From positions 1 through 64,000 of the forward strand of contig VBOZ01000025.1 in NCBI GenBank assembly GCA_005893305.1: a stretch of 64,000 nucleotides of DNA, given 5' to 3'. Below are positions 1 through 64,000 of the stretch, piece after piece. The notes below the pieces were generated by a model. The model worked only from the letters and a program-made list of their open reading frames with translations. It was not told the DNA's origin and made no database searches. Each line of letters starts with the position of its first letter. The stretch's first letter is position 1. The position numbers were made by a program, and so were the translations under genes. This stretch comes from Candidatus Eisenbacteria bacterium. Its GTDB lineage: Bacteria > Eisenbacteria > RBG-16-71-46 > SZUA-252.

Positions 1-2
1 GG

Positions 3-2153
3 CGTGCCGCGGACAACTCGCATTACGAGGTGGAGAATGGGCCGTCGGTGAACGACCGGTTCGCCAAGGTAACTCGCGGCACGAGCTATGGCTGGGACGG
101 CAGCGACGCCAGCATGACCACCAACGCGATCTACAACTGGGTCCAGGTCTCAGCCCCCGTGAATGTCGCCTGGATCCAGCCGTCCACGTTCGGAGGGAGC
201 GGTTTCCCGGCCAGCAAGCAAGACCACGGATTCGTGACGGAGTCCGGGGCGACCTACGCCACCGGGACGAACGCTAACAAACGTGTCGTCGAGTTTGTCG
301 TCGGGCCCGGAGGAAACTACGTGAGTGGGCCGACACCGCTCATTCACTACACCGGGACCGGACAGGCGACGGCCGTCGGACTTGCCGCCGGCCCCGACGG
401 CCTCTATCTGACCGATCTCTACAAGGACCTTGGGGCGACAACCCCGATCGATCCCGGGGCCAACGTCCTCCGGATCAAATACCGCGGCGCCGTCAACTTC
501 TCGGCGACGCCAACGAGCGGCCCCCCGCCGCTCGCGGTGCAGTTCACCGACTTGTCGGACGTACCCGGCGCCTCCGCGTGGTTCTGGGACTTTGGGGACG
601 GCGCGACGAGCACCTTGCGGAATCCTTCCCATACGTACGCGGCGGGTGTGTACGACGTACGGTTGAGCGTGACCGGAACGAACGGCATCGTCGTGGCTGA
701 GAAGTCGAACTACATTACGGCAGGAACGTTCTCCTACGTGCCGGGCCTCACGGGAAATTACTACGACAATATGGATTTCACCGCTCTCGCGCTGACGCGC
801 GTCGATCCCACCGTCGACTTCGACTGGGGGCTCGGATCGCCGAGCCCGCTGATGGGGGACGACCAGTTCTCGGTCCGCTGGACGGGCCAGGTGTCGCCGC
901 TCTATACGGAGACCTACACCTTTTACTCGAATACCGATGACGGCGCGCGCCTCTGGGTCAACGGCCAGCTCGTCATCGATCGATGGGTCAATCAGGCCCT
1001 CCAAGAGGATTCTGGCTTCATCACGCTCACCGCGGGGCAGTACTACGACATCAAGTATGAATACTTCGACGATACCCAGGATGCCATCGTCCATCTCTCC
1101 TGGTCGAGCCCCAGCCAGCCGAAGGAGATCATCCCGGTCGGCCGGCTCCGCACCGTGAGCGCGGGGGTGGCGGACTTTTCGGGGTCTCCGAGGAGCGGCC
1201 TAGCGCCGCTCTCGGTGCAATTCACTGATTTGTCGACCGTGCCTGGCCCCTCGGCGTGGGTCTGGAACTTTGGGGACGGAACCACCAGCTCCACCCAGAG
1301 TCCGAATCATCTGTACGCCGCGGCCGGTACCTACGACGTCCGGCTCGACGTGACGGGATCGAACGGCGTCGTGACGGCCCAAAAGGCGGCCTATGTCACC
1401 GTGAGTGCCAGCACGGTCACGTACCAGCCCGGGCTGACGGGCAACTACTATGACAATCTAGAGTTCACGGGCTTCAAGTTCTCACGGGTCGATTCGACCA
1501 TCGACTTCAACTGGGGATTTGGGTCTCCGGATCCCCGGATCGGCAACGATACCTATTCGGTGGAATGGACGGGGCAGGTGTCGCCCCGCTACACCGAGAC
1601 GTATCGCTTCTACGCGAAAAGCGACGACGGGAATCGCCTCTGGATCAACAACCAGCTCATCATCGATCGATGGACCCACCAGGCACTCCGAGAAGATTCG
1701 GGCAGCGTCGCTCTCACGGCGGGCCAGTTCTACAACCTCCAGATGGATTTCTTCGACAACACCCAGGAAGGGGAAGTCCATCTCTCGTGGTCGAGCCCGA
1801 GCCAGCTCAAAGAGATCATCCCGAGGAGCCGCCTCCGCACCAACGATTCGGTCACGGCCGTCGAGGGCCCTCCGCTCGTGCCGGTTTCTCGCGCAATGCT
1901 GCTGGGCGCGCGTCCCAACCCCTTCCGGTTGGGCAGCGTGCTGGAATTCGCGCTGCCCACGCGAGGTCACGCGTCCCTTCGAATCTTCGACGTCCGGGGG
2001 GCGGTGGTGGCGACGCTGTTCGACGGCGTCGCGGAGGCCCAGCGACGGTACCAATTCCCCTTCGACGCGAGCGCGCTCCCGGCCGGTGTCTACTTCCAGC
2101 AGCTCAAGGCGGCCGGCGTCAGTGTCTCGAGGAAGATGGTTCTGCTTCGCTGA
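3..2153 (+). CDS. Secreted sugar-dehydrogenase-like / PKD / PA14 multidomain protein, 5' partial
   Basis: The reading frame is open to the left edge of the window, so the GTG at 30 is not a convincing start and the gene begins upstream. Counting from that GTG, residues 1-155 look like the end of a glucose/sorbosone dehydrogenase beta-propeller (GPDGLYLTDLY, then NVLRIKYRG). Two PKD domains follow at about 157-232 and 385-462, each with a WxxGDG-type core (WFWDFGDG and WVWNFGDG). Each is followed by a PA14 domain, at about 238-375 and 470-605 (LTGNYYDN, DDGARLWVNGQLVID, HLSWSSPSQ). The last 85 residues form a Por/FlgD-like C-terminal sorting domain (RPNPF, LRIFDVRG, LPAGVYF) typical of secreted FCB-group proteins. 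The protein is probably surface-attached or secreted and carbohydrate-related. The exact substrate is unknown. Confidence 0.85.
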   Translation, partial: RAADNSHYEVENGPSVNDRFAKVTRGTSYGWDGSDASMTTNAIYNWVQVSAPVNVAWIQPSTFGGSGFPASKQDHGFVTESGATYATGTNANKRVVEFVVGPGGNYVSGPTPLIHYTGTGQATAVGLAAGPDGLYLTDLYKDLGATTPIDPGANVLRIKYRGAVNFSATPTSGPPPLAVQFTDLSDVPGASAWFWDFGDGATSTLRNPSHTYAAGVYDVRLSVTGTNGIVVAEKSNYITAGTFSYVPGLTGNYYDNMDFTALALTRVDPTVDFDWGLGSPSPLMGDDQFSVRWTGQVSPLYTETYTFYSNTDDGARLWVNGQLVIDRWVNQALQEDSGFITLTAGQYYDIKYEYFDDTQDAIVHLSWSSPSQPKEIIPVGRLRTVSAGVADFSGSPRSGLAPLSVQFTDLSTVPGPSAWVWNFGDGTTSSTQSPNHLYAAAGTYDVRLDVTGSNGVVTAQKAAYVTVSASTVTYQPGLTGNYYDNLEFTGFKFSRVDSTIDFNWGFGSPDPRIGNDTYSVEWTGQVSPRYTETYRFYAKSDDGNRLWINNQLIIDRWTHQALREDSGSVALTAGQFYNLQMDFFDNTQEGEVHLSWSSPSQLKEIIPRSRLRTNDSVTAVEGPPLVPVSRAMLLGARPNPFRLGSVLEFALPTRGHASLRIFDVRGAVVATLFDGVAEAQRRYQFPFDASALPAGVYFQQLKAAGVSVSRKMVLLR
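486..1843 (+). repeat. Tandem duplication of a PKD-PA14 module inside the first gene
   Basis: Two copies of about 670 bases each (roughly 486-1156 and 1164-1843) encode the same domain pair. Corresponding positions are offset by about 678-687 bases, for example the codons for VQFTDLS in each PKD domain and those for TGQVSP in each PA14 domain. The copies differ at many third positions and some amino acids, so this is an old internal duplication rather than a fresh one. Confidence 0.8.
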
Positions 2154-2254
2154 TCGCTTCTCCGCGTCTGGTCGTTCGCTGAGTCTGCCCCACACGTAAA
2201 GCCCCGTAGCACAGCTGTTCAAGAATCTCTACGAGTCATTCGGAGGAAATCGTC

Positions 2255-2716
2255 ATGAAATGGGTGACACGAGAGAACGTGCATGTCGACCGGGTGGCCT
2301 GCCCGTGGCTTATTCGCAAGTTCCTGGATCCGGAGGCGGAGTTTCTGTTCGTCCCCGCCGATCAGGTGATGGCCGTTGCGGAGCGGGAGAAGGCCACGCC
2401 CTACGACGTGAAAGGCGTGGAGCTTGGGCATCACGGCAAGGAGTGCTCCTTCGACGCGATCATCAAGAAACACGGGCTCACGTCCGATCCGGCACTCGTC
2501 CTGCTCGCGAGAATCGTGAACGGGGCCGATACCGACAATTCCCTCTGGAATCAGCCTGAGTCCGCGGGGCTCAAGGCGGTCGCCGAAGGCTTTCGCGGCC
2601 TCGGCTACAAGGATGATCTCGCCCTGAACGCGGCCGAGTGGATCGTCTACGACGCGCTCTACGCCTACTGCCAACAGATGGTTCGGGAGCGCGACGCGGA
2701 AGGCGTCTCCCGGTGA
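2255..2716 (+). CDS. ChrB C-terminal-domain protein (chromate resistance family)
   Basis: This 153-residue protein matches the stand-alone Chrome_Resist (ChrB C-terminal) family: KWVTRENVHVDRVACPWLI at residues 2-20, DPEAEFLFVP at about 25-34, and conserved His/Asp/Glu residues further on (LGHHGKECSFD). ChrB proteins accompany ChrA chromate transporters or act in chromate sensing, but no chrA lies in this window, so a role in chromate resistance is only inferred. A clear GGAGG ribosome-binding site lies nine bases before the ATG. The stop overlaps the start of the next gene (GTGA), which suggests translational coupling. Confidence 0.85.
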   Translation: MKWVTRENVHVDRVACPWLIRKFLDPEAEFLFVPADQVMAVAEREKATPYDVKGVELGHHGKECSFDAIIKKHGLTSDPALVLLARIVNGADTDNSLWNQPESAGLKAVAEGFRGLGYKDDLALNAAEWIVYDALYAYCQQMVRERDAEGVSR

Positions 2717-3663
2717 AGAAGGGCGCGGTGGGACTCGGCGGACTGACGCTCCTGGACCACGTCGAGCTGCCGGCCCATCGGGGCGAGGGAGGCTTCGATC
2801 ACGCCGCGACGGATCGCCGCCTGGGCCGTCTCTACGTGGCGCACACCGCGAACGACGCGGTGGACGTGATCGACATCAAGGGGGGCCGTTACTTCGGCTC
2901 CATAGACGGGCTGAAGGGGGTCGCGGGAGCGCTCGTGCACGAAGGGGAGGGTCTGCTCTTCACCTCCAACCGCGGCGAGAACACCGTCGCGATCATGTCG
3001 GCGGCTTCCGAGGACGCTCCGATCAAGGTCGTGGTGGGGCATCGCCCGAACGGGCTGGCCTACGACCCCGAACACGGCGTGTTGCTGTGCGCGAACGTGG
3101 GGGATCCCGGCGGCGGGGATCCCCCGAGCGTGACCCTCGTCGACGTCCGGGCGGGGCGTCCGCTCGCGACCTATCCCATGCCCGGGCGCACCCGCTGGGC
3201 GATCTTCGATCCCGAGCAGCGGTTGTTCTTCGTCAACATCGCGGATCCGCCCCGGATCGCGGTCATCGGTCCGGGGAACCCCGAGCAGGGGGAGCGCTAC
3301 CTCGACATCCCCGCACGAGGGCCGCACGGGCTGGAGCTCGATCCGTCGGGGCACCGACTTCTCTGCGCGTGCGACGAGGGCGATCTCGTCTCGCTCGACT
3401 CCAAATCGGGGGAGGTGTTGGGGACGCTGAAGCTGACCGGTGCGCCGGACGTCGTCTTCCTGAACCGGTCGCTCGCGCATCTCTACGTGGCGATCGGGGA
3501 CCCCGGTGTCATCGACGTCATCGACATCGACGCGTGGAAGACGATCGAGGTCGTTCCCACCGAGCGCGGCGCGCATACCCTCGCGCACGACGAGGACTCG
3601 AATCGGGTGTACGCCTTTCTGCCCGAGAGCCACAGCGCGGCGGTCTTCCAAGACAGGGCCTGA
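2713..3663 (+). CDS. YVTN/YncE-type beta-propeller repeat protein
   Basis: The protein has about 316 residues and is built from repeated propeller blades (GRLYVAHTANDAVDVIDI, EGLLFTSNRGENTVAIM, HLYVAIGDPGVIDVIDI), as in the YncE / 40-residue YVTN family. The GTG at 2713 is chosen as start because it overlaps the stop of the ChrB-like gene. An earlier in-frame ATG at 2638 would run far into that gene. No signal peptide is visible from this start, so the protein may be cytoplasmic. The family is not tied to one reaction. Coupling to the ChrB-like gene hints at a shared function that cannot be named from the sequence. Confidence 0.75.
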   Translation: MKKGAVGLGGLTLLDHVELPAHRGEGGFDHAATDRRLGRLYVAHTANDAVDVIDIKGGRYFGSIDGLKGVAGALVHEGEGLLFTSNRGENTVAIMSAASEDAPIKVVVGHRPNGLAYDPEHGVLLCANVGDPGGGDPPSVTLVDVRAGRPLATYPMPGRTRWAIFDPEQRLFFVNIADPPRIAVIGPGNPEQGERYLDIPARGPHGLELDPSGHRLLCACDEGDLVSLDSKSGEVLGTLKLTGAPDVVFLNRSLAHLYVAIGDPGVIDVIDIDAWKTIEVVPTERGAHTLAHDEDSNRVYAFLPESHSAAVFQDRA

Positions 3664-3682
3664 GGGGCTATCCTACGGCGGC

Positions 3683-4374
3683 GTGGCCACCCTCGAAGAC
3701 GTCGTTTTCCTCATCGACTGCGACAACACACTGCTCGATAACGATCGCGTGAATGACGATCTCCGCGATCACCTTGCGGCAGAGTTCGGGCCCGCTAACC
3801 GTGACCGGTACTGGGCGATCTTCGAACAACTTCGCGCGGAGCTCGGGTACGCCGACTACTTGGGCGCCTTGCAACGCTATCGCCTGGGGGATGTGAGCAA
3901 CACGCGGCTGCTCCTGATGTCGTCGTTCCTGGTCGACTATCCGTTCGCAGGCCGGCTGTATCCCGGCGCTCTCGACGTCGTCCGCCATCTGCGCACCTGG
4001 GGACCGACGGTGATCTTGTCGGACGGCGACGTCGTGTTCCAACCGCGAAAGATCCAGCGCTCCGGCCTCTGGGCCGCGGTGGAAGGCCGGGTGTTGATCT
4101 ATGTTCACAAGGAGCAGATGCTCGACGCCGTCGCGGCGCTCTATCCGGCCCGGCACTTGTCATGGTCGATGACAAGCTGCGCATCCTCGCTGCGATGAAA
4201 GAAATCTGGGGCGATCGCCTGACGACGGTGTTTCCGCGCCAGGGACACTACGCCCACGACCCGAAAAACCTCTGCGCATACCCCGAAGCCGATCTCACGG
4301 TCGAACGTATCGGCGATCTGGTGACCTGCGATCTCGCCGCTTTGCTTGGCACGAAGACCACAAAGCGTTCATAA
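3683..4374 (+). CDS. HAD-superfamily phosphatase, frameshifted in this sequence
   Basis: The N-terminal part begins at GTG 3683 with the HAD nucleophile motif DCDNTLLDND. The frame then continues through a cap region and motif II (VILSDGD) to about position 4157. The conserved motif IV (MVDDKLRIL) lies in the next frame from 4162 and runs to the stop at 4374. Adding one base near 4157-4161 (cac ttg gtc atg in place of cac ttgtc atg) restores one continuous protein of about 230 residues. It is either a sequencing deletion or a recent pseudogene. The substrate is unknown. The preceding gene ends 19 bases upstream and the following gene converges, with 16 bases between stops. Confidence 0.75.
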
Positions 4375-4390
4375 CAACGCCGCGTCGTCG

Positions 4391-5941
4391 TCAGATGAAT
4401 TTCCTGAGCTTCGGCCAGGCCTCGGCGACCGGCATCTTCAGGCGGCGGCCGATGGAGACTCCGATCCCGCGTTCGTAAGGCATCGCGAGCGTCGAGTCGA
4501 CCGTGCCCACCTGCTGGACCGAATCGAACCATTGCGCGTTATCGGCGGGATCTCCGCCGATAATAATCAGCACGCGGCCGTCCCATCCCTCCGGACCCCA
4601 GAGCCAGTAGCTATTGTGCCCGCTCAGAGTCGGGGGAAGGCCCAAGCGGCGGTCGAGCACGTCGACCGCGCCCGCCTCGCCATAGTTCTGGGCGAACACG
4701 CGCGCGTGCTGTCGTTCCTCCGGGGTCAAGCTCTCCCAGGCGCGCGCCACCATCGCCGCGATCTCCTCCCAGCCGAACATATCGGCGTAGTGCTGCGACA
4801 GGGGGCCGACCTGTTGGCGCTCCTCGGTCTTAGGCGTCATGCCTGACGCCGCCTGATAGCGAAGAAAGCTCCGGACCGGCAACACCGGCAGCGCGAACGG
4901 CGCGGCGAGGACTCCGAGCAGGGCAACCAGCGCCACGAGGACCGGGCGTGCCCAGCGCGCGAGTCCGCTCGAGAGCCAGCGCTCCCATGCCACGCCGCCC
5001 GCCGCAAAGAGCGCCGGGTAGGCGGGGCTCAGGTAGCTCGCGCGGCTCCGGCCGCCGGCGAGGAGCAGCAGGCAGATCGAGAGCCACAGCCACCCGAACA
5101 GCCGCCACGGCTTCCCCGAGCGTGCCAAGAAAACGAACAGGAGTCCCGCGATCCACACCGGGGCATTGCCGGGGCCCATGGTCAGTACTTGGCCTTGGAA
5201 GAAATCCAGGGAACCGACGCGGGCCATCTTCTGCGCGGTCGCGTTTCGCATGAACTCGAGCGTCGGATAGTGATTCGCCACCTGCCAGAGCGCATGAGGC
5301 AGGAAGATCAGCGCGGCGATCCCGGCTGCAAGCCAGGGTCCCGATGTCCGGAGCGCGCGTCGATGCGCCGTGAGCAGGAGCCCCGACCCGATCCCGAGTC
5401 CGAGCCAGGACGCGCTGATCTTGTTCAGGAGACCGAGGCCGAGGATGCTCCCGAGGATGGCCCAGTCGAGGGTGCGGCCGGTGCGGAGGGCGCGGAGCAG
5501 GAGGAGGGAAGCGGCCGGCCAGAGCGCCATCTCGATCGCGTTCATCGAGTAGAAGTGCCCGACGGCGAGGTACACGGGCGCGAGCAGCGCGCACAGGCAG
5601 GCCAGTCCCTGCGCGAACCCTCGTCCGCCGGCCGCACGCGCCAGCCTTCCCGTCAGGAACACGGTGACTGCGCCCAGCAGTGCGGCCACGACCCGGATGG
5701 CTGCGAGGGATTCGCCGAACAGGGATCGTACGAGGGCGAGGAGAGCGATCGAGAGCGGGGGGTGATCCACGTAGCCCCATGCGAGGTGACGCGTGCTCGC
5801 CATGTAATAGAGCTCGTCGCGGAACCAGCCGTATTGCGTGAGGCAGGTCAGGTGGAGGAAGAGCGCGGCGAGCGCGAAAGCAGCCGAAAGCGCGTCGCCG
5901 CCGGAGTCTGTCCGTTGGGAGATGGAGGGCGTGCTGTTCAG
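4391..5941 (-). CDS. GT39-family (ArnT/PMT-like) integral membrane glycosyltransferase
   Basis: This is a polytopic membrane protein of about 500 residues. The signature near the N-terminus, RDELYYMASTRHLAWGYVDHPPL, is the first-loop Asp-Glu motif of GT39 enzymes, which move sugars from polyprenyl phosphates on the periplasmic side. The motif lies upstream of the first ATG (5803), so that ATG cannot be the start. A full first membrane segment is encoded between 5803 and about 5900. No in-frame ATG, GTG or TTG exists between 5804 and 6000 on this strand. A CTG at 5941, or a nearby ATC, is the best remaining start, and the exact beginning is uncertain. The C-terminal half is a soluble domain with aromatic and Gly motifs (NSYWLWGP). 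Confidence 0.75.
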   Translation of the reverse strand: MNSTPSISQRTDSGGDALSAAFALAALFLHLTCLTQYGWFRDELYYMASTRHLAWGYVDHPPLSIALLALVRSLFGESLAAIRVVAALLGAVTVFLTGRLARAAGGRGFAQGLACLCALLAPVYLAVGHFYSMNAIEMALWPAASLLLLRALRTGRTLDWAILGSILGLGLLNKISASWLGLGIGSGLLLTAHRRALRTSGPWLAAGIAALIFLPHALWQVANHYPTLEFMRNATAQKMARVGSLDFFQGQVLTMGPGNAPVWIAGLLFVFLARSGKPWRLFGWLWLSICLLLLAGGRSRASYLSPAYPALFAAGGVAWERWLSSGLARWARPVLVALVALLGVLAAPFALPVLPVRSFLRYQAASGMTPKTEERQQVGPLSQHYADMFGWEEIAAMVARAWESLTPEERQHARVFAQNYGEAGAVDVLDRRLGLPPTLSGHNSYWLWGPEGWDGRVLIIIGGDPADNAQWFDSVQQVGTVDSTLAMPYERGIGVSIGRRLKMPVAEAWPKLRKFI

Positions 5942-6052
5942 GTCGATCCCGAGCGTGTGATGACGAAACGATCTCCGCGACCGTGGCCGCGATAATGGAC
6001 TACTTGGATACTTTTGGCACCGGGAGAGTCCGCTTTCGGGCGATCGGAAGCG

Positions 6053-6081
6053 TTGCGCGGCGTGCGCCGGCGAGTGATACT
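6053..6081 (+). promoter_or_regulatory. Predicted sigma70-type promoter of tRNA-Arg(CCU)
   Basis: TTGCGC (6053-6058) and GATACT (6076-6081) are separated by 17 bases. The second box sits 11 bases before the first base of the tRNA. This is a match by eye to the -35/-10 consensus, with the -10 box the stronger evidence. Confidence 0.45.
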
Positions 6082-6092
6082 GGCGGGAATTT

Positions 6093-6169
6093 GCCCCCGT
6101 AGCTCAGACGGATAGAGCAGCGGTTTCCTAAACCGTTGGCCGGGTGTTCGACTCACCCCGGGGGCACCA
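6093..6169 (+). tRNA. tRNA-Arg (anticodon CCU)
   Basis: A full cloverleaf can be folded. The acceptor stem GCCCCCG pairs with CGGGGGC. The D stem is GCTC/GAGC. The anticodon stem GCGGT/ACCGT encloses the loop TTCCTAA with anticodon CCT. The T stem is GGGTG/CACCC with loop TTCGACT. The CCA end is encoded (6167-6169). It reads the AGG codon. Confidence 0.95.
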
Positions 6170-6297
6170 CACTCGGTCGGTGCCCGATCCCGGCGACCGC
6201 TCGGCCCCACACCGTTGTATACTCACAGGCTGGACCCCGCCGGCGCGAACGGGGTAGACATCGAGACACCAGCGCGGCCTACGTCCAGAGGAGGATC

Positions 6298-7275
6298 ATG
6301 ATCCGCTTCACGCCCCGTCGTCCCGTGCCAGTGCGCCATCTCCTCCCGCTCCTTCTGCTCGGCCTGCTCGCGGGCCCGGTCCACGCCCAGACGACCTACC
6401 TCCCAGGAGCGGAGCCTCCCACCAAGCAGAAGGCGCCTCCGGACTCGGTCATCACGATCGAGGTCCATTCGCTCGCGCCTGGCGTCTACGCGGCGAAGGT
6501 GAACTATGTCTGGACCGGCTGGGTCGAGCTTCCCGGCGGGCCCCTCCTGATCGACAGCGGGCTCGATGAGCGGACCGCGGCCGCTCTCGCGGACACGATC
6601 CGGGCGCGATCGGGGCCGAAGCCGGTGCAATACGTCGTGAACACCCATGCTCACGGAGACCACATCGGAGGAAACGCCTACTTCGCGGCTTCCGGGGCCA
6701 CGATCATCGCCCAGTCGAAGGTCGCCGCGAAGATCGATTCGACCACCAAGGCGTCCAAGCCGTCTCTACGCGTCGATCGGAAGAAGTTCCTTGGCCCCGT
6801 GGATCGCAAGGTAGAGATCCTTTGGCTGGGGAAGCCCGCGCACACGTCGAACGATTTGATCGTCTACCTCCCGAAGCAAAAGGTGCTCTTTGCGGGCGAC
6901 CTCATATCGAACAAGGCCATCCCGTTGCTGCTCGATCCCAATTTTGATCGTCTGGGATGGATCGCGTCGGTGGACTCCCTCATGTCGAAGGCGTTCGTCT
7001 TCGACAAGCTGATCCCGGGGCACGGGGTCTTGGCGGATCCCGTCGAGGAGGTGAGATTCACCCGCGGCTACTTGACCGATTCGTACGACAAGGCTGCCCG
7101 CGTGGCGGCGTGGGGCACGAGCTTGAACGCGGTCAAGGACTGGGCCTACCTCGGCCCGTACGAGGATGCCGAATTCTACAATGAGGTCCACTTCCTGAAC
7201 ATGCGGCGCCTCTACAACCAAGCGCGCGGCATCAAGACCCCCGGCCGGTCCCAGGCGCGCACCATCAAGAGGTAG
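6298..7275 (+). CDS. Secreted metallo-beta-lactamase-fold hydrolase
   Basis: Translation from ATG 6298 (ribosome-binding site AGAGGAGG just upstream) gives 325 residues. An N-terminal signal peptide has a leucine-rich core and ends near VHAQ. The metallo-beta-lactamase fold is marked by THAHGDHIGG (the HxHxDH zinc motif, about residue 115), a downstream His in KPAHTSND, an Asp in LFAGDLIS, and a late His in LIPGHGV. Together these are the five usual metal-binding positions. The protein is therefore a periplasmic or secreted zinc hydrolase. Relatives include B3-like beta-lactamases and alkylsulfatase- or quinoprotein-relay-type enzymes, and the sequence alone does not choose among them. Confidence 0.85.
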   Translation: MIRFTPRRPVPVRHLLPLLLLGLLAGPVHAQTTYLPGAEPPTKQKAPPDSVITIEVHSLAPGVYAAKVNYVWTGWVELPGGPLLIDSGLDERTAAALADTIRARSGPKPVQYVVNTHAHGDHIGGNAYFAASGATIIAQSKVAAKIDSTTKASKPSLRVDRKKFLGPVDRKVEILWLGKPAHTSNDLIVYLPKQKVLFAGDLISNKAIPLLLDPNFDRLGWIASVDSLMSKAFVFDKLIPGHGVLADPVEEVRFTRGYLTDSYDKAARVAAWGTSLNAVKDWAYLGPYEDAEFYNEVHFLNMRRLYNQARGIKTPGRSQARTIKR

Positions 7276-7276
7276 G

Positions 7277-7891
7277 GTGCCTGTCCGCGATCGGGCTCTA
7301 GTCCTCCTCCCGCTCGTCCTCTTCGGGCTCTCGATCGCCGCGGGCTGTGCCCGGGAGCCCCAGGACGTTCACGAGGCCCGGCTCGCGGCGGAGCGTTTCG
7401 TCGCGGCGATGGCGGGGAAGGATCTCGCGGAATTGCGAGAGAGAGCCACCTGCATCGTGTCGCTCCAGTCCGTGCAAGGCGGAAACGTGCTCCGCTTGGG
7501 CCCCGCACGGCGCGTCCCGATTTCGCTGCTCGACTCCCTGACGTCCTCGGCGTCCGCCACCCACCAACGGGCGGAATCGCTCTGGGCCCGGCCGGGAGGG
7601 GGCGACAAGGATGCGCAATTCGACGAGGTCCGTCGCGCGGCCCGCGTCGAGGTCATTTACCGAAACGCGCTCCGGGCGATCGCCCTCTCGAGGCCCGGCG
7701 TGCTGAACGATTCCGAGACCCTCCTCGAGACGCGCGCGATTCGGATGCGGATCCGCTATGCCGGACCCGTGATCGGCCCGAAGCCCGTCGACCGCGAAAT
7801 GATCCTTCGCCTCTTGAAGGCCCCCGCGGGGAAGTGGATCGCCTTCTCACTCTACGCGGCCGAGGACGATCCCCAGCCCGACGGGGTTTGA
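7277..7891 (+). CDS. Putative lipoprotein of unknown function
   Basis: The product has 204 residues. It starts with a short basic stretch and a hydrophobic segment ending in IAAGC, an acceptable lipobox with Cys at about residue 24, so it is probably lipidated. The mature part is mainly helical and mildly charged and has no family signature I recognise. It starts with GTG one base after the stop of the metallo-hydrolase gene, so the two are almost certainly co-transcribed and perhaps functionally linked. Confidence 0.7.
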   Translation: MPVRDRALVLLPLVLFGLSIAAGCAREPQDVHEARLAAERFVAAMAGKDLAELRERATCIVSLQSVQGGNVLRLGPARRVPISLLDSLTSSASATHQRAESLWARPGGGDKDAQFDEVRRAARVEVIYRNALRAIALSRPGVLNDSETLLETRAIRMRIRYAGPVIGPKPVDREMILRLLKAPAGKWIAFSLYAAEDDPQPDGV

Positions 7892-7989
7892 CCCGCTCCC
7901 GGCAACAGTGTTAGCCTACGGCCTGTGCCCCGAGACCCCCGCCCATTGCCGAAGGCCAGGCGATGGGCGTTTCTGCGCTTGAGGAGCCC

Positions 7990-9003
7990 ATGGTCATCAT
8001 CCTACGGCCCGATGCCACGCCGGAGCAGCGGCACGCGGTCGAGTCACGCATGCGTGAGCTTGGATTTCAGATCGTGCTCGCGCCATCCTCTCCTCGCGTT
8101 GTAATGGCCGCGGTCGGAGAGGGAAGCATGCCGCCGCTCGAGGAGATTCGCGCCCTCCCTGGGGTCGCGGAGGCGCGTCCGATTCCGGAGCCGTTCAAGC
8201 TCGCCAGTCGCAGCTTTCGCGAAACCACGAGCGTGATCCGGATCGGCAACGTGGATATCGGCGGCCCTTCGGTCGTGATCATGGCGGGGCCGTGCACGAT
8301 CGAGTCCGAGGAGCAGATGGTGCGAACGGCCGCGGCGGTGCGCTCGGCGGGAGCGACCGTCATGCGCGGCGGCGCGTTCAAGCCGCGCACTTCGCCCTAC
8401 TCGTTTCAAGGCCTCGGAGAGGAGGGGCTCAAGCTCATCCGCCGGGTCGCGGACTCCCAAGGGCTCCTGGTCATCTCCGAGATCATGGACAAGAGCCAGA
8501 TCTCCCTCATGGATCGCTACGTGGATATCTTCCAGGTGGGCGCGAGGAACATGCAGAACTACGCGCTCCTTCGCGAGCTGGGGAAGGTCGAGCGCCCCGT
8601 CCTGATCAAGCGTGGGTTGGCGGCGACCGTGGACGAGTGGCTCATGAGCGCGGAGTACGTCATCTCCGGCGGGAACGACCGCGTGATCGTCTGCGAGCGC
8701 GGCGTGCGCGCCTATGAGACCTACACCCGGAACACGCTCGACCTGAACGCCGTGGCGGTCGCGAAGGCGATCAGCCACCTGCCGGTCATCGTGGATCCGA
8801 GCCACGCCGCCGGAGTGAGGGACAAGGTGGTTCCGCTCGCCCGCGCGGCGATCGCCGCAGGCGCCGATGGCCTCCTCGTCGAGGTTCACTACGCGCCCGA
8901 GCAGGCGATCTGCGATGGCCAGCAGTCGCTGTACCCCGAACAGTTCGCGGCTCTGACGGCGCAGATCCGCCTGATCGCGGAAGCGGTGGGTCGGAGGTTC
9001 TGA
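7990..9003 (+). CDS. aroF: 3-deoxy-7-phosphoheptulonate (DAHP) synthase, AroF/type I-beta
   Basis: The enzyme condenses phosphoenolpyruvate and erythrose 4-phosphate in the first step of aromatic amino-acid synthesis. The first 70 residues form the small ferredoxin-like domain found before the barrel in this subfamily (MVIILRPDATPEQ). The barrel follows with MAGPCTIES, MRGGAFKPRTSPYSFQG, VGARNMQNY, LIKRGLAAT and VDPSHAAG, which carry the PEP/E4P and metal ligands. The ATG at 7990 matches the usual family N-terminus; the in-frame ATG at 7963 would add nine residues. The tryptophan operon 20 kb downstream uses the chorismate made by this pathway. The stop overlaps the start of the next gene. 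Confidence 0.93.
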   Translation: MVIILRPDATPEQRHAVESRMRELGFQIVLAPSSPRVVMAAVGEGSMPPLEEIRALPGVAEARPIPEPFKLASRSFRETTSVIRIGNVDIGGPSVVIMAGPCTIESEEQMVRTAAAVRSAGATVMRGGAFKPRTSPYSFQGLGEEGLKLIRRVADSQGLLVISEIMDKSQISLMDRYVDIFQVGARNMQNYALLRELGKVERPVLIKRGLAATVDEWLMSAEYVISGGNDRVIVCERGVRAYETYTRNTLDLNAVAVAKAISHLPVIVDPSHAAGVRDKVVPLARAAIAAGADGLLVEVHYAPEQAICDGQQSLYPEQFAALTAQIRLIAEAVGRRF

Positions 9004-10646
9004 TGGCGGCCCCCGCCCGGCGCGGCGGGCGCGCACCGAAGGGGAAGCCGGAGCGGCCCAGGACGCAGGCCGACTCGGGAGCGCCCGGCGCGTCGTATCG
9101 ATGGACCCGCTGGATCGCCTACACCGCGATCGCGGTCTTCGCGATCTACTGGGGCGTCAAGGCGTTCATCGTACACCGCATCGGAAATTACGGCGTCGAG
9201 ACCGACTTCTACTGGAAGTACGGCTCCGCGGCACGCGATCTCCTCCAGGGTCGGATCAACATCGATAACTACGACTCGAAGGGCTGGGGTTACCCGGCCG
9301 CGGTCGCGCTCGTGTCCCTCTTGGGATTCGATACCTTCCGCGCGGCGCAAGTTCTCGGGCTCCTCTCCGCCGTGGCGGCCGCCGCGCTCCTCTACCGCAT
9401 CCACCGAAGCCTGCTCGGTCCCGGCGTCGCGCTGGCGAGCGTCCTGCTCCTGCTCGGCAATCACAGCTTCCTGATCAATACGTACGAGATCGGGACCGAC
9501 ATGTTCTTCTTCGCGATCGCGCTCGGATCGATGGCGCTCCTCCTGTGTCGCTCGAATCCACGCGGCCGGGAAATTCTCGCGTCAGGGCTGCTCGGCGGCT
9601 GGGCGTTCTCGACCAGGTACAACGGTCTCTTCCTGTGGCCCGGCGCGCTCGCGCTCCTGCTGCTTGTCCGGACGGCGGAGGGACCGGCCGCTATCCGCCT
9701 TCGACGGGCCGGGATCTGGACGGCCGGCTTCTTCGCCGCGGCGCTTCCCTGGTTGGTCGTCAACGCCGTGCACACGGGGAATCCGCTCACCAACTCGAAC
9801 TACATCAACGTGGGGTACGCGGTGTACGGCGAGGGGGACTGGGACAAGTATTTCTATGGCGGCGGCCACAAGATCGGGTCGTTCCTGGACATCGTGCGGC
9901 AGAACCCGGGTCGATTCGCCACGGTAATGGTGAAAAACACCTTCGACCACCTGCAGCGGGATCTGAGCGAGCTGATCGCCCCCGCATGGAGCATCATCGC
10001 GGTCATCGGCGGGGTGCTGCTTCTGATCGAGCGCCCCGGACGGCGCTTCGGAGGGTACGCGCTCCTCTGGGCTCTCTACTTCCTGACCTTGATCCCGGTG
10101 TTCTACGGAGCGCGGTTCTCGCTTCCGCTGCTCGCGTTCTGGCTCCTGCTCGCGGCCTGGCCGTTCGTCTCTCCGGCCCTGGGGAAACGGATCGCGGCCG
10201 TGGAGCGCTCCTTTCCGCTCCGGACGGTCCTGTTCCTTCTGCTCTGGATCCCGACCGTGGCCCAGGCCTACCAGTGGACCGAGGATCCGGGGAACAAGGA
10301 GCGCGTGGGCGTTGGCCCTTACGAGCTCCTCCCGGTCGTCGATTTTCTACGCGAGCAAGGCCCCGGCCAAGCGCTCCTTGCTCGGAAACCACACGCCGCC
10401 TTCATGGCGAAGATGCGATTCGTGCCGATTCCGGAAGTCGGCTCGCCAGCCGAGATTCGCGCGTACGCCTTGAAAGAGCACGTGCGATTTCTCCTGGTTT
10501 CCGGCATCGAGCTCCGGATGCGGGCGCAGGGCATTCGCCCGTTCTGGACGGAGGGACAGGTGCCAGGGTTCGCGAGGGTGTTCGAGAGCCCCAAGGCGCT
10601 CGTCTACGAGGTGCTGCCCGACAAGCCCGGCGCTCAAGCGCCTTGA
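9003..10646 (+). CDS. GT39-like polytopic membrane glycosyltransferase
   Basis: This 547-residue protein has a basic cytoplasmic N-terminus (residues 1-35), a first membrane helix, and then a loop with ETDFYWKYGSAARDLLQG, reminiscent of the Asp-containing first loop of PMT/GT39 enzymes. About ten more hydrophobic segments follow, then a soluble C-terminal region of about 120 residues. This is the architecture of polyprenyl-phosphate-dependent sugar transferases. The sugar and acceptor are unknown. The ATG overlaps the aroF stop (TGATG), which seems to reflect tight packing rather than shared function. Confidence 0.7.
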   Translation: MAAPARRGGRAPKGKPERPRTQADSGAPGASYRWTRWIAYTAIAVFAIYWGVKAFIVHRIGNYGVETDFYWKYGSAARDLLQGRINIDNYDSKGWGYPAAVALVSLLGFDTFRAAQVLGLLSAVAAAALLYRIHRSLLGPGVALASVLLLLGNHSFLINTYEIGTDMFFFAIALGSMALLLCRSNPRGREILASGLLGGWAFSTRYNGLFLWPGALALLLLVRTAEGPAAIRLRRAGIWTAGFFAAALPWLVVNAVHTGNPLTNSNYINVGYAVYGEGDWDKYFYGGGHKIGSFLDIVRQNPGRFATVMVKNTFDHLQRDLSELIAPAWSIIAVIGGVLLLIERPGRRFGGYALLWALYFLTLIPVFYGARFSLPLLAFWLLLAAWPFVSPALGKRIAAVERSFPLRTVLFLLLWIPTVAQAYQWTEDPGNKERVGVGPYELLPVVDFLREQGPGQALLARKPHAAFMAKMRFVPIPEVGSPAEIRAYALKEHVRFLLVSGIELRMRAQGIRPFWTEGQVPGFARVFESPKALVYEVLPDKPGAQAP

Positions 10647-10670
10647 CAGGGAGCGGCGGTCGGCTACACT
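10643..10670 (+). promoter_or_regulatory. Predicted sigma70-type promoter of tRNA-Val, probably also thrS
   Basis: TTGACA (10643-10648) is a perfect -35 box and TACACT (10665-10670) a good -10 box, with a 16-base spacer. The -35 box overlaps the stop of the upstream membrane-protein gene. The predicted start site is about 30 bases before tRNA-Val. Confidence 0.65.
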
Positions 10671-10706
10671 CGGCGGGCGTTTCGTTGCGCCAACAACAGT
10701 ATTGAC

Positions 10707-10783
10707 GGGCGATTAGCTCAGCTGGTTAGAGTGCCTGCTTGACATGCAGGAGGTCAGAGGTTCAAGTCCTCTATCGCCCACCA
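10707..10783 (+). tRNA. tRNA-Val (anticodon GAC)
   Basis: The cloverleaf is complete. The acceptor stem GGGCGAT pairs with ATCGCCC. The D arm is GCTC/GAGT. The anticodon stem CCTGC/GCAGG holds loop TTGACAT with anticodon GAC. The T stem AGAGG/CCTCT holds loop TTCAAGT, and CCA is encoded. It ends 31 bases before thrS and is probably transcribed with it. Confidence 0.95.
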
Positions 10784-10814
10784 CCTCCACAATTCGTATC
10801 GGGAATCCCAACCG

Positions 10815-12727
10815 TTGATTCAGATCGAAGTCGATAGCCGCAGCCTTCAGGCGGAGCCCGGCACCACGCTGGGGGCGCTGTTCCACGAGCAATACCAGGA
10901 GGCGTTTCGCCTCGGCGTCGTGGCCAAGCTGAACGGACGCCTGGTCGACTTCCACACCCCCATTCGCGAATCGGGGCGCTTGGAGCTCGTTCCCGTGGAG
11001 AGCGCGGAAGGTCTCTCCGTGCTCCGCCACTCGACCGCGCACCTCATGGCCTCGGCCGTGGTGAAGCTCTTCCCGGAGGCGAACCTCGCGATCGGGCCCG
11101 CCATCGAGGAGGGCTTCTACTACGACTTCCAGGTGGACCGCCCCTTCCAGCCCGACGACCTCGCTCGGATCGAGGAGTCGATGCACGCGATCGCCGACGA
11201 GAACCACCAATTCCAGCGCGGGGAGCTGACGCGGGAGGAAGCGCTCAGCCGGTTTCGGGAGGAGCCGTTCAAGGTCGAGCTCATCGAAGGTATCGCGGAT
11301 TCCAAGCTGAGCACCTACACGCACTCCTTCTTCACGGACCTTTGCCGGGGGCCGCACGTCCCTCGCACCAAGATGCTCCGGCACTTCAAGCTCTTGAGCG
11401 TCGCCGGCGCGTACTGGAGGGGCGACTCGAACCGGCCCATGCTCCAGCGGATCTACGGGACCGCGTTCCCGACCAAGGACCGGCTGAAGGAGCACCTCGA
11501 GCGGCTGGAGCAGGCGAAGCTCCGCGACCATCGGAAAATCGGCGCCACCCTGGACCTCTACAGCGTCCAGGAGGACGCCCCGGCGGCGGGCTGATCTTCT
11601 GGCACCCGCACGGCGCCGCCATGAGGCGCGTGATCGAGGACTTCTGGAAAACGGAGCACCTGAAGCGCGGCTACTCGATCGTCAACACGCCGCATATCGC
11701 CCAGGTCGACCTCTGGCAGCAATCGGGGCACACTGACTTCTACCGCGAGAACATGTACTTCCTGGAGGTCGACAAGAAGGAGTACGTGCTCAAGCCGATG
11801 AACTGCCCGTTCCACGTCCTCATCTACAAGCGGAAGAAACACTCGTACCGCGAGCTGCCGATCCGGATCGCGGAGCTGGGCACGGTCTACCGGTTCGAGA
11901 AGTCCGGCGTGCTTCACGGGCTCGCGCGCGTCCGGGGGTTCACGCAGGATGACGCGCATCTCTTCTGCACGCCCGATCAGGTCGAGCGCGAGCTCCAAGG
12001 GGTCCTCGACTTCGCCCGCTTCATGCTCGATACGTTCGGATTTCACGACTACCAGGTCGATCTGAGCGTTCGCGATCCGGAGCGGAAGAAGGATTACTTA
12101 GGCTCGGACGAGGAGTGGGACCTGGCCGAGGGCGCGATCGAGCGCGTCGTGAAGGGGGCCGGCCTTCAGTACCACCGCGCGGTGGGGGAGGCGGTCTTCT
12201 ACGGCCCGAAGATCGACATCAAGCTGACCGACGCGCTCGGCCGTCCGTGGCAGTGCTCGACGATCCAGTTCGACTTCAATTTCCCCAGGCGCTTCGACAT
12301 CCAGTTCGTCGGGCCCGACGGCCACGACCACCCCGTCTACATGATCCATCGGGCGCTTCTCGGCTCCATGGAACGGTTCTTCGCGACCTTGATCGAGCAC
12401 TATGCCGGCGATTTCCCGGTCTGGATCGCCCCCGTGCAGGTCCAGCTGATCACGATCGCCGACGCCCAGATCCCGTACGCCGAGGAGATCCGCACGCTGC
12501 TGCTCGAGCGCGGAGTCCGGGTCGAGGCCGACATCCGGGAGGAGAAGATGGGGTCCAAGATCCGGGACGCCGAGCTCCTCAAGATCCCCTACATGCTCGT
12601 GCTCGGGAAGCAGGAGGTCGAGAGCCGCGCGGTCTCGGTCCGGAGCCGGAAGAAGGGCAACGAGGGAAGCGTCCCGCTGGGCGCGTTCGTGGAAAAACTC
12701 GTTGCCGAAATCGCCGCGAGAACGTAG
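10815..12727 (+). CDS. thrS: Threonyl-tRNA synthetase, interrupted by a one-base frameshift
   Basis: The first part (10815-11594, TTG start) encodes the TGS domain (about 1-62) and the editing domain with HSTAHLMASAV and TDLCRGPHVPRT. It ends in the wrong frame at EDAP. The catalytic domain resumes in the next frame from about 11580 (GGGLIFWHPHGAAMRR, LKPMNCPFH, LGTVYRFEKSGVLHGLARVRGF, VYMIHRALLGSMER). The anticodon-binding domain follows and ends at 12727. One missing base in the run GCCCC at about 11577-11581 explains the break; the usual sequence here reads EDAPGGGLIFWHP. Both halves are otherwise intact and full length (about 637 residues). Because the enzyme is essential, a consensus error is more likely than a real loss. 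Read literally, the downstream fragment could start at ATG 11622. Confidence 0.9.
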
Positions 12728-12938
12728 ACTTCGGGCTCGTTGAGTTCCAAGCAGGAGCCGCCGGCTTCTCACCCCGAGGCGCAATGCTACCGGGGTTCGT
12801 AAGGCGATGCGCCATCGCGAAAGCCCTGGCCGCACGCAGACGGGTAAGGCGCTAACGCGCCCCCACGCCGTCCCTCGCCCGAGCCGCGCGCCCCCTGCCA
12901 TAGGATCTTCAAGCCCCGACTAGAGGAGGGAGAAGACT
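12728..12938 (+). promoter_or_regulatory. infC leader region with two hairpins
   Basis: This 211-base stretch has no gene. It can form ACCCCG/CGGGGT (12771-12776 with 12791-12796) and a perfect GCGATG/CATCGC hairpin (12804-12818). Leaders of infC-rpmI-rplT operons are often bound by ribosomal protein L20 in other bacteria. Whether this leader works that way is inference. A strong GAGGAGGGAG ribosome-binding site closes the region. Confidence 0.35.
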
Positions 12939-13634
12939 ATCGCCACAACCAAGGAAGTCCGGGTCAATGATCGCATCCGGATTCCGTCGGTCCGCGTCAT
13001 CGGGCCGGACGGCGAGCAGGTAGGAATCTTGGGCATCCGCGAAGCGCTCGCCTACGCCCAGGAGCGCCAGCTGGACCTCGTCGAGGTTTCGCCCACCGCC
13101 AAGCCTCCGGTTTGCCGCGTGATGGACTTCGGAAAGTTCAAGTACGAGCAGAACAAGAAGCAGCAGAAGGCGAAGCGAAAGCAGCACGTCACGCACCTGA
13201 AGGAAGTGAAGCTCCGCCCGAAGATCGAAGAGCACGATTACCGGTTCAAGGTCGAGCACGGGCGCCGGTTCCTGGAATTGCACGACAAGGTGAAGTTCAC
13301 GGTGACATTCCGAGGCCGCGAGCTCGCCCACCCACAAGCCGGCCATCGACTCTTGGAGAAGGTGATCAAGGATCTCGAGGGCGTGGGGCACGTGGAAATC
13401 CCCGCCCGTATGGAAGGACGGAGCCTTGTTCTCCTTATGGTGCCTCGTCCGTTGGCCGGACGAGCGCCGGAGAAGAAACCGGCCGGCGTCGCCGGCTCCA
13501 CGAAGCAGTCATCCGCCACCGGCTCGACGAAGCAGCCATCGTCGGGCGGCTCGGTGAAGCAACCATCGGCCGCCGGCCTGGCGAAGCAGAACGCCGCCGC
13601 GGGTGCGCCGAAACAGCCGTCGACGAAACCCTAG
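12939..13634 (+). CDS. infC: Translation initiation factor IF-3, ATC start codon, repetitive C-terminal tail
   Basis: IF-3 binds the 30S subunit and enforces start-codon choice. The conserved N-terminus ([19 protein letters not shown]) lies upstream of any ATG. It follows an ATC at 12939, placed 6 bases after a strong GAGGAGGGAG site. An AUU or AUC start is a known hallmark of infC, used for self-regulation because IF-3 rejects such starts. Motifs in order are [35 protein letters not shown], the linker rich in Lys, and the C-terminal domain ([26 protein letters not shown]). The last 45 residues are a Ser/Lys/Gln/Pro repeat not usual in the family. The total is 231 residues against a usual 170-200. 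Confidence 0.95.
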
Positions 13635-13644
13635 AGGAGCGAAG

Positions 13645-13845
13645 ATGCCGAAGATGAAGACGAACCGGGCCGCCGCGAAGCGGTTCAAGCGGACCGGCTC
13701 AGGAAAGATCAAGCGCGGGCACGCCTTCGCGCGGCACCACCTGGGACTCAAATCGCGCAAGCGGAAACGGCGCCTGGGCGCTTCGGCCATCGCGGAACCG
13801 ACCGAGCGCAAGCACATTCAAAAGCTCCTACCCTACGGCGGTTGA
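13645..13845 (+). CDS. rpmI: 50S ribosomal protein L35
   Basis: This 66-residue basic protein has the L35 pattern: [21 protein letters not shown], then RHHL and [10 protein letters not shown], ending [10 protein letters not shown]. The ATG at 13645 follows GAGGAG and matches the conserved family N-terminus. An in-frame ATG at 13603 would overlap infC and is rejected. It sits in the classical infC-rpmI-rplT order. Confidence 0.97.
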
Positions 13846-13880
13846 AGCGTTAGGCTTCGGCCGGCCACGAGGAACGTACC

Positions 13881-14243
13881 ATGCCACGCACCAAAACAGT
13901 CGTACCGGGGCGCAAGCGCCGCCGCAAGGTAATGATCGCGGTGAAGGGGAACCGCGGGGGTCGCCGCAAGCTCTACCAGACGGCCCGCGAGACCCTCATG
14001 CGGAGCCTGCAGTTCGCTTATCGCGATCGCCGCGCCAAGAAGCGTGAGTTCCGCAAGCTCTGGATCATCCGGATCAACGCGGCCGCTCGGGCCCATGGGC
14101 TCTCCTACAACGCGTTCATCCGGGGCCTCAAGACGGCCCAGGTCGAAATCGACCGAAAGGTTCTTGCCGACCTCGCGGTCCGCGACGCCCAGGCGTTCGC
14201 CCGTCTGGCCGAGGTAGCGAAGCAGGCGCACGCCGCAGCCTAA
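13881..14243 (+). CDS. rplT: 50S ribosomal protein L20
   Basis: This 120-residue protein is typical L20: [46 protein letters not shown]-like (here [18 protein letters not shown]), [17 protein letters not shown]. It binds 23S rRNA early in 50S assembly and in many bacteria also represses its own operon through the mRNA leader. The length is normal, and the gene is third in the infC-rpmI-rplT set. Confidence 0.97.
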
Positions 14244-14252
14244 GCGAAGACA

Positions 14253-15272
14253 TTGCCCGTGATCGAGCGGATCGACGCCCTCCGAGCCGAGGGTGAGCGT
14301 GCGCTTTCCGGGGCCGCGACCTCCGCGGACCTCGAGGCCGTGCGCGTGCGCTTCCTCGGTCGGAAGAGCGAGCTCACGCAAATTCTCCGCGGGCTGAAGG
14401 ACCTCGAGCCGGACGCCCGCGCGCGAGCCGGGGCTCGGGCCAACGAAGCGCGCGGCCGCCTGGAGGCGCTCCTCGCCGAGGCCGAAGCGCGCGTGCAGGC
14501 GCGCAGCGCCCCCGATGCCTCGCGCGACGTGACCCTGCCTGGCCGCCGTCCGCCCGTAGGCCACCGCCACATCATTCAATCCGTGATCCAGGAGATCGAG
14601 GAGATCTTCCGAGGTCTCGGCTTCTCCGTCGCGGAAGGCCCCGACGTGGAGGACGAGCGTCATAATTTCGGCGCGCTCAATATGCCCAAAGGGCACCCCG
14701 CGCGCGCCGAGACCGACACGTTCTATCTCCGGCCCGACGTCCTCCTTCGAACGCACACCTCCTCGGTTCAGATCCGGGTGATGGAGAAGACGCAGCCGCC
14801 GGTACGGATCATCTGCCCGGGCCGGGCATATCGGAACGAGGCCGTCGACGCGACGCATTTTGTGGAGTTCCACCAGATCGAGGGCCTCTACGTCGACGAG
14901 GGCGTGAGCATGGCCGATCTGAAGGGGACGCTCGACCGGTTCTTCAAGGAGTTCTTCGGGCCGAAGACCGAGATCCGGTTCGCCCCGTCCTTCTATCCGT
15001 TCGTCGAGCCGGGCGCCGTGGTCGACGTCCGCTGCCTCTTCTGCGCGGGGAAGGGCTGCTCCGTTTGCGGGCCGCTCTCGGGCGGCTGGCTCGAAGTGCT
15101 CGGCGCGGGAATGGTGCATCCGAATGTGTTCCGCGCGGTGGGCTACGATCCCAGCCGGTGGACGGGATTCGCGTTCGGGGGCGGCATCGAGCGCCTGGTG
15201 ATGCTCCGGCATGGGGTGCCCGACGTTCGGCTCTTCTACGAGAACGATATCCGCTTCCTGCGCGAGTTCTGA
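14253..15272 (+). CDS. pheS: Phenylalanyl-tRNA synthetase alpha subunit
   Basis: The catalytic subunit of PheRS has 339 residues from TTG 14253; a GTG two codons later is an alternative. The N-terminal coiled coil (residues 1-90) is followed by the class II core: GFSVAEGPDVEDERHNF (motif 1 region), LLRTHTSSVQIRVM, GRAYRNEAVDATHFVEFHQIEG (motif 2), and GFAFGGGIERLVML (motif 3). The segment CLFCAGKGCSVC near residue 260 could hold a zinc ion, as seen in many bacterial PheS. It is adjacent to pheT, as usual. Confidence 0.96.
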   Translation: MPVIERIDALRAEGERALSGAATSADLEAVRVRFLGRKSELTQILRGLKDLEPDARARAGARANEARGRLEALLAEAEARVQARSAPDASRDVTLPGRRPPVGHRHIIQSVIQEIEEIFRGLGFSVAEGPDVEDERHNFGALNMPKGHPARAETDTFYLRPDVLLRTHTSSVQIRVMEKTQPPVRIICPGRAYRNEAVDATHFVEFHQIEGLYVDEGVSMADLKGTLDRFFKEFFGPKTEIRFAPSFYPFVEPGAVVDVRCLFCAGKGCSVCGPLSGGWLEVLGAGMVHPNVFRAVGYDPSRWTGFAFGGGIERLVMLRHGVPDVRLFYENDIRFLREF

Positions 15273-15281
15273 GGTGAGCCG

Positions 15282-17714
15282 GTGAAGATCACATGGAAGT
15301 GGCTCGAGGATTGGGTGGAGCTTCCGGACCGCCCCGAGGATCTCGCCCACCTGCTCGCCATGCGAGGGCTTCCGGTCCAATCGCTGGAGCGAGGGGCCTC
15401 GTTCGATCCTGGCATCGTGGTGGGGAGCGTCGTCGAGGTCGCGCGGCACCCGGACGCGGATCGGCTGAGTCTCTGCACGGTCGACATCGGGTCGGAGCGC
15501 CTTTCGATCGTCTGCGGCGCGCCGAACGTCGCGGCCGGACAGCGCGTCGCGGTCGCCCAGGTCGGGAGCCGCCTCCCGGACGGCACGAAGCTCCGCAAGA
15601 CCAAGATCCGCGGCGTCGAATCGCAGGGGATGATCTGCTCCGAGCGGGAGCTTGGGCTGAGCGACGAGTCGCAGGGGATCTGGGTTCTCCCCGGGAACCC
15701 TCCCGTCGGGGCGCCGCTCGCTTCGGTTACGGGATCGGCGGATCCGGCGATCGACGTGGAGATCACGGCGAACCGGACCGACTGCATGTGCGTCGTGGGC
15801 ATCGCGAGAGAGGTCGCCTCCGCCCGAGGCGCGGGGCTGAAGCCGGCACCCGCGCTTCGCGCGGAGGGCGCCGGGGCGCTCCCCGAGGTGAAGATCGAGA
15901 ACCCGGCCGACTGCCTTCGCTACATGGCCCGCGTGGTGACGGGGCTCAAGGTGGGCCCCTCGCCCGACTGGCTGAGCCGCCGCCTCCAGGCCAGCGGCTT
16001 CCGCAGCATCAACAACGTCGTCGATGCGACCAACTACGTGCTTCGCGAATTTGGTCAGCCCATCCACGCGTTCGACGCGGCGAACGTCGGGGGGAACGCG
16101 ATCCGGGTTCGACGGGCGAAAGCCGGGGAGCGGTTGACCCTCCTGGACGGTCGCGAGGTCGCGCTGACCCCCGCACATCTCGTGATCGCCGATTCGAGGG
16201 TGCCGATGGGTCTGGCTGGCGTGATGGGCGGGCTCCCATCCGGCGTGACCGACGCGACGACTGCCGTCGTTCTGGAGAGCGCCCAGTTCGATCCTGCCCT
16301 CACGCGGGCGACCGCGCGCTCGCTCGGCATCGCGAGCGACGCCGCCGATCGGTTCGCGCAGGGCGTCGATCCCGAAGGGGTCGCGACGGCTCTCGACGCG
16401 ACGGCCCGGATTCTCGCGGACGTCGCAGGCGGCAAGGTCGTCCGCGACCGCGTCGATCTCTGGCCAGGACGCGCCGAGCGCCCCCAAATTGCGCTTTCGC
16501 TCCGGCGCCTCGCCCAGCTCCTCGGAGTTGCGGTTGAAAAGGACAAAGCAACCCAGGCGCTCCGATCCCTCGGGATCGAGGGGGCGGGCCCGTGGAAGAA
16601 ACAGGACGGCGACGAGGTCGCCTCGTTCCGGGTTCCTTCCCATAGGCTCGATATTGAGATCGAGGAAGACCTGATCGAAGAGGTGGGCCGGGTCATCGGC
16701 TACGACGCGATCCCCCGCCGCCTCCGGGCCGTGTCCACGGCGTATCAGCCGGAGGCGGGCGCGGCCCCATTCGACAACCGCCTCGCCGACCTGGCGCGCG
16801 GCTTCGGATTCCACGAAGCCTTGAGCCCGGTTCTCGTGGGGGAGATCCCGCCGGAGGCGCGCCACGGCCTCGAGGACTCGGAGATCTGGGAGATTCAGAA
16901 TCCAAAGAGCAGGGAGCTGAAGCATCTTCGGGTGGGACTTCTTCCCGGGCTGATCGGGGCCGCCGCGCGCAACCTGCACCACGGCATCCGCGAGGTCCGC
17001 TTGGCGGAGGTCGGAAAGGTGTTTCGGGCGAGCCCGCCACCCCTCGGCTCCGAGCGTCACGAGGCGGCCCTCATCCTCGCGGGGAAATCCGACGAGTGGG
17101 ATCATCCCGGCGCGGAGGAGGATCGCTATCTCGAGCTGAAGGGCGCCGTGGAGGCGCTGCTCCGGGCTTTGGGAATTGACTCGTTCCGCACCGACGCCTA
17201 CCATGAACCTTGTTGGAAGGTCGGCACCGGCGCCTCGATTCGAGCGTCGGAACGGCGGTTGGGCCGTCTCGGCGAGGTGGCCCCTTCGCTGGCGTCGGCA
17301 CTGGGCCTGAATCGCCCAGCGTGGGCGGCGGTGTTGGATGTAGCCGCCTTGGCCGCGGTGGTACCCGCGAAGCGGGGGTACCGGCCGGTGGCCCGCTACC
17401 CGGCGTCCAAGCGGGACCTCGCGGTCATCGTCCCGGCCGACACGCATCACGCCGATCTGGAGGACGCGATCCGGGCGGCCGGCGGCGCCCAAATGGAGGA
17501 AGTCCGGCTCTTCGATGTCTTTGAAGGGGGGCCGGTCGGTGCTGGAAAGAAGAGCATGGCCTACGCTTTGGAATTTCGGGCGCCCGATCGGACGCTCTTG
17601 GATCGAGAGGTCGACGGGCTGATGGAAGCCATCGTTCGCGCGCTACAGACAAAATTCGGAGCCACGCTTCGCGGGGGAGCTCCCGCGCGGCGGTCCGGAG
17701 GAGTCCCGTCATGA
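15282..17714 (+). CDS. pheT: Phenylalanyl-tRNA synthetase beta subunit
   Basis: The 810-residue product has the normal domain order: N-terminal KITWKWLEDWV, a tRNA-binding OB domain (about 40-150, HPDADRLSLCTVDIG, VCGAPNV, KIRGVESQGMICSE), the B3/B4 editing domain (SAQFDP, ATARSLGIASDAADRFAQGVDP), the B5 domain (PSHRLDIEIEEDLIEEVGRVIGYDAIP), the catalytic-like module, and the C-terminal ferredoxin-fold anticodon-binding domain (PVARYPASKRDLAVIVP). The GTG start lies 9 bases after pheS. The stop overlaps the next start (ATGA). Confidence 0.96.
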   Translation: MKITWKWLEDWVELPDRPEDLAHLLAMRGLPVQSLERGASFDPGIVVGSVVEVARHPDADRLSLCTVDIGSERLSIVCGAPNVAAGQRVAVAQVGSRLPDGTKLRKTKIRGVESQGMICSERELGLSDESQGIWVLPGNPPVGAPLASVTGSADPAIDVEITANRTDCMCVVGIAREVASARGAGLKPAPALRAEGAGALPEVKIENPADCLRYMARVVTGLKVGPSPDWLSRRLQASGFRSINNVVDATNYVLREFGQPIHAFDAANVGGNAIRVRRAKAGERLTLLDGREVALTPAHLVIADSRVPMGLAGVMGGLPSGVTDATTAVVLESAQFDPALTRATARSLGIASDAADRFAQGVDPEGVATALDATARILADVAGGKVVRDRVDLWPGRAERPQIALSLRRLAQLLGVAVEKDKATQALRSLGIEGAGPWKKQDGDEVASFRVPSHRLDIEIEEDLIEEVGRVIGYDAIPRRLRAVSTAYQPEAGAAPFDNRLADLARGFGFHEALSPVLVGEIPPEARHGLEDSEIWEIQNPKSRELKHLRVGLLPGLIGAAARNLHHGIREVRLAEVGKVFRASPPPLGSERHEAALILAGKSDEWDHPGAEEDRYLELKGAVEALLRALGIDSFRTDAYHEPCWKVGTGASIRASERRLGRLGEVAPSLASALGLNRPAWAAVLDVAALAAVVPAKRGYRPVARYPASKRDLAVIVPADTHHADLEDAIRAAGGAQMEEVRLFDVFEGGPVGAGKKSMAYALEFRAPDRTLLDREVDGLMEAIVRALQTKFGATLRGGAPARRSGGVPS

Positions 17715-17998
17715 CGGTGGACCTGGACAAGCTGGAAGAGAGAATTCAGGCGGCGGTCGGGCTCGTCGCCCGGCTCCGCGAGGAAAAGCGGCGGCTTGAG
17801 GCCGAGAACAAGGAGCTACAGGGGCGACTTCGCTCCATGGTCCCCGCCGCGGCGAAGCACGCGGATGACCTGAGGCCGCGTCTCAAGGCATTGGAAGAGG
17901 AACGGAGCACCCTTCTCGACGAGCGCCGGGCGGTTGCGCGGCGCGTCGAGGAGATGTTAACCAAGCTGGAGCTGCTGCAGAAGGCGGTCCACGCTTGA
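17711..17998 (+). CDS. Small coiled-coil protein, possibly ZapB-like
   Basis: This 95-residue, highly charged protein shows heptad-like spacing of Leu, Ile and Val over almost its whole length (LVARLREEKRRLEAENKELQ and LKALEEERSTLLDERRAVARRVEEML). It overlaps the pheT stop by four bases and precedes zapA. A coiled-coil protein beside zapA suggests a cell-division partner such as ZapB or a related factor. That is inference from position and shape only. Confidence 0.7.
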   Translation: MTVDLDKLEERIQAAVGLVARLREEKRRLEAENKELQGRLRSMVPAAAKHADDLRPRLKALEEERSTLLDERRAVARRVEEMLTKLELLQKAVHA

Positions 17999-18062
17999 GG
18001 AGCCACGGTCGGTCCGGGTATTTCCGGGGCCGTCGCAGCAACGATCGATCAGAGGGATCGCG

Positions 18063-18356
18063 ATGACGACCGAACCCAACACGCAGAGCGTGACGATCTT
18101 CGGCAGCGAGTACAAGATCCGGGGCGCCGATCCGGACTACATCCAGGTGGTCGCCGCCTACGTGGACGGGAAGATGCGCGAGCTGGAGCAGCGCCTCCCC
18201 GCCGGGAGCCAGACGAAGCTCGCGATCCTAGCATCGCTCAACATCGCCGACGAGCTGTTCCGCGAACGAGATGAGCGGACGCGTCGAGACAACGAATTGA
18301 GGGACCGCGCCAAGGAGTGGGGGCGCATTCTGAGCGAGACCCTGAGCGAAAAGTGA
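18063..18356 (+). CDS. zapA: Cell division protein ZapA
   Basis: This 97-residue protein has the ZapA pattern: an N-terminal beta segment (QSVTIFGSEYKIRG), a middle helix (VAAYVDGKMRELEQ), LAILASLNIADELFRERDE, and a C-terminal coiled coil. ZapA cross-links FtsZ filaments at the division ring. The gene sits between the coiled-coil gene and a 6S RNA candidate, an arrangement (zapA followed by ssrS) known from many bacteria. Confidence 0.88.
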   Translation: MTTEPNTQSVTIFGSEYKIRGADPDYIQVVAAYVDGKMRELEQRLPAGSQTKLAILASLNIADELFRERDERTRRDNELRDRAKEWGRILSETLSEK

Positions 18357-18431
18357 ATCGATCGAACGCGACGACCACCCGGTGACCCGGAGGACTATCG
18401 AGTAGCGCAAACCAAACATAGAGTGGAAACG

Positions 18432-18616
18432 GCACCCTGCCATGCTCGTGATGTGCCAGATATTTTTGAGCCACAACTCAAGAGACGGGGGCCTGAACAT
18501 CCGGCGGAGTGGTGGTCCGCGTAATGCGGACGACGCGAACCCGGAGCTAGGGCGCCCACCTGGAGATATCCAGGTTCAAAAATCTCGTACCCACGGCATC
18601 GGCGGGGCGCTTTTTT
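18432..18616 (+). ncRNA. ssrS: Probable 6S RNA
   Basis: The 279-base gap between zapA and rny folds into one long rod with a large interrupted helix, as 6S RNA does. The outer stem pairs GCACCCTGCCATGC (from 18432) with GCATCGGCGGGGCGC (18596-18610). An inner stem pairs the ATTTTTGAGCC region with GGTTCAAAAAT. The terminal part holds TCCGC/GCGGA and CCTGGA/TCCAGG hairpins flanking unpaired stretches. The T-run at 18611-18616 fits a terminator. The length (about 185 bases) and the place after zapA agree with 6S RNA, which binds sigma70 RNA polymerase. A covariance-model search would settle it. Confidence 0.72.
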
Positions 18617-18635
18617 ATATAGGGAGGTTGATCCC

Positions 18636-20204
18636 ATGACGCTTACCCCGTGGATGGTGCTGCTGATCACGCTCGCCGCCGCGGCCGTCGCCTTCCTTCT
18701 GGGATGGGTGGCGCACCGTCGGATCGGCGAGGGCAAGGTCTACAACGCGGAGCAGCTCGCGGCGAAGATCGTCCGCGAGGCCGAGCGTGAAGCGGAAAAC
18801 CAGAAGAAGAGCGCGCTCCTCGAGGCCAAGGACGAATGGTTCCGGGAGAAGGCGAAGCTGGACCGGGAGGTACAGGGGCAGAAATCGGAAATCCAGAAGT
18901 CCGAGCGTGCCCTGCACGACCTGGAATCGAATCTGAACCGGCGGGCCGAGGTTCTGGACAAGAAGGAGCGCGAGCAGAAGAAGCTCGAGCGCGACCTCGA
19001 AGTGAAGGGCGAGTCCCTCGTGGAACGGGACCGCGAGCTCACCCGCGTGCTGGGGGAGCAGAACGCGCGCCTCCAGCGGATCAGCGGCATGACGGCCGAC
19101 GAGGCGAAGTCTCAGCTCATCGCCAACATGGAGAATGAGGCGAAGTCCGAGGCCGCGAAGAGGCTTCAGGAGATCCGCGAGGAAACGACGCGCAACGCGG
19201 AGAAGGAGGCGCGGGAGATCGTGACCCTGGCGATCCAGCGCTGCGCGGCCGACCACTCGGCCGAGACCACTGTCTCGGTCGTCCACCTCCCGAACGACGA
19301 GATGAAGGGACGAATCATCGGCCGCGAGGGGCGGAACATCCGCGCCTTCGAGACCGCGACCGGCATCGACGTCATCATCGACGACACGCCGGAGGCCGTC
19401 ATCCTGTCCGGGTTCGACCCGGTGCGCCGCGAGATCGCGAAGCGCTCCCTCCAGAAGCTCGTGACCGACGGACGGATCCACCCGGCGCGGATCGAGGAGA
19501 TCGTCGCCAAGGTCCAGAAGGAGGTCGAGGACCAGATCATCGAGCTGGGCGAGGCCGCCGTGCTCGAGGTCGGCGTCCACTCGATGCACCCGGAGATCGT
19601 GAAGCTCCTCGGCCGCCTCCAATACCGGACCTCGTACGGTCAGAACATCCTTCAACACTCGAAAGAGGTCGCCTGGATCTGCGGCATCATGGCGGCCCAG
19701 CTCGGCTTCGACGTTCAGCTGGCGAAGCGGGCGGGCCTCCTCCACGATCTCGGCAAGGCCGTGACGCACGAGGTCGAAGGGGCCCACGCGCAGATCTCGA
19801 TGGACTTCGCGAAGAAGTACGGCGAGCCGGACGACGTGGTCCGCGCGGTCGGCTATCACCACCACGATCCCACCGCCGAGAACCTCTACGCGGTCCTCGT
19901 CATGGCGGCCGACGCGGTCTCGGGAGCGAGGCCCGGCGCGCGCCGGGAGAGCATCGAGAACTACGTCAAGCGGCTGGAAGCGCTCGAGAAGATCGCGGAC
20001 AGCTTCCCCGGCGTCGAGAAGTCGTACGCGATTCAAGCGGGCAGGGAAGTGCGGATCATGGTCGAGCCCAAGAACGTGGACGATGCCCGGGCCGTCCAGC
20101 TCGCCGCGGACGTCGCGCGCCGCGTGGAGCGGGAGCTTCAGTATCCGGGACAGATCAAGGTCGTCGTCATCCGCGAGACCCGCGCCATGGAGTACGCCAA
20201 GTAA
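18636..20204 (+). CDS. rny: Ribonuclease Y
   Basis: This membrane-anchored endoribonuclease starts mRNA decay. The 522 residues show an N-terminal membrane helix (about 5-27), a long coiled coil (about 40-200), a KH domain with GRIIGREGRNIRAFE at about 227-241, and an HD domain with HSKEVAW and LLHDLGK at about 345-375, whose His/Asp pair binds metal. A conserved C-terminal domain ends the protein. An AGGGAGG site lies eight bases before the ATG. The length matches the family. Confidence 0.96.
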   Translation: MTLTPWMVLLITLAAAAVAFLLGWVAHRRIGEGKVYNAEQLAAKIVREAEREAENQKKSALLEAKDEWFREKAKLDREVQGQKSEIQKSERALHDLESNLNRRAEVLDKKEREQKKLERDLEVKGESLVERDRELTRVLGEQNARLQRISGMTADEAKSQLIANMENEAKSEAAKRLQEIREETTRNAEKEAREIVTLAIQRCAADHSAETTVSVVHLPNDEMKGRIIGREGRNIRAFETATGIDVIIDDTPEAVILSGFDPVRREIAKRSLQKLVTDGRIHPARIEEIVAKVQKEVEDQIIELGEAAVLEVGVHSMHPEIVKLLGRLQYRTSYGQNILQHSKEVAWICGIMAAQLGFDVQLAKRAGLLHDLGKAVTHEVEGAHAQISMDFAKKYGEPDDVVRAVGYHHHDPTAENLYAVLVMAADAVSGARPGARRESIENYVKRLEALEKIADSFPGVEKSYAIQAGREVRIMVEPKNVDDARAVQLAADVARRVERELQYPGQIKVVVIRETRAMEYAK

Positions 20205-20210
20205 GACGCC

Positions 20211-21017
20211 ATGAACGTTCTCTTCATCGCCGACATCTACGGTTCGCCCGGCCGGAAGGCCGTCCGTGATCTCATGCCCGAGATCGTCTCCTCGATGGGA
20301 ATCGACTTCGTCGTGGCCAATGTCGAGAACGCGGCCGCCGGGTTCGGCGTCACGAAGGACATCCTGGTGGAGCTCAAGGGACTGGGCGTCGAGTGCATGA
20401 CGAGCGGGAACCACATCTGGGATCGCCGCGAGTCGTTGCCGCTCTTGACCGAAGAGCCGCTGCTGCTGCGCCCGCACAATTATCCGCCCGGCGTCCCGGG
20501 CTCGGGCTCCCGCATGTTCACGACGAAGGCGGGCGTGAAGGTCGGGGTTCTGAATCTAATGGGACGGGTGTTCATGCGGGAGCTGGAAGACCCGTTTCGC
20601 GTCGCCGACCGGGAGGTCGCCGTCCTCCGCGAGGAGGCGAACGTCGTGATCGTCGATTTCCACGCCGAGGCGACGGCGGAGAAAATCGCCCTCGGATGGT
20701 ATCTGGACGGGCGCGTGTCGGCGCTCCTCGGCACCCACACCCACATCCAGACCGCGGATGAGCGGATCTTGCCGAAGGGCACGGGCTATATCACGGACGC
20801 CGGCATGACCGGGCCGTTCGACTCGGTCATCGGCGTGCGGAAGGAGCAGGCGATCCAGAAGTTCCTGACGCTCCTGCCGACCCGCTTCGAGCCGGCCGTG
20901 GGCGACGTGCGGCTCAACGGGGTCCACCTCGACATCGATGAAACGACCGGCCGGTGCCGCCATATCGAGCGCCTCTCGCTCTCCCTTGAGCCGGCACCCC
21001 GGGCCACGGTGGCGTGA
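20211..21017 (+). CDS. ymdB: YmdB-family metallophosphoesterase
   Basis: This 268-residue cytoplasmic phosphodiesterase family is often found next to rny, as here (six bases apart). Metal-binding motifs are LFIADIYGSPGRKAV, VENAAAGFG, SGNHIWDRRE, DFHAEATAEK and GTHTHIQTADE. The B. subtilis member hydrolyses 2',3'-cyclic nucleotides and affects biofilm genes. Activity here is inferred from the family. The TGA overlaps the GTG start of folD. Confidence 0.9.
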   Translation: MNVLFIADIYGSPGRKAVRDLMPEIVSSMGIDFVVANVENAAAGFGVTKDILVELKGLGVECMTSGNHIWDRRESLPLLTEEPLLLRPHNYPPGVPGSGSRMFTTKAGVKVGVLNLMGRVFMRELEDPFRVADREVAVLREEANVVIVDFHAEATAEKIALGWYLDGRVSALLGTHTHIQTADERILPKGTGYITDAGMTGPFDSVIGVRKEQAIQKFLTLLPTRFEPAVGDVRLNGVHLDIDETTGRCRHIERLSLSLEPAPRATVA

Positions 21018-21910
21018 GCATCGCGATGACGGCGGTGCTCCTCGCGGGCGCTCCCATTGCCGCCGAGATCCGCGCCCAGGTGCGCGTTCGCTTCGATCGC
21101 CTCAAATCGCAGGGCATCACGCCCGGGCTCGCGATCGTCACCGTCGGGGAGCCCCCCGGCGGCAACCCCTACGTCCGCTCGAAGGTCGCCGCCGCGGAGG
21201 AGCTGGGCGCGCGCGCCACGATCACCCGCCTTCCGGGCGATTCGAGCGAGGACCAGGTCCGCTCGCGTCTCAAATCGCTGAGCTCCGATCCGAGCGTCCA
21301 CGGCGTGATCCTCCAGCTTCCGCTTCCCGCCCAGCTTCACGAAGAGCGGCATCTGGAAGACGTCTCGCCGGAGAAGGACCTGGACGGGCTCCACCCCTGG
21401 AACGTCGGGCGGTGGGTGAGCGGGCTGCCGGGGCACCGCCCCGCGACGCCGCTGGGAATCGTCGAGATGCTCGGGCGGCACGTGGGCGACCTGGGCGGCA
21501 AGCGCGCGGTTGTAATCGGTAGAAGCCGCATCGTGGGCCGGCCGCTGTCGGTCTTTCTCTCCGAGCGGAGCCCCGGCATGAATGCCACCGTGACGCTCTG
21601 CCACTCCGGAACCCAGGACCTCCCGTCGATCACCCGCGAGGCGGAGATCCTCGTCGTCGCGATGGGAAAGCGCCGCGGCATCGGCGCGGCGCACGTCCGG
21701 CCGGGAGCCGTCGTGATCGACGTGGGGATCCACGCGGTCGCCAACCCCGCGCCCGGAGCCCGGCGCTACGAGGGGGACGTTGATTTCGAGGTGGTCCGGT
21801 CGATCGCATCCGCGATCACGCCGGTCCCCGGCGGGGTCGGTCCGATGACCGTGGCGATGCTCCTACGGAATCTCGCCGACGCCGCCGAAGCCGGCGCGGG
21901 GCGCTCGTGA
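21014..21910 (+). CDS. folD: Methylenetetrahydrofolate dehydrogenase / cyclohydrolase FolD
   Basis: FolD interconverts 5,10-methylene-, methenyl- and 10-formyl-tetrahydrofolate. The 298-residue product shows NPYVRSKVAAAEELG with the catalytic Lys, VHGVILQLPLP, EKDLDGLHPWNVG, PATPLGIVEML, the cofactor-binding VVIGRSRIVGRPLS, and the end motif TPVPGGVGPMTVAML. GTG 21014 overlaps the previous stop, and an ATG four codons later (21026) is an alternative start. The next gene also overlaps by four bases. Confidence 0.95.
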   Translation: MSIAMTAVLLAGAPIAAEIRAQVRVRFDRLKSQGITPGLAIVTVGEPPGGNPYVRSKVAAAEELGARATITRLPGDSSEDQVRSRLKSLSSDPSVHGVILQLPLPAQLHEERHLEDVSPEKDLDGLHPWNVGRWVSGLPGHRPATPLGIVEMLGRHVGDLGGKRAVVIGRSRIVGRPLSVFLSERSPGMNATVTLCHSGTQDLPSITREAEILVVAMGKRRGIGAAHVRPGAVVIDVGIHAVANPAPGARRYEGDVDFEVVRSIASAITPVPGGVGPMTVAMLLRNLADAAEAGAGRS

Positions 21911-23307
21911 GCGCGAGGTCAAACGTGGCGCGGCTGACGCCCCGGGAAGGGGAGCCGCGGGTCTACTCCGTCTCCGAGATCGCCCAAGCGATCAAGCTCT
22001 CCCTGGAGGACTCCTTTCCGAGCGTGGTCGTCCAGGGCGAGATTTCGGGATTGAATCGCCACCGGCAGAGCGGACACGTCTACTTCGATCTCAAGGACGA
22101 GCAGGCGCGCATCCGGGTGGCGCTCTTCAAGAGCAAGGTCCGTAGCGCCCACGACGCGCTCTCGGACGGCATCGCCGTGCAGGTCGAGGGGAGAATCGAT
22201 TTCTACGGCCCGCGTGGAGAGGTCTCTCTCCTGGCGGATCGGGTCTCTCCTCTCGGATACGGCGCGCTTCAAGCCCGGTTCGACGCCCTGAAGCGGAAGC
22301 TCGAGGCGGAGGGTCTCTTTCGCGAAGACCGGAAGCGCCCGCTGCCGGCGTATCCGACCCGTGTCGGGATCGTGACGTCTCCGGGCGCGGCCGCTCTGCG
22401 CGACATGCTCCGGATCCTGCGCCACCGCGCGCCCTACGTCCGCATCACGCTCGCGCCCGCCGCGGTCCAAGGCGAGGCGGCCGCGCGGGAGATCGCGTCG
22501 GCGATCGCTCTCCTGAACGAATGGGGTCTCGTGGACGTGATCATCGCGGGTCGCGGGGGCGGATCGCTGGAGGATCTCTGGGCGTTCAACGAGGAAGCGG
22601 TCGTGCGCGCCATCGCGGGATCGCGGATTCCCGTGGTCTCGGCGGTCGGGCATGAGGTCGACGTGACGCTCGCCGACCTCGCGGCGGACCTGCGCGCGGC
22701 AACGCCCACGCACGCGGCACAGCAGGTGGTCCCGGCCCGCGAGGACGTCCGGGCCGCGCTGGAGGACCTCTCGAAACACGCGCGGGAGCGGCTCCGTCGA
22801 GAGCTCCGCGAGGCCGCCGCTCAGCTCGCCGGCATCCGAAATCACCATGCGCTCCGCGATCCGGCGCGGCGCGTCCAGGATAACCGCCGTGCGTTGGACG
22901 ATATCGCGGACGGGCTGACGCGGGGACTCTCGGACTGGGTGCTCGTTCGCCGCCGACGCCTGGAGGGATACGCGGGCGTGCTCCAGGCGTTCACCCCCTC
23001 CCACGTGATGGAGCGTTCCCGTGAGCGCGTGCAGACCCTGGATCATCGGCTTCGGACGAGTGCGTCCGGGCTGGTCGGCCGGCTTCTGGAGCAGGTTCGC
23101 GGGCGTGGCCGGCTGTTGGAATCCTACGATTATCGCGGAGTGCTCAAGCGGGGTTACGCCCTTGTCTGGGACGCCGAGGGCCGGCGGCTCGTGCAGCGGG
23201 GTCTGCCGCTCCGGCCCGAGGAAGCGATCCGGGTCCAGTTTCAAGATGCGCAGGCGGACGCGCGCGTGACGCGCGTGCGGCCGCTCGCCGCGGAGGAGAC
23301 GACATGA
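21907..23307 (+). CDS. xseA: Exodeoxyribonuclease VII large subunit
   Basis: The 466-residue product has an N-terminal OB-fold DNA-binding domain (VQGEISGLNRHRQSGHVYFDLKD, about 40-65). The catalytic domain carries RVGIVTSPGAAALRDML, RGGGSLEDLWAFNEE and VVSAVGHEVDVTLADLAADLRAATPTHAAQ, and a helical C-terminal region follows. With XseB it degrades single-stranded DNA from both ends. The GTG start overlaps folD, and the stop overlaps xseB. Confidence 0.95.
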   Translation: MSARSNVARLTPREGEPRVYSVSEIAQAIKLSLEDSFPSVVVQGEISGLNRHRQSGHVYFDLKDEQARIRVALFKSKVRSAHDALSDGIAVQVEGRIDFYGPRGEVSLLADRVSPLGYGALQARFDALKRKLEAEGLFREDRKRPLPAYPTRVGIVTSPGAAALRDMLRILRHRAPYVRITLAPAAVQGEAAAREIASAIALLNEWGLVDVIIAGRGGGSLEDLWAFNEEAVVRAIAGSRIPVVSAVGHEVDVTLADLAADLRAATPTHAAQQVVPAREDVRAALEDLSKHARERLRRELREAAAQLAGIRNHHALRDPARRVQDNRRALDDIADGLTRGLSDWVLVRRRRLEGYAGVLQAFTPSHVMERSRERVQTLDHRLRTSASGLVGRLLEQVRGRGRLLESYDYRGVLKRGYALVWDAEGRRLVQRGLPLRPEEAIRVQFQDAQADARVTRVRPLAAEETT

Positions 23308-23603
23308 AGCGCAAGGGAACGGCGGTCCCGCCGTCCGATACGCCCGGCGACGCACGCACGTTCGAAGCCATGATGGAGCGCCTCCAGGAGCTCGTCGCCC
23401 GGCTGGAGACGGGGAATCTGACGCTGGAGGAATCGATCCAGTCGTTCGAGGAGGGAATGGCGCTCGTCCGCAAGTGCACCGGGGTGCTGAGCCAAGCGGA
23501 GCAGCGCATCCTCAAGCTCACTCGAGACGCGACCGGGGAGCCGGTCGCCGTGCCACTGGAGGAGGAGGGTGAGGAAGAGGGTGGCGACGAGCTCCCGTTT
23601 TGA
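23304..23603 (+). CDS. xseB: Exodeoxyribonuclease VII small subunit
   Basis: This 99-residue helical protein carries the XseB core FEAMMERLQELVARLETGNLTLEESIQSFEEGMALVRKC, shown here by its end motifs TFEAMMERLQ and EESIQSFEEGM. It is followed by a long acidic tail (EEEGEEEGGDELPF). The small subunit binds XseA in multiple copies. It is directly coupled to xseA (ATGA overlap), and its 3' end overlaps the prenyl synthase start. Confidence 0.93.
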   Translation: MKRKGTAVPPSDTPGDARTFEAMMERLQELVARLETGNLTLEESIQSFEEGMALVRKCTGVLSQAEQRILKLTRDATGEPVAVPLEEEGEEEGGDELPF

Positions 23604-24474
23604 GCGTTATCTCGCGAAGGTCCGGCCTCGGATCGACGCCGCGCTCGACCGCCTTCTGCCGCCCGCGGCTCGGGAGCCTCGTCCGCTCCACCGCGCGATG
23701 CGCTACAGCGTCTTCGCCGGCGGAAAGCGCATTCGTCCGGCCCTCTGCCTCCTGGCCTGCGAGTCGGTTCTCGGACGCGGTGGGCCGGCCATGGAAGCCG
23801 CGGCCGCCCTCGAGATGATTCATACCTTCAGCCTCATCCACGACGACCTTCCGGGCATGGACGACGACGACTGGAGACGCGGCCGGCCCACGAACCACAA
23901 GGTGTTCGGCGAGGGAATGGCGATCCTCGCCGGCGATGCGCTCCTCTCCTTGGCTTACGAGACGCTCGCGCGGGCCCCGATCGGCCGCCTCCGCGATCCC
24001 CGCCCGCTCATGGAGACCGTCACCCGGGCGACCGGGGCGGACGGAATGATCGGGGGCCAGGCGATGGACCTCCTCCTCGAAGGCAAGAGGGTGTCGCTGC
24101 GCGGGGTCTATGCGATGCACCGGCGAAAGACGGGTGCCCTCCTGCGCGCGTCCCTTCGGCTGGGCGCGCAGATCGGGGGAGCGAAGGCGGCGGAGCTACG
24201 GGCGTTCGACGCCTACGGCGGTCGCATCGGCCTCGCGTTCCAGATCGTCGACGACCTGCTGAACGTCCGCTCGACGCGGAAGCGGATGGGGAAGAGCGCG
24301 GGATCGGATCGGGCCCGGGGCAAGGCCACCGCCCCCGGCCGCGCCGGACCTGCCCGGGCCGAGCGGGACGCGGCGAAGCTCCTTCGCGAGGCGGCCCGGA
24401 TGGCCCCCCGTCTGGGGCGCCGCGCCGCCGAATTCGAATCGCTGGCGGATTACCTGCTGCACCGGACCCACTAG
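23581..24474 (+). CDS. ispA: Polyprenyl (farnesyl/geranylgeranyl) diphosphate synthase
   Basis: The enzyme extends allylic diphosphates with isopentenyl diphosphate. Motifs are GGKRIRPALCLLAC, the first Asp-rich motif HDDLPGMDDDDWRRG, GDALLSLAYE, GGQAMDL, HRRKTGALLRAS, and the second Asp-rich region FQIVDDLLNVRS. The last residue of the second DDxxD is Asn instead of Asp. The C-terminal stretch, rich in Gly, Arg and Ala, is unusual. GTG 23581 is preferred to GTG 23569 because it starts just before the conserved helix. Dxs, encoded two genes downstream, supplies the precursor pathway. Confidence 0.88.
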   Translation: MATSSRFERYLAKVRPRIDAALDRLLPPAAREPRPLHRAMRYSVFAGGKRIRPALCLLACESVLGRGGPAMEAAAALEMIHTFSLIHDDLPGMDDDDWRRGRPTNHKVFGEGMAILAGDALLSLAYETLARAPIGRLRDPRPLMETVTRATGADGMIGGQAMDLLLEGKRVSLRGVYAMHRRKTGALLRASLRLGAQIGGAKAAELRAFDAYGGRIGLAFQIVDDLLNVRSTRKRMGKSAGSDRARGKATAPGRAGPARAERDAAKLLREAARMAPRLGRRAAEFESLADYLLHRTH

Positions 24475-24484
24475 GGGAGGACCC

Positions 24485-24937
24485 GTGGCGGTCGACGTCG
24501 CCTCCAGCCCGCTCTTCCACGCGCTTTCGTGCGGTTTTCTCGTGCAGATGAGCAAGGTGTTGACCTTCCTCGTGCGAGAGAAGAAAATCAACGTACGGCG
24601 CTTCGTGGAGACGGGCGGAATGCCCAGCTCGCATGCGGCTTCGGTGTGCGCGCTCACCACGTGCGTGGGGTTTCGTGAAGGGGTCGGTTCGGTGCTGTTC
24701 GGCGTCGTCCTCTTCTTCAGCCTGATCGTGATGTACGACGCCGCTGGCCTAAGACGAGCGGCGGGCCGCCAGGCCACGCTACTCAACCGGATTCTTCACG
24801 AGCACATCCAGCTGCCGGGGCAGCCGCACGAGCGGCTCCGGGAGCTGTTGGGTCATACGCCGATCGAGGTGCTCGTGGGAGCGATCATCGGCGTCCTCTA
24901 CTCATTCGCGATCTACCGTCCGCCGGGAGGCATGTGA
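24485..24937 (+). CDS. Divergent PAP2 (DUF212) family membrane protein
   Basis: This 150-residue membrane protein carries the DUF212 signature TGGMPSSHAASVCAL and VMYDAAGLRRAAGRQA, which correspond to the second and third parts of the acid-phosphatase PAP2 active site. Four or so hydrophobic segments are present. Given the neighbours (prenyl diphosphate synthase before, dxs after), a role in removing phosphate from prenyl phosphates is plausible but unproven. GGGGAGGA precedes the GTG start. Confidence 0.8.
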   Translation: MAVDVASSPLFHALSCGFLVQMSKVLTFLVREKKINVRRFVETGGMPSSHAASVCALTTCVGFREGVGSVLFGVVLFFSLIVMYDAAGLRRAAGRQATLLNRILHEHIQLPGQPHERLRELLGHTPIEVLVGAIIGVLYSFAIYRPPGGM

Positions 24938-26859
24938 GCACGAACCATCTGGCCGGCATCAAGGACCCAAGCGATCTCAAGCGGCTCCCCAGGGAGGCGC
25001 TCCCGGAGCTCGCGCAGGAAATCCGGGACCGGATCATCCAGGTCGTCTCGTGCACGGGCGGGCATCTCGCCCCAAGCCTCGGCACGGTGGAGATCACGAT
25101 CGCGCTCCACGCGATCTACGATACCCCCCGGGACATCCTCATCTGGGACGTGGGCCACCAGGCCTATGGGCACAAGATCCTGACCGGCCGGAATTCCCGG
25201 TTCGACACGCTCCGTCAGGAAGGCGGCCTCTCCGGCTTTCCGCGTCGCATGGAGAGCGAGTACGACGCGTTCGGCACGGCCCACGCTTCCACCGCGATCT
25301 CGGCGGCCCTGGGATTCGCGTGCGCGCGGGACTTAGCGCGCGGGAATCACAGCGTGATCGCCGTGGTGGGGGACGGGGCGCTGACCGGAGGGCTCGCCTA
25401 CGAGGGGCTAAACCAGGCGGGCGCTCTCGGCACGGATCTTTTGGTCGTGCTGAACGACAATTCGATGTCGATCTCCCCAAATGTCGGAGCGATCGCGCGC
25501 TACTTGACGCGGCTCTCCTCCTCGCCGACCTATCGGCGCCTGGAGCACGACGTGTGGGAGCTCTTGGGCAAGGTTCCGGCGGGGGGACGCGCCCGGAAGC
25601 TCGTGAGCCGGGTGAAGGAAGGGATGAAGAACCTCATCATCCCCAACATTCTCTTCGAGGAGCTCGGCTTCAAGTATTACGGTCCGATCGACGGCCACGA
25701 TCTTCCCAACCTGCTCGAGATCCTGAGCCAGCTCAAGGAAGTGAAGGGACCGGTGCTCCTCCACACGCTCACCCGCAAGGGGAAGGGATACAAATTCTCG
25801 GAGGACGACGCGCGGAAATACCACGGCGTCGCCTCCTTCGACAAGCTGACGGGGGCCAGCGCGAAGAAGCCGGCCGCGCCCACGTACACCGAGGTCTACG
25901 GCCAGACGCTCCTCCAGATCGCGGCGAACGATCCGAAGATCGTCGCGATCAGCGCCGCGATGGCGGACGGGACCGGTCTCGCGAAGTTCGCGACGACCTA
26001 TCCGGACCGATTCCACGACGTGGGGATCGCGGAGCAGCACGCCACGTGCTTCGCCGCCGGGATGGCGGCGGCCGGAGCCAAACCTTTCGCCACGATCTAC
26101 TCCACGTTCCTCCAGCGCGCGTACGACCAGATCGTCCACGACGTCGCGGTCCAACGGCTCCCCGTCCGATTCGCGCTGGACCGGGCCGGGTTCGTCGGCG
26201 AGGACGGCGCGACGCACCACGGCCTCTTCGACATCCCATATCTTCGCTGCCTCCCCGGGTTCGTGCTCATGGCCCCCAAGGACGAGAACGAGCTCCGGCA
26301 CATGCTGGCGACCATGGCGGCTTACGATCAGGGGCCGATCGCGGTCAGGTACCCGCGAGGAAGCGGGCGCGGCGTGTCCATGGATGAAGAGCTCCGGGTG
26401 CTGCCGATCGGCGAGGGAGAGCTGGTCCGGCCCGGCAACGACCTGCTCCTCGTCGCGTACGGCACCATGGTGGCGACGGCGGAGCGGACCGCCCAGCTGC
26501 TCGCGGGCCGAGGGCTGAGCGCGGCCGTCATCAACGCGAGGTTCGCGAAGCCGCTCGACGAGCGCCTCATCATCGAGTGGGCACGCCGCGTGCCGCGCGT
26601 CGCGACGATGGAGGAGGGGGCGATCTCCGGAGGGTTCGGTGAGGCGGTCCTCGAGCTCTTCTCGCGCCATCCGATCCCCGGACTCAAGGCCCGCTGCTTC
26701 GGCGTACCCGACCGCTTCTTCGATCACGCGACCCGCGAGTCCCTGTTGAGGGCCGCCGGATTGACGCCCGAACCCATCGCCGCCGAGCTGGAATGCTGGC
26801 TCCGCGACGAGCCCCGAACGACCCCGGAACCCATCGCCCCCGCCGTCACGAACGCATGA
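24934..26859 (+). CDS. dxs: 1-deoxy-D-xylulose-5-phosphate synthase
   Basis: Dxs makes DXP from pyruvate and glyceraldehyde 3-phosphate, the entry step of the MEP isoprenoid pathway. The 641-residue protein has HLAPSLGTVEITIALH, WDVGHQAYGHKILTGR, the thiamine-diphosphate motif GDGALTGGLAYEGLN with a downstream N-D-N (VLNDNSMSI), HDVGIAEQHATCFAAGMA with the catalytic Glu, DRAGFVGEDGATHHGLFD, and a C-terminal transketolase domain. The length is normal. GTG overlaps the previous stop, and the TGA overlaps the nadK ATG. Confidence 0.96.
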   Translation: MSTNHLAGIKDPSDLKRLPREALPELAQEIRDRIIQVVSCTGGHLAPSLGTVEITIALHAIYDTPRDILIWDVGHQAYGHKILTGRNSRFDTLRQEGGLSGFPRRMESEYDAFGTAHASTAISAALGFACARDLARGNHSVIAVVGDGALTGGLAYEGLNQAGALGTDLLVVLNDNSMSISPNVGAIARYLTRLSSSPTYRRLEHDVWELLGKVPAGGRARKLVSRVKEGMKNLIIPNILFEELGFKYYGPIDGHDLPNLLEILSQLKEVKGPVLLHTLTRKGKGYKFSEDDARKYHGVASFDKLTGASAKKPAAPTYTEVYGQTLLQIAANDPKIVAISAAMADGTGLAKFATTYPDRFHDVGIAEQHATCFAAGMAAAGAKPFATIYSTFLQRAYDQIVHDVAVQRLPVRFALDRAGFVGEDGATHHGLFDIPYLRCLPGFVLMAPKDENELRHMLATMAAYDQGPIAVRYPRGSGRGVSMDEELRVLPIGEGELVRPGNDLLLVAYGTMVATAERTAQLLAGRGLSAAVINARFAKPLDERLIIEWARRVPRVATMEEGAISGGFGEAVLELFSRHPIPGLKARCFGVPDRFFDHATRESLLRAAGLTPEPIAAELECWLRDEPRTTPEPIAPAVTNA

Positions 26860-27752
26860 CCCTCCCGCCCCGCCACGTGGGGATCTTCGGGAACCGGGAC
26901 AAGGACGAGGTTCGCGCGCTCCTCCCGTCGCTCCTCCGCTGGATCCATTCGAAGGGCCGCCGCGCCACGGTGGACCGGAGCCTGGCCCGGGGCGTTCGCG
27001 GAGCAGGTCCCGGTCTGCCGCTCACGACGCTCGTGAAGCGGGTCGATGTCCTCCTGGTTCTCGGAGGGGACGGGGCGATGCTCCACGCGGCGCGGGCGGC
27101 GAGCCGGACCGGCGTGCCGATCTTCGGAATCAATCTGGGCGGGCTCGGCTTTCTGACGGACACGAACGAGGAATCGCTCTACCCGGTGCTCACCCGGCTC
27201 TTTCGGGGCGAGTTCCAGGTGGAGCGGCGGATCATGGTGGAGGCGGTCGTTCGGCAGCGCGGAACCCAACGCGCCTGGATGGCGGTCGGTCTCAACGACG
27301 CTGTCATCCACGCGCGCGATCGGTCGCGGGTCGTCGCGATCGACATCGGCATCGGACGGACGCCGATCGGGACGTTGGTGGCCGACGGGCTCATCGTCGC
27401 CACCCCGACCGGATCCACGGCCTACTCGCTCTCCGCGGGCGGGCCGATCGTCCGGCCGACCATGGAGGCCCTCATCACCACGCCGATCAGCCCGCACACG
27501 CTGGCGTTCCGCCCACTCCTCGTCGGCGCCGACGAGTCGGTGCGGGTGCGCGTGCGATCGGGCCACGCCCCGGCGGCCATCACGGTGGACGGCCAGCTCT
27601 CGCGTGAACTGGCGACGAGCGACGAGGTGACGATCCGCCGCGCGAAATCGCACGTGGATCTCCTGGTTCTCGAGCGCGGGTCGTTCTACGAGGTGCTCCG
27701 CTCGAAGTTCGCTTGGGCGGAGCTGCCGCGCTCCCGAACGCGACGCGGGTGA
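26856..27752 (+). CDS. nadK: NAD kinase
   Basis: NAD kinase phosphorylates NAD+ to NADP+. From ATG 26856 the product has 298 residues with the family motifs LVLGGDGAMLHAAR (GGDG at about 70-73), GINLGGLGFLTD, a GLNDA in place of the common ALNE/D motif, and TPTGSTAYSLSAGGPI. The start overlaps the dxs stop, whereas an ATG 21 codons earlier would lie inside dxs. It is followed by recN, a common nadK-recN neighbourhood in bacteria. Confidence 0.95.
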   Translation: MTLPPRHVGIFGNRDKDEVRALLPSLLRWIHSKGRRATVDRSLARGVRGAGPGLPLTTLVKRVDVLLVLGGDGAMLHAARAASRTGVPIFGINLGGLGFLTDTNEESLYPVLTRLFRGEFQVERRIMVEAVVRQRGTQRAWMAVGLNDAVIHARDRSRVVAIDIGIGRTPIGTLVADGLIVATPTGSTAYSLSAGGPIVRPTMEALITTPISPHTLAFRPLLVGADESVRVRVRSGHAPAAITVDGQLSRELATSDEVTIRRAKSHVDLLVLERGSFYEVLRSKFAWAELPRSRTRRG

Positions 27753-27756
27753 CCGA

Positions 27757-29502
27757 ATGCTCTCGTGGCTCTCGATCCAGGGGCTCGCTCTTGTGGAATC
27801 GGTCGAGCTCGCCTTCGACCCCGGCCTGAACGTCCTCACCGGTGAGACCGGCGCTGGAAAGTCGCTCATTCTAGGATCGATCGGGCTCCTCCTGGGCGAG
27901 CGCGCGGACGCGGCCTGGCTCCGCTCGGGCGAGGAGCGGGGCTCGGTCGACGGGACCTTCGAGCTCAAGGACAGGCCGGACTTAGTCGAGTCGCTGCTCC
28001 CGCTCGGCGTCGAGCCCGAGGATGGACGGCTCCTCCTTCGGCGCGAGATTCATCCCGACGGGAAGAGCCGGGCGTTCGTGAACGGAAGGCCCTCGCCCGC
28101 CTCCCTCCTCAAGACGGTGGGGGACCTGCTCGTCGACCTGCACGGCCAGCACGAGCACCAGCTGCTCCTAAGCCCGGACCGGCAAGCCGACTTCTTCGAC
28201 GCGTGGGCGGGTCTCCTGGGCGAGCGCCGCGCATTGGAAGAAGAGCGTAGCGCCCTCGTCGAGGAGCGCCAGCAGCTGCGCCGGGAGCGGGAGCGCTGGG
28301 AACGGGAGCGCGCCGACGAGGCGACCATCCGGGAGGACTACGAAGAGCTTCGTGTCGCGGCGCTCCATCCGGATGAGGAAGAGAACGCGAAGCGGGACCG
28401 CGCGCGCCTTCAGCATCGGGGGCGCCTCCTTCAGGGTTTCGCTGACGCCCGCCGAGGCCTCGCCGGCGAGGAGACCGGCGCCTCGGAGCGGCTGAAAGGG
28501 GCGGTCCGGGCAATCCGGGCCCTCGAGAGCCTGGACCCGGATACTTCGTCCCTCGCCGCGGAGGCCGAGCGGATCCTGGACGAGGTTGGCGAGCTCGATG
28601 GACGTCTCGAGCGGATGGAGGACGGCCTCTCGGAGGAGCCCGTGGACCTCGAGGCGCTCGAGGCGAGGCTGGACCTGCTCCACCGACTGAAGCGAAAGCA
28701 CCGGACCGACGTGCCGGGGCTCCTGACGCTCCGGGACACGCTCGAGACGAAGGTGCGGGACTTCGACCCCGCCGGGCGCGAGCTCACGCAGGCGGAGCGG
28801 GCCCACGACGATCGCCTCCAGAGGTTCGAGCTCAGGTTGGACGCGCTGATGACGCACCGAGGCGACCGCTTCGGGGCGTTCCAAGAGGACGTGGGCGCGC
28901 GGCTCTCGCGGGTCGGGTTCTCGCGCGCCGCGCTCCGGGTCCGCGCGGCGGAGGTCGACCGATCCCGGGCGGCGGTTGACCCCGCCGCGATCCCGACCCT
29001 AGAATTCGCGTTCCAACCGAATCCGGGCGAGGCGGAGCGCCCGCTCCGACGAATCGCGTCCGGGGGAGAGCTCTCGCGGGTGATGCTGGCAATCAAATCG
29101 TTGATGGCGGAGCGCGATCAGGTGGCTGTCCTCGTATTCGACGAGGTCGACCAGGGGATCGGCGGCGCCGCGGGAGAGGAAGTGGGCCGACTGCTTCGCA
29201 CGCTCGGTGAACGTCGTCAGGTGCTCTGCATCACGCATCTGCCCCTCATCGCGGCCTATGGCACGCGGCACTTCGAGGTGTCCAAGCAGACGCGGAAGGG
29301 GAGGACCACGTCCACGGTCCGGGCGCTGGCTCCCGACGAACGGGAGCTTGAGGTGGCACGATTGCTCGCGGGGGACCGCGTGACGCCGACGACGCGGAAG
29401 CAGGCGCGGGAGCTCCTCGACGCGGCCGGCGAGGCGCGCGCCGGTACGCCGACGCGCGTCCGGGGAGCGGGGGCGCGGGCCGCGGGGGCGCGGGGCGCAT
29501 GA
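27757..29502 (+). CDS. recN: DNA repair protein RecN
   Basis: RecN is an SMC-like ATPase for double-strand-break repair. The 581-residue product has Walker A GETGAGKS at 29-36, a RecN motif LVDLHGQHEHQLLL (about 128), and a long central coiled coil rich in Glu and Arg (about 150-370). The C-terminal ABC signature SGGELSRVMLAIK and Walker B VLVFDEVDQGIGG follow, and then the CITHLPLIAAYG motif. The last 25 residues are Arg/Ala/Gly-rich and non-conserved. The stop overlaps trpE. Confidence 0.95.
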   Translation: MLSWLSIQGLALVESVELAFDPGLNVLTGETGAGKSLILGSIGLLLGERADAAWLRSGEERGSVDGTFELKDRPDLVESLLPLGVEPEDGRLLLRREIHPDGKSRAFVNGRPSPASLLKTVGDLLVDLHGQHEHQLLLSPDRQADFFDAWAGLLGERRALEEERSALVEERQQLRRERERWERERADEATIREDYEELRVAALHPDEEENAKRDRARLQHRGRLLQGFADARRGLAGEETGASERLKGAVRAIRALESLDPDTSSLAAEAERILDEVGELDGRLERMEDGLSEEPVDLEALEARLDLLHRLKRKHRTDVPGLLTLRDTLETKVRDFDPAGRELTQAERAHDDRLQRFELRLDALMTHRGDRFGAFQEDVGARLSRVGFSRAALRVRAAEVDRSRAAVDPAAIPTLEFAFQPNPGEAERPLRRIASGGELSRVMLAIKSLMAERDQVAVLVFDEVDQGIGGAAGEEVGRLLRTLGERRQVLCITHLPLIAAYGTRHFEVSKQTRKGRTTSTVRALAPDERELEVARLLAGDRVTPTTRKQARELLDAAGEARAGTPTRVRGAGARAAGARGA

Positions 29503-30965
29503 TCGGTCCGACCCTGGAGGAATACCGGCGATACGCGCGCGATTCGAACCTGGTCCCGGTCACGCGGGAGATCCTGGCCGACTTTGACACGCCCGTCTCC
29601 GCCTTTGCCAAGCTGAATCGCGGGGATGCCTCGTTCCTCCTGGAGAGCCTGGAGGGAGGGGAGACGTGGGGCCGGTTCTCGATCCTCGGCTTTCGACCGT
29701 CGATCGAGTTCCGCTCCAAGGGAACGGCCATCGAGATCCACAAGACCCAGCGTCTGACCTCGGATGACCCTCTCGAAGCCCTCCGGTCCCTGCTGAGCGA
29801 GTTCCGTGCGGCCCCGGTTCCGGGGCTCCCGCGGTTCAGCGGCGGAGCCGTGGGACTGATCGGCTACGACTACGTCCGATTCCTAGAGAAGCTCCCGGCC
29901 CGGCTGAGCGACGATCTCAGCCATCCTGACCTCCACTTCGTCTTCCCCGACATCGTGCTGGTGTTCGACAATTTCCGCCATCGCCTCAGGTTCGTGGTTT
30001 GGAGCCGTCCCGATAAGGACCCGGACCGGACGTACCGGGAGGCGGTCGCGGCCATCGACGAAATGGTGGCGCGTCTTGGGGCCCCGCTCCCCGCGGCTCC
30101 TCCGACGCCTCATCTGAATGGCGATGTAAAGTTCACAAGCACCATGGGTGAAAAAGCTTACAAAGGCGCAGTATTGAAGGCCAAGGAACACATCCGGGCC
30201 GGAGACGTGGTCCAGGTCGTGCTCGCGCACCGGCTCGAGGCGGCTGTCCCGGTGGCCCCGTTCGACGTCTACAGGGCGCTCCGCGTTCTGAATCCGTCGC
30301 CCTATATGTTCTATCTACGGTTCGGCGAGCGGGCCGTGGCAGGCTCATCGCCCGAGATCCTGATCCGGGTCAGCGGGGATCGGATCTCGCTTCGACCCAT
30401 CGCGGGCACTCGTGCCCGGGGCGCCGACCCGGAGAAGGACGAGGCCCTGAGCCGGGAGCTTATGGCGAGCGAGAAGGACCGCGCGGAGCACGTGATGCTG
30501 GTCGACCTGGGGCGAAACGACGTCGGGCGGGTCGCGCGCATCGGAAGCGTGAAGACGACCGCCTTCATGACCCTGGAGCGCTACTCCCACGTGATGCACC
30601 TGGTGAGTCACGTGGAGGGGAAGCTCCGCGAAGGCCTCGGCCCCTTCGACGTACTGCGCGCCTGCTTTCCCGCGGGCACCGTCAGCGGAGCGCCCAAGAA
30701 GCGCGCGATGGAGCTGATCGAGGAGCTGGAGGGAGCGCGTCGCGGTGCCTACGCGGGCGCGATGGGCTACTTCGATTTTCACGGGAACGCCGATTTCTGC
30801 ATTACGATCCGGACCGCTGTCTTCGACGGCGGCCGCGTTCAGTGCGGGGTCGGGGCAGGGATCGTGGCCGATTCCGATCCGGACGAGGAATGGACGGAGA
30901 CGCAGAACAAGGGGCGCGCGGTCGAGGAGGCCGTTCGTCTCGCGGCTCGGGGGCTCGACACGTGA
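29499..30965 (+). CDS. trpE: Anthranilate synthase component I
   Basis: TrpE converts chorismate to anthranilate with ammonia from TrpG. The 488-residue product has [17 protein letters not shown] near residue 45, whose LLES is the tryptophan feedback site. The catalytic domain carries [77 protein letters not shown] and [16 protein letters not shown]. Its ATG overlaps the recN stop, so the operon has no leader peptide or attenuator in front of it. The stop overlaps trpG. Confidence 0.96.
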
Positions 30966-31555
30966 TCGTGATGATCGACAACTACGACTCCTTCACCTGG
31001 AACCTCGTGCAGTATTTCGGGGAGCTTGGCGACACGCCTGTCGTGAAGCGAAACGACGCGATCACGGTCGACGAGATCCTCGCGATGCGGCCGCGGGCGA
31101 TCGTCATCTCGCCGGGGCCGGGCCGTCCCGCCGCGGCGGGCGTGAGCTCAGACGTCGTGAAGCGCTGCTCCGGGAAGATCCCGATCCTCGGCGTCTGCCT
31201 GGGGCACCAGTGCATCGGAGAGGTCTTCGGCGGCAAGGTCGTCCAGGCGGAGCGCTTGGTGCATGGGAAGACCTCCGCCGTCATCCACACTGGGCGCGGG
31301 CTCTTCCTCGACATCGACAATCCGTTCCAGGCCACGCGGTATCACTCGTTGATCGTGGCACGCGAGGGTCTCCCGGACTCGCTGCAAGTGATGGCCTGGA
31401 CCCCGGAGAACGAGATCATGGCGCTCCGGCACAAGGAGCACGAGACGTGGGGAGTCCAATTTCATCCCGAATCGATCCTCACGACGGTCGGGAAGGACAT
31501 CCTCCGAAACTTCCTCCTCCTTCTGCCAGCACCCACGCCCGCCGGAGGGCGATGA
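30962..31555 (+). CDS. trpG: Anthranilate synthase component II (glutamine amidotransferase)
   Basis: TrpG supplies ammonia from glutamine. GTG 30962 overlaps the trpE stop and gives 197 residues; GTG 30968 or ATG 30971 are alternatives. The class I amidotransferase residues are clear: [24 protein letters not shown], the nucleophile in [27 protein letters not shown], and the His-Glu pair in [11 protein letters not shown]. The stop overlaps the trpD start (ATGA). Confidence 0.95.
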
Positions 31556-32564
31556 TCCGCGAGCTCCTCCCGCGGCTCCTGCGCGGAGATCGGCTCACCC
31601 GCGAGGAAGCGGCGGCGGCGATCGGCTCCATCGTCCGCGGTGAAAACGACAACACCGTGGTCGCGGCCTTCCTGGTCTGCTTGGCGCAGCGCGGAGAGTC
31701 GGACGAGGAGCTGACCGGTGGGGCCGAGGCGCTCCGCGCCGCGGCCGTTCCGTTCCCGGCGACGAAGGGGCCGATCCTCGATACCTGCGGCACGGGTGGG
31801 GACGGCTCGGTCAGGACCGAGATCGCGGACGCTCCAGCCTTCTCGTAGGCCATCGCGATCGCGGCCGGCTCGTACTGCTCTCGAAGAACGCCGGCGCTGG
31901 GCGACGAACGCTTCACCTCGGCGCCAAGATCGAGATCGGACCTCACGGCGCCGCGCGCGCGCTCGCCGAGACCGGCTTTTGCTTTCTCTTCGCGAGGCGG
32001 TTTCACCCGTCGATGCGAAACGTGGCTTTCGTGCGGGAATCGCTTGGCGTCCGAACCCTTTTCAACTGGCTCGGCCCCCTCGCCAATCCGGCGCGCGCGA
32101 CGCACCAACTGGTCGGTGTCCCGGAGCGGTCCCGGCTCGAGGCCATGGCGCGCGTCCTCCAGGCCCTGGGGGTCTCGCGGGCGCTCGTGGTCCACGGCGC
32201 CGGCGGCCTCGACGAGCTCTCCCTCGAGTCGGGCAATGAGGCGTTCCTTGTAGAGCAGGGGAGCGCGCCTCGCCCGGTATCGATCGAAGCCGCCGCGCTT
32301 GGGCTGGCGCCGGCTCCGGCCCCGGCGCTCGGCGGGGGAGACGCGGCACAGAACGCGGTCCACGTGCGCGCTGTCCTATCGGGGGAACGGGGCCCGCGAC
32401 GGGATGCGGTGGTCTTGAACGCGGCCGCGGCCCTCTGGATCGCCCAGCGGGCCTCGAGCCTGGAAGAGGGCGCGCGCCTCGCGGCGGAGTCGCTTGACTC
32501 GGGCGCGGCGAAGAGCACGCTTGAGCGTTACGTCGAGATTTCCCAGACGGCAGGGGAGGAATAG
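31552..32564 (+). pseudogene. trpD: Anthranilate phosphoribosyltransferase, disrupted by an inverted trpC segment
   Basis: The first 83 residues (31552 to about 31800) are normal TrpD, ending in the PRPP motif DTCGTGGDG. From 31799 to 31923 the DNA is a reverse-complement copy of trpC positions 32731-32855. It runs into a stop at 31846-31848. TrpD then resumes in another frame at about 31923 ([48 protein letters not shown]) and is complete to the TAG at 32562-32564. The lost part, about 42 residues, normally carries the GTFNIST and KHGNR substrate-binding motifs. The encoded protein cannot be active as written. It is either a real rearrangement or an assembly error. Confidence 0.9.
31799..31923 (-). 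repeat. 125-bp perfect inverted repeat, copy in trpD
   Basis: Read on the minus strand this copy encodes the TrpC peptide from [11 protein letters not shown] to SVLTEPS. It is identical base for base to 32731-32855. It begins at GGGAC within the TrpD GGDG codons and ends in CTCGGCG before the AKIEI codons. Native TrpD sequence probably shared short matches with trpC at both edges. Confidence 0.95.
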
Positions 32565-33382
32565 TGGACTTCCTTACCACCATGGCTCGCGAGCGGCGCG
32601 AGCTTGTTCTCCGCGAGGAGCGGCGCGTTTCCACGGCCGAGCTTCGCGATCAGGCCGAAATGCGAAGCGCCGACGTCCGGCCCTTCGGTCAGGCGCTCCG
32701 CCGCGGCGACCAGGGCGGCGTCCGGGCGATCGCCGAGGTGAAGCGTTCGTCGCCCAGCGCCGGCGTTCTTCGAGAGCAGTACGAGCCGGCCGCGATCGCG
32801 ATGGCCTACGAGAAGGCTGGAGCGTCCGCGATCTCGGTCCTGACCGAGCCGTCCCGCTTCGGCGGGGCCATCGAGCACCTCTCGCGGGTGCGGGATCGCG
32901 TTCAGCTTCCGGTCTTGCTCAAAGATTTCGTGATCCACGAGCGCCAACTCTATCAGGCGCGCGCGGCGGGCGCCGACGCGGTGCTGCTGATCGTGGCCCT
33001 CCTGGACTCCACCCAGCTTCTCGATTACGCGTCCCTCGCGCGCGAGCTCTCGCTGGAGCCCTTTCTTGAGATCCACGAGGAGCGCGAGCTGGAGCGCGCG
33101 CTCCTGGTCCCCGGGGCTGGAATCGGCGTCAACAACCGGGACTTGCGCTCCCTGGAGATCCGCCAAGGCTGGGCCGAGCGGATCATCCCTAAGATTCCCG
33201 CCGACCGGCTCCGCGTGGCGGAGAGCGGATACCGCGAGCCTGCCGAGCTGGAGGCCCTGGGCCGCGCCGGGGCTGACGCGGTCCTGGTCGGGGAGAGCCT
33301 TCTCAGGTCGGAGTCCCCGGGGGAAGCGCTCCGCGCGCTCCTCGGAGGGAACGGGGCATCGAAGGGGGACCGAAAGGAATGA
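32564..33382 (+). CDS. trpC: Indole-3-glycerol phosphate synthase
   Basis: TrpC closes the indole ring from CdRP. The 272-residue protein has the TIM-barrel motifs [13 protein letters not shown] (catalytic Lys and substrate phosphate site), VLTEPSRFGGAIEHL, LPVLLKDFVIHERQLYQARAAGADAVLLI, FLEIHEEREL, GVNNRDLRSLEI, VAESGYREPAEL and ADAVLVGESLLRS. It is intact. GTG 32564 overlaps the trpD stop, and AGGGGAGGA lies just before it. Confidence 0.96.
   Translation: MDFLTTMARERRELVLREERRVSTAELRDQAEMRSADVRPFGQALRRGDQGGVRAIAEVKRSSPSAGVLREQYEPAAIAMAYEKAGASAISVLTEPSRFGGAIEHLSRVRDRVQLPVLLKDFVIHERQLYQARAAGADAVLLIVALLDSTQLLDYASLARELSLEPFLEIHEERELERALLVPGAGIGVNNRDLRSLEIRQGWAERIIPKIPADRLRVAESGYREPAELEALGRAGADAVLVGESLLRSESPGEALRALLGGNGASKGDRKE
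32731..32855 (+). repeat. 125-bp perfect inverted repeat, native copy in trpC
   Basis: This is the in-frame TrpC coding segment that includes the conserved [10 protein letters not shown] motif, so it is the source copy. The two arms are separated by 807 bases. A trpD-trpC transcript could pair them into a 125-bp RNA duplex. Confidence 0.95.
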
Positions 33383-34011
33383 GAACTCGGATCAAGATCT
33401 GCGGCATCACCCGCGCCGAGGATGCGCGGATGGCCCTCGACGCCGGAGCGGATTATGTCGGCCTGGTCTTGACGAAGAGTCCCCGCCAGCTATCCCTCGA
33501 GCAGGCGAAGGCGATCCGCGCCGCTCTTCCGGCGGAGGCGGCCGTCGTCGGCGTGTTCGCCGAAGAGCGCCCGGATCAGGTGGCCCCGTTCGCGCGGGAC
33601 CTCGCGCTTCACGCGGTCCAGGTAGCCGGGTGGCTCGACGCGAGCCCCGACATCTCGTGCGAGGTCTGGCACGTGCTCCGCGGCGCCGAGCTTCCGGACC
33701 CAGCGCAGCTCCCCATGATCCCACTGCGCACGTACCTTCTCGACGCCCATGACCGGACACTCGCGGGGGGTACCGGGAAGCGCTCGGACTGGGCCTGGGC
33801 CAAGCTCTGCGTCCAGCACGGCCGGCGCCTCTTCGTGGCGGGAGGTTTGAGCGCCGGGAACGTGGAGTCGCTGATCTTCCAGGTTCGGCCCTTTGGCGTG
33901 GACGCATCGAGCGGCCTCGAATCCGAGGTCGGGAAGAAGAGCCTGGAGAAGGTGCGGGCGTTCGTGGAGCGGATCCACGAAGCAGACCGGACCCGCCCGA
34001 AGAGCTCGTGA
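33379..34011 (+). CDS. trpF: Phosphoribosylanthranilate isomerase
   Basis: TrpF performs the Amadori rearrangement PRA to CdRP. The 210-residue barrel has [26 protein letters not shown] with the catalytic Cys, [17 protein letters not shown] (the usual VQLHG is altered), [12 protein letters not shown], and [24 protein letters not shown] with the catalytic Asp. The ATG overlaps trpC and the TGA overlaps trpB. Confidence 0.93.
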
Positions 34012-35219
34012 GCGCCGTGAAGCAGAGCGTCGCGCCTACGCCGGGGCGCTTTGGCGAGTTCGGCGGCGTCTACGTCCCGGAAACGCTGATGACGCCGGTG
34101 CTCGAGCTGGCCGCCGCCTACGAGGCGGCCCATCGCGATCCGGCGTTCGGGACCGAGCTGGAGCGCGAGCTCCGCGACTTCGCCGGCAGGCCGACACCCC
34201 TCCAGCCTGCCCCACGCTTCGCGGAGGCGTCGGGTCTCTCGCGCGTCTACCTGAAGCGGGAAGATCTCCTCCATACGGGCGCCCACAAGATCAACAACGC
34301 GATCGGCCAAGCGCTGCTCGCGCGCCGGATGGGGAAGTCCCGCGTGATCGCGGAAACGGGCGCGGGGCAGCACGGTGTCGCGACCGCGACCGTGTGCGCG
34401 CGCTACGGCCTCGAGTGCGTCGTGTACATGGGCGAGGTCGACATGGAGCGCCAGCGGCCCAACGTCGAGCGGATGAAGCTGCTGGGCGCCGAGGTGCGGG
34501 CCGTCGGCTCGGGGAGCCGCACCCTCAAGGACGCGATCAACGAGGCGATGCGGGACTGGTCGGCCAGCGTCCGCACCACGCACTATCTTCTGGGCTCCGT
34601 CCTCGGCCCGCATCCCTACCCGACCATGGTGCGTGATTTCCAGACCGTGATCGGACGCGAGGCCCGCGCTCAGATCGTGGAGCGTGAGAAGCGGCTGCCC
34701 GATCTACTCGTCGCCTGCGTCGGGGGCGGGAGCAACTCGATCGGGCTCTTCCACCCGTTCCTGGGGGACGAGAGCGTCGCGATGGTGGGTGTCGAAGCGG
34801 GTGGAGAGGGGATCGCGTCGCGACGCCACGCCGCGCGATTCGCCGAGCCCGCCACCGGCGTGCTGCATGGAACCCGCTCGCTCGTGCTTCAGGATTCGGC
34901 CGGGCAGGTGAGGGAGACCCACTCGATCTCGGCAGGGCTGGATTATCCAGCCGTGGGTCCCGAGCACGCCGCGCTCGCCGCCGCGGGCAGGGTGCGGTAC
35001 GACTCGGTCACCGATGACGAGGCTCTGGACGCGTTCGATCTCCTCGCTCGTAGGGAAGGGATCCTCCCCGCGCTGGAATCGGCCCACGCGGTCGCGTACG
35101 TCGCGCGGGAGGGGAGGCGGGGCAAGATCGACCGGCAGGCGCTTCTGGTGATCAACCTCTCGGGCCGCGGCGACAAGGACCTTGGAGTCGTCGCGGAGGC
35201 CCGGTCGCGGCGGCGCTAG
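34008..35219 (+). CDS. trpB: Tryptophan synthase beta chain
   Basis: TrpB joins indole and serine using pyridoxal phosphate. The 403-residue product has [34 protein letters not shown] with the PLP-binding Lys, [45 protein letters not shown], and [10 protein letters not shown]. It is TrpB1-type and full length. No trpA follows. The next gene is convergent and its stop overlaps this one, so the alpha subunit must be elsewhere or absent. Confidence 0.96.
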
Positions 35220-36010
35220 TGCCTCGCGTTCCGGGCGACCATGTGAATTCCCCAGCGGAAGGACGGCACCACAAGCTTCGGCCCAAGGAGCAATAGCTTC
35301 GCGGCGTTGAGGGCCATCCCGGCTTCGGGCTCGGTAAAGTCCATGGAGAGGGAATAGGCCGAGCTCGTCACCAAAAGCCCCGCCCTCTCCATGAACGCCG
35401 TCAATTCCCGCAGCACGTAGATCCGATTGTGCCCGTGACCGTGAATATCCTCATCGCCCACCTCCCAGGTCGGCCAATCCAGGATGGGCCGATTCAACAG
35501 GAGGAGGATGCGCTTTTGAAGAGACGCGAGATTGGGAGTTCCAAAGACAAGCGAGCCCCCGTCGGTGAGCATGCTCTTCAGCTTCGAGAAGATCCGCACC
35601 GGATTCGCCAGCAAATGCTCGAATACCTCCGTGAACACGATCACGTCGAATCGCTGCCCGCCGAAGGGCAGCGCCGGAGAGGTGATGTCGTGGGTCTCGA
35701 AGCCGATGTCATGGTCGGCGCACCGCTGCCGGAACCCGGAGGTGTAATCGATCGTGAAGATCCTGTGCGGCGTCAGCTTCTTCAGCAGAAACGTGAACTG
35801 CGTTGTCCCGATGTCGAGCAGGTCGCCCTGAGTCGGGCAAGCCATTGCCACGAGCCGGAAGATCTCCTGCAGCCGGCGATAGTGCCGCTCTGAGTAGCGG
35901 AGCTCGTAGTCCCTGCTGTCGTTCGTGAAGAAGGAGCCGTCGCCCGTCTCACGAGTAACGTTCCATAGCTCTTCCAGGGAGAAATCGCGGCGAGCAGGAC
36001 CTTCGGACAT
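35216..36010 (-). CDS. SAM-dependent methyltransferase (class I)
   Basis: The product has 264 residues from ATG 36010. An upstream in-frame ATG at 36112 would overlap the divergent glycosyltransferase gene. Methyltransferase features are the SAM-binding [13 protein letters not shown] (a variant of the GxGxG loop), a second-strand acidic residue in [25 protein letters not shown], and [13 protein letters not shown]. This is the Methyltransf_11/23 type often found in cell-surface glycan regions. The substrate cannot be named. It lies divergent to the fusion glycosyltransferase. Confidence 0.8.
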
Positions 36011-36101
36011 AGTGGGGCATGGTGCTGGACGTTCCGGGCGTTGTACAGAGTGAAAACGGCGGGCGAACCGCTGGAACGCGTGGTAAAGTCCGTCCCCGAC
36101 G

Positions 36102-38471
36102 ATGCAGACCATTCCCGGCCCAGCGGTAGAAAGCCCCGCCCGATCCCGCGCGATCCTCGTCGTCCCGTGCTACAACGAGGAGCAGCGCCTGCGCGTGGAT
36201 GAGTTCGCGGCGTTCTTCGCGGCCGTCCCTGATGTGGACGTGATCTTCGTGGACGACGGGAGCCGTGACCAGACGGCCGCCGTCATCCTCGCCTTCTGCG
36301 AGAAGTTTCCGGCTCGCGCCTGGCTGTTGCAGCTGCCGCGAAACGTGGGGAAAGCCGAGGCGGTCCGCCAAGGCTTCCTCGCCGCGCTCGCCAAGCCGGC
36401 CGACTTCATCGGCTTCTGGGACGCCGATCTCGCGACGCCGCTCGACGCGGTCCCCAGCTTCCTCGCCCAGTTCGTGGCGCGCCGCGAGCTGGAGATGGTG
36501 CTGGGCTCGCGCGTGCTGATGCTGGGCCGTGCCATCGAGCGCAATAAGCTGCGCCACTACGCGGGCCGATGCTTCGCGACGATCGTGTCGTGGATCCTGG
36601 ACCTCCCGACGTACGACACGCAGTGCGGCGCCAAGCTCTTCCGGGTCACCCCGACCCTGGTCCACATCTTCGGATCTCCATTCCTGTCGCGATGGGTGTT
36701 CGACGTGGAGATCCTCGCCAGGCTCTCGGAGGAGCGCGCGCGTTCGGGGGGTCTTCCGTCCAAAGAGTGCGTCGCCGAGCTGCCGCTCCAGGCATGGCAG
36801 GATGTAAAAGGCTCAAAGATCGGCCCGTTCGAGATCTTCCGGGTCGTTCGCGACCTGTGGCGGATCCGACGATGGTACATGCAGGCACTGGACGAGGCCG
36901 AAGGCATACGGGAGGAATCCGCATCGTCTCCGGGCTCGAGCCAACCGACCCCTGGGGATGCCCCCGCGAAATCGGGCCCTGTGCTGACAACACCGTTCGT
37001 GCTCGCGGTCGTTCTTGTATGGGCCGTCGCGTCGCTCCGCCTCTTCTTCAGATCGGGGTCGGGCGAGCACGACACGTTCATGATGGCCGCCGGCGTTGTG
37101 CGCGGCGCCCAAACAGGGGACGTGATCAACCCGCTTTGCTATGACCCGGGCCTTCAGTTTCTCTTCTACTACCTCTTCCACTTGTTCACCGTGTCCTGGA
37201 TTCCATCGGCGGCGAACGTGCTCGGGATCATGAATGTGGCCGGGGGCCTGTCAGGGCTCGCGACCCCATTCCTGCTCGCGATCGTGCTCACTCCGGCCAT
37301 GCGCGACCCGGCCCGCGCCCGCCTGGCCGTGCTGCTGTTTCTCGTCGGTCCCCTCTACCTCTTCACCGTTTCGTATGGACACCCGTTCTCGGTGGCGCTG
37401 CTGGTCTTCCTTCTCTCCTGGGTCCTCCTGCGACCGCTCTTCGGCCTCTCCCAGAGCCGTCTCGGATGGGCCCGGATCGCGGCAGCTGCGGCGATCCAAT
37501 CCGTCGCGCTCATGATTCGATTCGAGCAGGTCGCCGTCTTCGCGGTGTTGATGCTCGGCGTGGCGGCTCTGGGACGTGAGCGCGTCTGGCGGAGATTGGC
37601 GATCTCGGGCGGCACCTTCGCCGCGGCGGTGACCGCGTGGCTCGTGGTCCGGAATCTCCTTGTACCCCACGGCAAGTCGTTCGCAAGCAAGGTCCCCGTT
37701 CTGCTCAGCGCGCTTCATCCCGCGCAGGCAAGGTGGGGCACGGTCCACTTACTTTCCGAGGTGGGCTTGCCGCTCCTGGCCGGCGGCGCGTGGATCGCGT
37801 TCGACGCGGCCCGCAGACGGAAATTCGGGCTCCTCCTTCTGGGCTTGGCCGGCGTTCTGCCGACCATCGCCATCTACCTCGGAAACCCAAGCCCGCCGAG
37901 GCATTTCTACGTCGCGGCGCTCGGGCTCGCGTGCCTGATCGCGGCCGGCATCTCCAGCCGGCGGATCACGCGCTGGAATGTGGCGCTTCCCGTCATCCTG
38001 GCCGGGAACCTCGTGCTCCCATGGGCGCTGATGGCCGTGGATGGGAGGACCTATCCGGATCGCGCGATGGTCACCTACAACGTCCTCGAGCGCACGGAGA
38101 GGGACAAGGCGCAGATCCGAGCCGCGTTTCCGTTCTACGCCCGCCTCATGGAGCAGGCGCACGGCCGGACAGTCGTGGTCTTTGGGAGCTGGATCCACGT
38201 CGCGGAGCTCATGTCGGGCCTTGTCGATGTTCCGGGCACCACCATCGGACGGGCTTCGATCTCCGGTGTGAAGTCCGCGCTGGAGATGCGCGGGCTCGGC
38301 ATGGACGTGTACGCGGTCGAGACCTACGATCCCGCTTACGTGGAGGCCGCCGAGAAGGAACTGCGAAAGACGAACCCGGACGTCATGATCGTTTCCCTCG
38401 TCGAGGGTGGTCCCAGGATCAACGATCTGCACCTGACGATTCCCTCCGAGGTCTACTGGTGGGGGGCGTAG
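36102..38471 (+). CDS. GT2 glycosyltransferase fused to a GT39-like membrane domain
   Basis: The 789 residues fall into two parts. Residues 15-260 are a GT2 domain close to dolichyl-/polyprenyl-phosphate hexose synthases (ILVVPCYNEEQRLR, VIFVDDGSRDQTAAV, NVGKAEAVRQGF, FWDADLATPLD, TYDTQCGAKLF, RWVFDVEIL). After a Ser/Pro-rich linker (about 270-295), residues 300-640 hold about nine hydrophobic segments like GT39 transferases, with a soluble tail to 789. Such a fusion could make a lipid-linked sugar on the inside and use it on the outside. That coupling is inference. Confidence 0.8.
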   Translation: MQTIPGPAVESPARSRAILVVPCYNEEQRLRVDEFAAFFAAVPDVDVIFVDDGSRDQTAAVILAFCEKFPARAWLLQLPRNVGKAEAVRQGFLAALAKPADFIGFWDADLATPLDAVPSFLAQFVARRELEMVLGSRVLMLGRAIERNKLRHYAGRCFATIVSWILDLPTYDTQCGAKLFRVTPTLVHIFGSPFLSRWVFDVEILARLSEERARSGGLPSKECVAELPLQAWQDVKGSKIGPFEIFRVVRDLWRIRRWYMQALDEAEGIREESASSPGSSQPTPGDAPAKSGPVLTTPFVLAVVLVWAVASLRLFFRSGSGEHDTFMMAAGVVRGAQTGDVINPLCYDPGLQFLFYYLFHLFTVSWIPSAANVLGIMNVAGGLSGLATPFLLAIVLTPAMRDPARARLAVLLFLVGPLYLFTVSYGHPFSVALLVFLLSWVLLRPLFGLSQSRLGWARIAAAAAIQSVALMIRFEQVAVFAVLMLGVAALGRERVWRRLAISGGTFAAAVTAWLVVRNLLVPHGKSFASKVPVLLSALHPAQARWGTVHLLSEVGLPLLAGGAWIAFDAARRRKFGLLLLGLAGVLPTIAIYLGNPSPPRHFYVAALGLACLIAAGISSRRITRWNVALPVILAGNLVLPWALMAVDGRTYPDRAMVTYNVLERTERDKAQIRAAFPFYARLMEQAHGRTVVVFGSWIHVAELMSGLVDVPGTTIGRASISGVKSALEMRGLGMDVYAVETYDPAYVEAAEKELRKTNPDVMIVSLVEGGPRINDLHLTIPSEVYWWGA

Positions 38472-38492
38472 CAGGATGGCCCTGCCGCGCGT

Positions 38493-39119
38493 GTGATCTC
38501 CGCGCCCGAAGCGCTCAAGCGTCTCCGCGAAGGGAACCGCCGATTCGCGTCCGAAGCCGGCAGCGCGCGCGAGGTCGCGACGCCGGCGCGCCGGCGCGAG
38601 CTCGCCGCGGGCCAAGAGCCCTTCGCGATCATTCTCGGGTGCTCCGACTCGCGAGTGCCGGCCGAGATGGTCTTCGATCAAGGACTCGGCGAGCTCTTCG
38701 TGATCCGGGTCGCCGGCAATATCGTCGCGCCTTCGCAGGTCGGGAGCGTCGAGTTCGCCGCGGAGCGGTTCGGCACGCTGCTGTCGGTGGTTCTGGGCCA
38801 CTCGAAGTGCGGCGCCATTCAGGCGACGCTCGAGGAGCTGATGCGCCCTCGCGAAGCCCAATCGCGAAATCTGCAGTCGATCGTCGACCGCATCCGGCCG
38901 TCCGTGGAGCCGCTGCTCGCGACCCACCTGCGCCACGAGCACGACGCTCTGGTGGAGGAGGCCGTTCGGGCCAACATCCGCCGGTCCGCGAGCCAGCTCC
39001 GCCACGGTTCCGAGATTCTCGACCACCTCGTTCGGAACGACGGATTCGTGGTGGTGGGGGCGGAGTATTCACTGGACACCGGGATCGTCGACTTCTTCGA
39101 CGGCGCGCCGGGGGACTAG
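38493..39119 (+). CDS. Beta-class carbonic anhydrase
   Basis: This 208-residue zinc enzyme interconverts CO2 and bicarbonate. Zinc ligands and the catalytic dyad are visible: ILGCSDSRVPAEMVFD (Cys, with the Asp-Arg dyad) and VVLGHSKCGAIQA (His and Cys). The conserved RVAGNIV lies between them. It is full length for the family. GTG 38493 follows the fusion gene by 21 bases and may be co-transcribed. tRNA-Arg follows. Confidence 0.93.
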   Translation: MISAPEALKRLREGNRRFASEAGSAREVATPARRRELAAGQEPFAIILGCSDSRVPAEMVFDQGLGELFVIRVAGNIVAPSQVGSVEFAAERFGTLLSVVLGHSKCGAIQATLEELMRPREAQSRNLQSIVDRIRPSVEPLLATHLRHEHDALVEEAVRANIRRSASQLRHGSEILDHLVRNDGFVVVGAEYSLDTGIVDFFDGAPGD

Positions 39120-39136
39120 GGCGCGGCTCCCGGGCC

Positions 39137-39165
39137 TTTCCAGACCGGGCTCGACTCTGTAGAAT
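39137..39165 (+). promoter_or_regulatory. Predicted sigma70-type promoter of tRNA-Arg(CCG)
   Basis: TTTCCA (39137-39142) and TAGAAT (39160-39165) are separated by 17 bases. The second box ends 11 bases before the tRNA, the same spacing as in front of tRNA-Arg(CCU). Confidence 0.5.
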
Positions 39166-39176
39166 GATCCGTTCTT

Positions 39177-39253
39177 GCGCCCGTAGCTCAGCTGGATAGA
39201 GCGTCTGCCTCCGGAGCAGAAGGCCAGGGGTTCGAATCCCTTCGGGCGCACCA
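39177..39253 (+). tRNA. tRNA-Arg (anticodon CCG)
   Basis: The cloverleaf is complete. The acceptor stem GCGCCCG pairs with CGGGCGC. The D stem is GCTC/GAGC. The anticodon stem TCTGC/GCAGA carries loop CTCCGGA with anticodon CCG. The T stem AGGGG/CCCTT carries loop TTCGAAT, and CCA is encoded. It reads CGG. Confidence 0.95.
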
Positions 39254-39261
39254 ACTCAAAC

Positions 39262-39507
39262 ATGGCCGATTCCCCGAGTTCGTTCCGCTGGACCGAGCGG
39301 CGTATGGCGCGCCTCGCCACAATGCTGATCAGCGGCGCGGTCGTGGTGGCTGATCTTCTTCTCCTGTTCGTCTTCGTACGGTCCGCTTCCACCCTCCCTG
39401 GGGGCTGGAAGGCCTACTGGTATATCCCCGCGGCGATCGCCGGCGTATTCCTCTTCGCCCTGTATCGCTTCCGCCGTCAGCTCTTCCTTTTCCTCCAGGA
39501 CGAATAG
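39262..39507 (+). CDS. Small membrane protein with two transmembrane helices
   Basis: This 81-residue product has two hydrophobic stretches, about 20-42 and 53-67, with a basic segment RFRRQ after the second. I recognise no family. It lies just after tRNA-Arg and may be transcribed with it. No strong ribosome-binding site is visible. Confidence 0.5.
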   Translation: MADSPSSFRWTERRMARLATMLISGAVVVADLLLLFVFVRSASTLPGGWKAYWYIPAAIAGVFLFALYRFRRQLFLFLQDE

Positions 39508-39548
39508 CGCGCAAATCGGGGCACGGAGATTGCATTTAACTCCGCGCC

Positions 39549-40682
39549 GTGGAGTCCCAGTCCCGGAAAATCATGCAACCTGCAACGGATGACCTTGCAG
39601 GCAACGAGCTGTTCTTTGCCACCCTCCAGGAAATTACCAGCCTGATCAATGGCGGGAGGGCGCAGGAGACCATCTTCGAGTCGGTCTTGAGCTGCGCGCT
39701 CCAGATGCTCCACGCCCAGGCGGTCTTCCTCATCACGGTGGACGGCGGTCGGATTCGGAAGTTCGCGCGCCGCGTCTCCCCGGATGGTCAGCTCCACAAC
39801 CTCGAGCGCTACGAGCTGCCGAATCACGCCGGAATCTCGCGCTGGGTGCTCCTCGAGGGCCAGCCGGTGCACGTGCCGGACGTCGGCACGGATCCGCGGT
39901 ACCACCCGAGCGTCGACTCCCTACCGGGCCTGCGGACGTCGGCGGTCCTGGCCGCGCCCCTCAAGGTAAGGGACGCGGTCCTCGGCGTGCTGGTGGCGGT
40001 GAACCGGGTCCAGTCGACGCCGTTCGATATGCGCCATCTTCGCGTTCTCTCGCTCCTCGCGAACCAGACCGCGATCGCGATCGAGAACGGGAAGCTCTAT
40101 CGGCGCGCGGAACAGCTGGCGGTGACCGACGACTTGACCCAGGTCTACAACTACCGATTCCTGAAAATGGCGCTCCGGCGCGAAGTGAAGCGCGCGGCCC
40201 GATTCAGTCAGCGGTTCTCCGTGCTGATGATCGACGTGGACAATCTGAAACGCTACAACGACCAGAACGGGCATCTGCGGGGGAGCGAGGTGCTCCGCCA
40301 GGTCGCCCAGATCCTGGTGCGGGAGGCGCGCTCGATCGACCTGGTGGCCAAGTACGGCGGGGACGAGTTTGTCGTCATCCTTCCGCAGACGCTGCGGGAC
40401 GGCGCCCACGTGCTCGCCGAGCGGGTGAAGCAGTCGGTCGAGTCGACCGCGTTTCCCCTCGTGCTCCCCGGCGTGATCACGGTCAGCCTCGGCGTCGCGA
40501 CCTACCCCGAGAACGGCTTTACCGCGGGGGAGCTTTTGGAAGCAGCCGACCTCGGCCTTTATTCCGCGAAGCAGGCCGGCAAGAACCAGGTCGCGGCCGC
40601 GCCAGAGATCCCCGCAGGCACGGCCCGCGCCAAGATGGAGGGTTCGAACAGCCCCGAGGAGGGGGACGGGGAATCGTTTTGA
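39549..40682 (+). CDS. GAF-GGDEF diguanylate cyclase
   Basis: The 377-residue protein has an N-terminal GAF domain (about 25-190: LFFATLQEITSLINGG, HAGISRWVLLEGQPVHVPDV, APLKVRDAVLGVLVAVNR). A GGDEF domain follows (about 195-360: TDDLTQVYNYRFL, MIDVDNLKRYND, KYGGDEFVVILP, VSLGVATYP). The intact GGDEF signature predicts c-di-GMP synthesis. RSID five residues upstream is a product-inhibition I-site. The GAF ligand is unknown. The exopolysaccharide locus lies only three genes downstream, and c-di-GMP often controls such loci, so a functional link is plausible. Confidence 0.92.
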   Translation: MESQSRKIMQPATDDLAGNELFFATLQEITSLINGGRAQETIFESVLSCALQMLHAQAVFLITVDGGRIRKFARRVSPDGQLHNLERYELPNHAGISRWVLLEGQPVHVPDVGTDPRYHPSVDSLPGLRTSAVLAAPLKVRDAVLGVLVAVNRVQSTPFDMRHLRVLSLLANQTAIAIENGKLYRRAEQLAVTDDLTQVYNYRFLKMALRREVKRAARFSQRFSVLMIDVDNLKRYNDQNGHLRGSEVLRQVAQILVREARSIDLVAKYGGDEFVVILPQTLRDGAHVLAERVKQSVESTAFPLVLPGVITVSLGVATYPENGFTAGELLEAADLGLYSAKQAGKNQVAAAPEIPAGTARAKMEGSNSPEEGDGESF

Positions 40683-40713
40683 CTCACCACGCGGGCCCCG
40701 CTAAGGTCTGCCC

Positions 40714-41379
40714 GTGCCCGCAACGCTTCACGACCCCGCGCTAGTTCTCCTCTCGCTTCTCGCCGTCGGATCTCTTGTCTTTGGCGCGCGCGCGATCATC
40801 ACCACGGGCCGCATTTCCCCGCCCTCCCTCCGAAAGGTGCTCCACGCCGCGGTGGGGGCGTGGACCCTCCTCGTCACCCCCTTTTTCCAGCATCTCGGCT
40901 GGGCGGTGGTCCCTCCCGTTCTGTTCGGCGCGCTGAACGCGTCGGGGAAGGCCAAGAGCCTCATGCCGACGATGGCTGAGACGCCCGCGGAGGCACGCGG
41001 GCTATGGACGTTCCCGCTCGGGGTGCTCGTCACCTACCTCCTCTTCTGGGAGGAGAGCGGTCGAAGAGCGATTCTGGCAGGTCTCGCGGCGCTCGCCTTC
41101 GCGGATCCGATCGCTGCGGTCGTCGGCTCCCGATTCGGTCAACGGCGCTTCCAAGGGTTTGGGCACGGCCGTACCGTCGAAGGGTCGGCCGCGTTCTTCC
41201 TGGTGGCCGGAATCGGGATCGGGCTTGTGGCGTCGGGAGGCGGGGGAGAGGCGTTCCCCTGGCGCATGGGGATCGGATGCGGCCTCGCGGGGGCGGCGGC
41301 CGAGGCGCTCACGCCGTCCGGATGGGACAACGTGACGATCCCGCTCACCGTCGCCGCCGCTTACAACCTCCTCGCTTGA
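40714..41379 (+). CDS. Phytol/dolichol kinase-like (VTE5-type) membrane protein
   Basis: This 221-residue integral membrane protein has the CTP-dependent polyprenol kinase pattern of the CdsA-like family: RKVLHAAVGAWTLL, FADPIAAVVGSRFG, GHGRTVEGSAAFF and EALTPSGWDNVTIPL. About six membrane helices are present. Plant VTE5 and related bacterial proteins phosphorylate phytol or farnesol with CTP. The next gene belongs to the family of the second kinase, VTE6. The pair probably salvages a prenyl alcohol; this is inferred from family and context. Confidence 0.8.
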   Translation: MPATLHDPALVLLSLLAVGSLVFGARAIITTGRISPPSLRKVLHAAVGAWTLLVTPFFQHLGWAVVPPVLFGALNASGKAKSLMPTMAETPAEARGLWTFPLGVLVTYLLFWEESGRRAILAGLAALAFADPIAAVVGSRFGQRRFQGFGHGRTVEGSAAFFLVAGIGIGLVASGGGGEAFPWRMGIGCGLAGAAAEALTPSGWDNVTIPLTVAAAYNLLA

Positions 41380-41380
41380 G

Positions 41381-42118
41381 ATGCTGATCACGGGCGCAAC
41401 CGTCGTCGCGCTCGCGCTGGCAACGGCCGGTGCCGTGGTCGTTCGGGTCACGGGGCAGGGGACCCGGGCGGGCGCGGGCGCGGGGCTGGTCGTCGCGTAC
41501 CTCTGCATCCTTGGCCTGGGCCCAGGCGCGCTCCTCCCGCTCGCTGTGTTTGTTCTCGGGGCGGGCGCCCTCACGCGCCTCGGCCGCCCGACGAAGCAAG
41601 CTGCCGGCGCCGCCGAGGCGAATGAAGGGAGGCGCGGCGGATGGCACGTCGCGGCGAAGCTCGGCATTCCGGCTCTCCTCGGGATCGCCGGGATCCTAGG
41701 GCACCGTGGTCCCCCACTTTCGTTCGCTTTCGCCGCCGCGTTGGCGGGCGCGTTCGCGGATACGAGCGGGACGGAGATCGGGCCTCTGGGAGGCGGCTTC
41801 GCGTTCGCGCTCCGCGATGGACGTTTCAGGCGTCTGCCACACGGGACGCCGGGGGGAATCAGCATGACCGGCTTGATCGCCTCGGCGGTGGCGGCCGCTG
41901 CCGTGGCCTGGGCCTCGGCCCTCTCGGGGCTCATCGGCGGATCCTCGGGACCGGGCATCGTCGCCGCCGCGGGGTTCAGCGCGGCGTTGCTCGAGAGCGT
42001 GATCGCCGCGACGCCGCTGGGCCGGCCGCTCCGACACTTCGGAAGGAACGTCATGGTGTCGGCGGTCGCCTCCGCGATCGGCTACTGGGCGGGTTCGTCG
42101 GGTTGGGGAAGAGCGTGA
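41381..42118 (+). CDS. DUF92/TMEM19 (VTE6-like) membrane protein
   Basis: The 245-residue protein is highly hydrophobic and matches DUF92: GLGPGALLPLAVFVLGAGALTRLG, AGAFADTSGTEIGPLGGG, and the loop RRLPHGTPGGISMTGLIAS. Plant VTE6 of this family phosphorylates phytyl phosphate to phytyl diphosphate. It starts one base after the VTE5-like gene, so the two are co-expressed. The stop overlaps the wecB GTG. Confidence 0.8.
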   Translation: MLITGATVVALALATAGAVVVRVTGQGTRAGAGAGLVVAYLCILGLGPGALLPLAVFVLGAGALTRLGRPTKQAAGAAEANEGRRGGWHVAAKLGIPALLGIAGILGHRGPPLSFAFAAALAGAFADTSGTEIGPLGGGFAFALRDGRFRRLPHGTPGGISMTGLIASAVAAAAVAWASALSGLIGGSSGPGIVAAAGFSAALLESVIAATPLGRPLRHFGRNVMVSAVASAIGYWAGSSGWGRA

Positions 42119-43209
42119 CCAAGGAGATCGTCTGCGTCGTGGGGGCTCGGCCGAATTTCATGAAGATGGCGCCAATCCTAGAGTCGCTCCGGCCCAACCC
42201 CGAGATCCAACCCTTCCTCGTTCACACGGGCCAGCATTACGACGCGGAGATGTCCCGTGTCTTCTTTGACGAGCTCGGCCTCCCGGAGCCGGATCAAAAT
42301 CTCGAGATCGGCAGCGGCACCCACGGGCGCCAGACCGGGCAGATCATGAGCGCCTTCGACGCGCTCCTCGAAGGTCGGAGCACGAGCGCCGTGGTCGTGG
42401 TGGGCGACGTCAACTCCACGATGGCGTGCGGCCTCGTCGCCGTGAAACGCGGTATCCCCCTGGCGCACGTGGAGGCGGGCCTTCGAAGCTGGGATCGGAG
42501 TATGCCGGAGGAGATCAACCGGCTGGTGACCGATGCGGTCTCTGATCTCCTCTTCGCGACCTCCGAGGACGCGGTCACCAACCTGGCCGCCGAGGGCATT
42601 CCGGCCTCACGGGTGCGGTTGGTCGGCAACCCGATGATCGACACACTCAGACGGAACGAGCCGGCGGCCCGTGGGAAGCGGACCTGGGAGCGCTTCGGTC
42701 TTTCCGAGCGTGGTTACGCGCTCGTGACCCTGCATCGACCGAGCAACGTAGATAATTCCAATAATCTTCGGGCAATCCTTCACGCGCTGGATGAACTTTC
42801 CCGACGCATCCCGATTCTATTTCCGGCGCATCCCCGAACGCTGGAGCGAATTCGCCGAGGGGATATCCGGCCGGGCGTCGCGCTCACCCTGACCCGCCCC
42901 GTGGGGTACCTCGATTTCCTCAGCCTCATGACGGCGGCCCGTTTCGTTTTGACGGACAGCGGCGGCGTCCAGGAAGAAACCACGGCTCTCGGGGTACCTT
43001 GTTTGACGCTCCGCGAAAATACGGAGCGACCGGTGACGGTCTCGGAAGGGACCAACAAAATCCTCGGGGCTGACCCAGCAGCGATCGTGTCCGCCGCTGA
43101 GGAGTTGCTCCAAGGGGGCCCGCCAAGCCCTCGTTTTCCAGCATTGTGGGACGGTCACGCCGGCCAACGCATCGCGGCCGAGCTCGGTGAGTTTCTCGGG
43201 TGCCCTTGA
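42115..43209 (+). CDS. wecB: UDP-N-acetylglucosamine 2-epimerase (non-hydrolysing)
   Basis: WecB interconverts UDP-GlcNAc and UDP-ManNAc. GTG 42115 overlaps the previous stop and gives 364 residues beginning TKEIVCVVGARPNFMKMAPI. Other family motifs are HTGQHYDAEMS, GDVNSTMACGLVAVKRGIPLAHVEAGLRS, PEEINRLVTD, TLHRPSNVD, FPAHPRT, and TDSGGVQEETTALGVPCLTLRENTERPVTV. It provides amino-sugar precursors for the polysaccharide locus, whose promoter overlaps its stop. Confidence 0.95.
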   Translation: MTKEIVCVVGARPNFMKMAPILESLRPNPEIQPFLVHTGQHYDAEMSRVFFDELGLPEPDQNLEIGSGTHGRQTGQIMSAFDALLEGRSTSAVVVVGDVNSTMACGLVAVKRGIPLAHVEAGLRSWDRSMPEEINRLVTDAVSDLLFATSEDAVTNLAAEGIPASRVRLVGNPMIDTLRRNEPAARGKRTWERFGLSERGYALVTLHRPSNVDNSNNLRAILHALDELSRRIPILFPAHPRTLERIRRGDIRPGVALTLTRPVGYLDFLSLMTAARFVLTDSGGVQEETTALGVPCLTLRENTERPVTVSEGTNKILGADPAAIVSAAEELLQGGPPSPRFPALWDGHAGQRIAAELGEFLGCP

Positions 43210-43234
43210 CAGGGTGGAGGGGTGTTGATAGACT
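43206..43234 (+). promoter_or_regulatory. Predicted strong sigma70-type promoter of the polysaccharide export operon
   Basis: TTGACA (43206-43211), a 17-base spacer, and TAGACT (43229-43234) make a near-consensus promoter. The TGA stop of wecB lies inside the -35 box. The expected start site is about 43241, at the first in-frame ATG of the next gene, so that ATG is unlikely to be the start codon. Confidence 0.7.
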
Positions 43235-43267
43235 CATTCGATGCCAGGTATGTTCAATAGGAGCAAC

Positions 43268-44281
43268 GTGATCCCCGTGTCCTACACGCTGGACAACGGC
43301 GGCGTTGGGGGAATGGCTTCCATCTTGCTCCGCGGCCTTTGGATCGGACTCGTGGCGGCCGTTTGGATCGGGATTAGCGTCTCCCCGACCCTCGCCCAGG
43401 AGGCCCCTGCGGGCAACGCGAACAACGCAAATAAGAAGATCGAGCGCGGCGACATCATCCGTGTCGATGTCGCGGGCCGGCAAGATCTCTCGGGCCTGTA
43501 CACCGTGGACAACAATGGGATGATTACGCTCCCGATGGTGGGAACGGTGAGCGCGGGGAGCCGTACGGTCAGCGACCTCACATCGGACCTGTCGCGCCGT
43601 TACTCGTTGATTGACCGGGACATCCTGAGAGTCACGGCCTCGCTGGCGGAATATCGGACCGGGAAAATCTACGTGCTGGGCGGGGTCGTCCGACCAGGTG
43701 GGTACAGCTTCTCGGAGATGCCGAACGTCTGGGACGCGATCGCGGAGGCGGGAGGGGCCACCCAGGATGCGATCCTGACCGCGGTCGAGATCATCCCCGC
43801 GGACCCGAAATCCGGTCGCGCGTCCCGTGCCATCGACGTCGCGGCGGCCATGCAGGCTGGGAGGCTGGACAAGCTCGAGCGGCTTCGTCCAGGCGACACG
43901 GTCCGAATTCCAAGGACCAGCGGCCAAGGGGCCGTCGATTCGAACGTCGTCTATATCTTTGGAGCGATCATGACGCCTGGAGCGCACCCTTACGCTCCGG
44001 ACCTTGTGACGGCGCTCATCCGCGCCGGCGGCCCATCGCCCGACGCGAATCTCAGGAATGTCGAGATCGTGCGCAGGAGCGGGTTGGGCGTCTTGAGCCT
44101 CAAAATCGACATGAGAAACTATTTGGGCCGCGGCGACCTCTCGGGAAACCCGGCGCTGCAAACAGGGGACACCGTCTATTTGCCCCGGATGAGGGCCTCT
44201 TCCAAGGCGACCACCGTGCTTGCGGTGCTTGCTCCGTTGGCGGCCCTCGTCACATCCATCGTCGTCTTGACCCGTAGGTAG
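43268..44281 (+). CDS. wza: Polysaccharide export outer-membrane protein (OPX, Wza-like)
   Basis: The GTG at 43268 has AGGAG four bases upstream and gives about 337 residues. ATG 43241 would sit at the predicted transcription start, and ATG 43313 begins right at the signal peptide (MASILLRGLWIGLVAAV, ending near TLAQ). The poly-export domain follows (ERGDIIRVDVAG, YTVDNNGMITLPMVGTVSA, LTSDLSRRYSLI). Two SLBB-type domains come next (KIYVLGGVVRPGGYSF, VVYIFGAIMTPGAHPY). A C-terminal hydrophobic helix (VLAVLAPLAALVTSIVV) could cross the outer membrane, as in Wza. It forms the export channel for the glycan. Confidence 0.88.
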   Translation: MIPVSYTLDNGGVGGMASILLRGLWIGLVAAVWIGISVSPTLAQEAPAGNANNANKKIERGDIIRVDVAGRQDLSGLYTVDNNGMITLPMVGTVSAGSRTVSDLTSDLSRRYSLIDRDILRVTASLAEYRTGKIYVLGGVVRPGGYSFSEMPNVWDAIAEAGGATQDAILTAVEIIPADPKSGRASRAIDVAAAMQAGRLDKLERLRPGDTVRIPRTSGQGAVDSNVVYIFGAIMTPGAHPYAPDLVTALIRAGGPSPDANLRNVEIVRRSGLGVLSLKIDMRNYLGRGDLSGNPALQTGDTVYLPRMRASSKATTVLAVLAPLAALVTSIVVLTRR

Positions 44282-44290
44282 GCAGTCCTG

Positions 44291-45931
44291 ATGGAAAGCT
44301 TGGAACAATCCTCCCCGCGTCAAATCGACCTCAGAGCCATTTTCTGGAAGGCCGTTCACTACCGGTGGGTGATCGCATTCCCGATTCTCGCCGTCGGGTG
44401 CGCCGCCTTTCTCTACGTCAAGATGACGCCGTCCCGATACGACTCGCACGTGATCATTTCTCTGGGAGACCGCGTCAAGGTATCCGAGGCCCTCGAGCCG
44501 TTGGTCAAGACGAGTCAGGGGGGCGATCTCCTCAAGGATCGAATGAACCTTCTGGAAAACCGCATCAACAGCCGGCCGTTCCTGAACGAAGTCGCCACCC
44601 GGCTCGGCATCACGCGCGATCCCGTCCTGATCCAGGAGGCGACCGTGGCCGCGGCACGGCTCGGGGACATCACCCCCCAGGAGTACGCCCTCCGCTCGGC
44701 TGTGATGTCATTGGCCGGACGCATCAAATTGACGCCCCTGGAAGGCCCGCTCGTGCGTCTCACGGCGAGCGGATCAAGCCCACGATCCGCTCTGAACGTC
44801 GCTTCGACCATCGCGACTCTCCTCCTCGAGGAGAATCAGCGTGCCTCGGAGCAGCGGGCGCAGGCGAGAATCGATTTCAGCTCGGAGCAGAGCGCCGTTT
44901 ACGAGGAGCGCCTGCATAAGTCGGAAGCGACTCTCGAGGCCTTTCAGAAATCGCTGATCGGAAAGGGCATCTCGAGCAACGAGGTGACCGCGGACAACGT
45001 CGATCGGGCCAAATCGTTGATCCGGGATAGCGACGAGGAGATCGAGCAGATTCGCGCGCGGCTCCAATCCGGTCGGGCCGAATCGGTGAGCCGCGGGGAG
45101 TCGTTCGATACCTCGACACCGCTCTCGAGCCAGACGCTGACGAACCTGGACGTACGGCTGACGCAGCTTGAGATCAATTACGCCCTGGGGGCCCTGCGAG
45201 AAGAGGCGCATCCCGGAGGGGTCATTTCTCTCAAGTCCCAGATCGGTCAGGTCCGGCAGCTCCTCTTCCAGGAATGTCAGTCCCTCTCGCTTGCCATCCC
45301 GGGCGACATCTCCGACGAAGCCCGGAATGCCGCGGCGGGGGCGGCGCTCGATCGGGCCATCCTGCACTCGCTCCGCGAAAAGAGGGATCGCGTGCAGCGA
45401 ATGGTTGACGCCTACACTCACAGCCTCGTCGAGTCGCCGTCGCAGCAGATCGAGCTGCAGCGGCTCCAGGCCGAGGTGACGTCGAATCGGGAGCTTTTGC
45501 TGGCTCTCCGAAAGGAAGAGTCCTCCTCCAACATTTCCGAGGCGCTGGAGAACAGCCAGCTCGGGCTCCAGATCAGCGTCGCCGAGCCCGCGCAGCTTCC
45601 GCTGTCGGCCGCATTTCCGGACCGCAACAAGATCATGGGCACGGCCCTTCTGCTGGGGGTGCTGCTTTCCGTGGGCCTCGTCTTGGGGATCGAGCGGTTT
45701 GGCGCGACGCTTCGCAGCATCGAAGACGCCGAACGGGAGTTCAGCGCGCCTGTGATCGGAGCCATTCCTCGGGTCGAGGGGTGGCCACGTCCCGGCTCCT
45801 TCCTGATGAACAACTGGCCGATGATGGCCATCATGCTGGTCGTCGTGGCGACAACCGTCCTCTACGTCACCCAGATTGCCATGCACACGAACCGCTCCGC
45901 CCGCGTGACAACGTCGGGTCAGCAGCGGTAA
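44291..45931 (+). CDS. Wzz/Wzc-like polysaccharide co-polymerase without kinase domain
   Basis: This 546-residue protein has an N-terminal membrane helix (about 28-48), a long periplasmic region with coiled coils (about 170-260 and 340-430), and the Pro-rich AEPAQLPLSAAFPDRNK before the second membrane helix (about 455-475). This is the Wzz fold controlling chain length. An additional hydrophobic segment near the C-terminus (about 510-530) is unusual. The kinase is encoded separately by the next gene, the arrangement familiar from Gram-positive CapA/CapB pairs. Confidence 0.88.
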   Translation: MESLEQSSPRQIDLRAIFWKAVHYRWVIAFPILAVGCAAFLYVKMTPSRYDSHVIISLGDRVKVSEALEPLVKTSQGGDLLKDRMNLLENRINSRPFLNEVATRLGITRDPVLIQEATVAAARLGDITPQEYALRSAVMSLAGRIKLTPLEGPLVRLTASGSSPRSALNVASTIATLLLEENQRASEQRAQARIDFSSEQSAVYEERLHKSEATLEAFQKSLIGKGISSNEVTADNVDRAKSLIRDSDEEIEQIRARLQSGRAESVSRGESFDTSTPLSSQTLTNLDVRLTQLEINYALGALREEAHPGGVISLKSQIGQVRQLLFQECQSLSLAIPGDISDEARNAAAGAALDRAILHSLREKRDRVQRMVDAYTHSLVESPSQQIELQRLQAEVTSNRELLLALRKEESSSNISEALENSQLGLQISVAEPAQLPLSAAFPDRNKIMGTALLLGVLLSVGLVLGIERFGATLRSIEDAEREFSAPVIGAIPRVEGWPRPGSFLMNNWPMMAIMLVVVATTVLYVTQIAMHTNRSARVTTSGQQR

Positions 45932-45945
45932 GCCGACCTCCGCGC

Positions 45946-46704
45946 GTGTCCAGAAACCGTCCGCGGACCCTCTTTCAAGACCTGGATATCGACGCGCCTC
46001 ACGTCACCGAGGCGCGCCGAATTCTTCAAATCCTGAGCCGCAGCCGAAAGGACGGCGAGCGGCGCGTCTATCTTGTGACGAGTGCCTGTGGCGGGGAAGG
46101 GAAGAGCACGATTGCCTCGATGCTGGCCCTGGTCGCAGCCCGCATTTTCCACAAAAGGACCCTCATCATCGACGGCGACATGCACCGGCCGACGCTTCAC
46201 CGGCTCCTGGGGTTGACGCAACACCCGGGACTCTTCGAGGCGCTTCGGGCGCCGGATTCAGAGATCATCGCTCCGCGCGCGACGCCGCTCCCGATGCTCT
46301 TCGCGCTCCCGAGCGGGATCGCTCGGGGGCCGATCGCGGGCGCCTACGAGGACGGAGCGTTCCGTACCCTCCTCGATAAATACCGGACCGCCTTTGATCT
46401 CATCTTCATCGATGCGGCCCCGGCGGTACCGGCCGTGGAGCCGATCTTGATGGCCGAGCACGTCGACGCGCTGCTGATCGTGGCGATGGCCGGGCGAACG
46501 CCCGCATCCTTGGCGCGGCGGCTGCATCAAATCTTGACTCCGATGGCATCCAAGGTCGCCGGTGTGATCCTCAACAACGCGGCCGAAGAGCTGCCCTATT
46601 ACCACGACTACCGCTATTACGGCTACAGACCGGCATCGGTGCGCCACTCGAAGACGCACCCGCCCGCGGCCAGGTCCGCCGGTTCGCCCGCGCCGCGACG
46701 CTAG
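45946..46704 (+). CDS. CpsD/CapB-type bacterial tyrosine kinase (BY-kinase)
   Basis: GTG 45946 gives 252 residues, following the co-polymerase stop by 14 bases. BY-kinase motifs are Walker A SACGGEGKSTIAS, Walker A' TLIIDGDMHRPTLH, and Walker B DLIFIDAAPAV. The C-terminus has a tyrosine cluster (YYHDYRYYGY), the usual autophosphorylation site. Phosphorylation cycles of such kinases with their Wzz-like partner set polymer length and export. Confidence 0.9.
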   Translation: MSRNRPRTLFQDLDIDAPHVTEARRILQILSRSRKDGERRVYLVTSACGGEGKSTIASMLALVAARIFHKRTLIIDGDMHRPTLHRLLGLTQHPGLFEALRAPDSEIIAPRATPLPMLFALPSGIARGPIAGAYEDGAFRTLLDKYRTAFDLIFIDAAPAVPAVEPILMAEHVDALLIVAMAGRTPASLARRLHQILTPMASKVAGVILNNAAEELPYYHDYRYYGYRPASVRHSKTHPPAARSAGSPAPRR

Positions 46705-46724
46705 ACCCGTTCCTGAGGAGATCC

Positions 46725-48053
46725 ATGGTCAAGAAGGGTAAGACGGGAAGCTGGGAGGCACGGTTCTTCCGCCGGGTGGAGAACCGCTCCGCCCGCATCG
46801 GGATCATCGGACTCGGATATGTGGGACTGCCCCTCGCCGTGGAATTCGCGCGCGCCGGATTTCGCGTCACGGGATTCGAGATCGACGCGAAGCGCGTCGG
46901 GATCTTGAATTCGGGGCGTTCGTACATTCAGGACGTGCCGACGAAGGAGCTCGGGCAGCTCGTCCGGAGCGGGATGCTGAAGGCGACGCTGAGCTTCGAC
47001 TCGCTGCGGCAGATGGACGCGATCGATATCTGCGTCCCGACCCCGCTCCGAAAGACGAGGGACCCGGACGTCTCGTACATCGCGGCGGCCGTCGGCGAGA
47101 TCGCGCAGCGGCTTCGTCCGGGACAGTTGGTCGTGCTCGAAAGCACGACCTACCCGGGAACGACCGACGAGCTGGTGCGCCCGATGCTCGAGGCGCGTGG
47201 ACTCCGCGCGGGACGGGACTTTTTCCTCGCGTTCTCTCCCGAGCGGGTCGATCCCGGCAACCCGCGGCACAACACGCGGAACATCCCCAAGGTGATCGGT
47301 GGCGTCACCCCGGGCTGCACGCGGGCCGCTTCCGAGCTTTACTCCTCGGTGCTCGACCGCGTCGTCCCCGTGGGCTCGACCCGCGTGGCGGAAATGGTGA
47401 AGCTTCTCGAGAACACCTATCGGAGCGTGAACATCGGGCTCGTGAACGAGATCGCGCTCATGTGCGACAAGATGAAGATCGACGTCTGGGAAGTCATCGA
47501 CGCGGCAGCGACGAAGCCATTTGGATTCATGCCGTTCTACCCGGGGCCGGGGCTGGGCGGCCATTGCATCCCGATCGACCCGTTTTACCTCTCGTGGAAG
47601 GCGAAGCAAAGCGGCTTTGAAGCCCGATTCATCGAGCTGGCGGGGCACGTCAACAGCCACATGCCGCACCACGTCGCCGGACTGGTCGCCACGGCTTTGA
47701 ATCAAAAGAAGAAGTCGATTCGCGGCTCCAAGATCCTGATCCTTGGGGTTGCTTACAAGGCGGACATCGACGACGTGAGGGAATCGCCGGCCCTGGACCT
47801 CATCGAGATCCTCGAGAAGGAAGGGGCCCACGTCGAGTTCGCGGACCCGCACGTGCCGTACATTCGCGTCGACGGAGAGAAGCGGCCGGCGCGCCGCCTG
47901 AGCCCTTCGGTCTTGCGCGGCGCCGACTGCACAGTGATCGTCACGCGCCATCGCGCGTTCGACTTCGCCGTGGTGGCTTGCCACGCCCGCACGATCGTCG
48001 ATTGCCGAAACGCGCTCGCCGGCCGGAAACGCTCGGGATTGGTCCGACTCTAG
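46725..48053 (+). CDS. UDP-N-acetyl-hexosamine 6-dehydrogenase (WbpA/WecC family)
   Basis: The 442-residue protein oxidises C6 of a UDP-HexNAc to the uronic acid using NAD. Features are the Rossmann motif IGIIGLGYVGLPLAVEFA, ESTTYPGTTDEL, AFSPERVDPGN, the catalytic region KLLENTYRSVNIGLVNEIA, PGPGLGGHCIPIDPFYLSWKA with the catalytic Cys, and GVAYKADIDDVRESPAL. UDP-GlcNAc (WbpA) and UDP-ManNAc (WecC) dehydrogenases look alike at this level. The neighbouring WbpP-like epimerase favours the first, wecB the second. GAGGAG precedes the ATG. Confidence 0.9.
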   Translation: MVKKGKTGSWEARFFRRVENRSARIGIIGLGYVGLPLAVEFARAGFRVTGFEIDAKRVGILNSGRSYIQDVPTKELGQLVRSGMLKATLSFDSLRQMDAIDICVPTPLRKTRDPDVSYIAAAVGEIAQRLRPGQLVVLESTTYPGTTDELVRPMLEARGLRAGRDFFLAFSPERVDPGNPRHNTRNIPKVIGGVTPGCTRAASELYSSVLDRVVPVGSTRVAEMVKLLENTYRSVNIGLVNEIALMCDKMKIDVWEVIDAAATKPFGFMPFYPGPGLGGHCIPIDPFYLSWKAKQSGFEARFIELAGHVNSHMPHHVAGLVATALNQKKKSIRGSKILILGVAYKADIDDVRESPALDLIEILEKEGAHVEFADPHVPYIRVDGEKRPARRLSPSVLRGADCTVIVTRHRAFDFAVVACHARTIVDCRNALAGRKRSGLVRL

Positions 48054-48060
48054 GAGAGCA

Positions 48061-49014
48061 ATGGCACTCTACCTTGTGACCGGCGGAGCCGGATTCATCG
48101 GATCCCACATCGCGGCGCGGCTCCTGAAGCTGGGGCACCACGTCCGCGTTCTCGACAACCTGTCCACCGGGAGGAAGTCGAATCTCGACGCGATTCGCGA
48201 GGAGGGCCCCAAAGGGAAGTTCGAGTGGCTCGAGGGCGACCTGCGGTCCCTTCCCACATGCCAGCAAGCGTGCGAGGGCGTCGAGTACGTGCTCCACGAG
48301 GCAGCTCTCGCCTCGGTGGAGCGGTCGATTCGAAACCCGGTGGAGAGCACCGAGGTGAACGTGGGGGGCCTCGTGAACCTGCTCGTCGCGGCGCGAGAGC
48401 GGGGGGTGCGCCGCGTGGTCCTTGCGAGCTCCTCATCGGTCTACGGCGACACGCCGACCCTCCCGAAGCATGAGGACATGGTGCCGCATCCGTTGTCCCC
48501 CTACGCGGCCAGCAAGCTCGCGGGCGAGCACTTCGCCTCGGTGTACCAGAAGAGCTTGGGCCTCTCCACCGTCTGCTTGCGGTACTTCAACGTATTCGGC
48601 CCGCGTCAGGACCCCAAGTCCGAGTACGCCGCGGTCATTCCCCGGTTCGTCACGGCGCTCCTCAGGAAGGAGCGCCCCATCGTGTTCGGGGACGGCGGCC
48701 AGACTCGCGACTTCACGTTCATCGACAACGTGGTGCAGGCGAATCTGGACGCGTGCACCCGGCCCGAAGCGGGCGGGCAGTCGATCAATATCGCGGCGGG
48801 AGAGCAGAACTCGCTCCTGCAGCTCCTCGAGCAGCTGGGCTCGATCCTCGGCGTGAAGGCCGATCCCGAGTTTCGACCGCCCCGTGCCGGGGACGTCCGA
48901 GACTCCTTTGCCGACGTCTCGAGGGCGACCCGACTCCTCGGCTATGCGCCCGCGGTGAATTTCCGGGACGGCTTGACTCGCACCGTGGAGTACTACCGGA
49001 GTGGCGGCGCGTGA
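48061..49014 (+). CDS. NAD-dependent nucleotide-sugar epimerase (WbpP-like)
   Basis: This extended short-chain dehydrogenase has 317 residues, with NAD-binding TGGAGFIGSHIAARLL, HEAALASVERSIRNP, SSSSVYGD, and the catalytic SPYAASKLAGE (YxxxK). LRYFNVFGPRQDP and a late GDVRDSFADVS follow. The pattern with ASVERS and FGPRQDP is that of UDP-GlcNAc/UDP-GlcNAcA 4-epimerases. After the dehydrogenase it would give UDP-GalNAcA; this is inference. Confidence 0.88.
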   Translation: MALYLVTGGAGFIGSHIAARLLKLGHHVRVLDNLSTGRKSNLDAIREEGPKGKFEWLEGDLRSLPTCQQACEGVEYVLHEAALASVERSIRNPVESTEVNVGGLVNLLVAARERGVRRVVLASSSSVYGDTPTLPKHEDMVPHPLSPYAASKLAGEHFASVYQKSLGLSTVCLRYFNVFGPRQDPKSEYAAVIPRFVTALLRKERPIVFGDGGQTRDFTFIDNVVQANLDACTRPEAGGQSINIAAGEQNSLLQLLEQLGSILGVKADPEFRPPRAGDVRDSFADVSRATRLLGYAPAVNFRDGLTRTVEYYRSGGA

Positions 49015-49053
49015 CGCCCGCAGCCGGCGCGGCCTCCTGAGGGTATCCCCAGA

Positions 49054-50994
49054 ATGTGCGGCATAGCCGGGATCTGGAACCGGGACTCACGCGAGCCGGT
49101 CGCCCCGTCGTCATTACGGGCGATGGTGGCCTCGATCGCTCACCGTGGCCCCGACGACGACGGCGTGTTCCTCGATGGCGATCTAGGGCTGGGCCACGAC
49201 CGCCTGAGCATCATCGATCTCAACTCCGGCCAGCAGCCGATGAGCAACGTGGACGGAACCACCTGGATCGTCTTCAACGGCGAGATATTCAATTACGTCG
49301 AGCTCCGGGCGGAGCTCGTCGCGCGGGGGCATCGGTTCAGGACCACCTCGGACACCGAGGTCATTCTCAACCTCTACGAGGAGCGCGGCGCGGATTGCGT
49401 CTCTTCGTTCAACGGCCAGTTCGCCTTCGCTCTCTGGGATACGCGAACGCGCTCCCTCCTGCTGGCGCGGGATCGCCTCGGGGTGCGCCCGCTCTTCTAC
49501 ACATGGCACGGCGGCGGCATCCGGTTCGCCTCGGAGATCAAAGCGCTCCTGACCGATCCGACGCTTCCACGTCGGGTCGACCCGATCGCGCTCGATCAGA
49601 TCTTCACGTTCTGGTTTCCGATCGCGCCGCGGACCGGATTCGAGGGAATCGAGGAGCTGCCCCCGGGCACGACGCTCACGATCACAAGCGAAAGCCAGAC
49701 GCCGCGGCGCTACTGGTCGCTTCGCTACCCTGCGGCGGGGGAGGCGAACGGCACGGGGGGACGGTCCTCGCGAGAGTACGCGGAGGAGCTCATGTCGCTC
49801 CTCTCGGACGCGGTCCGTATCCGCCTCCGGGCCGATGTTCCCGTCGCGTCGTATTTGAGCGGAGGGCTTGATTCGTCCGTCATCTCCGCCCTCTGCCACA
49901 AGCAGCTAGGGGGCGGATTCAACACGTTCTCGATCGAGTTCGAAGCAGCGGCCTTCGACGAGGCCTCGTTCCAGTCCTCGGTGGTAAAGCGGCTCGGGAC
50001 GCGACACCGGGCATTCCGCTGCAGCGGGAAGTCGATCGGCGAGGCACTGCCGCGCGCCGTCTATCACGCGGAGCGGCCCCTCCTGCGCTCGGCCCCGGTG
50101 CCGATGATGCTTCTGGCCAAGGGGGTCCACGAAGCGGGGATCAAGGTGGTGCTCACCGGGGAGGGGGCGGACGAGATCCTTGCCGGCTACGACATCTTCA
50201 AGGAGGCGAAGGTCCGGCGCTTCTGGGCGCGCTATCCCCAGTCGACGTGGCGGCCGCGGCTCTTGGAAAGGCTCTACCCCTACCTCTCCGACCTCCAGCG
50301 AACGTCGGGCTACCTGAGGGCCTTTTTCGGACAGGGACTCGAGGACACGGGCGATCCGTTCTATTCGCACCGGCCCCGTTGGCGGGTTTCCGCGCCGCTA
50401 CGGATGCTCTACGGGCCCGCGATCCGCGAGAGGGTGGCGGGGTACGACGCGATCGCGGATCTCCGCGACCAGCTGCCAGCCGAGTTCAGCGCCTGGCATC
50501 CGCTGTCGCAGGCGCAGTACCTGGAGGCCGCGTTCCTGTTGCCCGGGTACCTCCTCTCGTCGCAGGGCGATCGCATGGCCATGGCGCACGCGGTCGAGGG
50601 ACGATATCCGTTCCTGGACCACCGTGTTGTCGAGTTTGCCGCGACCATCCCGCCGAACCTCAAGATCCGCGGTCTTCGGGAAAAGCACGTCCTCCGGGAA
50701 GGGGTGCGGGAGATCCTCCCCGAAGCCATCGTCGACCGCGCGAAGCAACCGTACCGGGCCCCGGACCAGGACGCCCTGTTCCAAGAGGGTGCCGCCGGTG
50801 AGCTCACGCGCGCGGCGCTCTCCCCGTTGGCGCTCTCGGGCTCCGGTCTCTTCCAGCCCAATTCGATCCGAGGGTTGATGGAGAAGGGCGCCCGCCAACC
50901 CAGCCTGGGAGTCCGCGACAACATGGCTTTGATCGGCGCCGTGACGACACAGCTGTGGCACAAGCAATTCTTCCAGAACGAGGAGGGAGCATAG
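49054..50994 (+). CDS. asnB: Glutamine-hydrolysing asparagine synthetase-family amidotransferase
   Basis: The 646-residue product starts MCGIAGIWNRD, with Cys2 as the glutaminase nucleophile after Met removal. It has HRGPDDDG, NGEIFNYVELR, SGGLDSSVISALC (the PP-loop at about 268-280), and LTGEGADEILAGY. In surface-polysaccharide loci such proteins (WbpS type) amidate sugar uronic acids rather than aspartate. The preceding dehydrogenase and epimerase make this attractive here. True asparagine synthesis is the alternative. Confidence 0.9.
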   Translation: MCGIAGIWNRDSREPVAPSSLRAMVASIAHRGPDDDGVFLDGDLGLGHDRLSIIDLNSGQQPMSNVDGTTWIVFNGEIFNYVELRAELVARGHRFRTTSDTEVILNLYEERGADCVSSFNGQFAFALWDTRTRSLLLARDRLGVRPLFYTWHGGGIRFASEIKALLTDPTLPRRVDPIALDQIFTFWFPIAPRTGFEGIEELPPGTTLTITSESQTPRRYWSLRYPAAGEANGTGGRSSREYAEELMSLLSDAVRIRLRADVPVASYLSGGLDSSVISALCHKQLGGGFNTFSIEFEAAAFDEASFQSSVVKRLGTRHRAFRCSGKSIGEALPRAVYHAERPLLRSAPVPMMLLAKGVHEAGIKVVLTGEGADEILAGYDIFKEAKVRRFWARYPQSTWRPRLLERLYPYLSDLQRTSGYLRAFFGQGLEDTGDPFYSHRPRWRVSAPLRMLYGPAIRERVAGYDAIADLRDQLPAEFSAWHPLSQAQYLEAAFLLPGYLLSSQGDRMAMAHAVEGRYPFLDHRVVEFAATIPPNLKIRGLREKHVLREGVREILPEAIVDRAKQPYRAPDQDALFQEGAAGELTRAALSPLALSGSGLFQPNSIRGLMEKGARQPSLGVRDNMALIGAVTTQLWHKQFFQNEEGA

Positions 50995-51260
50995 TGGCCG
51001 GTGCCGCGGAGGTTCTGAGGGAGTTCATTCTGGAGAATTTCTTGTTCGGCGACCGGAACGCGCCCCTCTCTCCGGACGACTCCTTCTCCGAGCGGGGCAT
51101 CGTCGACTCGACCGGAATTCTAGAGCTTGTCGCCTTCGTCGAGGAATCGTTCGGGCTCTCCATTGGCGACGAGGAGATCGTCCCCGAGAATTTCGATTCG
51201 ATCGCCCGGCTCACCCAATTCATCGACCGAAAGAGGAGTGCCGCTCCGAATGCGGGTTGA
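50994..51260 (+). CDS. Acyl carrier protein
   Basis: GTG 50994 overlaps the asnB stop and follows GAGGAGGGAG. The 88-residue acidic protein has the carrier fold pattern, with GIVDSTGILELVAFVEESFG holding the phosphopantetheine Ser (about residue 39), and ENFDSIARLTQFI at the end. It is a dedicated carrier for the next gene's ligase, which it overlaps by 11 bases, and not the housekeeping AcpP (DSLD motif). Confidence 0.88.
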   Translation: MAGAAEVLREFILENFLFGDRNAPLSPDDSFSERGIVDSTGILELVAFVEESFGLSIGDEEIVPENFDSIARLTQFIDRKRSAAPNAG

Positions 51261-52821
51261 AGAATTCCTGCGAGAATCCGCTCAACGCGCGCCCGACAAG
51301 GTCGCGCTCATCGCGCAGGGGACGCGGCACACGTACCGCGAGCTGGACCGGAGAAGCGACTCGCTCGCGAGCGCCCTGATCTCGGCGGGCGTCCAGCGGG
51401 GTGACCTGGTCGCCATCTTCCTCGATAACTCCGTCGAGGCCGCCATCGGACTGTTCGCCGCCCTCAAGACGGGGGCCGTGTTCCTGATCATCAACGCGAC
51501 AACCAAGAGCGACGCGCTCGCGTTCATCCTGAACGATTGCCGCGCCGTCGGGCTGATCAGCCACGCCCGGTTGGAATCGGTGATCGTGGGGATGACCGCA
51601 GCCACGCCGTCGCTTCGGTGGACCAGCTTGGTCGGAGGAGGGAAGGAATCGCCGCTCGCAGGAGCTCGGGGCCTCGAGTGGAACGAGGTGACGCGGCCCG
51701 ACGGGCCCGCCTTGGCACCGTCGCCGCCGGCCTCGTCGAACGACGCCGACCTCGCAATGATCATCTACACCTCCGGCTCCACGGGATTCCCGAAGGGTGT
51801 GATGATGGCGCACTCGAACGTCGTCAACGTCTCGGCCTCCATCATCCAATATCTCGAGAATTCAAGCAGCGACATCATCCTGTCGGTATTGCCCCTTTCC
51901 TTCGGGTATGGGCTCTACCAGCTTCTGGTTACGATCCGGAGCGGGGGCACGCTCGTCCTCGAGCGCACCTTCGCCTATCCCGCCCGCATCATGGAGATGC
52001 TCGCCCAGGAGCAGGTCACCGGCTTTCCGATCATCCCCACGATGGCGGCCCTGATGCTTCAGATGAAGGGACTGAAACCGGGACAGTTTCCGCGGCTTCG
52101 GTATATAACGAACGCGGCCGCCGCTCTGCCTCCCGCGCACATCCGCGCGATCCGGGATCTTTTCCCGAGTACCAAGCTCTACTCCATGTACGGCCAGACG
52201 GAGTGCACGCGCGTCTGTTATCTGCCCCCACACCTTCTGGAGAAGAAGCCGGGCTCGGTCGGCATCGCGATTCCCAACACGGAGGTCTACATCGTGAACG
52301 AGTCGTCCGAGCGCGTCGGCCCCGGGGTGGTGGGGGAGCTCGTGGTGCGCGGACCGCATGTGATGCGGGGATACTGGGAACGCGACGAGGAGACGGCGCG
52401 TGCCCTTCGACCCGGCCCGCTGCCGGGCGAGCGAGTTCTCCATACGGGCGACCTCTTCACCATGGACGCGGAGGGCTGCCTCTATTTCGTCAGCCGCAAA
52501 GACGACATCATCAAGACGAGGGGCGAAAAGGTCAGCCCGAAGGAAGTCGAGACGGTCATCGCCTCGCTGCCGGGCGTGGCGGAGGCTGCGGTCGTCGGCA
52601 TGCCGGATCCGGTCCTCGGGGAAGCCGTCAAGGCGATCGTGGTCGTTCGCGCGGGCGCCAAGGTCTCCGCCCAGGACGTGCTGAGACACTGCGCGGGGCG
52701 CCTCGAGACGTTCATGATTCCGAAGCTCGTGGAGTTCCGCGAATCGCTTCCGCACACGCCCAACGGAAAGGTCAACAAGCGTGAGCTACGCCTCCAGGCG
52801 GCCGGGGAGGTGCCCTCATGA
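51250..52821 (+). CDS. Acyl-AMP ligase (adenylate-forming enzyme)
   Basis: From ATG 51250 the 523-residue protein has the ANL-superfamily motifs IIYTSGSTGFPKGVMM (about 171-187), SMYGQTECTRVC, LHTGDLFTMDAEG, KTRGEKVSPKEVE, and the catalytic Lys in PHTPNGKVNKREL. It probably activates a carboxylic or amino acid and loads it on the adjacent carrier protein. Close relatives occur in exosortase-linked polysaccharide loci, but no exosortase is seen here. Confidence 0.9.
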   Translation: MRVEEFLRESAQRAPDKVALIAQGTRHTYRELDRRSDSLASALISAGVQRGDLVAIFLDNSVEAAIGLFAALKTGAVFLIINATTKSDALAFILNDCRAVGLISHARLESVIVGMTAATPSLRWTSLVGGGKESPLAGARGLEWNEVTRPDGPALAPSPPASSNDADLAMIIYTSGSTGFPKGVMMAHSNVVNVSASIIQYLENSSSDIILSVLPLSFGYGLYQLLVTIRSGGTLVLERTFAYPARIMEMLAQEQVTGFPIIPTMAALMLQMKGLKPGQFPRLRYITNAAAALPPAHIRAIRDLFPSTKLYSMYGQTECTRVCYLPPHLLEKKPGSVGIAIPNTEVYIVNESSERVGPGVVGELVVRGPHVMRGYWERDEETARALRPGPLPGERVLHTGDLFTMDAEGCLYFVSRKDDIIKTRGEKVSPKEVETVIASLPGVAEAAVVGMPDPVLGEAVKAIVVVRAGAKVSAQDVLRHCAGRLETFMIPKLVEFRESLPHTPNGKVNKRELRLQAAGEVPS

Positions 52822-53810
52822 GCCCTCCCAAGTTCTCCCATAAGGCTCTGGAGCTCGATGCCGCCCGTTCGTGCTCCGAGATCGAAGCCGCCATTCGAGA
52901 CCAAGTGACTCAGAAGCTTCGTCTCCGCGGCGCGGTCGTCGGGCTCTCGGGAGGAATCGACAGTAGCGTCGTGGCCGCCCTATGCGCCCGAGCGCTGGGA
53001 CCCGACCGCGTCCTGGGCATCTTCATGCCGGAGGCCGATAGCTCGGGCGAGACCACCGGCCTGGGCCGGTCGGTCGCGAAGTCCCTGGGAATCGAGAGCG
53101 TCCTCGAGGATATCTCGGGTGTGCTCGAGGCCGCCGGCTGCTACCAGCGGCGGGACGACGCGATTCGCTCGGTCCTCCCCGAATACGGGGCCGGGTACAA
53201 GAGCAAGATTGTCCTGCCCGGCCTCTCGGAGCGGCGCGGCTACGCGGTCAATTGGCTGGTGGCCGAGGATCCGCGGGGGAAGGAGATCCGCGTCCGCCTC
53301 ACCGGGGAGGCCTACCTGGGAATCGTCGCGGCGACGAACTTCAAGCAACGGACGCGGAAAATGCTCGAGTATTACCACGCCGATCGGAAGCACTACGCCG
53401 TGGCCGGAACGCCGAACCGCCTCGAGTACGACCAGGGCTTCTTCGTCAAGAACGGCGACGGCGCTGCCGACTTCAAGCCGATCGCTCATCTGTACAAGAC
53501 TCAGGTCTATCAGCTCGCGGAATATGTCGGCATCCCCGCGGACGTCCGGAGCCGCCCCCCCACGACGGATACCTATTCACTCCCTCAATCGCAGGACGAG
53601 TTCTACTTCTCGCTCCCGCACGGGCAGCTGGACCTCTGTCTCTACGGATGGAACCACAGGATTCCCGCTGCCGACGTGGCCGCGGTCGCCGATTTGACTG
53701 AGCCACAGGTCGAATGGGTCTACCGCGACATCGAAGCGAAGCGGCGGGCGACACGGTACCTCCACTCGAAACCTCTCCTGATCGAGGATATGCCAGAGGT
53801 CGGGGTCTGA
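52818..53810 (+). CDS. NAD synthetase (NadE)-like ATP pyrophosphatase
   Basis: This 330-residue protein has the PP-loop VVGLSGGIDSSVVAALCA at about 40-57, and NadE-like stretches GIFMPEADSS, VAATNFKQRTRKMLEYYHAD, AGTPNRLEYDQGFFVKNGDG, FKPIAHLYKTQVYQLAEYVGIP and SLPQSQDEFYFSLP. It is about 55 residues longer than ammonia-dependent NadE because of an insertion around 125-160 (VLPGLSERRG, NWLVAEDPRGKEI). There is no glutaminase domain. It may make NAD, or may be recruited as an amide-forming enzyme for the glycan cassette. Confidence 0.8.
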   Translation: MSPPKFSHKALELDAARSCSEIEAAIRDQVTQKLRLRGAVVGLSGGIDSSVVAALCARALGPDRVLGIFMPEADSSGETTGLGRSVAKSLGIESVLEDISGVLEAAGCYQRRDDAIRSVLPEYGAGYKSKIVLPGLSERRGYAVNWLVAEDPRGKEIRVRLTGEAYLGIVAATNFKQRTRKMLEYYHADRKHYAVAGTPNRLEYDQGFFVKNGDGAADFKPIAHLYKTQVYQLAEYVGIPADVRSRPPTTDTYSLPQSQDEFYFSLPHGQLDLCLYGWNHRIPAADVAAVADLTEPQVEWVYRDIEAKRRATRYLHSKPLLIEDMPEVGV

Positions 53811-53863
53811 AGGGCCCCCACCCATGGCCTATTCCGTCCATTCGGTCGACGTCGAGTCCGGAC

Positions 53864-54862
53864 GTGGGCGACGCCGATCGCGAATCGTTCGAGTCGAAAT
53901 TCCAATGGATCTATCGGGACAATCCCGCGGGGCCCGCGATCGTCTGGATCCTTCACGATGAAGGCTCCCGCCGGGACGTGGGACTCGCCACGATCTTTCC
54001 GCGGCTCTTCCGCGTCCGTGGCCGCTCCGTGCGCGCCGGGATCGCCGGAGACCTTCAGGTCCACGAAGGGCATCGACAGGCGGGCCCCGCGCTCCAGCTC
54101 GAGCGCGCGGCCGTGCAGGGCGCCTGGGAGCGCGGCATCGAGTTCATGTACGGGTTTCCCAACGCGCTCGCGGAGCCGGTCATGAAGCGGATCGGCTATC
54201 GGAGGGTGGGACCCCGCGCACGCTACGTGAAGATCCTCCGCACGGCGCCCTACTTTGCCCGGCACCGCGGGACGGCGCTCTGGCGGCGCCCCTTCGGGTT
54301 CATCGTCGATCAGTTCCTGCGAGCACGGGATCTTCAGGCCGCCCGCCCGTCCAAGCGGAAGCTCGCGAGCGGACCGCTTGCCGGATTCGACGATCGGTTC
54401 GACGCGCTCTGGGGCGAGGTATCGGACGCGTACCCGGTGCTAGGCGAGCGCGATTCGAGCTATCTCCGCTGGCGCTACCCGACGGTCGGGCGGGAGGCGC
54501 ACGGCGTTTTCGGGCTCTGGGACCGCGGAACGTCCGACCTTCGGGGGTATGTGGTCCACCGGCGCCAAGGCGGCTCCGTCGATGTCCGGGACGCGATGGC
54601 TCCGGCCGACCCGGAGATCTGGTCCGCGCTTCTCGCCGCGTTCTCCGGTTGGGCGTGGGGCGGGGGAGCCCACTCGCTGGTCTGGACGGGGCTTCAGAAC
54701 GAGATGCTGGAGCAGCTCTGCCTCAAGCGGGCCGCCTTCCTCAGGCGACCCGATTCGCTCCACGTGTACGCCTTTCCGGGGCCGAGCGTGGCCGCGGGCG
54801 ATCCCGACTTCATGAACTCCGCCCCCTGGATGCTGTTCCAATCCGATGATGACTGTCCCTAG
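53864..54862 (+). CDS. GNAT-like acyltransferase, N-terminus uncertain
   Basis: GTG 53864 gives 332 residues starting near DADRESFESKFQWIYRDNPAGPA. This is a GNAT-family fold with a DLQVHEGHRQAGPALQLERA acyl-CoA binding region and FMYGFPNALAEPVMKRIGY. A second half-domain follows, as in GNAT proteins of polysaccharide loci. A plausible family N-terminus (ATG 53824, MAYSVHSVDVES) is encoded in the adjacent frame just upstream. The start may have been lost by a small indel at 53850-53870. Its 3' end overlaps the next gene by 17 bases. Confidence 0.7.
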   Translation: MGDADRESFESKFQWIYRDNPAGPAIVWILHDEGSRRDVGLATIFPRLFRVRGRSVRAGIAGDLQVHEGHRQAGPALQLERAAVQGAWERGIEFMYGFPNALAEPVMKRIGYRRVGPRARYVKILRTAPYFARHRGTALWRRPFGFIVDQFLRARDLQAARPSKRKLASGPLAGFDDRFDALWGEVSDAYPVLGERDSSYLRWRYPTVGREAHGVFGLWDRGTSDLRGYVVHRRQGGSVDVRDAMAPADPEIWSALLAAFSGWAWGGGAHSLVWTGLQNEMLEQLCLKRAAFLRRPDSLHVYAFPGPSVAAGDPDFMNSAPWMLFQSDDDCP

Positions 54863-56018
54863 CCCCCTCTGGTGGAGCCTCACGATCCTCTTCTGGGTCC
54901 TCGCGGGAATCGTCCTCTACACGTTCCTCGGGTATCCGGCGGCGTTGCTCGTGCTCTCCCGCTTGAGGCCTCGGGACGTGCGCCGCGGAACTGGAACGCC
55001 GTTCGTGAGCATCATGACGGCCGCGCGCAATGAAGCGTCCTGCATCCGGGCGACGATCGAGAACAAGTTGTCCCTCGACTACCCGGCGGATCGCCGGGAG
55101 ATCATCGTCATCTCGGACGCGTCCGACGACGGCACCGACGAGATCGTCCGTGAGTTCGCGGACCAGGGAGTCCGTCTCGTCAGGCAGAACGAGCGCGGCG
55201 GCAAGTCGGCTGCGCTCAACCTCGGGCTCGAGATCGCAAAGGGGGAGATCATCGTCTTCTCGGACGCGAATTCGATCTACGAGCGCTCCGCCCTCCGGGA
55301 GCTTGTCCGCGCCTTCGAGGACCCCTCCGTGGGATACGTCACCGGAAAGATGGTCTACACCCACCCCGACGGCTCGATCGTCGGGGAGGGCTGTTCGGCC
55401 TACATGCGCTACGAGAATCGGCTCCGGGAATGGGAGACGAAGGTCGGGTCGATCGTCGGGGTGGATGGCGGGGTGGACGCCATGAGGCGGGGCCTGTACC
55501 AACCGCTCCGTCCGGATCAGCTCCCGGATTTCGTTATGCCACTGCATGTTACGCGCGCCGGTTACCGTGTAGTCTATGAGCCCGCGGCGGTGCTCCGCGA
55601 GGCAACGACCACCAAGCCGGCGGACGAGTACCGTATGCGGGTCCGGGTCGCGCTCCGGGCGCTGTGGGCGCTCCGGGATGAACCCGACCTCCTGAACCCG
55701 TTTCGCTTCGGTGTGTTCTCATGGCAGCTCTTCTCGCACAAGGTGCTTCGGTATGGAGCGTTCGCGCCGCTTCTCCTCTTGCTCGTCGTCAGTGGCATCC
55801 TGGCGGTTCAGCCGGGGCTCTACCGGTTCCTTTTCTGGGTTCAGGCCGCAGGCTACGGGGCGGGGGCTCTTGGATTTCTTCTCTCCGGACGCCGATCCGT
55901 TCCCGGGCTTCTCTCGCTGCCGTACTACTTCATTCTGATCCAGGCAGCCTCCTGCCACGCCGTGCTCAAGCTCCTGGCTGGGCAGACGATCGTTGTCTGG
56001 AATCCGCGGACAGGATGA
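54846..56018 (+). CDS. GT2 family membrane glycosyltransferase (cellulose-synthase-like)
   Basis: The 390-residue protein has an N-terminal membrane helix (about 10-32), and then a GT2 catalytic domain: VSIMTAARNEASCI, IIVISDASDDGTDEIV, RGGKSAALNLGLEIA, IIVFSDANSIYERSALREL, GVDGGVDAMRRGLY. The C-terminus has three or more membrane helices (about 300-380). The shape resembles processive or membrane-bound GT2 enzymes that add sugars to lipid-linked glycans. The donor is unknown. Confidence 0.88.
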   Translation: MMTVPSPLWWSLTILFWVLAGIVLYTFLGYPAALLVLSRLRPRDVRRGTGTPFVSIMTAARNEASCIRATIENKLSLDYPADRREIIVISDASDDGTDEIVREFADQGVRLVRQNERGGKSAALNLGLEIAKGEIIVFSDANSIYERSALRELVRAFEDPSVGYVTGKMVYTHPDGSIVGEGCSAYMRYENRLREWETKVGSIVGVDGGVDAMRRGLYQPLRPDQLPDFVMPLHVTRAGYRVVYEPAAVLREATTTKPADEYRMRVRVALRALWALRDEPDLLNPFRFGVFSWQLFSHKVLRYGAFAPLLLLLVVSGILAVQPGLYRFLFWVQAAGYGAGALGFLLSGRRSVPGLLSLPYYFILIQAASCHAVLKLLAGQTIVVWNPRTG

Positions 56019-56040
56019 GCCGCCGCGTGAGGCGATAAGA

Positions 56041-57519
56041 ATGCCCGAGGAATCGAAAGGCGAGTTCAAATTCCTGCTGAAGCACTCCTCGGTCTACGGC
56101 ATTGGAAACCTGCTTTCCAAGGCGGTCGGCTTCATCCTGCTTCCGCTCTATACGCGGTATCTCACGCCCACGGACTACGGGATCCTCGAGCTGATCGACG
56201 TGACGGCGGGGATGATCGGGATCATTATCGGCCTCGGCGTCGCGGAGGCGGTCAGCCGCTTCTATTACGAGCCGACCGCGCTCCAGGAGCGAAACAGGGT
56301 CGTGAGCACGGCCTACTGGGTCGCGACCGCTCTCACGGGCGCCGGCGCGTTTGTCGCCTCTCTCTTCGCGGTACCGCTCGCGGGACTCGCCCTCGACTCG
56401 TCGAAGAGCGCCCCGCTCCTCCTGGTCAGCTTCGCGGCGCTCGCGATCGGGGTCATCGTCGACATAGGACAGCTGAACCTCCGTCTCCAATACAAATCGA
56501 TGGTCTTCAACGCGATCTCGATCCTGAGCCTTGTGCTCGGCGTGACGTTGAACGTCGTCTTCATCGTCGCGTTCCACTGGGGCGTCATGGGGATCCTGCT
56601 CAGCTCTTTGGTGACGCGAATCATTATCGGCCTGCCGCTCACGGTCTGGACCCTCACGCGAACCGGCCTGGGGCTGGATTGGCCACTGGCGAAGCAGATG
56701 GTCCGGTTCGGAGCGCCGCTCGTCCCGTCGAGCTTGGCGTCCACTCTGGTCAACTATTCCGACCGCTACTTCATCAAGCACTTCGCGTCGATCGCGGACG
56801 CGGGCATCTGGGGTCTCGCGAACAAGATGGGGACGGCGATCCACATGCTGATCACCTCTCCCTTCATCATGACGTTCTTGCCGCGCCGATTCGAGATCGT
56901 GAAGCGCGCGGATGCGCCGGAGACGTTCGCTCGCGTGGGCGAATACTTTTTCCTCGCCATCACGACGTGCGGGCTCTTTGTCGTGCTCTTCGTCGACGAA
57001 ATTCTTCTGGTCATGACCACCCCCGGCTTCTACTCGGCGGGCGCTCTCGTCCCGTGGATCGTGCTGTCGATGGTCCTGTTCGGAATGAAGTATCACTTCG
57101 AGTTCGGGATCCTCTACGCAAAGAAGACGCACCATTACGCGGTGATCAACATGGCGACCGCGGTCCTTCACGTTACGCTCAACCTCATTCTCGTCCGCGC
57201 CTACGGAGTCTTCGGGGCCGCGCTGGCGGCTGTCGGGACCGTGAGCTTCAATACCGTCGCGGTCTACGTGGCGGGTCAACGGCTCTATGCGATCCCGTTC
57301 GACTTCGGCCGCCAATTCCGGGTCGCCGGGATCGCGGCCCTTCTCTTCTTCGCCTCGCGGCTCATTCATTTCCCGAGGCTGGCGGAGACTGTCGTTTTCA
57401 AGGGAGGGCTCTTCCTCGCGTTTCCCGTGCTTCTGTTCTTGACGCGCGCCATCTCGCGGGAGGATGTCGGGCGGGCCGGAAGCTTCGTCGCTCGTCGGCT
57501 CGGCCTCGAAAGGCAGTAG
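56041..57519 (+). CDS. wzx: Wzx-type polysaccharide flippase
   Basis: ATG 56041 gives 492 residues with about 12-14 hydrophobic segments and the typical start of the family, FKFLLKHSSVYGIGNLLSKAVGF and LLPLYTRYLTPTDYGILELI. Polysacc_synt-type features continue (VRFGAPLVPSSLASTLVNYSDRYFIK). It moves the lipid-linked repeat unit across the inner membrane. It begins 22 bases after the GT2 gene, and the next GTG is one base after its stop. Confidence 0.92.
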   Translation: MPEESKGEFKFLLKHSSVYGIGNLLSKAVGFILLPLYTRYLTPTDYGILELIDVTAGMIGIIIGLGVAEAVSRFYYEPTALQERNRVVSTAYWVATALTGAGAFVASLFAVPLAGLALDSSKSAPLLLVSFAALAIGVIVDIGQLNLRLQYKSMVFNAISILSLVLGVTLNVVFIVAFHWGVMGILLSSLVTRIIIGLPLTVWTLTRTGLGLDWPLAKQMVRFGAPLVPSSLASTLVNYSDRYFIKHFASIADAGIWGLANKMGTAIHMLITSPFIMTFLPRRFEIVKRADAPETFARVGEYFFLAITTCGLFVVLFVDEILLVMTTPGFYSAGALVPWIVLSMVLFGMKYHFEFGILYAKKTHHYAVINMATAVLHVTLNLILVRAYGVFGAALAAVGTVSFNTVAVYVAGQRLYAIPFDFGRQFRVAGIAALLFFASRLIHFPRLAETVVFKGGLFLAFPVLLFLTRAISREDVGRAGSFVARRLGLERQ

Positions 57520-57520
57520 G

Positions 57521-58873
57521 GTGGATCTGCGCGCCTCTTTGACCCGGAGCCTTTTCTATCCCCTCTGGGATCTGAAGGACCGAAGCGCACGGCTCTCCGA
57601 GTGGCGCTCGCTCGAGCGGAGCCAATGGCATCCGCGGCGGGAGCTGGAGCGCGTTCGCTGGGACCTGGCCGGCCGGCTGGTCGAGTACGCCTACCAGCAC
57701 TGCCTGACCCACAGGGCGAGGCTCGAGGAGGCCGGGATGACCCGCGCCTCGGACGTCACGCCCGAGACCTGGACGCGTATACCGGTCCTGACCAAGCAAG
57801 AGATCCGCGAGCACGAGGACGGCCTACGCTCGGATCTCTATCGAATTGAGGATCTCGTCCTCGCAAAGACCGGCGGCTCCACCGGCACGGCGCTCCGCGT
57901 CTACTACGACCGGGCGTCGCAAGCGCGCCACAACGCCGCGGCCCTGCGGAGCGACCGGTGGTCCGGATGGGAGATCGGGATGCGGAAGGTCGCCGTATGG
58001 GGCAACCCTCCCGTGGCCCGAACCATCAAGGCTCGGCTTCGAAACGCTCTGCATGACCGGATGGAGTACCTCGATACGATGGAGATCAACGAGGCCTCCC
58101 TGAGCCGCTTCCTCGAGATCTGCAGGCGGCCGGAGCCCTTTGCAATCATGGGGCACGCCCACTCCATTTTCATAGCCGCGCGCTGGCTGGAAGCGCGAGG
58201 CGAGATCTCGGTGCGCCCCCGTGGCGTGATCACTACGTCGATGATGCTCCTTGCCCCCGAACGGGAGACGATCGAGCGCGTCTTCGGATGCCGGGTGACG
58301 GATCGCTACGGGTGCGAAGAGGTGGGGCTCATCGGTTGCGAGTGCGAACGTCACCAAGGCATGCACGTCCCCGCGGAGCACCTTCTGGTCGAGTGCCTCC
58401 GGGACGATGGGACTCCCGCCCTGGCGGGCGAGGAGGGCCGTATCGTCGTCACCGACCTCGTGAACCGGGGGATGCCGTTGATCCGCTATCGGGTCGAAGA
58501 TCGCGGAATTCTCAGCGATCGCTCGTGCCCTTGCGGCCGCGCGCTACCGCTTCTCGAGAAGGTGACGGGTCGAACGGCCGACTTTCTGGTGCGGGCCGAT
58601 CGGACGCTCGTCGCCGGGGTGTCGCTCGTCGAAAGGACGCTCACCGCGATCCCCGGGTTGGAGCAGATGCAAATCGTCCAGGAGGCGATCGGGAGCTTCT
58701 CGCTGAAGGTGGTGTCCAGCGCCGGTTATGGCGTTGCTTCCGAGGAAGCCCTTCGCGCCGAGCTCCGGAGCGTGTTCGGCGCGGACACCGACGTTCGAAT
58801 CGAAACCGTCGAGCGCATCCCCCAGGAACCCTCAGGGAAATACCGATTCTCCATCTCCAAGGTAGCCTACTGA
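57521..58873 (+). CDS. PaaK/CapK-like adenylate-forming protein
   Basis: GTG 57521 gives 450 residues similar to phenylacetate-CoA ligase and the capsule protein CapK: AKTGGSTGTALRVYYDR (nucleotide loop), MGHAHSIFIAARWLEARG, DRYGCEEVGLIGCEC, MPLIRYRVEDRG, CPCGRALPLLEKVTGR, and the C-terminal PQEPSGKYRFSIS with the catalytic Lys. CapK-like proteins in glycan loci are thought to activate an acid for attachment to the polymer. It overlaps the deacetylase start. Confidence 0.88.
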   Translation: MDLRASLTRSLFYPLWDLKDRSARLSEWRSLERSQWHPRRELERVRWDLAGRLVEYAYQHCLTHRARLEEAGMTRASDVTPETWTRIPVLTKQEIREHEDGLRSDLYRIEDLVLAKTGGSTGTALRVYYDRASQARHNAAALRSDRWSGWEIGMRKVAVWGNPPVARTIKARLRNALHDRMEYLDTMEINEASLSRFLEICRRPEPFAIMGHAHSIFIAARWLEARGEISVRPRGVITTSMMLLAPERETIERVFGCRVTDRYGCEEVGLIGCECERHQGMHVPAEHLLVECLRDDGTPALAGEEGRIVVTDLVNRGMPLIRYRVEDRGILSDRSCPCGRALPLLEKVTGRTADFLVRADRTLVAGVSLVERTLTAIPGLEQMQIVQEAIGSFSLKVVSSAGYGVASEEALRAELRSVFGADTDVRIETVERIPQEPSGKYRFSISKVAY

Positions 58874-59913
58874 TGACCCCCGCCGTCGCGGCCGCTTTGC
58901 TTCCGTTGGCACTCCTCTACCGCGCGAAGCAGGCCACAATTGGCGCCCTCGAGCAGGGTGGCGGCCTCGACGTCGTCCGATGGCTCACGCGCCGCACCCC
59001 CCGAATCTTGGTGTTTCATCGGTTCGGGCCAAAAAACACACTGAGGCTCATGGGCGCGGACAATTTCGAGCGCCAGATCGCGTACCTGAAATCGCGCTTC
59101 CGGATCCTTCCGCTCGGCGATCTCGCGGCAGCCCGCCGTGCCGGGACCTCCGCTCCGACGAACGCGGTCGCGATCACCGTGGACGACGGCTACGAAGACT
59201 TCTACAAATACGCCTTTCCCATCCTGAAACGACACGCGGTGCCCGCCACGCTCTTCGTGGTCTCGCGCTTCGCGGCGGGGGAGTTGTGGCTCTGGCCCGA
59301 CCTCATCCAATACGCGGTGGATGGCTCGAATCGGCGCGAGCTCACGTTCGATCTCGGCTCCATGCGGGGGCACTGGAACCTCGAGAGCGCGGAGGGGAGA
59401 TTCGCGGCCTGGTCGGACATCGCGGATTATTGCCTGACGCTTGGGACCTCTGGAACGCGCGATCTGACGACCGGTCTTCTGGAAGCTCTCGGGGTGGAGG
59501 CACCGCCATCGCCGCCGCCTGAGGTACGGGCGGCCTCCTGGGACCAGCTGCGGGAGATGGCGGCCGGAGGGATCGAGATCGGCTCCCACTCGCGCTCCCA
59601 CCCGCGACTGTCGCTCCTCTCACAGGATGAGCTGCGCGATGAAATCGAAGGATCAAAGAGGGATATCGAGGCTCAGATCTCGCGCCCGGTCACCTCGTTT
59701 GCCTACCCAAACGGGAGGGAGCAGGATTTCGATGACCGATGCAAGCGGGCGGTGGCGGCGGCGGGGTACTCACACGCCGTGGCCGGGTACTACGGACCGG
59801 ACGTGCTCCGAGACGTTTTCGCCTTCAAGCGCCTTTCCATCGACACGGACTGGAACGACTTCCTCAAGGCTGTCTGCGGCATGAAGCACCTGGCCCGAAT
59901 TCTCGAACGCTAG
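58873..59913 (+). CDS. Polysaccharide deacetylase (NodB homology)
   Basis: This 346-residue protein has the CE4 motifs: FHRFG, ITVDDGYEDFYKYAFPIL (catalytic Asp and metal Asp), IEIGSHSRSHPRLSLLS (metal His pair), and FAYPNGREQDFD. A short hydrophobic stretch at the N-terminus (about 4-17) may anchor it. It probably removes N-acetyl groups from the glycan or its precursor. The next gene converges, with 21 bases between stops. Confidence 0.92.
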   Translation: MTPAVAAALLPLALLYRAKQATIGALEQGGGLDVVRWLTRRTPRILVFHRFGPKNTLRLMGADNFERQIAYLKSRFRILPLGDLAAARRAGTSAPTNAVAITVDDGYEDFYKYAFPILKRHAVPATLFVVSRFAAGELWLWPDLIQYAVDGSNRRELTFDLGSMRGHWNLESAEGRFAAWSDIADYCLTLGTSGTRDLTTGLLEALGVEAPPSPPPEVRAASWDQLREMAAGGIEIGSHSRSHPRLSLLSQDELRDEIEGSKRDIEAQISRPVTSFAYPNGREQDFDDRCKRAVAAAGYSHAVAGYYGPDVLRDVFAFKRLSIDTDWNDFLKAVCGMKHLARILER

Positions 59914-59934
59914 CAGCTCAGCGTTGCGCGAACT

Positions 59935-60966
59935 TCAGGAGCTCGCGCGACCATTCTCATGATCCGGCCGCCCAGTCCTTGCCACGGTGTGGACCTCGAT
60001 CCTGCGGCGGTCGTTCGCCAGCCAGGGGAGCACGAGCTTTGCAACCCCCTTCCACGCGGGAAGGTACCGTGGCTGCTGTCGGAGCGCGCGCGCGTAGAAG
60101 GCGAGGGCATTCAGCGGGCGCCGGTCGAGTACTCGGATCGATTCTCCACGTCCCACGTACGTGTGCGCCCACGCCTCCGCCACCGTCGCGGGATCCACCA
60201 AACCCGGATTCCCTTCGATGAAACGCCTCATGATCCGCACGGCGCAGCTGAAGCGCCCCTCGAGGTTGTGGGACATCTGCCCCGGCCATTGCCGGTAGTA
60301 GTAGGTCACTCTGTCGAGGACGCGGAACTCGTACTTCGTTGAGATCCGAAGCCACAGGTCGTAGTCGACGCTCATCGGTAGATCCTCGTCGAATGCGCCC
60401 ACCGCATCGAAGCACTCGCGGCGGACGACCGAGGTCATGCCCGTGACGAAGTTCTTGATCAGAAGTTTGCCCGATATCGCCCCGGAGTGGTACACGGGCC
60501 GCGTGGTCGGGAGGTAGGTGCCGGCCGCATCGATACACTGGAAATCGGTATAGACGACCCCCACGCGCGGCGCATCCTGGAACAGCGGAATCTGAAGCTC
60601 GAGCTTGTCCGGCGACCACATGTCGTCCGCGTCCAGGAATGCGACGAAGGGCCCGCGAGACTCGCGGATCCCCCGATTCTTGGCCCGTGACTGTCCGCCG
60701 TTCTTCTGGCGGTGGTAAAAGATCTGAGGGTTGCCCGCGAAGGTCTCCATGACCCTCTCCGTTTCGTCCGTCGACCCATCGTCCACGACGTGGATTTCGA
60801 CGGGGGAGTAACTCTGGGCGAGGGCAGAATGGATCGCGTCCGGCAGGTATCGGGCCATGTTGTACGAGGCGATGACGACGCTGACCAGTGGGGGAACGAC
60901 GAGCGGGGGAACGGCGCGAGGCCGATCGTGCTCGGAGTCCTGCGGGGACGATAGATCGGGCATCAA
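59935..60966 (-). CDS. GT2 family glycosyltransferase
   Basis: The 343-residue soluble GT-A enzyme has VSVVIASYNMARYLPDAIHSAL, VEIHVVDDGSTDETERVM, GGQSRAKNRGIRESRG, FVAFLDADDMWSPDKLE (the DxD motif), and MSVDYDLWLRIS (catalytic Asp). ATG 60963 is an alternative start one codon on. It is on the opposite strand to most of the locus, next to the secreted protein gene; the two may share a transcript from the 62.1 kb divergent region. Confidence 0.92.
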   Translation of the reverse strand: MMPDLSSPQDSEHDRPRAVPPLVVPPLVSVVIASYNMARYLPDAIHSALAQSYSPVEIHVVDDGSTDETERVMETFAGNPQIFYHRQKNGGQSRAKNRGIRESRGPFVAFLDADDMWSPDKLELQIPLFQDAPRVGVVYTDFQCIDAAGTYLPTTRPVYHSGAISGKLLIKNFVTGMTSVVRRECFDAVGAFDEDLPMSVDYDLWLRISTKYEFRVLDRVTYYYRQWPGQMSHNLEGRFSCAVRIMRRFIEGNPGLVDPATVAEAWAHTYVGRGESIRVLDRRPLNALAFYARALRQQPRYLPAWKGVAKLVLPWLANDRRRIEVHTVARTGRPDHENGRASS

Positions 60967-60985
60967 GCGGGCGTTGCCGAGGCCC

Positions 60986-62089
60986 CTACGGCCCCGGACG
61001 GACGACTAGGCTGTTCACAGCGGCCGGTGAAATCGTATCGAGAACTGGCGGCGGGCAGGTGGCACACGGTGGGATGCCCACCGCGTTGACCAAGCCATTC
61101 CGGTTGAACACGTAGAGATACGAGTTCGCAAGGTTCGCAAAGGCCCCTTGGTTCACGGTGATGTCGATCGAGCTCGGAGTCCAGCGGGTCGGGACTTGGA
61201 TCTCTCTCAAGGTGCACGCGGCGTACGTGGGCATGTTCCCGATCTCGACGTGAGCTTGGGTGGTATCCACGTAGCAGTTGTCCCAGAAGGTGTATGCGTC
61301 GCCCGACGTGCCGCAGCTTCCGACCGCGTCGTGGCCGAGATAGTTTCCGAAGTAGAAGTCCGACCAGTAGGAGGTGCTGTTCGGCGTGGTGTTCCAGGCG
61401 TGGGGGAAGTTCACCCACAACACGTTGTCGACCCACAAGAGCGCCGTTCCGTCATTCGTGTTGGCGGACGACATCTCGAAGTAGCCCTGGAGGTGGGTCC
61501 ATTTGTCACGCAGATATGGAGTTCCGCCCATCGCGGGCCAGGTGTCGGTCTTCCCGGAGCCCGATCCGTCTTGATCCATATGCGTGGAATTGTCGCAATA
61601 GACGTTGAAGTAGAGATTAGGCGTATAGGTGTTCGCGTGAATTCGGAATAGCTTGTGGTTCCTGGAAGGGGGCGATGCCGCCTTGTAGTAGTACCAGGCG
61701 TCGATGTAGAGGTGATTCAGGTTGTTCACGCCCACGATCCCGAAGTTCGTGGCGTAATCTCCATTCTCGAAGGCGCACCGGACACTCTTGCTCGAATTGG
61801 TACGCAGGACCGCGTTGGAGAAGGTCACCTCGTTGTCGTCCCGGTAGTACGGACCGGTGTACAGAGCTCCTGGCGTTCCGGACTCGAAATTGTCCCAACG
61901 CATCGGCGCCGCGACGCCCTTGGAGCCGAATCCGGAGCCGGTGATCGTGAGAGGGAGGCCCTGTTGGGCTGTGCCGCTCACGCCCGTGATTATGGGGAGA
62001 ACCTGCGCCGATACAAGACTTGCCATCCCCAAGGCGCAAAGAATCACGCTGCTAAGCGCGACGAACCGAATGCGTCGTCCCCGAGTCAT
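60986..62089 (-). CDS. Secreted IPT/TIG and jelly-roll-like protein
   Basis: ATG 62089 follows GGAGGGG and starts a clear signal peptide (VALSSVILCALGMASLVSAQ); the upstream ATG at 62113 is less likely. After a short TIG-like stretch (ITGVSGTAQQGLPLTITGSG, about 33-52) comes a Tyr/Asn/Trp-rich domain (YIDAWYYYKAA, KWTHLQGYFEMSS, TALLWVDNVLWVNF). It resembles concanavalin-like jelly rolls of polysaccharide-binding proteins or lyases. The base composition is less GC-rich than its neighbours. A second TIG-like start (LDTISPAAVNSL) ends the protein. Its function is unknown. Confidence 0.75.
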   Translation of the reverse strand: MTRGRRIRFVALSSVILCALGMASLVSAQVLPIITGVSGTAQQGLPLTITGSGFGSKGVAAPMRWDNFESGTPGALYTGPYYRDDNEVTFSNAVLRTNSSKSVRCAFENGDYATNFGIVGVNNLNHLYIDAWYYYKAASPPSRNHKLFRIHANTYTPNLYFNVYCDNSTHMDQDGSGSGKTDTWPAMGGTPYLRDKWTHLQGYFEMSSANTNDGTALLWVDNVLWVNFPHAWNTTPNSTSYWSDFYFGNYLGHDAVGSCGTSGDAYTFWDNCYVDTTQAHVEIGNMPTYAACTLREIQVPTRWTPSSIDITVNQGAFANLANSYLYVFNRNGLVNAVGIPPCATCPPPVLDTISPAAVNSLVVRPGP

Positions 62090-62222
62090 GATGTACCCCT
62101 CCGGTCCATTCATTTCTAGATGTTACTCGCTATTAGGCGCCGGATGCTCCCCCAATATGACGTTCATCGGCAGCCAATCGGGGAATTTTGAGCAAGAAAT
62201 GCGCCACGACCCCGACGTAGTG

Positions 62223-62228
62223 TATAAT
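62223..62228 (+). promoter_or_regulatory. Possible -10 box (TATAAT) before the polymerase gene
   Basis: A perfect TATAAT lies 62 bases before the ATG at 62290, in the 200-base divergent gap. No good -35 box is found at the usual distance (TGCGCC at 62200-62205 is the nearest), so activator help or chance must be considered. Confidence 0.35.
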
Positions 62229-62289
62229 ACCCAAGTCGGAGCCTGCGTCATAGGCAAAAACCCGCCGCGGTGTCCGACGTACCAGCCTA

Positions 62290-63555
62290 ATGGCTTACTA
62301 CCTATACCTGTTGTTCATCATCAGCTACTTCCTCCACCTAGGGGCCCGCGTGCCGGTCCTGGGTGCGATTCGCTTCGACCTCGGGCTGGTCGTGCTGATT
62401 TTCGCGGCGATTTTCCTGGCGGGGAAGCGCCGGAGTCAACCCAAAGTTGGCTCCACGAACACGATCCTCGCGATCCTCGGCGCCTACGTCATCCTTACAC
62501 TTCCGCTGGTCCGCTGGCCGGGGAGCGTCCTCAACACCGGCATACCGAACCTCGTCAAGGCGGTTGTCTTCTTCTACTACACAGTCGCCCTGATCGATTC
62601 CCCGAAGAAGCTGCGGACCTTCGTCTGGATCTTCGTCCTCTGCCAGGTCTTCCGGGTCGCCGAGCCGTACTACCTCCACGTAACCCAGGGTTATTGGGGC
62701 TCGACCACCACGATGAGCGAAGGGGAAATGTGGGAGCAGATGGACCGCCTCTCGGGGGCGCCCTTTGATATCGTGAACCCCAACGGCCTCGCGTTCGTCA
62801 TTACTTCGGTGTACCCGTTCTTGCACTATCTCAGCTTCACGCGCTCGATTCTCGCGCGACTGCTTTACTGGGTCTCGATACCGGTTCTGCTCCAATCGCT
62901 TCTCCTGACCGCTTCCCGTACCGGCTTCTTGGCATTCGGGATCATCATGTTCGGCATCTTCATGAAGAGCCGCAGGAAGGCGCTCCTTCTCATCGTGTTC
63001 ATTGCCGGCGCGGCCATTGTCTTCGGCTCCCTGAACGAGCTCCAGAAGGACCGGTTCCTGTCGATCTACCGATCCGACGTTCCAGGCGCCGAGACGGCTC
63101 ACGGCCGGAACGAAGCGGTCTGGCACAACTTCGCGGCGGGCATGGCTCGGCCGATCTTCGGCCACGGCCTGGGAACGTCGATGGAGGTGAACGCCAACCT
63201 GCTCGGTCGCGCCCAGCCGGCGCACAACCTTTACGCGGAAACATTTCAGGAGCTGGGCGCGCTCGGGCTCATCATTGTGATCGCGCTCGTGGTCAGCATC
63301 TTCGCCAACTTTCGACACGTCCGACGAGATCTGGCGCGAATTCCCCGGCTGGACCCCTACTACACCCAGCTGGCGAGCGCCATGGAGGTCTGGCTGCTCA
63401 TGAATTTGCTCTTCAGCTGGGCGAGCTACGGTCTCTCCAGCTACGAGTGGTACCTCTTCGGGGGACTTTCCGTGGTGTTCCGACGCTTCGTCGCCCAAGC
63501 GATCTCCGCCGGTGCCGCTCCTGCACCGCCCGAGCAGGTGCCCCGTGCGTCCTGA
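62290..63555 (+). CDS. O-antigen polymerase/ligase (Wzy/WaaL family) membrane protein
   Basis: This 421-residue protein has about ten membrane helices and one larger outer loop near 245-320. The loop holds RNEAVWHNFAAGMARPIFGHGLGTS and RAQPAHNLYAETFQELGALGL, the His-containing signature of the Wzy_C/O-antigen ligase family. It polymerises or transfers lipid-linked glycan on the periplasmic face. In this locus, with Wzx and a Wzz-like protein, polymerase is the better guess. Confidence 0.85.
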   Translation: MAYYLYLLFIISYFLHLGARVPVLGAIRFDLGLVVLIFAAIFLAGKRRSQPKVGSTNTILAILGAYVILTLPLVRWPGSVLNTGIPNLVKAVVFFYYTVALIDSPKKLRTFVWIFVLCQVFRVAEPYYLHVTQGYWGSTTTMSEGEMWEQMDRLSGAPFDIVNPNGLAFVITSVYPFLHYLSFTRSILARLLYWVSIPVLLQSLLLTASRTGFLAFGIIMFGIFMKSRRKALLLIVFIAGAAIVFGSLNELQKDRFLSIYRSDVPGAETAHGRNEAVWHNFAAGMARPIFGHGLGTSMEVNANLLGRAQPAHNLYAETFQELGALGLIIVIALVVSIFANFRHVRRDLARIPRLDPYYTQLASAMEVWLLMNLLFSWASYGLSSYEWYLFGGLSVVFRRFVAQAISAGAAPAPPEQVPRAS

Positions 63556-64000
63556 CGGTCAAGACGTGATCCGCGTGCTGCACGTTCTTCCCGGCCTCGG
63601 GTACGGCGGGCTGGAGGCGGTGGCCCTCAACTTGATGGGGTCGCTCCCTCGCGACCGGTTCGAGGTATACGCCTGCACGCTCTCGCACGCACCCGTGCCC
63701 CTGCTCTCGGACATTTCGCAGCGAGGCATCCAGGTCCACGAGGTCGGGGGAGAGAAGCGCGGGGGATTCAGCCCTGGCATGATCCTCCGCCTTTCCGACT
63801 TGCTTCGCCGCCGCCGGATCGACGTCTGCCATACCCACAACATCGCCGCCGAGATCTACGGCCATATGGGCGTGCTCCTCGCTCGAACCCCGATCCTCAT
63901 CCATCACGAGCATGGCACGCTTCACAGCGGCCACCCGGCGCGCCTGGTCTTGAAGCGGATGTTCGCCCCCGGTAAGGACCACTGGATCGCCGTATCGGAC
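63545..64000 (+). CDS. GT4 family glycosyltransferase, 3' partial
   Basis: GTG 63545 overlaps the previous stop by 11 bases. The frame is open to the right edge (152 codons). The N-terminal Rossmann domain of GT4 enzymes is visible: IRVLHVLPGLGYGGLEAVALNLM, ISQRGIQVHEVGG, and IDVCHTHNIAAEIYGHMG. The usual donor-binding half lies outside the window. GTG 63566 (MIRVLH start) is an alternative. Confidence 0.88.
   Translation, partial: MRPDGQDVIRVLHVLPGLGYGGLEAVALNLMGSLPRDRFEVYACTLSHAPVPLLSDISQRGIQVHEVGGEKRGGFSPGMILRLSDLLRRRRIDVCHTHNIAAEIYGHMGVLLARTPILIHHEHGTLHSGHPARLVLKRMFAPGKDHWIAVSD

Follow-up and report, generated by a model that had tools for sequence, protein, structure and literature searches.

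In the window, i.e., the whole 64,000-nt stretch of Candidatus Eisenbacteria DNA that was analysed, the assembled trpD gene contains an exact, sharp-edged inverted copy of part of trpC. The copy comprises 125 nt and replaces 138 nt of native trpD; the reading frame is broken, and no second trpD is present in the assembly. From this anatomy we infer a template-switch mechanism operating in the cell. That a single inverted template-switch mutation hit trpD in the sampled lineage in vivo is given an even chance here, and an artefact of library preparation or assembly is the main competing explanation.

Structure of the trpD lesion

The trp genes of the window and the parts of the lesion are as follows.

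29499..30965, + strand: trpE, intact (PF00425/PF04715)
30962..31555, + strand: trpG, intact, presumed start at GTG 30962 (PF00117)
31552..31848, + strand: trpD front part in the assembly, ended by TAG after 98 codons (translation; PF02885, E 2.8e-16; 57–76% identical to family TrpD across the initial 83 residues)
31799..31806, + strand: left microhomology GGGACGGC, with 7–11 nt common to the donor and the native trpD of most relatives
31799..31923, + strand: acceptor arm, the inverted trpC copy in place of ~138 nt of conserved trpD core (125/125 identity; relatives 135 nt vs. 122 nt in the window)
31917..31923, + strand: right microhomology CTCGGCG, with 4–7 nt common to the donor and native trpD in 6/7 relatives
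31923..32564, + strand: rear part of trpD, shifted to another frame by a net −13 nt (PF00591 positions 59–252, E 2.8e-47; 60–69% identity to family TrpD)
32564..33382, + strand: trpC, intact (PF00218)
32731..32855, + strand: donor arm, native trpC codons (41 residues) within a full-length IGPS (PF00218, E 1.2e-73)
33379..34011, + strand: trpF, intact (PF00697)
34008..35219, + strand: trpB, intact (PF00291)

Direct comparison within the window confirmed the claim of an earlier note that a perfect 125-bp inverted trpC copy lies inside trpD. Positions 31799–31923 equal the reverse complement of 32731–32855 at 125 of 125 bases, with 807 nt between the two arms, and the match ends abruptly on both sides, where the bases beyond agree only at chance level. 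Such a pair is far above chance, since the next-longest exact inverted pairs within 5 kb are only 34 and 23 nt in 2.20 Mb (80%) of the same assembly. No partly decayed older inverted copies of note were found in this assembly sample. The perfect identity over 125 bases bounds divergence only to about 2%, which leaves room for a real event of some age.

The extent of the loss was obtained from eight aligned loci, which represent seven distinct genomes (locus L003 duplicates L053 and matches G002). From the codon ending at 31800 to the codon starting at 31923, all eight loci have 135 nt, compared with 122 nt in the window. By alignment to these relatives, the 125-nt copy stands for 138 nt of native trpD, a net change of −13 nt, and its flanks are collinear with trpD on both sides. 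The missing stretch is the conserved core, running from NIST through KHGNRSVSS to GSADVLEALG. Translation places an in-frame TAG inside the inverted copy, ending the front part after 98 codons, and the rear part lies in another frame because 13 nt were lost. The trpD of the window is not the single open frame with GTGGDG, NIST, and KHGNR expected of a functional TrpD. The earlier note had put the replacement at about 42 codons (~126 bases), including NIST and KHGNR; the motif loss stands, but the relatives imply ~138 nt. Its frame shift is correct by coincidence, as −13 nt gives the same shift as the 126-base figure.

In every relative that carries the site (G001–G005, G007, G008, and locus L003), trpD is intact, indicating that the broken gene is the derived state; the alignment with related TrpD that had been proposed shows the lesion in none of the relatives. 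The partial TrpD of G006 was considered as another broken case and rejected: the gene is cut by the contig end, and the site itself is intact there.

Both edges of the copy carry short sequences shared by the donor and native trpD, for which the trpD of relatives stands in for the genome's own replaced sequence. At the left edge, GGGACGG(C) or more is shared, amounting to at least 7 nt in 6/7 relatives. At the right edge, the match ranges from GGCG to CTCGGCG, with 7 nt in two of the seven relatives and 4 nt in four. By chance, two randomly paired edges would share at least 7 nt with a probability of ~0.002. Native trpD of the relatives therefore upholds the short trpD/trpC matches (GGGACGGC and CTCGGCG) that had been proposed for the two edges. 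Two microhomology edges flanking a single copy indicate that the copying was guided by annealing; it would have led out of trpD, along trpC, and back again.

Consequences for the trp pathway

Apart from trpD, the trp pathway is complete (trpE, G, C, F, B, and A, with trpA on contig C17), and no other lesion was found in it. A search of the rest of the assembly, as had been recommended, revealed neither a second trpD nor the native trpD core. The other PF00591 match was rejected as a second trpD, being a pyrimidine-nucleoside phosphorylase-like gene. The inactivation of trpD is thus borne out for the assembly, where the gene is broken and has no second copy. Taken literally, the assembly would describe a strain unable to make tryptophan from anthranilate. 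If the lesion is an artefact, an auxotrophy call from such a draft genome needs a read check.

A survey of frame breaks against relatives showed that most apparent breaks are gene boundaries or N gaps, with lpxD as the one clear further break. In the sole lpxD of the assembly, the gene is interrupted by a frame shift that looks like a single-base loss (L104 near 8041; G000:C8 near 68038).

Origin of the inverted copy

An inverted template switch could have produced the lesion in a single event. A growing strand whose 3′ end lay at an edge of the trpD core would pair, over ~7–8 nt, with trpC, some 1 kb distant in the same molecule; the geometry fits a minus-strand end that folded back onto trpC after copying it. 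The strand would then copy 125 nt of trpC and re-anneal to trpD through the second short shared sequence, skipping 138 nt of native DNA. The product would be a trpD stopping after 98 codons, from which no anthranilate phosphoribosyltransferase would be made. The features that mark inverted template switches are indeed present, i.e., a nearby reverse-complement segment, collinear replacement, and microhomology at both switch points.

The mutation type is already known. In bacteria, Harms et al. (PNAS, 2016) reportedly described short-patch substitution, in which an ectopic segment of the same genome, joined through microhomology, replaces native DNA; judged by its title, this is the closest bacterial description of the trpD case. 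Reverse-complement copies left by template switching are documented, and in replication the out-and-back form is the normal one (PMC8794818). As in short inverted template switches, both of the four-switch-point model and of the bacterial quasipalindrome type, a nearby reverse-complement copy replaces native DNA in trpD, with microhomology and collinear flanks (PMC8794818, PMC7954356). Yet, an important difference lies in scale: the trpD copy of 125 nt came from 807 nt away, whereas ape template-switch fragments have a median of 12 nt and a maximum of 128 nt (PMC7954356). The trpD case thus sits at the long end of known sizes, and long switches at ~1 kb are rare among known template switches. 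The lesion works like the short inverted template-switch class, of which it is a member if it arose in vivo.

The earlier note had named two possibilities, replacement by template switching and a joining error of the assembly. The double junction, the microhomology edges, and the collinear replacement fit the former; the latter belongs to the artefact explanation, to which we assign slightly less than an even chance. Here, the organism's real trpD would be normal, and the copy would stem either from a chimeric library molecule, made by microhomology-primed fold-back (at the end-repair, PCR, or whole-genome amplification stage), or from a wrong local join; either would have supplied the trpC piece where the high-GC, highly conserved trpD core was not covered. 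Several features are in line with this. The draft is gapped (36 N runs in 1.80 Mb); lpxD is a second frame-broken single-copy gene, so that local consensus errors may exist; the rest of the trp pathway is intact; and no part of trpD is more strongly conserved than the site of the lesion, which borders the stretch with the highest GC content in the profile (0.70–0.73). Moreover, the 125-nt copy is just below the longest exact repeat in the assembly sample (127 nt), a maximum that suggests a read-length or k-mer ceiling near the copy length. Joins on 7–8 nt are shorter than the overlaps assemblers normally use, which argues against a wrong join, and the window contains no N; the site is internal to a 73,489-base scaffold, away from any contig edge. 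Among 126 contig ends and gap edges, none shows a fold-back copy above background, which speaks against a library rich in chimeras. Two assembler-based ideas were discarded: inability to pass a 125-nt repeat, as exact repeats of 119 nt within and 127 nt between stretches exist, and a single assembler k read from contig-end overlaps, whose lengths vary (82, 79, 54, 49, 44, and 35).

Known chimeras resemble the trpD copy in part. Those of MDA are inverted, join sites less than 10 kb apart, and are primed by 2–21 complementary nt (Lasken and Stockwell 2007, PMC1855051), and sonicated libraries also yield inverted chimeras, with an inverted copy between short inverted repeats (PDSM model, PMC10908179). 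However, MDA chimeras are characterised as single joins with an intervening deletion (PMC1855051), whereas the trpD copy has two junctions and returns to the original locus; it would be unusual for two such junctions, out and back within 125 nt, to end up as the consensus. The chimeras of sonicated libraries are infrequent and sit at the ends of reads (PMC10908179), whereas the trpD copy is an internal consensus segment.

Two further explanations fare much worse. A true second trpD in the unassembled 4% of the genome, leaving the broken copy as a redundant pseudogene, is compatible with the assembly completeness of 95.8% but very improbable: G034 is the only one of 38 relatives with a second full-length match on the scale of trpD, and the usual second PF00591 match in relatives has a score similar to that of this genome's pyrimidine-nucleoside phosphorylase-like gene. 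We give still less credence to a mobile or structural element (insertion sequence ends, an invertible switch, a regulatory hairpin, or an antisense RNA) as the source of the inverted pair. As the earlier note proposed, a trpD–trpC mRNA could form a long hairpin, and the 125-bp pair with its 807-nt loop is predicted in silico to fold as a full, perfect stem. This predicted stem is a direct consequence of the repeat and does not speak for a function; a regulatory role for the inverted pair is unsupported. Furthermore, no transposase or recombinase lies between or beside the arms, the interval consisting of the trpD rear part and the beginning of trpC; one of the arms is simply trpC coding sequence; flipping the interval could not restore trpD, whose core is missing from the assembly; and the inverted pair occurs in no relative.

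For the template switch in the cell speak the sharp, perfect copy, the double junction, the absent native core, the derived state, a second event described below, and the lack of fold-backs; against it stand the gapped draft, the frame-broken lpxD, the repeat ceiling, the rare size, the lone trp lesion, and the lack of decayed copies. Collectively, these points leave the in vivo origin evenly poised. A mutator explanation was rejected, as RecJ and two MutS homologues were found in the genome. If real, the lesion illustrates cleanly how one out-and-back template switch turned a gene into a pseudogene in nature, with donor, edges, and direction all readable; if it is an artefact, draft genomes can carry convincing template-switch footprints.

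A second inverted copy and other repeats

A smaller event is present on contig C26, where L088 12696–12729 equals the reverse complement of 13822–13855 over 34 nt exactly, 1,092 nt apart, extending to 38 nt with one mismatch. The donor is an SLBB polysaccharide-export gene and the acceptor a glycosyltransferase gene. This direction is fixed because the SLBB-protein gene of G003 has the donor sequence natively (the proteins are 75% identical there) and the glycosyltransferase gene departs from its relatives exactly at the copy. Like the trpD copy, that of C26 is microhomology-edged. The glycosyltransferase gene is also shortened beside the copy, which keeps it in frame, with changes estimated at about +19 and −28 nt from the alignment with G002. 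The same anatomy in the two events suggests one common process. It is unlikely that the lineage repeatedly fixes inverted substitutions from ~1 kb away, a longer range than usual, with two cases of which one truly cost trpD, so that outside tryptophan would be needed.

Other repeats were also observed in the assembly. A perfect 22-nt palindrome, CAACATGCCCCGGGGCATGTTG, occurs in pairs ~650–730 nt apart at two places (L216 8943 and 9671; L197 11336 and 11989). Two small elements with inverted ends containing GGGATCAACC lie at L082 3946–4136 and L201 19506–19707, with 147–148 nt between the exact arms, and possibly form a short repeat family. Finally, the end of the window's scaffold (L151, G000:C25 64001–73489) contains many direct repeats of 30–60 nt, some of which are common to the end of contig C30; the assembly probably broke here at a gene for a repeat-rich protein.

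Follow-up and report, generated by a model that had tools for sequence, protein, structure and literature searches.

A recurrent gene cassette combining a NadE-like enzyme with an AsnB-type protein, an acyl carrier protein and an acyl-ACP ligase in a polysaccharide locus of Candidatus Eisenbacteria

We analysed a window of 64,000 nucleotides from a Candidatus Eisenbacteria genome, in which a polysaccharide locus contains a compact group of biosynthetic genes. All five genes claimed by an earlier note on this DNA were found on the plus strand with the family assignments given there; they are listed together with their immediate context.

46725..49014, + strand: UDP-sugar dehydrogenase and epimerase, directly upstream (context; TIGR03026 435 bits, Epimerase 208 bits)
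49054..50994, + strand: AsnB-type glutamine-dependent amidotransferase/synthetase, 646 aa (Pfam Asn_synthase 305 bits, GATase_7)
50994..51260, + strand: dedicated acyl carrier protein (ACP), 88 aa, GTG start, phosphopantetheine Ser39
51250..52821, + strand: AMP-forming acyl-ACP ligase (AAL), 523 aa (AMP-binding 323 bits)
52818..53810, + strand: NadE-like PP-loop amide synthetase of the NF002048/PRK00876 type, 330 aa (NF002048 497 bits)
53864..54862, + strand: tandem-GNAT N-acyltransferase, Eis/N-myristoyltransferase-like, 5′ end uncertain (longest ORF 53714-54862)
54846..57519, + strand: GT2 glycosyltransferase and Wzx-type flippase, downstream (context; Glycos_transf_2 90 bits, Polysacc_synt 88 bits)

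The coupling of these genes was also as proposed. The first four overlap head-to-tail by 1 nt (AsnB/ACP), 11 nt (ACP/AAL, with the AAL start moved to 51250 from position 51127 of the mechanical ORF) and 4 nt (AAL/NadE-like), and the GNAT gene follows next and overlaps the GT2 gene by 17 nt. The surroundings encode a UDP-GlcNAc 2-epimerase, export and chain-length proteins, glycosyltransferases, a flippase and a deacetylase.

The AsnB protein scores as an asparagine synthetase B (TIGR01536, 507 bits versus a cut-off of 267) and reaches 456 bits with the exosortase-associated model TIGR03108, below its cut-off of 817 (816.9). Both its glutaminase and its synthetase motifs are intact, and the Cys2 nucleophile and the NGE, SDTEV and SGGxDS motifs are kept across 63 cassette homologues. 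Because the score exceeds the TIGR01536 cut-off, the enzyme may merely make asparagine or provide ammonia; a second AsnB is encoded elsewhere in the genome. The nearest solved structure is the hydroxyamidotransferase 7ylz, a structurally similar AsnB relative with an annotated non-asparagine reaction which, as far as tested, is not part of an ACP/NadE cassette, unlike the window protein. Amidation of a UDP-uronic acid from the two upstream genes is possible and was disfavoured, since AsnB stays with the module in loci that lack sugar genes. The small protein encoded next carries the D38-S39 attachment site of an acyl carrier protein within the motif GIVDSTGI; it reaches 20.2 bits with Pfam PP-binding, just under the cut-off of 20.8, and 47 bits with NCBIfam carrier-protein models.

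The NadE-like protein belongs to NF002048/PRK00876 (497 bits versus a cut-off of 313, residues 5-325). The earlier note had regarded it as an unusual member of its family and suggested a search for a separate nadE; a canonical NadE of 595 aa is indeed encoded at G000:C1:81241 (241 bits) of the same genome, which rules out that the cassette gene is the only NadE gene. Structure prediction, also suggested there, gave an AF2 model (pLDDT 89) in which the NadE core fold is retained, the P2 loop is altered and a further segment is inserted, and Foldseek aligned it with the NadE structures 2e18 (TMt 0.84) and 3fiu (TMt 0.88). The fold and the PP-loop/adenylation core are thus common to NadE, to NMN synthetase (3fiu) and to the NadE-like protein, and the core motifs SGGIDSS, GTPN-E and GDGAAD are invariant or almost so in 48 homologues. 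In contrast to canonical NadE, the P2 loop reads QSQ[ED]EFYF instead of the Q[TS]DExELG of solved NadE and does not match the NadE motif; Q259, E261 and F264 are invariant in 48 of 48 homologues. The RxRM of NadE is replaced by RxRK (K181 in 45 of 48), and a beta-rich insert at about residues 106-165 contains the near-invariant C108, Y109, R111 and K130. A further difference is the coupling to ACP and ligase genes. The window protein is not the NAD synthetase of the cell. Curated models and public records label NF002048 proteins as ‘NAD(+) synthase’; these proteins are probably module enzymes with another substrate, so that hundreds of genomes probably carry a mistaken annotation.

We surveyed 59 NadE-like loci flanked on either side by 5 kb or more of sequence and, as controls, 20 canonical NadE loci. 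AsnB, ACP, AAL and NadE-like genes were all present together in 44 of the 59, and ACP homologues adjoined the NadE-like gene in 50; none of the 20 control loci contained any of AsnB, ACP or AAL. The cassette therefore recurs far beyond chance (44/59 versus 0/20), and its four genes almost certainly form one functional unit. The set occurs in Planctomycetes, Acidobacteria, Nitrospira, rhizobia, Actinobacteria and others, at least 549 relatives over many phyla were found among the genome contigs searched, and within the class the distribution is accessory, the cassette being present in 6 of 47 genomes. Conservation of the cassette, as anticipated in the earlier note, thus holds for the gene content but not for a fixed order, since at least eight gene orders exist. 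That note had staked its proposal on a separate NadE and on conservation elsewhere, and both were found.

The GNAT gene had been counted as a fifth member, but it is better described as a frequent partner than as part of the core: a GNAT lies near the cassette in about 19 of 85 loci and most loci lack one. Tandem GNATs adjoin cassettes in Planctomycetes, Acidobacteria and rhizobia. The predicted fold of the window protein is clearly a tandem GNAT (AF2 pLDDT 83; Foldseek E-value 1.3e-13 to 3n7z, with further matches to Eis2 and N-myristoyltransferases), at a Pfam Acetyltransf_9 score of 23.0 bits, under the cut-off of 25. The long ORF (53714-54862) overlaps the NadE-like gene by 97 nt. Its 5′ end is uncertain because the first ~50 codons are unmatched by homologues, the conserved part beginning at about 53864 (GTG), and because the first GNAT strand/helix, seen in homologues, is here either absent or in another frame; the gene may be damaged at this end.

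The closest relative of the cassette is the exosortase-A (XrtA) cassette, consisting of TIGR03108, ACP, TIGR03098 and TIGR03099, whose AsnB, ACP and ligase are homologous and likewise clustered in polysaccharide loci. The likeness to exosortase-linked loci recognised earlier is borne out by TIGR03098, which is the best NCBIfam match of the AAL at 456 bits, below its cut-off of 592. The two differ in that the XrtA cassette encodes a PLP decarboxylase where the window has the NadE-like gene. Neither an exosortase nor, at E ≤ 1e-40, a TIGR03099-type PLP decarboxylase was found in the window genome (95.8% complete), as the earlier note had stated for the locus. With both absent and with AsnB and ligase under the TIGR03108 and TIGR03098 cut-offs, the cassette falls outside the XrtA type. 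Genome G001 of the same genus encodes the exosortase-A version, with AsnB (1016 bits, cut-off 817), ligase (647 bits, cut-off 592), ACP and a TIGR03099-like decarboxylase (454 bits), and contains no NF002048 member. Some Nitrospira cassettes adjoin an exosortase, but a cassette that is exosortase-linked by nature is ruled out by the window genome and genome G034, which both lack one. The presence of a decarboxylase in place of the NadE-like enzyme suggests that this step concerns the loaded acid. A comparable logic is known from butirosin biosynthesis (BtrI/BtrJ/BtrK), in which the ligase puts an amino diacid on an ACP, the free carboxylate is processed afterwards, a PLP decarboxylase takes part and the product is an antibiotic side chain; to our knowledge, this pathway does not include a NadE-like enzyme.

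The pocket of the AAL contains G219, T320 and R321. R321 occurs without exception in 77 cassette ligases and also in the XrtA-type ligase, but three unrelated AMP ligases lack it. This pattern would fit a substrate that carries a second acidic group; by its position, R321 could be a carboxylate ligand. The other two residues vary between cassettes: 28 ligases have D219, always paired with K320, and the window and others combine G219 with T, I, A or L, so that one single acid is unlikely. There is also a second type of AAL (type II). Residue 219 was also considered as an amino-acid marker and rejected; Asp is found in the 28 ligases with K320, the window has Gly, and no relation to the presence of a GNAT was seen.

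The window order asnB-acp-ligase-nadE, with all four genes adjacent, is the same as in loci L113 and L118 and is identical to that of an operon on pSymB of Sinorhizobium meliloti, with identities from 53% (ligase) to 58% (NadE-like). According to our own mapping, the ACP and ligase of this operon are SMb20651 and SMb20650, because no other ACP on pSymB has a ligase that can be recognised in its vicinity; two other PP-binding sites on pSymB, considered as alternatives for SMb20651, have no nearby ligase detectable with the window AAL. Work by Ramos-Vega et al. from 2009 reportedly concerns SMb20651/SMb20650 of S. meliloti pSymB. The S. meliloti ligase has a D/K-type pocket, in contrast to the G/T type of the window, and the operon stands alone near minCDE with no adjoining polysaccharide genes, whereas the window cassette lies in a polysaccharide locus. 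In several rhizobia the cassette is similarly isolated, with no nucleotide-sugar genes adjoining. Glycan decoration, which the earlier note had put forward as the role of the genes, is thus one setting and not their definition. The designation ‘undescribed’ has to be narrowed too: SMb20650 acylates SMb20651 in vivo, in E. coli (PMC7232532), but the function of the pair is still open in the literature (PMC5686131). The genes are not mentioned by Haft 2006 (PMC1569441), and literature searches brought up no publication on the four-gene set, on PRK00876 or on TIGR03098.

The cassette probably builds an amide-bearing acid on its carrier protein, a chemistry that we infer. Our favoured reading, held with somewhat less than even confidence, is a self-contained, ACP-dependent, amide-forming module that was here recruited into an exopolysaccharide or capsule locus and acts stepwise. 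With high confidence, the AAL would adenylate a carboxylic acid and load it onto the ACP, a step demonstrated for the S. meliloti counterpart; the acid is probably dicarboxylic. The NadE-like enzyme might then use ATP to activate the second, free carboxylate of the ACP-bound acid and form an amide, and might in this way replace the PLP decarboxylase that removes this carboxylate in the exosortase-A cassette; we regard both parts as tentative. AsnB, common to both versions, would use glutamine for ammonia supply or a further amide. Finally, and somewhat more doubtfully, the tandem GNAT of this locus could take the completed acyl group off the ACP and attach it to an amine, plausibly that of a polysaccharide amino sugar. 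More speculatively than for the module itself, a NadE-derived synthetase that amidates a carrier-tethered acid could be a widespread and hitherto overlooked alternative to exosortase-A- or butirosin-like decarboxylation. Its amide-bearing acyl products would then be attached to glycans in some bacteria and yield free metabolites in others. Identification of the product would account for a modification, at the surface or secreted, that many bacteria of soil and water have in common, and would shed light on the core of AsnB, ACP and ligase in exosortase-A loci. S. meliloti pSymB offers a tractable test organism, with ACP and ligase already cloned by others.

It is less probable that the NadE-like enzyme does not act on a carrier-bound acid, and that AsnB and the NadE-like enzyme instead make a constant, amide-bearing acceptor, for example from a uronic acid or nucleotide, which a GNAT or other acyltransferase then acylates from acyl-ACP. 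Conserved NadE-like and AsnB proteins beside an AAL that varies in its pocket (D/K versus G/T) and even in type would look like a varying acid on a constant acceptor, and this agrees with the sugar dehydrogenase and epimerase directly upstream in the window and with the recurrence of GNATs. However, the rhizobial operon has no adjoining nucleotide-sugar genes, and the exosortase-A version exchanges the NadE-like enzyme for an amino-acid decarboxylase. An unlikely alternative is a lipid pathway. Here the acid put on the ACP by the AAL would be a fatty or hydroxy acid destined for surface lipids or lipopolysaccharide, and the amide formed by AsnB and the NadE-like enzyme would belong to a lipid head group. 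SMb20650, which acylates its own ACP, was annotated earlier as a long-chain acyl-CoA ligase, but it is no substitute for FadD and restored neither oleate use nor fatty-acid activation (PMC7232532). Likewise, the ACPs match the ornithine-lipid ACP model weakly, at 47-57 bits against a cut-off of 130, and the GNAT fold resembles N-myristoyltransferases, but tandem GNAT folds such as Eis have no requirement for long acyl chains. Very improbable is a loose metabolic island of a second NAD synthetase and an asparagine maker, as the NCBIfam name of NF002048 and the AsnB score would have it, given the separate NadE and second AsnB, the invariantly changed P2 loop and RxRM region, the tight coupling with ACP and ligase across many phyla and gene orders, and the accessory distribution. 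As a minor observation, an SGNH-hydrolase-like gene, absent from the window, is present in 16 cassette loci elsewhere.

The AsnB, carrier protein, ligase and NadE-like genes form a real, widespread and functionally linked module. The earlier note had described five genes in the window, and all of them were found on the plus strand between 49054 and 54862:

49054-50994, plus strand, AsnB
50994-51260, plus strand, acyl carrier protein (ACP)
51250-52821, plus strand, adenylating acyl-ACP ligase (AAL)
52818-53810, plus strand, NadE-like enzyme
start uncertain, end at 54862, plus strand, GNAT protein

The first four overlap by 1 nt (AsnB/ACP), 11 nt (ACP/AAL) and 4 nt (AAL/NadE-like) and are therefore almost certainly one transcription unit. 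The GNAT start is the only weak point of the five-gene description. About 35 residues precede the F-x-W motif in the homologues and contain the first strand and helix of the GNAT fold; the matching stretch in the window is short and out of frame (about 53824 to 53890). Over 53714-53890 the 5′ end aligns with homologues in no single frame, the first strand and helix being either absent or in another frame. This could reflect a later start (GTG at 53864), damage to the 5′ end or an error in the sequence.

A scan of genome_contigs revealed at least 549 NadE-like relatives, the best 80 of which, chosen as closest to the window query and not as a random sample, span Planctomycetes, Acidobacteria, Nitrospira, Actinobacteria, Verrucomicrobia, alpha-, beta-, gamma- and deltaproteobacteria and others. 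Among 59 NadE-like loci flanked by 5 kb or more on each side, AsnB and the ligase were each present in 55, the ACP in 50 and the complete four-gene set in 44. These 44 sets show at least eight gene orders, most commonly AsnB-ACP-AAL-NadE (n = 29), and such reshuffling of an unchanged gene content argues strongly that the four genes share one function. The same search in related genomes found none of the three partners beside canonical NadE (0/20 loci). Within the class, the family (NCBIfam model NF002048) is an accessory trait, present in 6 of 47 genomes and absent from all eight other genomes of the window genome's family. In the five genomes besides the window's own with a member above cut-off, AsnB and ACP always adjoin it and the ligase does so in four. 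Methanosarcina acetivorans, an archaeon, was the only named control genome with a member above cut-off. A rhizobial-type cassette with an alphaproteobacterial-like GNAT also turns up in a record labelled Bacillus subtilis SK6B4, which is probably mislabelled or contaminated. A search of an open-access library yielded no publication that deals with the four genes as one module.

The exosortase-A cassette is the closest relative of the window cassette, which is a sister variant of it and not a member: the core is homologous, the NadE-like enzyme stands where the decarboxylase would be, and the window AsnB and ligase score below the TIGR03108 and TIGR03098 cut-offs. A genome of the same genus, G001, carries a full exosortase-A AsnB/ACP/ligase/decarboxylase cassette (L140, G001:C243, 7486-13780), with AsnB (1016) and ligase (647) over these cut-offs; its TIGR03099-like decarboxylase scores 454 bits against a cut-off of 478. 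The exosortase of G001 lies on a different contig, and no NF002048 member was found in this genome.

The NadE annotation of the module's enzyme is probably wrong. It is neither the sole nadE of its genome nor strict in its NadE residues, possibilities raised previously, because a separate NAD synthetase is present (595 aa, 241 bits) and both the P2 loop and the RxRM motif are altered. A second AsnB is also encoded elsewhere in the genome. The NadE-like family retains the PP-loop and the GT-N-E, GDGAAD and PI-LYK core motifs but departs from positions on which solved NadEs agree: the P2 loop reads QSQ[ED]EFYF instead of the Q[TS]DExELG of most solved NadEs compared, and RxRK replaces RxRM. Across 48 sequences, Q259, E261, F264 and E184 do not vary. 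The structure model (pLDDT 89) has the NadE fold (2e18, TMt 0.84; 3fiu, TMt 0.88) with an added beta-rich insert (residues ~106-165) carrying near-invariant C108, Y109, R111 and K130.

All 77 cassette ligases have Arg321, as does the exosortase-A ligase, whereas three unrelated AMP ligases do not; given where this residue lies in the pocket, the substrate may plausibly bear a second acidic group. Residues 219 and 320 covary among the cassette ligases, whose relatedness leaves the p-value no more than indicative: D219 occurs with K320 in 28/28, and G219 is in most cases paired with T, I, A or L. Therefore, the acid loaded probably differs between cassettes, and the switch suggests two acid specificities within one cassette family. 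Type II ligases stand in for type I at some loci, and in Nitrospira (L066:6729-9866; also L047, L060 and L067) both types are fused in an ORF of ~1045 aa.

Plasmid pSymB of S. meliloti 1021 carries a single ACP-like gene with a recognisable ligase nearby, inside the cassette operon, from which we infer that these are SMb20651 and SMb20650. The two are cotranscribed, AcpS yields the ACP as holo-protein, and the ligase acylates it in vivo in E. coli and is unable to replace FadD (PMC7232532); the ACP has been entered as function-unresolved (PMC5686131). Based on this experiment, the ligase would first load an acid onto the ACP. In cassettes that are otherwise homologous, either an amino-acid-type decarboxylase or the NadE-like enzyme is present; both may therefore target the free carboxylate of the acid on the carrier, the former removing and the latter amidating it. 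AsnB, common to both versions, is the least certain part of this mechanism; the closest solved structure belongs to a hydroxyamidotransferase, which sets a precedent for a non-asparagine substrate. The GNAT would hand the product to an amine, in the window possibly an amino sugar.

A GNAT-like protein of ~370 aa adjoins the module in ~19/85 loci, plus four of the plasmids examined. The window protein has a predicted tandem GNAT fold and is a remote homologue of the rhizobial type (hhalign probability 96.5%, 304 columns). In the window, the module is embedded in a polysaccharide locus that also encodes UDP-GlcNAc 2-epimerase, export and chain-length proteins, UDP-sugar dehydrogenase, epimerase, glycosyltransferases, flippase and deacetylase. 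Several Nitrospira cassettes adjoin an exosortase with DUF3485, and glycosyltransferases lie nearby in Shinella PSBB067. The cassette stands alone on S. meliloti and Mesorhizobium ciceri plasmids and neighbours transporters and unrelated metabolism in Rhizobium ACO-34A and Shinella HZN7. Thus, the glycan decoration envisaged in the earlier note is likely in the window but is not general across cassettes. An SGNH-hydrolase-like family (FGHQSVG and DDGGHLN motifs; sub-threshold Pfam match to GDSL only), with no gene in the window, occurs near the cassette in 16 loci (e.g. L052:7714-8544), including exosortase loci.
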